Shown: piece after piece, positions 1 to 25,366 of the stretch
Numbering within the stretch: position 1 is the first letter of the stretch
Layout of the letters: each line of letters starts with the position of its first letter
From: a virus
Length of the DNA stretch: 25,366 bases
IMG/VR virus record: IMGVR_UViG_3300031111_000295
Coordinates: 1-25,366 of that record
Direction: 5' to 3' (one strand)
Position numbers and translations under genes: made by a program
Notes under the pieces: generated by a model
Told to the model about the DNA's origin: nothing
Seen by the model: only the letters and a program-made list of their open reading frames with translations
Databases searched by the model: none

Positions 1-140
1 CCAAGAACAACAAGGGGAACATTGTCCGGTTACTTCTGAAGCTGGAAGACCTGAAGACTGACCCCGGTAACGGTCAGGAAGAGGTTGACCCGGAATTGAA
101 CCTTGACAGCAGGCCGGAGCCGGCGGGAGCTAACGCTTAA
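1..140 (+). CDS. C-terminal end of an unrecognised protein (5' partial)
   Basis: An open frame enters from the left edge, with its first full codon at base 3, and ends at TAA 138-140. The 45 visible residues start with a Lys/Asn-rich stretch and a short amphipathic helix (LLLKLEDLK). They end in an acidic, Pro/Ala-rich tail that looks disordered. No domain can be recognised from so little. The stop overlaps the ATG of the next gene (TAATG), so the two are probably translated from one message. The frame is supported by this junction and by the lack of stops. Confidence 0.6.
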   Translation, partial: KNNKGNIVRLLLKLEDLKTDPGNGQEEVDPELNLDSRPEPAGANA

Positions 141-448
141 TGGGCAGCGCATTCGATCAACTGAGACAGTGGAGCTGGCGGCTGTTCACGTTTTGCCTCT
201 GCACGTTGGGGCTGATGTTCTTCGCAATCGTGACGATCTTTTCTGCCTTCCTGCTTGATTCTGAAATGGACAAGGCGGAGAAGACTGCCCAGGCTGAGGG
301 TCGGCAGCGACTCGAAGTCGCGGTGAAGTCTCAGCGTCTCTATCACGCGTTTGTCGCGGCGGCTGACAGCACCGCCAGGATCGAGGCAGCCAACACGTTC
401 AATGCGTTCATTGACAGCCTGCGGACTGATGCCGGCCTGAAAGACTAA
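140..448 (+). CDS. Small membrane-anchored protein of unknown function
   Basis: The product has 102 residues. Residues 14-39 form one long hydrophobic segment (LFTFCLCTLGLMFFAIVTIF and following), which should span the inner membrane. The rest, from about residue 42, is a charged, Ala-rich helical domain (DKAEKTAQAEGRQRLE) that may form a coiled coil. The start ATG overlaps the upstream stop as TAATG. The layout of a short N-terminal part, one membrane span and a soluble helical domain occurs in phage spanin or holin-like proteins and in membrane-attached early proteins. Nothing in the sequence decides between them, and no lysis gene is nearby. I do not recognise the family. Confidence 0.65.
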   Translation: MGSAFDQLRQWSWRLFTFCLCTLGLMFFAIVTIFSAFLLDSEMDKAEKTAQAEGRQRLEVAVKSQRLYHAFVAAADSTARIEAANTFNAFIDSLRTDAGLKD

Positions 449-460
449 TACAGCAACAAA

Positions 461-529
461 CTGCCGGGACCGTTGCTCGGGGCGGTAGGTTCCCTCCCCC
501 CACTTCTGCCTCGACACGGTCCTTGGCAG
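461..529 (+). promoter_or_regulatory. Long imperfect RNA hairpin between two genes
   Basis: Bases 461-465 (CTGCC) pair with 525-529 (GGCAG), and 467-472 (GGACCG) pair with 517-522 (CGGTCC), with a small G/TT internal loop. A further CGGGG/CCTCG pairing is possible inside the loop. The structure fills most of the gap between the stop at 448 and the start at 548. It has no T-run after it, so it is more likely a structured leader or processing element than a classic terminator. Pairing is seen by eye only. Confidence 0.45.
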
Positions 530-547
530 TAATAACATGGAGGCAAG

Positions 548-979
548 ATGCCAATCACAAAGAACATGCTGAAGCAGGAGCTCACGGCGACGTCGCCGGA
601 CGGAATCACGGTCGGCTTCAAGGTCGAGGCGCCGGTCAGCGAACGGGCCGCGAGCGACAAAACGGTTCGCAAGATCGTCGAGTTCTCGAACTGGATGGAC
701 GCTCCCGATCAAACGCACCTGGACCTTTCCTTTGAAGCTCAGGTGCTTTGCCGGAAGGTCACGTTCCGGATGGACAAACCCGGCAAGGGCGCGAAGCAGG
801 TCAGCTGCGGTTTCGTAGCGGAGAACCTGTCTGAGGAAGAGAAGTCCACTCTCTTCAATCTGTTCCAGGGCAGCAAGAAGGTGGAAGTGATCGTCCGGGA
901 GGTCCCGGAGGCGAAGAAGGCGACGAAGCAGGCGGAGAAGACCGACGCTTCGCCGGAAACCAAAAAGTCCGCGGCGTAG
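548..979 (+). CDS. Unknown protein with Lys/Ala-rich C-terminal tail
   Basis: The product has 143 residues. GGAGG at 539-543 sits at good distance from the ATG. Residues 1-110 alternate beta-type segments (GITVGFKVEAPV; HLDLSFEAQVLCRKVTFRMD) and look like a compact beta-sandwich or barrel. The last 30 residues are a low-complexity tail of Lys, Ala, Thr and Glu, similar in composition to tails of abundant nucleic-acid-associated proteins. I do not recognise the family, and a DNA-binding role would be a guess from composition alone. The gene is set apart from its neighbours by intergenic hairpins on both sides. This is unusual in this compact genome and suggests its mRNA segment is processed or expressed differently from the rest. 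Confidence 0.75.
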   Translation: MPITKNMLKQELTATSPDGITVGFKVEAPVSERAASDKTVRKIVEFSNWMDAPDQTHLDLSFEAQVLCRKVTFRMDKPGKGAKQVSCGFVAENLSEEEKSTLFNLFQGSKKVEVIVREVPEAKKATKQAEKTDASPETKKSAA

Positions 980-1004
980 AGCCGTGGTCCTTCACATGGG
1001 AGCA

Positions 1005-1042
1005 GCAGGGTCCGGGGTTAAATGACCCGCCTCGGGCCCTGC
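1005..1042 (+). terminator. GC-rich stem-loop downstream of the Lys/Ala-tailed gene
   Basis: Thirteen positions can pair: 1005-1017 (starting GCAGGG) with 1030-1042 (ending CCCTGC). The stem includes two G-U pairs and has a 12-nt loop. The strong stem lies just after the stop at 979. No T-run follows; the next bases are an A/G-rich ribosome binding site for the gene at 1056. It could be a weak or factor-dependent terminator, or a stabilising 3' end. Confidence 0.45.
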
Positions 1043-1055
1043 ACAGAAAGGGGAT

Positions 1056-1571
1056 ATGAGTAACAAACTGCCGGATGAGGTGGAGAAGCTGATATTGTCT
1101 CTAACCACAGACCTCGACCAACGGGCTATCTTGGCTAATTTCTATCGCCGCGTCCTTGAGGCCAAGCCGCAGGGGGGAGGTGTTGGGGAGGTGGCGGAGA
1201 AATTCGCCGAGCGTCTCGAACAAAACGATCTGATGCCGGAGGGTGTGACCGAGGATGACGAGGGGAATCCGTGGCCTATCCGCGATGCTATCAAGCATGA
1301 CTTCATTGAAACCGTCAGAGCCGCCCGCCTGAACGCTGTGCCTACGCGAGAAATGGCCGAGAGGGTGGCGGCTCACCTAACTTGCAAGCACGAATCAAAC
1401 GGGTGGCGAACCATCTGGGTTGATATCCACCAAATGCAACACGTAGCTGACTCACTTGAGGCGGTTGGGAAGGGGCCAGATCGAAACCTGTATGATGATT
1501 TGGTCAACGATATCCTCGCCGCCATGAAGGGGGCCGCCCAAGCCGCGCTGGGAGACAAGGAGGTGGAGTGA
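1056..1571 (+). CDS. Unknown 171-aa protein
   Basis: The ATG is preceded by AAAGGGG at good spacing. The product is acidic and mostly helical: an N-terminal helical part (residues 1-35), a Gly-rich hinge at about 40-45 (QGGGVG), and a second helical domain with one Cys/His-containing stretch (HLTCKHESNGW). I do not recognise a family or catalytic motif. The end overlaps the next gene by one base (TGATG), and GGAGG inside its last codons serves as the ribosome binding site of that gene. It is the first gene of a tightly coupled run of small unknown genes reaching to the DUF5131 gene. Confidence 0.75.
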   Translation: MSNKLPDEVEKLILSLTTDLDQRAILANFYRRVLEAKPQGGGVGEVAEKFAERLEQNDLMPEGVTEDDEGNPWPIRDAIKHDFIETVRAARLNAVPTREMAERVAAHLTCKHESNGWRTIWVDIHQMQHVADSLEAVGKGPDRNLYDDLVNDILAAMKGAAQAALGDKEVE

Positions 1572-1789
1572 TGAGCGACGAGCTACGTAAAATTGACGAA
1601 TGGGACTACGAAAACACGATGTTTATCGTCTGTCCCTACTGCGGCCACGAACACACGGACTCTTGGTTGGAGGACCCGCGAGAAGACTTCCGCCACGAGT
1701 GGGAATGTGAGGAATGTGAAAAAGAGTTTACTGTCAGCGTCCATTTAGAGATGACCTATTCCAGCCACAAGGAGGCCCCGGATGCCTGA
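1571..1789 (+). CDS. Small acidic zinc-ribbon protein
   Basis: The product has 72 residues. Two CxxC knuckles (CPYC at about residues 17-20 and CEEC at about 45-48) form a zinc ribbon. The N-terminal part is rich in Asp/Glu and aromatic residues. I chose ATG 1571 over the GTG one codon upstream because GGAGG at about 1559-1564 is better spaced and gives the TGATG junction used elsewhere in this genome. Zinc ribbons of this size bind nucleic acid or protein partners; which applies here cannot be told. The C-terminus overlaps the next start by 8 bases. Confidence 0.75.
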   Translation: MSDELRKIDEWDYENTMFIVCPYCGHEHTDSWLEDPREDFRHEWECEECEKEFTVSVHLEMTYSSHKEAPDA

Positions 1790-2015
1790 GACGCGAAAAG
1801 TCGGCGAGTACATGGTGGCGGAGAAGAGTGTAGTAACTCGGTCCGTGTGGAATATATGCAGGACAAGTGGGGTTTTTCGGGAGCAAATCGGAGTTGTCGT
1901 CATTTATGACGGGAGACCCACATTCCAATTATTTCCAGGATTATCGCTTGAGTCGTCCGACCTCCGCGACCTTACCGCCTTCCTGGACGAACTCAACGAG
2001 GAGGAGGAGAAATGA
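1782..2015 (+). CDS. Unknown 77-aa protein
   Basis: ATG 1782 has GGAGG at 1771-1775. The product has a beta-rich centre (REQIGVVVIYDGRPTFQLF) and a very acidic C-terminal helix ending in a Glu run. It has no known motif. The Glu codons near its end (GAGGAGGAGGAG) also form a very strong ribosome binding site for the next gene. The poly-Glu tail may therefore exist partly because of the DNA-level signal. It overlaps the next gene as ATGA. Confidence 0.7.
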   Translation: MPETRKVGEYMVAEKSVVTRSVWNICRTSGVFREQIGVVVIYDGRPTFQLFPGLSLESSDLRDLTAFLDELNEEEEK

Positions 2016-2257
2016 GAAATACACGAATATCTACCGAGGTGGAGCAGGTAGTTGTCCATAGGGGGGAAGTTTTGACGGTGTTCCTATATCCGGCCGACCC
2101 CGGAAGAATTCCGGCCGAGTGCGCCGGGACGCAAGTAGAACTGCGAGTGACGCCGGACGGTTGTGTGGAAATCTTCACTCACAACATGGAGCAAGTCTTT
2201 GAGTTTACCAACTGGTACAATCCAGACGATAAGGACGCGGAGAAGGAGGAGGGATGA
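2012..2257 (+). CDS. Unknown 81-aa beta-rich protein
   Basis: ATG 2012 overlaps the upstream stop (ATGA) and follows a repeated GGAG run. The product alternates hydrophobic and polar residues in short strands (EVLTVFLYPAD; TQVELRVTPDGCVEIFTH), which suggests a small beta-barrel or sandwich. It ends in a charged acidic tail. I see no catalytic or metal motif and do not recognise the family. It sits in the middle of a chain of four ATGA/GTGA-coupled genes that leads to the DUF5131 protein. Confidence 0.7.
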   Translation: MRNTRISTEVEQVVVHRGEVLTVFLYPADPGRIPAECAGTQVELRVTPDGCVEIFTHNMEQVFEFTNWYNPDDKDAEKEEG

Positions 2258-2568
2258 AAACGTTTGCCGTGCAGTCAAAGTACGCAGACCCGGATAAGTA
2301 CATCGCCAAACTCAAAGTGGAGGTCAAACGGTTGCAAGAGACGGGCAACAACCTCCACCGTGATTGGCTAAAAGAGATGGGGCAACTTGCAATACGTTGG
2401 CAACCCCACGAGAAAACACAGGAATCTGAATCCGGGCGATTGTCTCAATTTAATCCCGGTGACAAAATCGCAATCATCGGCACGGTCGTTGAGGTGTCTT
2501 GTCGGAACAGCAGGTCTCGCATAGTTTACACTGTCAAGGAAACGCGGATCAAGGAGAAGGCCAAGTGA
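2254..2568 (+). CDS. Unknown 104-aa protein with C-terminal barrel-like domain
   Basis: ATG 2254 overlaps the previous stop (ATGA) with AAGGAGGAGGG upstream. The N-terminal 55 residues are a basic amphipathic helix (KYIAKLKVEVKRLQETGNNL) that may form a coiled coil. Residues 65-104 (starting FNPGDKIAIIGTVVEV) read like a small SH3- or OB-like barrel with basic strands, a fold often used for nucleic-acid binding. This is a fold guess from pattern only. It overlaps the DUF5131 start as GTGA, so translation of the two is probably coupled. Confidence 0.65.
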   Translation: MKTFAVQSKYADPDKYIAKLKVEVKRLQETGNNLHRDWLKEMGQLAIRWQPHEKTQESESGRLSQFNPGDKIAIIGTVVEVSCRNSRSRIVYTVKETRIKEKAK

Positions 2569-3344
2569 CCCCGACGCAGAAACGCATGGACGCCGGCCTG
2601 TGGTGGGATAAGGGCCCGATGGTCGTCAAGGGCTGTACTGTCGTCTCGCCGGGCTGTGCGAACTGCTGGGCGGCTGGCATGGAGCATCGGTTCAAGACCG
2701 GCAACACTACTCGCGGCGGCAAGTGGAGCGGGCGGGTACAGACCGACATCGGCGCGCTGGAGAAAGCCGTCCGGGGCAAGCCGAAGGTGATTGCGATTTG
2801 GAACGACCTGTTTCATCCCGACGTGCCGGATGATTTTATTTTCGAAGTGATAGTGAAAATGGTCATAGCACAGCAGCATCGTTTTTTGATTCTAACAAAG
2901 CGCGCGAAGCGAATGGCTGAGTGGTTTGGTGAGTTTCAATGCTCAAAACCAAAAATGCTAAATCATATTTGGCTCGGCACGTCGGTCGAGAGTCAGGATC
3001 AGATTGACCGGCTGACGTGGCTGATGAGGACTCCAGCCGCAAAGCGGTTTGTATCCTTCGAACCGCTCCTCGGTCCAGTGCTCACAAGAAAAATACTGCT
3101 GCCAATTCACGACAGGGATACGTGGAAGACACCCGCCGGACCTATTGGTTTAGTCATAATCGGGGCCGAGTCCGGTCCTAAGCGGAGGCCTTTTGATCTC
3201 GCTTGGGCTCGGGATATCGTTTCGCATTGTCAAGATGCGGGCGTCCCGGTGTGGGTGAAGCAGATCCACGACGAAAAGGGCAAGGTGGTTCATCGGCTCG
3301 AAGAATTCCCGGAAGATTTGAGGCTGAGGGAGTGGCCAGAATGA
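2565..3344 (+). CDS. DUF5131 / phage Gp37-Gp68 family protein
   Basis: The product has 259 residues from GTG 2565, which follows AGGAGAAGG and overlaps the previous stop as GTGA; an open frame 22 codons upstream lacks this support. The N-terminus has the family's three-cysteine motif (GCTVVSPGCANCWA, C-x6-C-x2-C). Next come the family landmarks: IWNDLFHPDVPDDF, FLILTKRAKRM, IWLGTSVESQ, RFVSFEPLLGP, VIIGAESGPKRRP and an AGVPVWVKQ end. The order and length fit a complete member. The biochemical role is not settled; the cysteine motif suggests a metal or Fe-S site. As I recall, members elsewhere often sit beside a 'three-Cys-motif partner' gene (TcmP). No such partner is seen here; its neighbours are small unknown genes. 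Confidence 0.88.
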   Translation: MTPTQKRMDAGLWWDKGPMVVKGCTVVSPGCANCWAAGMEHRFKTGNTTRGGKWSGRVQTDIGALEKAVRGKPKVIAIWNDLFHPDVPDDFIFEVIVKMVIAQQHRFLILTKRAKRMAEWFGEFQCSKPKMLNHIWLGTSVESQDQIDRLTWLMRTPAAKRFVSFEPLLGPVLTRKILLPIHDRDTWKTPAGPIGLVIIGAESGPKRRPFDLAWARDIVSHCQDAGVPVWVKQIHDEKGKVVHRLEEFPEDLRLREWPE

Positions 3345-3412
3345 CTGCTCACACCGTTAGACGCATGGCCAGGCAGTGCCTTCTCACAACGAAAAAGGAA
3401 AACGATCGATGA
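3341..3412 (+). CDS. 23-residue basic mini-gene
   Basis: ATG 3341 overlaps the DUF5131 stop as ATGA, and its own stop overlaps the next ATG as ATGA. The peptide is basic (MTAHTVRRMARQC and on, ending KKENDR). Double ATGA coupling suggests it is translated and passes ribosomes from the upstream gene to the downstream one. The peptide itself may have no function. No separate ribosome binding site is evident except the end of the DUF5131 gene (GAGGGAG at about 3326-3332). Confidence 0.4.
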   Translation: MTAHTVRRMARQCLLTTKKENDR

Positions 3413-3645
3413 GTGATTCCGGTCTTAACTATCAAGACATTGCTCAGGTCCGTGGCCAAATGTACGCCATGGTGACGGGGTTGGATCTCAGGCAGGAACC
3501 GCACGCCGGCAGTGCCATCGTACATCGTTCAGTAATGGAGTTACCAGACGGCCAAACCGTGCAAATTGAATACAAAGTAACTATTACCAGGAGGAATCAG
3601 GTCCATGGAAGGACAGCAAATCACCGTTCGGGGGAAGAATCCTGA
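3409..3645 (+). CDS. Unknown 78-aa protein
   Basis: I place the start at ATG 3409, which follows AAAAAGGA and overlaps the mini-gene stop as ATGA, rather than at an in-frame ATG 11 codons upstream. The product has an N-terminal helix (YQDIAQVRGQMYAMV) and a beta-hairpin-like centre (MELPDGQTVQIEYKVTIT). Its last 14 codons overlap the next gene in another frame, so the C-terminus is constrained by two reading frames. No family is recognised. Confidence 0.65.
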   Translation: MSDSGLNYQDIAQVRGQMYAMVTGLDLRQEPHAGSAIVHRSVMELPDGQTVQIEYKVTITRRNQVHGRTANHRSGEES

Positions 3646-3808
3646 TAATGTAAATGGCCACCACTGGCATTCGTGCCCCGGTTGTGGCAGACGCTGTACT
3701 GGCGTAGGCGCCTCTCTGTGCCCGGAATGTGCTGGCCTGGTCAACCGCTATAGTGATGTTCCACCGGTGGAACAGGCCAGAAATCGCCGTCGAGCAATGG
3801 GGTTTTGA
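3605..3808 (+). CDS. Small zinc-ribbon protein
   Basis: The product has 67 residues, with GGAGG at about 3590-3595 before ATG 3605. The core is CPGCGRRC followed 11 residues later by CPEC, a clear zinc ribbon, with His residues just before it (HHWHS). The C-terminal part is basic (ARNRRRAMGF). It overlaps the preceding gene by 41 bases and the next by one base (TGATG). Its position directly before the replication-initiator-like gene makes an accessory role in replication or regulation possible, but this is inference. Confidence 0.75.
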   Translation: MEGQQITVRGKNPDNVNGHHWHSCPGCGRRCTGVGASLCPECAGLVNRYSDVPPVEQARNRRRAMGF

Positions 3809-4443
3809 TGAGGATCCGGCAGGTAAAACCTGGGCTTTGGTCCAACAAAAAACTGGCCAGCTTGGGGCCGCACACCCGGCTTTTGTTCATCGGATTGTGG
3901 AATATGGCGGACCGAGAAGGTCGCTTGAAGGACATAATTAGTACCATTCATTACACAATCTTTCCCTTCGAAGTGCAACTTGATGTCAATGCTATGTTAT
4001 TGCAACTGCATCGGTCCCGTTTTATCAAGCGCTACTCTATTGCAGGGGAAGACTTCATTCAGATAGTCAACTTCACGAAGCACCAGTCTTGCCATGTCAA
4101 AGAAGCACCGTCAGTTATCCCTCCGCCAAAGCGTCGAAAAGCACGGTGCTCAGCACCGGGCTCAGCACCATGCACAGCACCGTGCACAGCACCGGAAAAG
4201 CACGGGCAGAGCCCGCCGTCTTCTTCTTCTACTTCTACTTCTACTTCTACTTCTTCTTCTTCTTCCCGGCCAAGGGCCGGCAAAGAGGTTTCACAAAAAA
4301 AGAGGAAAGAGGTCGCGTTTGCGGACGTTCCTAGCGACGTGGTAGAGCGTCTGCGGATTGAAAGCAAGTCACAGGAGGAATTCACGGCAGCAGTTCTTCG
4401 GGAATATCGCAAACGGCATCCGGAGGGGCAAGGTGGTGGCTGA
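3808..4443 (+). CDS. Phage replication-initiator-like protein (winged-helix N-terminal domain)
   Basis: The product has 211 residues from ATG 3808 (TGATG junction; a TTG one codon earlier is less likely). Residues 1-95 match the common phage replication-protein N-terminal domain: MRIRQVKPGLWSNKKLASL, then LLFIGLWNMADREGRL, IFPF, RSRFIKRY and FIQIVNFTKHQ. That domain is a winged helix found before DnaD-like or helicase-loader parts. A linker of about 55 residues follows, with CSAP/CTAP repeats and then a Ser/Thr run, and finally a short basic/helical C-terminus. The C-terminus is short compared with full DnaD-type proteins. Downstream lie RusA-like and Dam-like genes, as in lambdoid replication modules. 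The linker DNA carries direct repeats described separately. Function is inferred from the N-terminal family and context. Confidence 0.72.
   Translation: MRIRQVKPGLWSNKKLASLGPHTRLLFIGLWNMADREGRLKDIISTIHYTIFPFEVQLDVNAMLLQLHRSRFIKRYSIAGEDFIQIVNFTKHQSCHVKEAPSVIPPPKRRKARCSAPGSAPCTAPCTAPEKHGQSPPSSSSTSTSTSTSSSSSRPRAGKEVSQKKRKEVAFADVPSDVVERLRIESKSQEEFTAAVLREYRKRHPEGQGGG
4148..4195 (+). repeat. Four 12-bp direct repeats (possible origin iterons)
   Basis: Four adjacent 12-base units follow the pattern GCwCAGCACCrn at 4148, 4160, 4172 and 4184. They encode CSAP, GSAP, CTAP, CTAP in the linker of the replication protein. Overlapping inverted symmetry is present: CGGTGCT at 4144-4150 mirrors AGCACCG at 4152-4158. 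Lambda O and relatives carry their origin iterons inside the initiator gene at the same relative place, so an origin is plausible. A simple coding repeat is the alternative. Confidence 0.55.
4218..4266 (+). repeat. TTC/TAC triplet tract (homopyrimidine-rich microsatellite)
   Basis: About 48 bases consist almost only of TTC/TCT triplets with four interspersed TAC triplets, so one strand is nearly all pyrimidine. In frame it encodes a Ser/Thr run. Such tracts are prone to slippage and to unusual helix forms, and one next to iteron-like repeats could act as an unwinding element. It keeps the reading frame because the unit is three bases. Confidence 0.8.
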
Positions 4444-4771
4444 TGGAAAACGCGTCTGCCGGTACCCTGGCTGTACCAATCGGGTCGGTCCCAGAAAGCA
4501 CTTCTGCGCCTATTGTCTGCCGCTTCACAAGAAAGAACAGCAGCAGAGGTATTACGAGGGGCGCAGACCGACTCACAACGTTGAACACTGGCAAAGGGAA
4601 CTCCAGCAACGCCGGAATGGGCAGAAAGAGATTCTACGAATCCGCCAGGAAACGGCTTCGATTCACTCTTATCAGCTTCAGCGTATGCCTGCAGAGCAGT
4701 TCGCAAAAATCGTCAACAAGATCATCCAGGGGAGGATGGTACTCGTAACGTCAAGATCCAGGAGGACCTAA
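4433..4771 (+). CDS. Basic zinc-finger protein
   Basis: The product has 112 residues. I chose GTG 4433 because GGAGG at 4422-4426 is correctly spaced and the coding pattern upstream belongs to the preceding gene. Near the N-terminus C-x4-C (CRYPGC) is followed by C-x2-C (CAYC) with a basic stretch (RVGPRKHF) between, then a His/Lys-rich helix (LPLHKKEQQQRYYEGRR). This looks like a small treble-clef or HNH-associated zinc site, but the HNH catalytic residues are not evident, so I do not call it a nuclease. The remainder is a long basic helix. It ends in a TAATG overlap with the RusA-like gene and likely serves the replication module. A competing frame at 4443-4748 lacks such motifs. Confidence 0.65.
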   Translation: MVADGKRVCRYPGCTNRVGPRKHFCAYCLPLHKKEQQQRYYEGRRPTHNVEHWQRELQQRRNGQKEILRIRQETASIHSYQLQRMPAEQFAKIVNKIIQGRMVLVTSRSRRT

Positions 4772-5430
4772 TGGCCAAGGACGGCCTACATCAAATCAGG
4801 ATATACGGTGAACCGCAGCCGGCACCAAAAAAGGACGTTGCCGTCATCCAGCGGCCCGGTCAGAAGCCACGGCTTGTCCCCGTCGATCATGATTACCGCA
4901 CCAGGAAGAATCCTAACACAGGTAAGATAGAGAAGTATGACCATGGCTACAAGCGACGTTGGATAGAGCATGTTCGCAACAACGTTCTGGCGTGGATGGC
5001 TGAGCGGAAGGTGGAACCGTTCGAGAAGAACCATCCAATCGGACTCGGCATCGTGGTGTTTAGGAATAAGGCTGAGACTAACAAGTTACCTGTACCCTCA
5101 CTGGCGCCGGACGAAGATAATTATAGTTACGCAATCAGGAATGCCCTCAAAAGGACACCAGCGATCAGCAAGCTGGTGAAGGAGCTAAACCCCTCGACAG
5201 GTAGAATAGAAAGACGGCGTGTACGAGTAGAGGGTCCGCATCCGAAAGGTGTGCTGTACTACGAGGACGATCAGATCGTTATGACGCTTCACCCGTCTGC
5301 AAAAATCTGGGCCACAAAAGACGAACCACCGGGGGTCCTGATCACTTTCGCCGACTTTTACGACGTCCACGAACAGCTCGGCCGGTTCGATCCACTTAAA
5401 GACTTTTCGAAACAGGAAGCCCTGTTGTGA
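4771..5430 (+). CDS. RusA-like Holliday junction resolvase
   Basis: The product has 219 residues, with GGAGGACCTA before ATG 4771. The N-terminal strand IRIYGEPQPAPKKD matches the family start. The active-site pattern APDEDNYSYAIRNAL (family pattern xPDxDN, then an alpha helix) at about residue 111 is followed at about 166 by YYEDDQIVMTL, the DDxQIV motif. These acidic residues bind Mg2+ and cut four-way DNA junctions. It is longer than RusA of E. coli (about 120 aa) because of an insertion after the N-terminal strand and another between the two acidic motifs. In phages this enzyme debranches replicating DNA before packaging. It overlaps the methyltransferase gene by GTGA. Confidence 0.8.
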   Translation: MAKDGLHQIRIYGEPQPAPKKDVAVIQRPGQKPRLVPVDHDYRTRKNPNTGKIEKYDHGYKRRWIEHVRNNVLAWMAERKVEPFEKNHPIGLGIVVFRNKAETNKLPVPSLAPDEDNYSYAIRNALKRTPAISKLVKELNPSTGRIERRRVRVEGPHPKGVLYYEDDQIVMTLHPSAKIWATKDEPPGVLITFADFYDVHEQLGRFDPLKDFSKQEALL

Positions 5431-5858
5431 CGGACCCGCTTCATAGGACCAAAACCACGTCCGGCTCGGTCGAGTTTGGCACGCCGCTCTGGCTGTTCCG
5501 GGAACTGAACGACGAATTCAAGTTTGATCTGGACGCCTGCGCCACAGCTCAGAACAAGAAGGTCAAAAACTTTTTCTCGATCACAGACGACGGCTTGGAG
5601 CAGGACTGGACTCAATATCGGTCCGTGTTTGTGAATCCGCCTTATGGGAAGACTATCGGGCTATGGCTTATGAAGGCTTACAACACGGCCAGGGCGAGCG
5701 ATACGACGGTAGTCTGCTTGGTGCCGGCCAACACGGATACGAGCTGGTGGCATGATTACTGCTTGAAGGGAGAAATTAGATACATCCGGGGACGATTGAA
5801 ATTCGGTGGTTCAAAAGGCAGGGCGCCGTTCCCGAGTGCGATCGTGATTTTCCGATGA
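5427..5858 (+). CDS. Phage DNA N6-adenine methyltransferase (Dam family, PF05869 type)
   Basis: The product has 143 residues from GTG 5427 (GTGA overlap). Landmarks in order: EFGTPLWLFRELNDEF and FDLDACA (SAM pocket region), FVNPPYG (the NPPY catalytic motif for adenine-N6 transfer), VCLVPANTDTSWW, and FGGSKGRAPFPSAIVIF at the end. All fit the short phage Dam-like family. The size is at the lower end of the family but no motif is missing. No restriction enzyme is seen nearby, so protection of phage DNA from host nucleases or timing of replication are the likely roles. The target sequence cannot be predicted. Confidence 0.88.
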   Translation: MTDPLHRTKTTSGSVEFGTPLWLFRELNDEFKFDLDACATAQNKKVKNFFSITDDGLEQDWTQYRSVFVNPPYGKTIGLWLMKAYNTARASDTTVVCLVPANTDTSWWHDYCLKGEIRYIRGRLKFGGSKGRAPFPSAIVIFR

Positions 5859-6064
5859 CCGGCGAAGAAATTACATACGAGTTCCTGGCAAGGCACGCCG
5901 ACCGATGGGTTTCGACGAACGAGATCCTGCGTTCTTGTTCCCACCGGTTCAGCGAATATATCCGGCGCCTTCGAAACAAGGGGCACCTGATCGAGAAGGT
6001 CAGGCATGGCAAAATGAACTACTACAAACTGGTCTCGACCGACCAGAGGGAGTTGAGGCTATGA
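5855..6064 (+). CDS. Small winged-helix DNA-binding protein
   Basis: The product has 69 residues, coupled to the methyltransferase by ATGA. The pattern of helix 1 (YEFLARHADRWVSTNEIL), recognition helix (SEYIRRLRNKGH) and a basic wing (LIEKVRHGKMNYYKLV) fits a compact winged helix like those that read DNA in phage regulators. It lies 300 bases before the predicted late promoter, so control of that promoter is possible, but its binding site cannot be seen. It overlaps the next gene as ATGA. Confidence 0.65.
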   Translation: MTGEEITYEFLARHADRWVSTNEILRSCSHRFSEYIRRLRNKGHLIEKVRHGKMNYYKLVSTDQRELRL

Positions 6065-6291
6065 TAAAGTTGGAAGATAGGTTGGATGAGATAGGGCCTG
6101 ACCTAATGCTCTGTTTGGAGCGTGCGATAAGTATGTTGGAAAGTCTACCGGGTAAAAACGGCAAGCCGCACAATGAGCCACTTTCATTTATAGCGGTGGT
6201 GCTGCTTGCTATCTATCTACACGGTCAAGGAGGTGGTGCCTTTGATTGTCTAAAATCAAAAAGACAGAGAAACGAGACAGTTGGTTGTTAG
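6061..6291 (+). CDS. Small protein with one hydrophobic segment
   Basis: The product has 76 residues from ATG 6061, which overlaps the winged-helix stop as ATGA. A longer in-frame ORF upstream lacks coding support because it lies over the winged-helix gene. Residues 1-28 form an acidic helix (LEDRLDEIGPDLMLCLERAI). A hydrophobic stretch LSFIAVVLLAIYL could insert in the membrane or be the core of a helix, and the C-terminus is basic. It is the last gene before the terminator-like repeat, so it ends the early transcription unit. No family is recognised. Confidence 0.6.
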   Translation: MIKLEDRLDEIGPDLMLCLERAISMLESLPGKNGKPHNEPLSFIAVVLLAIYLHGQGGGAFDCLKSKRQRNETVGC

Positions 6292-6306
6292 CATTCTTTT
6301 CATCGT

Positions 6307-6339
6307 GGTCCCGGGTCGGTGAGTGCTTGGCCCGGGACC
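6307..6339 (+). terminator. Perfect 9-bp inverted repeat ending the early unit
   Basis: GGTCCCGGG at 6307-6315 pairs perfectly with CCCGGGACC at 6331-6339 around a 15-nt loop. It lies 15 bases after the last early stop codon and about 30 bases before a good promoter. There is no T-run, so intrinsic termination would be weak; factor-dependent termination or a protein-binding operator are alternatives. Confidence 0.5.
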
Positions 6340-6368
6340 GAATTCCCAAAACATCAAAACATTTGAGA

Positions 6369-6396
6369 TTGACGGAAAAATCGAATTGCCCATAAT
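6369..6396 (+). promoter_or_regulatory. Sigma70-like promoter for the packaging/structural operon
   Basis: TTGACG at 6369-6374 (5 of 6 consensus) and CATAAT at 6391-6396 (5 of 6) are separated by 16 bases. Transcription would start near 6403, in the only sizeable non-coding gap before the terminase genes. This is the best promoter match I saw in the window. It suggests that host RNA polymerase reads the late genes, unless a regulator is required. Confidence 0.6.
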
Positions 6397-6453
6397 GCGG
6401 TGTCGGTTGAAGTGATTTACGGAGAGGTCCCTTCTACTGGCACTGATGCTGAC

Positions 6454-6491
6454 AAGGCCCGGTGGTTTCCCCTTTACTTCCACCGGGTCTT
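6454..6491 (+). promoter_or_regulatory. 12-bp stem-loop in the terminase leader
   Basis: AAGGCCCGGTGG at 6454-6465 pairs with CCACCGGGTCTT at 6480-6491 (one G-U pair) around a pyrimidine-rich 14-nt loop. It lies in the predicted 120-nt leader between promoter and the TerS start. It could be an attenuator or mRNA-stabilising structure, or a terminase recognition (pac-like) site. Pairing by eye only. Confidence 0.5.
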
Positions 6492-6522
6492 GTTTGAACA
6501 GCAAATCTCGAGGGCTGTGACC

Positions 6523-7041
6523 ATGGGCAGACGGCGCAAGCAAACAAATAAAGCCAAGCCAGTCCCGGGTACTGATCCTTCCGAAATCACACCGGAACTA
6601 GTTAGACAGTTGGCTACTCTGATAGACGACAAGACTTTAACCGGGGCTCAGCGTAAAATTATAGTGGTCAATTCTTTACCGCAGCTCGTTGACGTTCCAA
6701 ACCTGGAGAAATGTCGTCTTGCCTCGGTCTGTCCGCAAACTTACTACAAGTACCGCAAGCTGGAGAAGTACCAGGATGCCGAGAAGCAGTATCGGCACAA
6801 CCTTCTTGGATCAATTCAGTCCGAAATGCTGGCTCGATACGTCCGGTCGGCGCGGTACGGATCGGACGCGGCTGTTGTGAGGCTGCTGGAGGAAGGGAAG
6901 ACTTTCTTCCCGACCGGTCGTGGTATCAATATCGGGGTGTCGGTCAATCTATCACCGGAAGAACTCAAGAAAAAGCGGGAAGAAAACCGGCTTGAGGGTT
7001 TGGGGAAATATGGTTTTGTCCCTGTTCAGTCTGATAATTAG
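6523..7041 (+). CDS. terS: Putative terminase small subunit
   Basis: The product has 172 residues from ATG 6523, with AGGG 8 bases upstream. An in-frame GTG at 6400 sits at the predicted transcription start and its extra residues coincide with the leader stem-loop, so I reject it. The N-terminus is basic (MGRRRKQTNKAK). A helical DNA-binding region follows (LTGAQRKIIVVNSLPQLVD; CPQTYYKYRKLEKY), then an oligomerisation-type helix (YRHNLLGSIQSEMLARYVRS), and a charged C-terminus that could contact TerL. TerS recognises the phage DNA and hands it to TerL. The assignment rests on size, HTH-like pattern and position directly before TerL; small subunits diverge strongly. Confidence 0.7.
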   Translation: MGRRRKQTNKAKPVPGTDPSEITPELVRQLATLIDDKTLTGAQRKIIVVNSLPQLVDVPNLEKCRLASVCPQTYYKYRKLEKYQDAEKQYRHNLLGSIQSEMLARYVRSARYGSDAAVVRLLEEGKTFFPTGRGINIGVSVNLSPEELKKKREENRLEGLGKYGFVPVQSDN

Positions 7042-7054
7042 CGTGGTGGTGAGC

Positions 7055-8506
7055 ATGGTCCAGCCGATAACAGTCGATCTGAATCCGCTGGAAATGTTCA
7101 CGGCGGAGTATCTGCCGCACCGGCTGAAGCAGGCTGTCCCTCCTTTCCACCGCGAAATCAATCGTGTCCTGGCGGATCCCTCGGCGTCCTACGTCCTGCT
7201 TGAGGCTATGCGGGCCGGTGGCAAGACCACCCTGGTTGAAAATTGGGTTCTCTGGCAGATAGCGGAAGCGGCGCCGGATGATAGCGAGCTGCAGATTCTT
7301 AGCCGATCGGGTGACGATAACGGTACTGCCATCAAGCTAATGAAGCACGTGCGGGACGAGCTTGAGACGAACGAGATTCTTCTGAATGACTTCGGTCTGA
7401 CTCGGGGTGCCGCCTGGGGGCAGCGGCACGTCGAGGTCATTCGACCAGGTGGCGGTCGAATCAACTTCTACTCACACGGCAAGAAAAGTTCGATTCGAGG
7501 ATCCCGCGGAACCGTTTTGATCGACGACCCTCAGAACACGGACGATTGCGAGTCTGAGGCTATTCTGAACCGTGACATGCAGTGGTTCCTCACCGACCTG
7601 TTGCCGGTTATTCTACCGGAACAGCGCCTGTTGTTCATCGGCACGCCGATCAGTCCGCTGTCCCTGTGTTCTGCCCTCAAGGAAATGGAAGACTTCAAGG
7701 TGTTGTCCTTTCCGGTGGAGGACGCGTTTGGCAATTCGATCTGGCCGGACCACTTTCCCCAGGAGTATCTGGAGCAACGCAAACGGCTCATGGGGCTGGA
7801 CAACTACTACGGCGAGTACATGTGCGAGCCCAGAGTGTCCGGCAATCCCGTGTTTCGAATGGAGTGGATCAAAGATTACGATCCCGATTCTGAGCAGTTT
7901 GACCGGTTACGCCGAGAGGGCTTCTACATCGTGACCGGTATCGACAAAGCCCAGAGCAAGGACACGAAGGCTTGCAATACGGCCATGGTTACGGTGGCGG
8001 CGACTTTGGGGGCTGTGCCGGACATCTTCCTGCTGGAGTGCCGGGCCGATCGGTGGAGCACAAAGGAGGGCGCCGAACAGACGGTTCAGGTATTCAATGC
8101 ATTCCACCAGAATTGCACCGTACAGGAATCTGACCTGGCCAAGGGCCATGGTGACGATGCCATGACGGAGGAATTGAAGGCTTTGCAGCGGTTGTACGGG
8201 ATTCAGTTGAATATCGAGACAGTCCGACCGACCAGGGACAAGGTCTTGCGGGCAATGGCCGTCCAGTCTATGGTTCAAAATGGGCAATTTCATATCAATC
8301 GGCACGACCCCGGGCACCAGGCGCTGCTTCGGGAAATGATGATGTTTACCGGTGACGGCAAGTTCCTGAATGACCGGGTCGACGCCCTGGTCCACGCGCT
8401 GACGAAGATCAAGCAGTTGATGGACCGGCGCCAGACGGCTTCGAGCTCGGGACCGAAAAAAGTATTACCTCCCGGGCGCCGGCATTCCGTTACGGGGAAG
8501 GTGTGA
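7055..8506 (+). CDS. terL: Terminase large subunit (packaging ATPase-nuclease)
   Basis: The product has 483 residues from ATG 7055; upstream in-frame codons overlap terS and include a membrane-like run that is unlikely to be real. Walker A lies at residues 50-59 (EAMRAGGKTT), Walker B at about 154-159 (VLIDDP, with Asp in place of the usual Glu), and the coupling motif at about 194-198 (FIGTP). The nuclease half starts at GIDKAQSKDT (Asp 297), with a second acidic cluster (ESDLAKGHGDD) and the final NDRVDALVHAL. All motor and RNase H-fold landmarks are present at normal length. It drives DNA into the prohead through the portal and cuts the concatemer. Its C-terminal peptide LPPGRRHSVTGKV reappears in the small gene at 8684. 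Confidence 0.92.
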   Translation: MVQPITVDLNPLEMFTAEYLPHRLKQAVPPFHREINRVLADPSASYVLLEAMRAGGKTTLVENWVLWQIAEAAPDDSELQILSRSGDDNGTAIKLMKHVRDELETNEILLNDFGLTRGAAWGQRHVEVIRPGGGRINFYSHGKKSSIRGSRGTVLIDDPQNTDDCESEAILNRDMQWFLTDLLPVILPEQRLLFIGTPISPLSLCSALKEMEDFKVLSFPVEDAFGNSIWPDHFPQEYLEQRKRLMGLDNYYGEYMCEPRVSGNPVFRMEWIKDYDPDSEQFDRLRREGFYIVTGIDKAQSKDTKACNTAMVTVAATLGAVPDIFLLECRADRWSTKEGAEQTVQVFNAFHQNCTVQESDLAKGHGDDAMTEELKALQRLYGIQLNIETVRPTRDKVLRAMAVQSMVQNGQFHINRHDPGHQALLREMMMFTGDGKFLNDRVDALVHALTKIKQLMDRRQTASSSGPKKVLPPGRRHSVTGKV

Positions 8507-8526
8507 TGACGTTGCAATGAAAACTA

Positions 8527-8665
8527 CGGGTTGTGGTGGAACTGGTATACACTACCGGATACTTCGGTTGGCGAACCGAGACAGAGGCCGGTTGGTTGGG
8601 GAGCACTCCAGCTGTGGGGACGCCCATGCGTTTATCGCTTGCGGGTTCGAATCCCGTCGACCCGT
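8527..8665 (+). ncRNA. 139-nt tRNA-like element with oversized centre
   Basis: A 7-bp acceptor stem (8527-8533 CGGGTTG with 8658-8664 CGACCCG, one G-U) encloses a D-arm of leucine-tRNA form (GTG at 8536-8538, loop with GGT, CAC at 8550-8552) and a T-arm (8641-8657, GCGGG TTCGAAT CCCGT). T8, A14, G18G19 and the TTC loop are as in real tRNAs. Between D- and T-arm, however, there are 88 nt instead of about 35-40. ACCGG (8554-8558) can pair with CCGGT (8588-8592), enclosing a 29-nt loop that holds another hairpin (8563-8569/8574-8580). Three further small hairpins follow before the T-arm. No normal 7-nt anticodon loop is seen, no CCA is encoded, and the discriminator base would be T. It could be an intron-bearing or degenerate tRNA-Leu, or a tRNA mimic. 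Confidence 0.6.
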
Positions 8666-8683
8666 AGAAAACTTAGGAGCCAA

Positions 8684-8875
8684 ATGAGCAAGAGCTGCCC
8701 TCGCTGTGACGGCAACAACTTTCGGACGCTCAAGGTGGCGCCGGTTGTCCGCGGCCAGGAGCACTATCGCTGTGACGACTGCGGTCTGCACTGGATGGAC
8801 CGGGCCTGTGACGACAGCGGGCGAGTCAATCTGCCGCCAGTGAGACGGCGGCATACTTTGACGGGGAAGTGGTGA
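8684..8875 (+). CDS. Zinc-ribbon protein with a TerL-like C-terminal tail
   Basis: The product has 63 residues from ATG 8684, preceded by AGGAG. The open frame upstream runs through the tRNA-like element and is not coding. CPRC at residues 5-8 and CDDC at about 29-32 make a zinc ribbon. The last 14 residues (LPPVRRRHTLTGKW) match the TerL C-terminus (LPPGRRHSVTGKV) at nine positions with one gap. In several phages the TerL C-terminus docks on the portal or prohead, so this protein may bind the same surface, for example as a packaging accessory factor. That is inference. TGATG junction with the next gene. Confidence 0.72.
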   Translation: MSKSCPRCDGNNFRTLKVAPVVRGQEHYRCDDCGLHWMDRACDDSGRVNLPPVRRRHTLTGKW

Positions 8876-9057
8876 TGAGAACCATCGTTGAAGTCGTCGA
8901 AGCGGACGGCATTAAGGTCGGTGATGTTATTGAACGACGTGATCGGTCCGGCTTTCCATACGCTTGGATTGTCTTCGAGGGGGAGAGTTCTCCGCAGTTC
9001 AGTGACCGCAATGACGCGCTCCATCGAGCCGAAGTCATAAGAGGGAATTTCGGATGA
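8875..9057 (+). CDS. Unknown 60-aa protein
   Basis: ATG 8875 overlaps the zinc-ribbon stop (TGATG), with GGGGAAG upstream. The sequence reads as strand-turn-strand (RTIVEVVEADGIKVGDVIERRD; YAWIVFEGES) with a short C-terminal helix, and resembles a small beta-barrel of SH3 size. There is no cysteine or catalytic motif and no recognised family. ATGA overlap with the next small gene indicates one coupled set of four small genes after TerL. Confidence 0.65.
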   Translation: MRTIVEVVEADGIKVGDVIERRDRSGFPYAWIVFEGESSPQFSDRNDALHRAEVIRGNFG

Positions 9058-9218
9058 AGTATCGCAAGAAGCCGGTTAAGGTAACTAACAAGTACGTGGT
9101 GATGTGGTTCAGGAGTAGGAGAATGGGTAATTGCCGATCTCGTAAGTCCGCCAGGCGCTACTGCCAAAAAATAGATACAGCCCTCACCGCCACCTACACC
9201 CCGGTGGAGGAGGGGTAG
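9054..9218 (+). CDS. Very basic 54-aa protein
   Basis: ATG 9054 overlaps the preceding stop (ATGA); the frame ends at TAG 9216-9218. The peptide is strongly basic (MKYRKKPVKVTNKY; RSRRMGNCRSRKSARRYC), with two Cys residues, and loses charge only at its end. Such composition fits binding to nucleic acid or to an acidic partner, but no fold is recognised. The end of this gene (GTGGAGGAGGGG) supplies the ribosome binding site of the next one. Confidence is moderate because of its size. Confidence 0.55.
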   Translation: MKYRKKPVKVTNKYVVMWFRSRRMGNCRSRKSARRYCQKIDTALTATYTPVEEG

Positions 9219-9223
9219 GGAGT

Positions 9224-9451
9224 ATGGTCGGACGAATTCTTTTTGCTCTACATCGAGCTTGGGTGTGGTACAAGACATCGGGCTACAAGTTTTGTCCGCT
9301 ATGTAACTCAGACGCCCCAGCGGTTGATAATTGTCCCGTTTGCGATGGCTATAAGTCTTATAATTCTGGCTGGCCACCAGACAAAGAAACAAGAGATTTA
9401 TGGAAATTTAGGTATTGGGCTGGTGATCCCCGGAGGCCAAGCGATGACTGA
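9224..9451 (+). CDS. Zinc-ribbon protein
   Basis: The product has 75 residues from ATG 9224 after GGAGGAGGGGTAGGGA. CPLC and CPVC, nine residues apart, form a tight zinc ribbon in residues 24-40. The N-terminus is basic and aromatic (RILFALHRAWVWYK), and the C-terminus is rich in Trp, Tyr and charged residues. The protein overlaps the next gene by 8 bases. It resembles phage or host 'rubredoxin-like' zinc ribbons only in the knuckles. Role unknown. Confidence 0.72.
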   Translation: MVGRILFALHRAWVWYKTSGYKFCPLCNSDAPAVDNCPVCDGYKSYNSGWPPDKETRDLWKFRYWAGDPRRPSDD

Positions 9452-10052
9452 CGCGGAGAAGATAGCGGAATTAGAGGAACGGTTGAACTTACAAGCCGAC
9501 CTCCTTGATAAATTTCTCAACGATCTTACTGACCTAAAATTTATGGTAGCGAAATCGAATACGTGCCATTCGAAGACGGTGGGGCGCTTCTCAATGTTGG
9601 AATTATCTTTCAAGTCCCTCGAATCCCGCCTGGCCGCGCTGGAGAAGCAAGTTGCGCCTCACGACTGCGACACAAAGCCCGCTGTGGATCACGAAAGCGA
9701 GAATGTGAGCAGCGATAGATGGTTGCTGAAGGGGGGACCCTGCGCGAGCCAGGAGTTTTGCGACGAGTTTGGGATCCAGGATGCCGCAGCTACCGTGGAC
9801 GACCACAACGGGCCCTTGGTTGCTGAGGTCAAGTTGTGCCGCTGTCCGAATCCTCGCCTAAGTGATCCCATACCGATAAGACAGGTCGGGACCGACACCG
9901 TTGGTTTGCTTTGTCACCGCTGTCTGGGACTTCATGTTGCCGCACGGAATTCGTCTGGGCTGGCAGAGCAGGAACAAAAACAGGCCAACGAGAAGATCGA
10001 TTGCGCGATTGACCGGGACATGAAGACCATATACCAGGAGCCGCCAAGATGA
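9444..10052 (+). CDS. Coiled-coil protein with C-terminal zinc-knuckle-like segment
   Basis: The product has 202 residues. I chose ATG 9444 because GGAGG at 9432-9436 precedes it and the longer frame upstream lies across the zinc-ribbon gene. Residues 1-75 contain two coiled-coil stretches (KIAELEERLNLQADLLDKFL; LELSFKSLESRLAALEKQV). The middle is acidic and probably disordered. Residues 130-170 hold CRCP and CHRC pairs that may bind zinc, and the C-terminus is a charged helix. The layout suggests an oligomeric scaffold-like or regulatory protein, but no family is recognised. ATGA overlap to a mini-gene. Confidence 0.68.
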   Translation: MTDAEKIAELEERLNLQADLLDKFLNDLTDLKFMVAKSNTCHSKTVGRFSMLELSFKSLESRLAALEKQVAPHDCDTKPAVDHESENVSSDRWLLKGGPCASQEFCDEFGIQDAAATVDDHNGPLVAEVKLCRCPNPRLSDPIPIRQVGTDTVGLLCHRCLGLHVAARNSSGLAEQEQKQANEKIDCAIDRDMKTIYQEPPR

Positions 10053-10111
10053 CCAGCATAACATTCGGCCACCAGATACCGAAGAATTGTGGGAAGGGAG
10101 CTGGTCTATGA
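10049..10111 (+). CDS. 20-residue mini-gene
   Basis: ATG 10049 overlaps the coiled-coil gene's stop (ATGA). Its stop at 10109-10111 overlaps the next ATG 10108 (ATGA), with GGGAAGGGAG inside it serving as ribosome binding site for that gene. The peptide (MTSITFGHQIPKNCGKGAGL) shows no motif. As with the mini-gene at 3341, the double coupling suggests a translated relay between two genes rather than a protein of known function. Confidence 0.35.
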   Translation: MTSITFGHQIPKNCGKGAGL

Positions 10112-10473
10112 TGCGCCTCCGGCTGACACGCAAAAAGGCGCCGCCACTGGTGGACCTTTGCAAGATCAATTTCTCGTTCGGTATCGTTCCGTTTGCCGAT
10201 GCGATGGCAATTCATCCGAGCGTAAACAAGAACGGCGTCCCGCAGCTGCCGCCCAGATCCCCAAAGTTGACGGTCGATATGTATCTGCCGGACGCCGGGC
10301 AGATCATCTCTTTCAGTTACCAGTCTTTTCAGGGAGAGCGGTACTTCAACCTGAAGAACGTGACGCCGGTCGTGGCTCGCCGGCTGGCCCAGAACGGTAT
10401 TATTCTGCGGGCCTGGAGTCAGTTCGAAAAACTCACAAGCGAGAAGTGGATGCCCAAGATGGGAATAGGGTAG
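10108..10473 (+). CDS. Unknown 121-aa protein before the portal gene
   Basis: ATG 10108 and ATG 10111 are adjacent; the first gives an ATGA junction, and GGGAAGGGAG lies upstream of both. The N-terminus is basic (MRLRLTRKKAPP). The centre is beta-rich (DLCKINFSFGIVPFADA; KLTVDMYLPDAGQIISFSYQ) and ends in a helix (TPVVARRLAQNGIILRAW). No family recognised. Its place between the small zinc-ribbon genes and the portal suggests a role in DNA packaging or head completion, but there is no direct evidence. Confidence 0.68.
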   Translation: MMRLRLTRKKAPPLVDLCKINFSFGIVPFADAMAIHPSVNKNGVPQLPPRSPKLTVDMYLPDAGQIISFSYQSFQGERYFNLKNVTPVVARRLAQNGIILRAWSQFEKLTSEKWMPKMGIG

Positions 10474-10493
10474 ATTGAATACATAGGGGTTCG

Positions 10494-10553
10494 ATGCGCG
10501 GCTCGATAAAAGGGGGCTTCTTTTGTCGCACCGCAGAAAGCGCGATGAGATAA
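10494..10553 (+). CDS. Possible 19-residue leader peptide ahead of the portal
   Basis: ATG 10494 follows AGGGG at 10484-10488, and the frame ends at TAA 10551-10553, three bases before the portal GTG. The portal start has only a poor ribosome binding site of its own, so termination of this short frame would deliver ribosomes to it. The peptide is basic (MRGSIKGGFFCRTAESAMR) and has no motif. It could equally be chance; the 83-base gap holds nothing else I can support. Confidence 0.3.
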   Translation: MRGSIKGGFFCRTAESAMR

Positions 10554-10556
10554 CAG

Positions 10557-12428
10557 GTGCTATTTCTAACAGGTAACACACAGCGACTGGACTTTGACGG
10601 GAAACCCCTGGACCTGTTTCGAAATGCCTACTGGCAGGCCAAGCAGGCCCAGAACGTGCGCTTGGCGCAGTATCGCCGCGATTACCAGATGTTCAGCGGC
10701 TTTATTGACATGGTCGACCGGGACCCCGATCGGGCCAACATCTTCATTCCGAAGATTCGCAGCATCGTCAGGACCAAGTTGCCTGGTGAAGTAAAGGCTC
10801 TGGCCGGTACCAGGCCATACCTACCTTTCACCACTCGCCGGACCGAGTTCAAAAACGCCGTGCGGGTCTGGGTCGACGTTGTCGACTACCTGATGGGCGA
10901 AGGCAACTACGTCGTTCACCAGTCGTTTGCGGCCCTTCTCAAGTTGCTCTACGGCGTTTCCTTTATGGACGCGACTCCCTATTGGGTACCTTCGACGGAT
11001 CTGAAAGCAGTTCTAACGCCGAAAGGTCCGAAAGCGATTCGCGTGCCGGTTCAGAGGATGCGGTTGCGCTTCAAGACCTGGGCGCCGTGGGAGGTGTTTG
11101 TTGATCCCATCGCCACCAACCTTGAGGACTTTGGCGGGTGTCGGTATCTCATAAAGCCCCAGATTGCCAGCAAGCGCGAGATTGTGAGAATGGCTCAGCA
11201 GGGCATGTATCCCGGTCTGGACGTTCAGAAATTCCTGGATACAAAAGGCTGGAGCGGTCCCGGCGCTACCGGCGAAATGCAGCAGCATGCTGGCTGGCAG
11301 ATTCTGAGTTCTCTCGGAATACCACTGCCCCAGCTTGACAGCGACGTGGGGATCCTGTTCCGGTACGAATCCGAGGATCGATATATCGACGTCTGGAACG
11401 GTTTGCTGCCGCTCCGGGACATTCCGAATCCCTTCAAGCACAAAAAGATCAATACGGTGCGCTACATTCACGATATGGACGCGCACACGCAGAATCAGTT
11501 CTGGGCCACGGGAGAATCCAAGCAGAATGAGCTGCTTCAGGACCTGTATAACGAGCTCTTTGAAATTGCGATCGACTCCCACGTGATGACAAATCAACCT
11601 CTGATCGTTCACGACAAACGGGTCCAGCCTGAGGAAATCGTTATGACTCCGGGCGGCCGGGTAGGTATTGAACGTGATGAGAACGAACCGTTGTCGAACT
11701 ACCTCCAGATAACCCAGGGGAATCCTCTGCCCCGGGACCACTACGATCTGATGGCCGTGACCGGGCGGTATATGGATATGGGCGCCACTCAGTGGCCTCA
11801 GAGCCGGGGTGAACCGAGCGAAGATGACGCGACGGCAACGGAGATTATCAAACTCGATGAGGCTGCTGGTTCGACCAGGGAGCTGGGCGTCGTCTTGGGT
11901 GAGCAAATCTTTTTGAAATCTCTGTCCGACCGGGTGCTCTCTATTGTCCACCAGTCAGTGATGCCTGACGACGTCGTGGAGATTGTAGGCGAAGAACGGG
12001 CTATGGCGGTTTACGCTCCTACTGCGGCTTCGCCGGCCGGGTACGAGACTCTTGGCCCGCTGGACATCCCGGGCGGCGTCAACATGGAATTTCAGGGTTC
12101 GGATAAGATTGCGAACATGGCGATCAAGCAGCGCAACTGGAAAGAGATTTACCCCATGCTGGCCAGCAGTCCGAACTGTCTCCGCGGCAAGCTCGATTCG
12201 AAACTGCTCGAAGTCTACGACGAAGATACAGACGATATCGAGGAAATGATAATCCCGGACGAAGTGATGATGCAGATTCAGATGGCCGATCAGAGGCTTG
12301 CTTTTGAGCAGGATATGGAGCGCCAGCGCGTCCGAATACCGGGCGGTCAGCCCGGCGGGAAATACAAGGTTAATTCAGGAAAACAGGTCGCGGAAGATAC
12401 CGCGCAAGATGTGAGGAATACAGCATGA
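10557..12428 (+). CDS. Portal protein (short-tailed phage type)
   Basis: The product has 623 residues from GTG 10557. An in-frame TAA lies two codons upstream, so this is the earliest possible start. The N-terminus (NAYWQAKQAQNVRLAQYRRDYQMFSG) and the helical stem region, followed by RSIVRTKLPGEVKALAGTRPYLPF, are typical of P22-, T7- and SU10-like portals. Later TATEIIKLDEAAGSTRELG and a long Met/Gln-rich helical end (MMQIQMADQRLAFEQDMERQ) fit the wing and crown. Twelve copies form the ring at one head vertex through which TerL pumps DNA. It lies downstream of TerL and upstream of scaffold and capsid genes as expected. The ATGA overlap with the next gene puts an exported protein in translational coupling with the portal. 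Confidence 0.82.
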   Translation: MLFLTGNTQRLDFDGKPLDLFRNAYWQAKQAQNVRLAQYRRDYQMFSGFIDMVDRDPDRANIFIPKIRSIVRTKLPGEVKALAGTRPYLPFTTRRTEFKNAVRVWVDVVDYLMGEGNYVVHQSFAALLKLLYGVSFMDATPYWVPSTDLKAVLTPKGPKAIRVPVQRMRLRFKTWAPWEVFVDPIATNLEDFGGCRYLIKPQIASKREIVRMAQQGMYPGLDVQKFLDTKGWSGPGATGEMQQHAGWQILSSLGIPLPQLDSDVGILFRYESEDRYIDVWNGLLPLRDIPNPFKHKKINTVRYIHDMDAHTQNQFWATGESKQNELLQDLYNELFEIAIDSHVMTNQPLIVHDKRVQPEEIVMTPGGRVGIERDENEPLSNYLQITQGNPLPRDHYDLMAVTGRYMDMGATQWPQSRGEPSEDDATATEIIKLDEAAGSTRELGVVLGEQIFLKSLSDRVLSIVHQSVMPDDVVEIVGEERAMAVYAPTAASPAGYETLGPLDIPGGVNMEFQGSDKIANMAIKQRNWKEIYPMLASSPNCLRGKLDSKLLEVYDEDTDDIEEMIIPDEVMMQIQMADQRLAFEQDMERQRVRIPGGQPGGKYKVNSGKQVAEDTAQDVRNTA

Positions 12429-12913
12429 AATCGAAACTGTTGATTGCGGTCTTGTTAGTGCTTCCCGCACTGATAGCGGCATCTGATGTAAGTGTTCAGT
12501 ACAAGGACAGCATTACTGCAAGCGATTCGGTCGCGGTTCGGATCGACACGGCGTTCACACCGACGGTGTACGTCGGCAACAAGGAAGGTTTTCAGTTCTT
12601 TCCGAAGGTCTCGGCCTACACGGAAACGCAGTACGCCAACGACACCAACTGGACCGACGATAGTCTGTTCATCAAGGTCCAGTTCAGTTTTGACCTGTCT
12701 ACCTGGGTGACCTTCGAAGTCGACACTTTACTTGACAACGGCTCCGGGACGCTGCGGCTGACGTTGCTTCGAAACGATTCCACTCTGTTCGGTGACTGGA
12801 TGCGGGGCCTGCTCATACATCACGATTCTATCGGGGTGGGGGAGGCAGACTCCGCTCTGGTGAATGGTCCGGCATATTACAAGTTCTTTGAGTTATTCTA
12901 CACGACATGGTAA
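12425..12913 (+). CDS. Beta-rich protein with Sec-type signal peptide
   Basis: The product has 162 residues from ATG 12425, coupled to the portal by ATGA. Residues 1-20 form a textbook signal peptide: a basic start (MKSK), a hydrophobic core (LLIAVLLVLPALIA) and small residues at the likely cleavage site. The mature part is rich in Asp, Ser and Thr with few basic residues (KDSITASDSVAVRIDTAF) and alternates beta strands (LFIKVQFSFDLSTWVTFEVDT). It fits a single beta-sandwich. A secreted or membrane-tethered decoration, or a protein that changes the host envelope, would fit. Its position inside the head operon is unusual. It may be a distant paralogue of the next gene. Confidence 0.7.
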   Translation: MKSKLLIAVLLVLPALIAASDVSVQYKDSITASDSVAVRIDTAFTPTVYVGNKEGFQFFPKVSAYTETQYANDTNWTDDSLFIKVQFSFDLSTWVTFEVDTLLDNGSGTLRLTLLRNDSTLFGDWMRGLLIHHDSIGVGEADSALVNGPAYYKFFELFYTTW

Positions 12914-12930
12914 AGGAGGCAAACAGAGGA

Positions 12931-13449
12931 ATGAAAACAAGAATTGCACTGGCCCTGGCGGTGGGCTTGGCGCTGCTCGGCGCCATCTCGATCATGGGAG
13001 CAGCGCCGGTCTTCAACAATAAGACCGTACACCACGACACTATCACGATCGACAGCGAGTACACGGACGCCCGCTGGGAAGTGATCGACGAGGTGGACAT
13101 AGCGTTCACCGATTCCGCTTATGCCGTTGTAACCGTCAGCGGGGTGGCCACGCTGGATCCCGGCGACAGGCTCTATCTCGGGTTCGGCCGCTGTAATGCG
13201 GACGCCGAAATCGACTCCACCTGGTTCATGGATACCTGTATGGTCGACACGTTTATTGTCGAGCTGCCCGTGGATATTCGGTGGCATAAGCGAGTACCCT
13301 TCTCCTTCCAGTACATTGACTCCATCCTCAGCCAAACCGATTCGACCAGGTATATCAAAGTCGTCGGTGCGGTCGGTGGGTCGACTCACGGGGAAAAGGT
13401 GTTTCTCGAAAACCTGACGACTACGGGCATCATACTCGACCTGAACTGA
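12931..13449 (+). CDS. Second beta-rich protein with Sec-type signal peptide
   Basis: The product has 172 residues. I chose ATG 12931 over ATG 12907 because AAGGAGG at 12913-12919 lies between them and because the shorter form starts with a clean signal peptide (MKTRIALALAVGLALLGAIS, likely cut near MGA-AP). The mature part is again rich in Asp, Ser and Thr and beta-patterned (NKTVHHDTITIDSEYTDARW; YAVVTVSGVATLDPGDRLYLG). It has two Cys residues that could form a disulphide, which agrees with export. Size, order of elements and composition resemble the preceding protein. Role unknown; a pair of exported beta-sandwich proteins encoded between portal and scaffold is not a standard phage layout. 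Confidence 0.7.
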   Translation: MKTRIALALAVGLALLGAISIMGAAPVFNNKTVHHDTITIDSEYTDARWEVIDEVDIAFTDSAYAVVTVSGVATLDPGDRLYLGFGRCNADAEIDSTWFMDTCMVDTFIVELPVDIRWHKRVPFSFQYIDSILSQTDSTRYIKVVGAVGGSTHGEKVFLENLTTTGIILDLN

Positions 13450-13457
13450 GGTATATC

Positions 13458-13823
13458 ATGACTCGACGCCCTGGAGAAACCATGGAAAAGCGTTTGGCGG
13501 AGATCGAAACCGCTGTTCGCCAAATTGAGGGGATGGAACATTTGGGCCAGTTTCCCGCCTTCCAGCAACTTCTGGGCGTCTTGAGGCGGAATGTGACTCA
13601 GCTTCAGCAGGATCAGAACAAGTTATCTCGTCAGGTGCAAAAAAACGCTGACGAAATTCAGGCGCTGAACGCTTTGCGGGATGCGACCCAGGGCCTCATA
13701 GACATCTTTGAGACAACCTTGGCCAACAAACCCAGAGTGTTTCAAATGCGCGCAACCCTTTTAGACCGCCTGCGCTTCAAGAGCCTCCACCGGAGACAAC
13801 TCGAAAGCGTAGGCATGGAGTAA
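13458..13823 (+). CDS. Coiled-coil protein upstream of the scaffold
   Basis: The product has 121 residues from ATG 13458, with GAGGT before it. A second ATG at 13482 is possible but has a weaker site. Residues 10-75 are a continuous heptad-like coiled coil (KRLAEIETAVRQIE; VTQLQQDQNKLSRQVQKNADEIQ). The C-terminus is basic (RATLLDRLRFKSLHRRQ). Size and position just before the scaffold suggest an assembly helper, but no family is recognised. Confidence 0.68.
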   Translation: MTRRPGETMEKRLAEIETAVRQIEGMEHLGQFPAFQQLLGVLRRNVTQLQQDQNKLSRQVQKNADEIQALNALRDATQGLIDIFETTLANKPRVFQMRATLLDRLRFKSLHRRQLESVGME

Positions 13824-13829
13824 TCAGTC

Positions 13830-14870
13830 ATGCCACGAATACCAGACGGCAGTAGCGTAGGCGACCTCCTGAATCAAGGGGAGACAACCGCTCCGCAGAC
13901 GCCGCAGCAAAAGCAGGACAATCCGGCCCCGGCAGCGCAGACCCAGACCCCGCAGCCACAGGCCCCGGCTCAACAGTCCGGACAAGTCGCACAGACCCCG
14001 GCTCAGCCGACGATTCAGGACCCTGCCAAGGGGACAGCAGGCCAGCAGCAAACCACCGGCGACAAGCCGGAAGGTTCGCAACCCCCTGCCACCGATGACC
14101 CTGAAGCCGCTCGCAGAGAGCACTATCAGACGACCTATCAGAACGTCCTGAAATTCATGAACGAAAGAGCTCCCGAGCTTCGCCGGGCATGGGACGAGGA
14201 ACGGTACGGAACCGCTCCGGCGCCCCAGATTCCTCGCGACGATCGGGGTAGGTTCACGATGCGACAGGATGCTCAGGGGAATCAGCTTGGAGAGCAGGGG
14301 CCTCCGGGGACGAACGAGTTCGATGACGAGTTCGATTTCACCGACAGGCGCCAGCTCCAGAAGATGATTCGGGACACGGTCGTTCAGGCCAACCAGGAGA
14401 TTCGGCAGCAGGATCAGCAGTATGAGGCAGAGCAAGCGGCTGTTCGTGAGCAAACGGCATTCCGTCGTGAGTTCTCGGCCTGTTCAGAGCAGGCCAACCA
14501 ATTGGAACAGGCTGTGCCGCCCGAGGTCTTCAAGAAGGCGATTGAAAACGTCAACCGGTACTACGGTGTGCGCGTTTTCGTCCATCCTGGTGATGAAAAG
14601 TCACCCGGCATTCCTGGTGGACCTACGGCGTTTCTGCAGGGGCTGGTCAGAGAGGTTGATCTCATCATGCAGAGCCATGAAGGTACGGCCCAGACAGTGG
14701 GACAGATTGCCGCAGTTACGGCCCATGCCAAGAATGCGGCCTTGACCCAGCAACCGGCGCCGGCCAGCGTGGCAACACCGAAGGAAGAAACTGAGAACCA
14801 GAAACATCTGAACCGCATGAAGGCTGCCGGCGGCGACGTCGTGGGCACTCTTATGAGCGGGACAGGATAG
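13830..14870 (+). CDS. Putative scaffold protein
   Basis: The product has 346 residues from ATG 13830, with GGAG upstream. Residues 15-90 are Gln/Pro/Ala-rich and disordered. A helical, Gln- and Glu-rich region follows (REHYQTTYQNVLKFMNERAP; TVVQANQEIRQQDQQYEAEQ), and the end is again helical and polar. Composition, length and position directly before the major capsid gene are typical of phage scaffolds, which guide capsid assembly and then leave the head. A short conserved-looking patch (FDDEFDFTDRRQLQKMI) may be the helix that binds the coat. No protease motif is seen. Assigned from context and composition, not from a specific family match. Confidence 0.72.
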   Translation: MPRIPDGSSVGDLLNQGETTAPQTPQQKQDNPAPAAQTQTPQPQAPAQQSGQVAQTPAQPTIQDPAKGTAGQQQTTGDKPEGSQPPATDDPEAARREHYQTTYQNVLKFMNERAPELRRAWDEERYGTAPAPQIPRDDRGRFTMRQDAQGNQLGEQGPPGTNEFDDEFDFTDRRQLQKMIRDTVVQANQEIRQQDQQYEAEQAAVREQTAFRREFSACSEQANQLEQAVPPEVFKKAIENVNRYYGVRVFVHPGDEKSPGIPGGPTAFLQGLVREVDLIMQSHEGTAQTVGQIAAVTAHAKNAALTQQPAPASVATPKEETENQKHLNRMKAAGGDVVGTLMSGTG

Positions 14871-14906
14871 CCTTCAGGTTCCAGTCAGAGATAAAAGGAG
14901 GCTAAA

Positions 14907-16124
14907 TTGGCACTTACACTTGTAGCAGGTGTTCGTGCTCGCGATTCACTAGTAACCGCCCGTGAGGATACGGATTACGCGCGCGGCATTGCTCTCCTCG
15001 AACCGTGGAAAAACCCGATGACTCTGGTCACCCAGCGCCTCGGGCACTATTCGTCCGATACGGTCGACTTCCACCACTACGAGGATGTGACGGTGCCTTA
15101 CCAGGACCAGGTCAACAATGGTGGAGGCTATTCCGACACCGACACGGCAATTGTCGTTGATACCGGCGGCCTGTTCAAGGCTGGCGATCTGGTCCGGGTG
15201 GATGAGACCGGCGAAATTATGCTGGTCACCTCTGTCAGCACGAACACGCTGACGGTCATCCGCGACTACGGACAGGCGGAGGGCTGGACTGCTTCGGCAG
15301 CGGCCCTGGTAGACAACTACCATCTGACTCGCCTGTCCAACGCGTTCGAGCAGGGACACGACCTGCCCGACTCCGTGACCACTCAGGAAGTCGACGTCAA
15401 GAACTACACCCAGGACATTCGCACGTCGTGGTTGCTGACGGATATTCTCCAGAACAGCCTTCTGCGCGGAGAGCAGGATCAGGCGTTCCAGGATCGGAAG
15501 AAGGGCATCGAGCACTTCATGAAGATCGAAATGGCGAATATCATCGGCAAGCCCTACGCCGGTGACAAGGGTGCCTTCTCCGGAAGTCACGGTTCCGGTG
15601 ATGCTCCGACGACCTGTGGCGGTTGCAACTACTTCATCGAAAACGAAGGCGACACCAACCTCATGGTCGATCAGACCGATCTGACCATGTGGGAGTTTGT
15701 CGATTTCCTGGAACCGCTTTTCCAGTACGGCAGCGCCACCCGGTTCTGCTTCTGCCCGTCCGCCCTGCGGACCGCTCTGGACAAGTGGGGAATAACGAAG
15801 ATGCAGACTTTCGCGTCTCAGGACGTTTTGGGCATGAAGATTGGCCGGTGGGATTCGTCCCACGGTACGGTCTACTTCATCATGCACGACGCCCTGCGGC
15901 CGGCAGCTTCCACTCTGTGGAAGAACTGCTTCTTCCTGGACATGGACAAGCTCGATTGGGTCACGCTCCAGAACATCGGCAGCACCTCGATGACGACGGT
16001 AGACTACCGTCACTCGACGGGTGCGACCAAGACCGGTTACGAATACCGGACGATTCAGGGCATTCGGTTCAGACAGCCGAAATGCCATGGTCGTCTGCGG
16101 CTCAAGACCGTTTCTGTGGCGTAG
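14907..16124 (+). CDS. Major capsid protein, SU10/DUF5309-like HK97 fold
   Basis: The product has 405 residues from TTG 14907, six bases after AGGAGG (14896-14901). No ATG or GTG nearby fits. The sequence follows the SU10 major-capsid pattern: an N-terminal segment (PWKNPMTLVTQRLGH), a beta insertion with GDLVRVDETGEIMLVTSVS and NTLTVIRDYGQ, the helix NYTQDIRTSWLLTDILQNS, and the spine-helix region with KKGIEHFMKIEMANIIGKPY. A P-domain follows with the C-terminal strands TGYEYRTIQGIRFRQPKCHGRL. Such proteins form the shell of short-tailed phages related to SU10. A terminator-like hairpin follows the gene, which fits its need for high expression. Confidence 0.85.
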   Translation: MALTLVAGVRARDSLVTAREDTDYARGIALLEPWKNPMTLVTQRLGHYSSDTVDFHHYEDVTVPYQDQVNNGGGYSDTDTAIVVDTGGLFKAGDLVRVDETGEIMLVTSVSTNTLTVIRDYGQAEGWTASAAALVDNYHLTRLSNAFEQGHDLPDSVTTQEVDVKNYTQDIRTSWLLTDILQNSLLRGEQDQAFQDRKKGIEHFMKIEMANIIGKPYAGDKGAFSGSHGSGDAPTTCGGCNYFIENEGDTNLMVDQTDLTMWEFVDFLEPLFQYGSATRFCFCPSALRTALDKWGITKMQTFASQDVLGMKIGRWDSSHGTVYFIMHDALRPAASTLWKNCFFLDMDKLDWVTLQNIGSTSMTTVDYRHSTGATKTGYEYRTIQGIRFRQPKCHGRLRLKTVSVA

Positions 16125-16160
16125 GCCCTTCGAACTCGATGAAAAGCGAGACGACAAAGC

Positions 16161-16184
16161 GGGGGCCCCAAAAACGGGGCCTCC
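16161..16184 (+). terminator. Terminator-like hairpin after the capsid gene
   Basis: GGGGGCCCC at 16161-16169 pairs with GGGGCCTCC at 16176-16184 (one G-U) around an A-rich 6-nt loop, followed by CTTCTAAAA. The T-run is short, so termination may be partial. It lies 36 bases after the capsid stop and would raise capsid mRNA relative to the genes downstream. Confidence 0.6.
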
Positions 16185-16209
16185 CTTCTAAAACCGAAAG
16201 GATAAAATT

Positions 16210-16764
16210 GTGAGTAAGGAAGAGAAAGCAAAGGCCGAAGCGGAAGCTAAGGCGAAAGCAGAAGCTGAAGAGAAAGCAAAGGCCGAAGCGGAAGCTAAGG
16301 CGAAAGCACCTCTTCCCGGAGCGCCGGTAGTGGAAGCGAAGCCGAAGGACACGCTGGACGACCCGCCGATCGATCCGAGCAAGCCCTACATTTTCAAGGT
16401 CACGACGCCAAGAACGGTCAACCTGACCGGAACGCGCACGGCTCTCGTCAGTGACGGCCTTGGTGGCCACGTCGTTCAACCGGTGGCCGGGCCTGTGAAG
16501 GCCGTCTTCAACAGCGGCTTCTTCGTCTGCACGCCCGAATGGGCGGAATCCCAGGGGCTGACCCAGGTTCAGGCGGTCCGGTTACTGCGGAAGTATTGCC
16601 GCGAAGAACCGGCGGCTGCCGAAATCGGCTCCCAGGAATACCTGCAGCTCCTGAAGCAGAGAGACGCACTGGACGACAAGATCAAGCTGGTCTCGGGCGC
16701 CCGGTCGACCGGTGCTGTTACCGGAACAAACGCCGGACCGTCTCTGCCGAAAGCTGACGGATAA
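16210..16764 (+). CDS. Head protein with Ala/Glu/Lys repeat N-terminus
   Basis: The product has 184 residues from GTG 16210 with AAAGGA upstream. Residues 3-33 are a low-complexity Ala/Glu/Lys helix made of two identical 14-residue copies. The folded part (about 45-150) is beta-rich, with TVNLTGTRTALVSDGLGGHV, GPVKAVFNSGFFVCTPEW and a small helix. The position after the capsid gene matches head decoration, head-fibre or completion proteins in other phages, and a charged helix joined to a beta domain would suit a capsid-surface protein. No family is certain. TAATG overlap with the connector gene. Confidence 0.65.
   Translation: MSKEEKAKAEAEAKAKAEAEEKAKAEAEAKAKAPLPGAPVVEAKPKDTLDDPPIDPSKPYIFKVTTPRTVNLTGTRTALVSDGLGGHVVQPVAGPVKAVFNSGFFVCTPEWAESQGLTQVQAVRLLRKYCREEPAAAEIGSQEYLQLLKQRDALDDKIKLVSGARSTGAVTGTNAGPSLPKADG
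16219..16308 (+). repeat. Exact 42-bp direct repeat in the Ala/Glu/Lys helix
   Basis: Bases 16219-16260 recur exactly at 16267-16308, offset by 48 bases. Both copies are in frame and encode EEKAKAEAEAKAKA. Perfect identity at DNA level indicates a recent duplication, probably by slippage, which lengthened the charged helix. Confidence 0.9.
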
Positions 16765-17459
16765 TGCTCAGGGAATCGCAGATAAGCCTGGCCCTGGCGG
16801 CGCCGGAGATCAGGGCGCTCGACATTGCTGTCGATGAAAAGCGTGAGATGGCAAACGACTACTTGGATATTGCCGTCGACGTCCTGACCCTGGCGCATAG
16901 CTGGGACTTCGTTATGGGAGTCAACGACCATACCGACGGTACGGTGGCCGACCAGGCGGAGTACACGTTGATCGGTGCGGACAACGATTGCCGGGCGATC
17001 TACAATGTTCGGGTGGCAGACAACACTTCGGACACGGACGATGAGGATCTGCGCCTCCTTGACAAAAAACTGCCGGCTGAAATAGACGACTATCTTCAGC
17101 GGTACACCATGACGAAGACGGCAATATGGGTCCCCACCGGTACGTCGAGCGGTTCTCCCCAGGTCACCCTTTACAAGACACCGTCGGAAAGCGGCCGGTG
17201 CTTGCGGTATCGCTACTGGAAAAACGGCGTCACGTTCGAGGACTTCCCTGATGATTTCGCCGGACTGTTCGATACCGCTATCAGAGCCAGATTCACACCG
17301 GCGATGCGTCAGGTACTGGAGTCTCAACTTACCGACCAGATAAACAGCCATAACCGGTCAGGTGGCGGCGCCAAGTCGGTTCTGGTCAATCCGTATGTTG
17401 CTCGTCGGAATCTGAGACGGGCCGGGTGGTTTGGATACAGCAGCGGGAGTTTGTTCTGA
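16764..17459 (+). CDS. Head-tail connector, gp4/adaptor-like (first copy)
   Basis: The product has 231 residues from ATG 16764 (TAATG). N-terminal helices (ISLALAAPEIRALDIAVD; NDYLDIAVDVLTLAHSWDFV) are followed by a beta region with AEYTLIGADNDCRAIYNVRV and VTLYKTPSESGRCLRYRYW, then C-terminal helices (LFDTAIRARFTPAMRQVLES) and a basic tail. This order fits the P22 gp4/T7 gp11-like adaptors that sit below the portal and link it to the tail. No signal peptide is present here, unlike in the similar protein at 17719. Assigned from pattern and position. Confidence 0.68.
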   Translation: MLRESQISLALAAPEIRALDIAVDEKREMANDYLDIAVDVLTLAHSWDFVMGVNDHTDGTVADQAEYTLIGADNDCRAIYNVRVADNTSDTDDEDLRLLDKKLPAEIDDYLQRYTMTKTAIWVPTGTSSGSPQVTLYKTPSESGRCLRYRYWKNGVTFEDFPDDFAGLFDTAIRARFTPAMRQVLESQLTDQINSHNRSGGGAKSVLVNPYVARRNLRRAGWFGYSSGSLF

Positions 17460-17749
17460 TGGACGCCCACGAATATCAATGCCCCGAGTGCGGCTACCAG
17501 AGGTCGTCTTTCGCTGATGCCTGGCAGACTGTCAACTGTGATGAATGCGGCGCCCCCATGAAGCGGGGAGTTTTCGTTCCACCCGTTTATCGGGTTTACG
17601 TCCCAGGCCGTGGACGAAACTCTTATCGGTCCCTTCCGGACAGAAAGGTTGACCGGGCGCCGGGAATAGCCCGGCAAGTAATGGACGAAGCTCATCGGGA
17701 ACGTGAGGTTATGAAAAAATGCGGACGATACGAACGATTGTATCAGTAG
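17459..17749 (+). CDS. Zinc-ribbon protein in the connector cluster
   Basis: The product has 96 residues from ATG 17459 (TGATG; GGGAG upstream). CPEC and CDEC, 17 residues apart, form a zinc ribbon of the FmdB/regulatory type in residues 7-32 (CPECGYQRSS and VNCDECGAPMKRG). The rest is basic and Arg-rich (RVYVPGRGRNSYRSLPDRK) and ends in a helix. It overlaps the next gene by 31 bases. Zinc ribbons of this form are common in bacterial and phage genomes without a proven role; an assembly or late regulatory job is possible. Confidence 0.72.
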   Translation: MDAHEYQCPECGYQRSSFADAWQTVNCDECGAPMKRGVFVPPVYRVYVPGRGRNSYRSLPDRKVDRAPGIARQVMDEAHREREVMKKCGRYERLYQ

Positions 17750-18438
17750 TCCTATCGCTGCTGTTGCTGCCGGTTCTGGCCGTGGGGCAAACAAGCCCTC
17801 GACTTGACTCGATGACGGTCGCGGCGCTGAACCAGCTGGGGATCAAACCAACAGGCACCGATCTGGTGACGCTGGCCAAGGTTTATGAGTTCGTGAATGT
17901 CGCGATCGAGGACGTTTCCACTTCCTGGCCGGCTATTGAAAAGGTCGACACCGTTGTTGCGCGGGATTCGGTTGAAAGCGCCGTCCTGCCCTCCGATTTC
18001 GTGTCGATTTACAGCTGCGACTGGATTCTTGGGGACAGCATTCGCATTCCACTTGAGTACGTCCCACGTGATAGTCTATCACATTTACTGTCGAACGCCG
18101 AAACGGCTATGGCTGAACCTGCAAAAATCATCAAGGGTGAGGAAAAATTCTACTACTCGACCTTCGCCGGCGGGCTGTACACCTGCCCGAAAGTCTGGCA
18201 TGACTCCAGCCTTGGAGGGTCGATCTCGCTGTTTGTCTGCTACTACGCCAGGGGCGCGAAGTTGACCGCTGTGGGCGACACTACGACGGTTCTGAGCAAA
18301 TACCGGCGATATATCCGGTGGCACGTGTGCGAACAAATAGATTTGCTCTGTGGCAGAGTTGATCGAGCTGCGTACTGGCGGGGCCTGTACACGGCGGGTC
18401 TGCCGCCACAAATGCGAGAGATTGAGGGAAAGAAGTAA
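17719..18438 (+). CDS. Connector-like protein with signal peptide
   Basis: The product has 239 residues from ATG 17719, inside the end of the zinc-ribbon gene, with GAGG 11 bases upstream. Residues 1-24 are a good signal peptide (MRTIRTIVSVVLSLLLLPVL, then AVG-Q). The mature part has the gp4/adaptor pattern: N-terminal helices (VTLAKVYEFVNVAIEDVS), VLPSDFVSIYSCDW, a PLEYVPRDSLSHLL segment, a beta core, and C-terminal YRRYIRWHVCEQIDLL. The next internal Met (about residue 33) has no ribosome binding site, so the signal peptide is probably made. The product should therefore enter the periplasm or membrane, which is strange for a tail-assembly protein. Confidence 0.6.
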   Translation: MRTIRTIVSVVLSLLLLPVLAVGQTSPRLDSMTVAALNQLGIKPTGTDLVTLAKVYEFVNVAIEDVSTSWPAIEKVDTVVARDSVESAVLPSDFVSIYSCDWILGDSIRIPLEYVPRDSLSHLLSNAETAMAEPAKIIKGEEKFYYSTFAGGLYTCPKVWHDSSLGGSISLFVCYYARGAKLTAVGDTTTVLSKYRRYIRWHVCEQIDLLCGRVDRAAYWRGLYTAGLPPQMREIEGKK

Positions 18439-18441
18439 GTA

Positions 18442-21237
18442 GTGAAGTACCTGTCTCTGTTGATAGTACCCTTCGTCCTGCTCGCGGCCGTGAGGGGGGC
18501 GGCCGTCGAGCGAGAATCCGCAACCGGCTTAACCGGCGTGAATATAGTTGCGTCCGATTTGGCGATCAGAAAGAATGAGGCCAGGACTTGCAACAACTTG
18601 GATTTGTCCAGGGTACGGATCGGTTCGGCCAGTTTGCGTGAGGGGTTCGACAGCATATCAGCTCTGTCCGGAATGGATTCGTGTCTTGATTTTACCGCGG
18701 CATACTATAAAGATGGGACCCAGGAACTTCTCTCGGTTTTCGATAGTACAGGCGTCGGGTACGGAGGTTTGTACGTTTCGCCGTCCGGCGACGATCAGTT
18801 TTCTGGGAGTAATCTCTACACCCTTACGATTTCGGAGGCGACTCGCCCCTACACTTACGTCGACAGCATTTTCGTCGGCTCTGATACGATTGTGGATACC
18901 TTCAGGGCCATAGATTCGGAAGACGGCTTGTACGCGATTTACAGAAATCTGCGCGACAGCCTCAATGCTAACGCGACCTTCCTGCAGTATTTCACGGCGA
19001 CGGCTGTGCCCCTCAAAGTCAAGGAGGAAATGGCCGGGCTGACAGTTACTTTCGCCACCGATACCACCCAATCTTTGGATACCGCTGTTTTGAATATCGA
19101 ATCACTCTGGATGCCGTTTTCTGTCCAGCGGCGCCCGTGGTTCGCTCAGTTCAACGATCAGATATTTGTTGTGAATGGGGCGCAGAAAGGGGTGGCCTAC
19201 AACCGACAATTAGCCCGCTCCTATCCTCCGAATGCTTTGGGAGAGCCTACCCTTACACCGTTGGACAACGACGGCGGACCCAACGGGGAGTATCGCTACG
19301 CTTTTCGGTCGGCTCCAACGGAGGATGCCGATTCATTGGGGCGCATAGGCTTCGTCTCAGATCCGGTCCGAGTGGAGAATGGACAAGTCCTGATCAAAGA
19401 TTTCACCTGGATGCCGGGTGATTCGGTGACTCCGGCGCCGGATAGCATTTGGATCGTTGGCTACCGGACAAAAGCCAATCCTGGAAGGTTGGACAAGTCG
19501 GATTACGCCTTCAGCATCGGAACCGTGGCGTTGGCTTCAAGCGCATCGGGTCTGGGTTCGATCAAATTTATAGACAGCCTTTCTGACGCTGACTTATCGG
19601 CCGCGGATAGCGTGCCCCTACTTCAACCAGAGACATACACAGGCTTGGATGATACCGGGGTGTTGGTCCAGTCATACGGTGCTCCAAGTTATGACTCTGC
19701 GCTTTCATTTATGTCTTATGATAGCGCCGATGCCGACGCTGAGTGGGGCATTTTCTACGGTATCCCAGAGCAGAATGATACGGGGGCGGTGATGTACGCC
19801 GTCACCGTGATGGACACTGTGTTCGGCGTAGAATCCGGGTTATCGGCTGGACTGGCGGTATACGTGGACGCCGATTCGGCGGTTGGAAACAAGTTGAAAC
19901 CGAAAGGTTACTCGATCACCGTGCCGAATATCCCCTATGGCGATAGCGGGTTGGTGGTGAACGTCTATCGGGCGCACATACTGCAGGTAACCTACGACAG
20001 CAACTTTACGCCGCTTGATACGTTCCTGACTCGACTTCACAATTTCTTCTATAAGGGCGATGTCAAGTGGGTCCTCCCGTTGGGAATCGATACCGTAGTG
20101 GTCTCAGAGTTTCGGTTGGTTGAGCAACTAAAACAAGGGCAAACGACGCTGGTCGACAGCATCAATTGGGACTCGCTGCAGAGCAAACGGATCTACCGTG
20201 ATGCCGTGCCGCCTATATTCTCTGGTATTCTATCCTACGATAATCTGCTCGTCGGTTGGGACGGTTCGACTGTGGCTTGGTCGGATTTGGATTCTGGCGG
20301 TGTGTTTGGCGTCTTTAATCGCAAGGAAATCAATCCGGACGATGGCGATCAGATAAACGTGTGCTACGGCGGGCGGTATTTTCACGTATACAAAAACTAC
20401 TCCAACTACATTCTGTACAACGATTTTGCGGACGTGCAGAAGGTTGGTGATTGGGGCTGTATCGCCCCGAAATCCTTTGCTGCCGGCTCCAACGGTCGGT
20501 TTTACCTCTCCGCCGAGGGGGTAGTCTTCGAGACAGACGGCAAACAGCTTGAGCGCACCGTCGAGGAAGGTCTGATCTCCAAGAAGCTGAAAGGCTTCAC
20601 GTACTATTCCTTCGACGTCCGACGCAAAGCTGTCGGACGATGGTTGCCAGAGGAACAAAAGTACCTGATCTCCTTTCATGGGTCGGATTGGGATACCACC
20701 TGGGTCTACGACAAAGCGGCCGCCGACGCTTTTGGTGAGGAAGTCTGGTACTCTTGGACCGGTCTAACCTTTGCCGCCGGCACGCTCTACGGCACCGAGA
20801 CGACGACCGACTTTGTGCCGGGGACCGATTTCTACTTCACAAAGCCAGGAGAAAGCAAACTCTACAAGTACGGCGGTGTGACGACGGATCCCGACACGAC
20901 AGCGGTGCAGTTTGAATATCGGACTGGTCCCTGGCTTGTTGACTATCCGTACAAGGCCAGGGTAGGGGCTTTAGGAATCAGGGCCAGTGACGCTCCGGAT
21001 AGCGAGCAGGTATCCATTGAATTGCTGGGCGAGACGGGGAGTTTGTTGGCGGACACGATCAACGTCACTGATTTGGACGAGGTGTATCAGTTTAAGCAGT
21101 TAGAGGCGGCGGCTCCGGCGCTGGAGCATCATCTTCGACTATTCAATCAGCCGGGGCTGGCGCCGTTCGTCTATATGACCATAGACGCGATCGACGTCTA
21201 CTTCGAGCCCAGGACTGAGCCTTTACTTCTGAGATAG
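18442..21237 (+). CDS. Tail nozzle/stabilisation-like protein with signal peptide
   Basis: The product has 931 residues from GTG 18442 after GAGGGAAAGAAG. It opens with a signal peptide (MKYLSLLIVPFVLLAAVRGA). The next segment, VASDLAIRKNEARTCNNLDL followed by SLREGFD, matches the start of P22 gp10/T7 gp12-like nozzle proteins. Residues 600-800 show the usual propeller pattern: EINPDDGDQINVCYGGRYFH, WGCIAPKSFAAGSNGRFYLS, then AEGVVFETDG and WYSWTGLTFAAG. These proteins form the tail tip below the connectors and start DNA delivery. Length is at the upper end. Central domains (250-550) look like tandem beta-sandwiches. The mature part is rich in Asp and Ser. The signal peptide is unexpected for this family. 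Confidence 0.68.
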   Translation: MKYLSLLIVPFVLLAAVRGAAVERESATGLTGVNIVASDLAIRKNEARTCNNLDLSRVRIGSASLREGFDSISALSGMDSCLDFTAAYYKDGTQELLSVFDSTGVGYGGLYVSPSGDDQFSGSNLYTLTISEATRPYTYVDSIFVGSDTIVDTFRAIDSEDGLYAIYRNLRDSLNANATFLQYFTATAVPLKVKEEMAGLTVTFATDTTQSLDTAVLNIESLWMPFSVQRRPWFAQFNDQIFVVNGAQKGVAYNRQLARSYPPNALGEPTLTPLDNDGGPNGEYRYAFRSAPTEDADSLGRIGFVSDPVRVENGQVLIKDFTWMPGDSVTPAPDSIWIVGYRTKANPGRLDKSDYAFSIGTVALASSASGLGSIKFIDSLSDADLSAADSVPLLQPETYTGLDDTGVLVQSYGAPSYDSALSFMSYDSADADAEWGIFYGIPEQNDTGAVMYAVTVMDTVFGVESGLSAGLAVYVDADSAVGNKLKPKGYSITVPNIPYGDSGLVVNVYRAHILQVTYDSNFTPLDTFLTRLHNFFYKGDVKWVLPLGIDTVVVSEFRLVEQLKQGQTTLVDSINWDSLQSKRIYRDAVPPIFSGILSYDNLLVGWDGSTVAWSDLDSGGVFGVFNRKEINPDDGDQINVCYGGRYFHVYKNYSNYILYNDFADVQKVGDWGCIAPKSFAAGSNGRFYLSAEGVVFETDGKQLERTVEEGLISKKLKGFTYYSFDVRRKAVGRWLPEEQKYLISFHGSDWDTTWVYDKAAADAFGEEVWYSWTGLTFAAGTLYGTETTTDFVPGTDFYFTKPGESKLYKYGGVTTDPDTTAVQFEYRTGPWLVDYPYKARVGALGIRASDAPDSEQVSIELLGETGSLLADTINVTDLDEVYQFKQLEAAAPALEHHLRLFNQPGLAPFVYMTIDAIDVYFEPRTEPLLLR

Positions 21238-21249
21238 GCAGGTGAGATT

Positions 21250-21711
21250 ATGAACGAATTTCGGATGGGACGATACGCGCCGTACCTCAGCGGCTACCAG
21301 GCCGGGGGAAAACAGGGTGGTGGGATAAACTACAATCCCTTCTGGCAGGCCCAGGCGTTGCAAGCGGGCGGTGACATTGTGGGCGGTCTAGGGGATGCGC
21401 TGTTCAAGTCTGGGGCCGAAAAAGACGCCGAGTGGGGCCGTAATCAACTGAAAGGTATGTTCGGGAAGCCCGTATTCGATCCCCGGGCGCTTGCAACGAC
21501 TCGCGAGAACGCCTTCCGGGCCGCAATCAAGCCGATCGCACACCAGGCCGATCAGCGGTTTGGTCTGGACGACGCTCGGGCCTACAACGAAATCATGTGG
21601 CAGTACGGCAACCTGAAAGGAAACTGGCTGGCGGATATGATCGCCCGAGAGGGCCAGCTTCGCCGAGGTTACGATACTCAGATTGCCGGTGCCTTGGCGG
21701 GAGGAGGTTGA
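21250..21711 (+). CDS. Ejection/internal-virion-type small protein
   Basis: The product has 153 residues from ATG 21250, with AGGTGAG before it. A Gly-rich N-terminus (GYQAGGKQGGGINYNP) is followed by helices with small residues (QAGGDIVGGLGDALFKSG) that could interact with membrane, and further amphipathic helices (TTRENAFRAAIKPIAHQADQ). Its place after the nozzle matches small ejection proteins of podoviruses, which leave the head with the DNA and help form a channel. No specific family is recognised. Confidence 0.6.
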   Translation: MNEFRMGRYAPYLSGYQAGGKQGGGINYNPFWQAQALQAGGDIVGGLGDALFKSGAEKDAEWGRNQLKGMFGKPVFDPRALATTRENAFRAAIKPIAHQADQRFGLDDARAYNEIMWQYGNLKGNWLADMIAREGQLRRGYDTQIAGALAGGG

Positions 21712-21715
21712 TGCA

Positions 21716-22492
21716 ATGCCGTATGAAATGACACCAGGCCGGGCAATCTTTGGCGGAATCGGCAGGGGTATGAGCCGTGCCGGCGCCGGACTGATCGGCT
21801 ACGCCGAAAACCAACGTGACTACCGGGACAGACTCGAACGGGAGAAAAAGGACGAGGCTTACCGTCAGAACATGTTGGGACTGAGCCGAGACCGTTTCGG
21901 GCTGGCCAACAAGCAGTTCCAGCAGGGAGTGCAGGAATCGGCGCTGGACCGTGCCTATCGTGAAAAGCAGGACGCTTTGAATCGGGCGTTCAAACGGGAC
22001 GTCTTCGAATACGGCAAAGAGCGGGACAATATCGGCGATCTTTTCAGGAGCGCCACGTTCACGGCCGGACGAGAGGATGCGGGCCGGAATTATAATCTGG
22101 GGCTGCGTCAAGAAAACCGTCTTGAAAGAAATAGCTCCGGCGTCAATGCCAGTGGTTATCCGTCTGGCGTCTCCGGAGCTTTTGCCCGGGCGATTCTTGA
22201 AGGGTACGGCCAGGGTATCGGTGATTGGGTAAGTGACCCTGAGACTCATCTTATGCAGTTCAGGCCGCGTTCCTGGTCGAGCACGGACGTCCAGGGAGCT
22301 CAGCAGTTACTGGACCAGGCATTCAACACGCAGGGTTTTGGCAGACGATCTTCTGCCAGTTACAATCTGGGACCTGCTATAAGCGGACCCGAGCAGGCAG
22401 GTCTAACGCCGTTACCATACGATGGCTCAATAAGTGAAGACGACTATCAGGACTATCTCGACCTTTGGCATCAGGAGCATGGTGGTAGATAA
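21716..22492 (+). CDS. Helical internal-virion-type protein
   Basis: The product has 258 residues. ATG 21716 follows GGAGG at 21703-21707 (inside the preceding gene's end), while the in-frame ATG 11 codons upstream lies in the other gene. A Gly/Ala-rich N-terminus (AIFGGIGRGMSRAGAGLIGY) leads into a long charged helix (residues 30-105; RDYRDRLEREKKDEAYRQ, LDRAYREKQDALNRAFKRD). The second half is less ordered and ends acidic. The arrangement resembles ejection proteins. TAATG overlap with the giant gene that follows suggests they act together. Confidence 0.6.
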   Translation: MPYEMTPGRAIFGGIGRGMSRAGAGLIGYAENQRDYRDRLEREKKDEAYRQNMLGLSRDRFGLANKQFQQGVQESALDRAYREKQDALNRAFKRDVFEYGKERDNIGDLFRSATFTAGREDAGRNYNLGLRQENRLERNSSGVNASGYPSGVSGAFARAILEGYGQGIGDWVSDPETHLMQFRPRSWSSTDVQGAQQLLDQAFNTQGFGRRSSASYNLGPAISGPEQAGLTPLPYDGSISEDDYQDYLDLWHQEHGGR

Positions 22493-25366
22493 TGCCGTCT
22501 CTTGCTGAAGAATATGCCCGCCTGAAGAACAGGCAGCAGAGCCCGCTGCAGCAACAGCTCGCGCAATTGCGATCAAGGCGGGCCGTGGTGGATCGGGCCG
22601 ATCGTGGATTGCTGGGCGACATCTGGCATGATATTGGGCCTGACGTGAAGGGCTTGGCGAATCTTGTCAGTAGCCCGATACCCGGTGTCCCGACAAGCCG
22701 GGAAGGCGTTTCTCTGGTCGAACGGACGGTGGAGCCGCTGAACGCAGCCAGAAAGTACGTTGCTGAGGGCGGTAGAGACGTGCTGCGGGCCGGGCATAGT
22801 CTCATGCAGGGGCTGGAGAAGGTTACTGGTGTTGAACCGCCTCCGTACCCAGAAGAAGCCGCCGTTTATTCTGGGTTCAACATGCGCGGCAGACCCTACT
22901 ACTTCGTCCCGAACAAGCCAGCCCATGATCTATTCCGGGCTCAAGGCGCCATGAGATCGACGCCCTACACTCCACTCGGGGGAGAGGTTTTGCAGGGGAC
23001 GATGGCGGCTGCTCGGACCGTGGGACGCGGTGCGATCGGCATCGCAACCTTCTTACCTGGGCTTCTGCAATATCTGGACCCGCAAGAGGGGCAGGCGCCG
23101 ACAGACGAGCTGACGGGTTTGGCTGATATGGCAAAGAGCGGTCTTGTTGGGGCAGACTATCGTATTCAGAGGCTGTTCGGGGTCGAGGATCCCTCCGGGA
23201 ATATCGATCCGAATAATCCATTCGCCAGGGCTTTAGGGATCGACCAGCAGGAGTATCGGAAGTACGCCAATATGGGCGTGTCGGAAGCGCCTGAGAGCGT
23301 ACCGATAACTGCCTTGCTTGGCAAGGGCGCCTTTGAGGGCGGCAAACGCGTGATGAGCCGGCGACCGCCGACCGGGCCGGTTGCATTCGATCCAAACCGG
23401 CATCTGACTATGGCCGATTTGGAACAACCGCGGCCTCCGGCTATCGAGAATCGATCACAGGCACCGTTGCAGATTGGTCAGGAGCGGGGTTTCACAATGC
23501 GTGACCCCAATATAGGAGACGCGTCCAAAGACACCTTCAGGCGGCCTCAAATTGGAAATAGATACCAAGCATCGCCTCAACTTGAGTGGGGGGGTGGTTT
23601 CACGTTCCGCGATCGGCGTCCAGGAGAAGTGTTTCCTTTCGAGCGTCCGCTTCTGCCAGAGGGCGAGACCAGATATGGCGAAGGATTCTCGATGGTACCG
23701 GGTACGGCCCGCTCGGCCACTGTGGGCAGAACGGTGGCTCAGGAGCGTGGATCTCGAGAGTTCCGGCCTGGTGGCAGGGCTGCTCGGGAAGGTGAGGTTC
23801 ATTATCGCCTGAAGGAGGCACACCGTGCGGACATAGAAGCAATCAAGTCGGCGACTGAAAACATCGACCGGGTTGTCACGGAGAATGCCAAGACCGAAGA
23901 AGTTGTTGGCGGCACCTACGGGATGGTGGATGTCGAAATGCCGGGCGGACAGAGAATACCCGGCAAGTACATGTGGACAACCGAGCCTTGGCTGGCCGGT
24001 AAGAATTTCAATATGAAGCAGCTTCGCGCGGCTGCTGAAAGAGCCTTGGCTGGTGAGCCTTTAACACAAATGCAACGGGGCGAGTTGAATCGTGCCTATG
24101 AAAGCCTTACGAGGTTTAAGCAAGAGCAATTCAAAAGCCAGCCGAAAATAGTTAGCGATTTGGGTTTGAAGACCGGCGACGAATTGAAAATCCGCGGTGA
24201 CTGGCATCGGGTGACTGAGAATGAAGAAGGCACCTTGACTATCAAAGACGGTCAGACATACGAGGTCGATGTTTTTGATAGAATCCCTGTTGATCTAAAT
24301 GCTCGGGAGCAACCGATAATCCGCCGGAACGTGCCGGAGCCGGAGTCGCACGTACCTGGAATTGGCGTGACGCGTGACCCGCTGGACAGCTATTATGATT
24401 ATCTCGATGTGGGGGAACGCCGCTATTCGAAGATGAAGAAGCAAGAGCCTGCGCCCGAAAGTGCCGCGCTCGATGAAGTCGAGGCGGTTAATCCCTTTGC
24501 GCGTGAGCTTCCGGCTGAACCGGCGTCGGGTGTCGGTCTGCCTCGTCCGCAACGATATGAGCAGTTGAAAGGCGAAGGTTACAACGAGCGGGAGATAGAC
24601 CAGATATTGGAGCTGGAGGGCGACGCGACGTTTCTCTCGAATTATTATCCGGGGCAAGCGGCGAAAGATTTTAGGGCTTCCACGGACCGCGCATTCAGGA
24701 CCGAACAGACACCGGCCGGGGATCAGTTCACGTTTGCGCCCCAGAGGGAGTTGCCTCGGGGTAAGATCAGACAGGCAGGGCGCAAGACGAGGAATGTGAT
24801 TAACCAGGCGGACGCGTTCAATCCGGACAAGGTGAAGGTGGGGAATCTGCCACAGGATCAGGTTGACATATTCGTTGCTCCTAAGAAAGAGGGAGTGGTT
24901 CCTGAACCTGCGAAGGAAACGCCGAAATTGTCAATCGAAGCCAGCGGAGTTGCGCCAGAGAGGGCCGCGGTGATTGATCGCATCCTTGAGGCTGCCAAAG
25001 ACCCTAAACTTGAAATCGTTCCCTCCCGTAGTTTCCCGGGCAAAGGCTATGTTCTGCAGAGACCAGACGGTACTACTGGTGGCCAGTTGAAGCCGACAAG
25101 GGAGGCTTGGGAGCGGCAGTTGGCCGAAAATCAGGCCGCCAAGGACGCGAGTTTCCGAGCCGAGTTGGAAAAGATGTCTGACGACCGGTTGAAGGCTCAG
25201 GCGGAGTATTGGCTGAAGGAAGGTGCCTACGAGTATTTTCCGAAGACGATGGGACAGCGAGCGATGGACGTCGTGCGCTCGACTGGCGATAATATCAAGC
25301 CCCAGAGTGCCAAGAAAGTTACCGACCGCAACGGCTTCTCCATTTTCAAGGTAAAGACCTTCGAGA
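22492..25366 (+). CDS. Giant internal-virion/polyvalent-like protein (3' partial)
   Basis: At least 958 codons are open from ATG 22492 (TAATG) to the window edge without a stop. Residues 1-280 are helical with a hydrophobic patch (GRGAIGIATFLPGLLQYL) that could insert into membrane. Residues 330-405 contain three related motifs, GFTMRD at 333, GFTFRD at 369 and GFSMVP at 398. Around 555-590 a small SH3-like segment occurs (LKTGDELKIRGDWHRVTE). The remainder is charged, Pro-rich and largely disordered with helical islands (LEKMSDDRLKAQAEYWLKEG). This mix of domains joined by linkers fits a large ejected protein or a polyvalent protein delivered with DNA. The enzymatic part, if any, may lie beyond the window. 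Confidence 0.6.
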   Translation, partial: MPSLAEEYARLKNRQQSPLQQQLAQLRSRRAVVDRADRGLLGDIWHDIGPDVKGLANLVSSPIPGVPTSREGVSLVERTVEPLNAARKYVAEGGRDVLRAGHSLMQGLEKVTGVEPPPYPEEAAVYSGFNMRGRPYYFVPNKPAHDLFRAQGAMRSTPYTPLGGEVLQGTMAAARTVGRGAIGIATFLPGLLQYLDPQEGQAPTDELTGLADMAKSGLVGADYRIQRLFGVEDPSGNIDPNNPFARALGIDQQEYRKYANMGVSEAPESVPITALLGKGAFEGGKRVMSRRPPTGPVAFDPNRHLTMADLEQPRPPAIENRSQAPLQIGQERGFTMRDPNIGDASKDTFRRPQIGNRYQASPQLEWGGGFTFRDRRPGEVFPFERPLLPEGETRYGEGFSMVPGTARSATVGRTVAQERGSREFRPGGRAAREGEVHYRLKEAHRADIEAIKSATENIDRVVTENAKTEEVVGGTYGMVDVEMPGGQRIPGKYMWTTEPWLAGKNFNMKQLRAAAERALAGEPLTQMQRGELNRAYESLTRFKQEQFKSQPKIVSDLGLKTGDELKIRGDWHRVTENEEGTLTIKDGQTYEVDVFDRIPVDLNAREQPIIRRNVPEPESHVPGIGVTRDPLDSYYDYLDVGERRYSKMKKQEPAPESAALDEVEAVNPFARELPAEPASGVGLPRPQRYEQLKGEGYNEREIDQILELEGDATFLSNYYPGQAAKDFRASTDRAFRTEQTPAGDQFTFAPQRELPRGKIRQAGRKTRNVINQADAFNPDKVKVGNLPQDQVDIFVAPKKEGVVPEPAKETPKLSIEASGVAPERAAVIDRILEAAKDPKLEIVPSRSFPGKGYVLQRPDGTTGGQLKPTREAWERQLAENQAAKDASFRAELEKMSDDRLKAQAEYWLKEGAYEYFPKTMGQRAMDVVRSTGDNIKPQSAKKVTDRNGFSIFKVKTFE

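Follow-up and report, generated by a model that had tools for sequence, protein, structure and literature searches.

Predicted Sec signal peptides on the adaptor and nozzle genes of an SU10-type phage suggest tail assembly outside the cytoplasm

The adaptor and nozzle genes of the phage analysed here begin with predicted Sec signal peptides that recur in one related genome, and we consider it slightly more probable than otherwise that the tail proteins are exported through Sec, cleaved, built outside the cytoplasm and joined to heads at lysis. The stretch of DNA analysed (the window) is an IMG/VR virus record of 25,366 bases, and this phage fragment encodes a capsid protein of the SU10 type. 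Its late genes are arranged in the order TerL, portal, two small genes, scaffold-like gene, capsid, leaderless connector, adaptor, nozzle and three ejection-like genes (Table 1). The uncultured phage is probably a short-tailed one of the SU10 type, with a host in the Bacteroidota or a related diderm group. The ejection-like gene at 22492 is truncated by the end of the window, and the positional counterpart of the ejection-like genes in another locus (L091) has a weak match to the P22 injectosome translocase.

Table 1. Late-region features of the window, with predicted leaders and the basis of each assignment.
Feature	Coordinates	Strand	Leader	Basis or remark
Portal	10557..12428	+	No signal peptide	44% identity to L086 10001-11881; position
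Exported-protein candidate, 162 aa	12425..12913	+	Predicted	Leader kept in four genomes
Second exported-protein candidate, 172 aa	12931..13449	+	Predicted	Sequence, rule-based prediction
Scaffold-like protein	13830..14870	+	None	Precedes capsid gene; Gln/Pro-rich
SU10-type major capsid protein	14907..16124	+	No signal peptide	PF17236, E 5.5e-26
First connector, adaptor-like	16764..17459	+	No signal peptide	Adaptor-family profile match weak: Prob 77, E 2e-5
SU10-type adaptor (tail connector 2), 239 aa	17719..18438	+	Predicted Sec signal peptide, N-terminal
Adaptor signal peptide (predicted)	17719..17787	+		Cleavage between AVG and Q; Gln at +1
SU10-type nozzle, 931 aa	18442..21237	+	Predicted Sec signal peptide, N-terminal
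Nozzle signal peptide (predicted)	18442..18501	+		Cleavage near RGA, before A
Three ejection/internal-protein-like genes (21250, 21683, 22492)	21250..25366	+	None	Position after nozzle

Relatives were collected by alignment-guided scans of viral contigs, which recovered the capsid family at about 80 loci, and closer relatives were reached via a portal alignment. Family alignments were needed for this, as scans of the viral contigs with a single nozzle, MCP or portal protein gave no match. A tblastn search of the nozzle against phages likewise gave no match, and a portal scan of the genome_contigs set returned no relative. A single MCP match (L096, Nealsonbacteria) was rejected because it lacks a phage late region. 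The relative on which much of the comparison below draws, L086, is a contig of 48,123 bases which, based on its identical ends of exactly 46 bases, we hold with caution to be probably near complete. Its proteins have 34% (adaptor), 33-37% (nozzle), 35% (first connector) and 44% (portal) identity to those of the window.

An earlier note on this DNA had described the products of 17719 and 18442 as connector-like and nozzle-like, and both identities were borne out when family membership was tested with profiles built without the window proteins. By profile comparison, the product of 17719 is a member of the SU10 adaptor family. Its match to Pfam SU10_adaptor PF24175 has an E value of 2e-5 (25.5 bits, slightly below the cut-off of 27) and that to phrog_2941 an E value of 1e-7, while an hhalign comparison of the window and L086 adaptors with the adaptor family gave Prob 94 and E 1.2e-7, the 176 aligned columns spanning most of the family length. 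The location of the gene between those for the capsid and nozzle is as expected of an SU10-type adaptor. The product of 18442 is, on the evidence of profiles and gene order from which its fold identity is deduced, a member of the SU10 nozzle family. A nozzle HMM built up from relatives, from which window and L086 were excluded, matched SU10 gp17 (PDB 7z47_G) at E 4e-67 and the window protein at E 1.4e-9, and profile-profile comparison with hhalign, extending over 307 columns in the beta-propeller region, gave Prob 97.9 and E 4e-13. A direct single-sequence comparison of the window nozzle with SU10 gp17 alone was not significant. The L086 nozzle drops off the list in the last round of the nozzle HMM. 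AlphaFold models made from two-sequence alignments had a pLDDT of 37 for the adaptor and 27 for the nozzle. A PDB sequence search with the window and L086 nozzles gave weak cellulosome matches on a beta stretch, which we dismissed as chance.

These results retain the comparison to the connectors and nozzles of short-tailed phages that had been proposed with P22 and T7 as examples, and shift the closest group from those two phages to SU10. Escherichia phage SU10 (Kuravirus; PDB 7z47) resembles the window phage in capsid type, in the adaptor and nozzle families and in late-gene content, and its cryo-EM structure identified gp11 as the adaptor and gp17 as the nozzle, both core parts of the conduit (PMC9509320). 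However, signal peptides are absent from the adaptor and nozzle of SU10, whereas the window and L086 have two adaptor-like genes as well as leaders on the adaptor and nozzle.

Leaders of the Sec/signal peptidase I type are predicted by rule on four late genes of the window, those at 12425, 12931, 17719 and 18442, so that the claim of signal peptides on two tail genes proved sound but too narrow; the L086 orthologues of these two genes also have leaders. The adaptor begins with MRTIRTIVSVVLSLLLLPVLAVG, followed after the predicted cleavage site by QTSPRLDS, and the nozzle with MKYLSLLIVPFVLLAAVRGA, followed by AVERES. Both leaders consist of a basic n-region, an uncharged hydrophobic core of 13-19 residues and an AXA-like site, and neither has a Tat RR or a lipobox Cys. 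The leader calls were made with a home-made rule (n-region, core and site), applied identically to window and background, under which these proteins have the features of a Sec/signal peptidase I substrate (n-region, core, AXA, no lipobox, no RR). The background comprised 1144 genes in about 80 related phage loci, of which 10 (0.9%) passed the rule, versus 4 of the window's roughly 30 genes (binomial P about 1e-4). Since the family portion of the alignments begins past the leader (window residue 36-49 versus family position 18-38), the leaders of both adaptor and nozzle are additions in front of the normal N-terminus.

Ribosome binding sites had been attributed to both tail starts, and this is correct for the adaptor, whose ATG is preceded by GAGGT at 9 nt; at the nozzle GTG the Shine-Dalgarno (SD) sequence is weak (GGA, 12 nt), but this start is located 3 nt past the adaptor stop codon. 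Weak SD sequences, as at the nozzle GTG and some other leader-containing starts, including those of L086, would fit mis-called starts, with translation initiating past the hydrophobic segment, as would the internal TTG in the L086 homologue of 12425, whose SD is better than that of the leader-containing start. We judge this explanation very improbable, based on the lack of any in-frame start with a usable SD just past the leader of the window adaptor or nozzle, on junctions that suit the leader-containing starts (the 3 nt gap at 18438/18442 and the overlap of the 12425 ATG with the portal stop as ATGA), and on the occurrence of four orthologous 12425 leaders. These homologues are those of the window, L086 (from 11895, beginning MIKKVLVLVLLLAVTAGANDL), L005 (2056) and L094 (at the contig end), and the window leader (12425-12481) ends at about AA, before SD. 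The other small gene, 12931, has the leader MKTRIALALAVGLALLGAISIMGA and an ATG preceded by AAGGAGG, and no relative of it was found.

In L086, leaders are present on the orthologues of the adaptor, nozzle and 12425, the protein identities to the window being 33-44%. The L086 adaptor begins with MKKYIIPFLILLFSVSASAQISPRLDS, where its window counterpart has ...VLAVGQTSPRLDS, and its predicted cleavage falls between ASA and Q, after which SPRLDS follows as in the window. The L086 nozzle begins with MIKYLFILVFLPVLAFGQSD and has a predicted cleavage between FG and QSD. Past the ejection-like genes in L086 are three further leader-bearing genes (561, 216 and 1105 aa) that have no confident family match and, based on their position, plausibly encode fibres. 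The large terminase also seemed to have a leader (window 6920/6974, L086 7100), but this proved to be an artefact, the shadow of an overlapping upstream frame. Adaptor and nozzle leaders were found in only two genomes, the window and L086: among about 50 nozzle homologues and about 35 adaptor homologues outside these two, none has a start from which a leader would result. As it is absent from those homologues, the leader is not a trait of the adaptor or nozzle family.

An improbable alternative is that the leaders are real but mostly unused for export, with folding and assembly in the cytoplasm and with a leader that is tolerated or that a phage protease removes. Such a reading has some support in Porphyromonas gingivalis phages, where capsid leaders have been read as prohead-protease sites (PMC10367356), and in the terminases of the window and L086, which owe a hydrophobic N-terminus to frame overlap. 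However, the cores of the adaptor and nozzle leaders are outside any overlapping gene, the properties of the leaders are kept in orthologues only 33-44% identical despite the change of most residues, and the head proteins have no leaders. In both the window and L086, none was found on the portal, scaffold-like, capsid, first connector or ejection-like proteins, and the first connector orthologue in L086 (16926-17588, 35% identity) is likewise leaderless. The leaders thus split the genes by class, and this division coincides with the head-tail border. The first connector (16764) probably stays with the head.

In some of the leaders, the residue following the predicted cleavage site is consistent with export. 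Gln at +1 after a signal peptidase I site is the Q-rule of Bacteroidetes (PMC5837995), and the Gln at this position in the window adaptor and in both the L086 adaptor and nozzle fits that rule. In the window, Gln at +1 occurs in one of the four leaders, that of the adaptor, and is absent from those of the nozzle, 12425 and 12931.

Based on these sequence features, export of the leader-bearing tail proteins is likely, and their distribution suggests that tails may be assembled outside the cytoplasm. Under this proposal, the tail proteins (adaptor and nozzle, and in L086 three more) would be made as precursors, pass through the host Sec translocon and be cut by signal peptidase I, while the capsid, scaffold, portal, first connector and ejection-like proteins would remain cytoplasmic. 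Tails or subcomplexes would then take shape in the periplasmic space or on the outer side of the inner membrane, and would meet the DNA-filled heads, bearing portal and first connector, once the inner membrane opens at lysis. That the whole tail (second adaptor, nozzle and fibres) is assembled outside the cytoplasm and joined to separately filled heads at lysis is a bolder statement, which we advance tentatively and rate at somewhat below an even chance. Joining of heads and tails across a membrane requires lysis or some unexplained step.

In podoviruses the tail is as a rule assembled in the cytoplasm, part by part, on the filled head. This order would be preserved if the leaders served to bring tail precursors to the inner membrane, for assembly on docked heads at its cytoplasmic side, the leader acting as an anchor or being cut late and the mature part not crossing. 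Multi-TM proteins encoded in the late regions of L086 (16034-16918) and L094 (4029-4859) would be possible docking sites. We think this unlikely, however, as the AXA sites and the Gln at +1 are conserved, pointing to passage via signal peptidase I, there is no charged stop-transfer pattern past the core, and no such multi-TM gene was seen among the late genes of the window. The conserved sites also disfavour a retained membrane anchor in the virion, one of three outcomes among which the earlier note had not chosen. Of the other two, use of the exported tail proteins in the virion is now favoured and a dedicated non-virion protein for envelope modification or exclusion is disfavoured.

Precedents for leaders on tail-region proteins exist. 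In Cellulophaga phage phi10:1, gp91-gp95, a cluster of fibre and pectate-lyase proteins, all have a leader with Gln directly after it, and the annotation of gp91-gp94 cites experimental MS/MS detection in virions. Other Cellulophaga phages, phi19:3 and Ingeline_1 among them, encode homologues that share this leader, and in those examined leaders are common on fibre and lyase proteins. Like the window and L086, these phages combine Sec leaders and Gln at +1 on tail-region proteins; in phi10:1, however, only fibres and lyases have them, and the connector and tube genes do not. Similarly, no leader was found on the portal, capsid or connector/nozzle-like genes of the Cellulophaga podoviruses phi19:3 and phi38:1. 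In most of the seven Bacteroidota phages used as a control, leaders are restricted to small, spanin-like or lipoprotein-like genes, and in the cultured Bacteroidota phages examined those in the tail region are on fibres or lyases only, with connector/nozzle-like genes having none. Leaders on fibres therefore have a precedent, and for leaders on adaptor and nozzle the window and L086 are the only cases observed. The passages of the Ingeline/Nekkels paper on the lyase proteins assign them 'signaling peptides' and draw no conclusion there about assembly (PMC8776804).

These precedents can also be taken as support for export before lysis mainly for effects on the envelope, such as receptor masking, superinfection exclusion or polysaccharide processing, with some of the proteins also in virions. 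Exported receptor-binding proteins would mask the receptors of the infected cell, and leader-bearing fibre and lyase proteins are common in the Cellulophaga phages examined. The P. gingivalis Nixviridae phages resemble the window phage in having genes with Bacteroidota-type signal peptidase I sites, but those Q-rule genes, whose function is not known, are read as host-modifying, and the capsid leaders differently, as noted above (PMC10367356). We nevertheless place little weight on envelope effects as the main role, given that the SU10 adaptor and nozzle are core conduit parts (PMC9509320) and that a second, leaderless nozzle copy to serve the virion was not found in the probably near-complete L086. 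It is this lack of a leaderless nozzle, along with the annotation of leader-bearing phi10:1 fibres as virion proteins, that favours exported tail proteins being used in the virion.

The coat and minor proteins of filamentous phages have Sec leaders, and their virions are assembled at the inner membrane. However, these are ssDNA inoviruses that are extruded without lysis and have no tail, portal or packaged head. We found no description in the open-licence literature of a division of head and tail across the inner membrane in tailed phages, whose morphogenesis is taught as cytoplasmic. If the proposed export and assembly of tail proteins outside the cytoplasm is true, tail assembly, disulfide formation, signal-peptidase processing and head-tail joining would occur across a membrane in these phages, and lysis would be a step of assembly. 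It would also account for the Cellulophaga phage fibres that have secretion signals yet are recorded in virions.

The hydrophobic N-terminus of the large terminase (TerL), as called in the window and in its 48,123-base relative L086, is a read-through of the overlap with the upstream gene, and the real TerL start in both probably lies further downstream. Between the two connector genes of the window is a gene for a 96-residue zinc-ribbon-like protein (Cys pattern CPECGYQ..NCDECGAPM), which overlaps the start of the SU10-type adaptor gene by 31 bases.

Several other late proteins were noted in related loci (see table). The relatives L086 and L094 both encode, among their late genes, a conserved phage protein of ~280 residues with many hydrophobic segments; the L086 copy had no Pfam match and no convincing PHROG match. 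The capsid-family related loci L017 and L019 encode, downstream of the tail genes, a late protein of 178-197 residues whose signal peptide is of a different type (DSISKVGKKVQAEYVIKVDGKKL). The 1259-residue late protein of the relative L091 includes a polyvalent domain resembling ADP-ribosyltransferases (ART-PolyVal at E 5e-15) and is perhaps co-injected with the DNA.

Coordinates of the genes discussed
Feature	Locus	Position
Zinc-ribbon-like protein	window	17459-17749
Called TerL	window	6920-8506
Called TerL	L086	7100-8686
~280-residue hydrophobic protein	L086	16034-16918
~280-residue hydrophobic protein	L094	4029-4859
Late protein with signal peptide	L017	16072-16608
Late protein with signal peptide	L019	16005-16598
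ART-PolyVal protein	L091	2117-5896
Fibre/lyase genes	phi10:1 (L101)	41847-48878

In Cellulophaga phage phi10:1, all five consecutive fibre/lyase genes encode Q-rule signal peptides (Gln at +1 after the signal peptidase I site), and for four of the five the annotation records MS/MS detection in virions. Over its N-terminal 42 residues, comprising the leader and a short stretch, gp94 shares ~90% identity with pectate-lyase proteins of phi13:2 and Nekkels that are unrelated to it beyond, a pattern that looks like the shuffling of an export-and-docking module.
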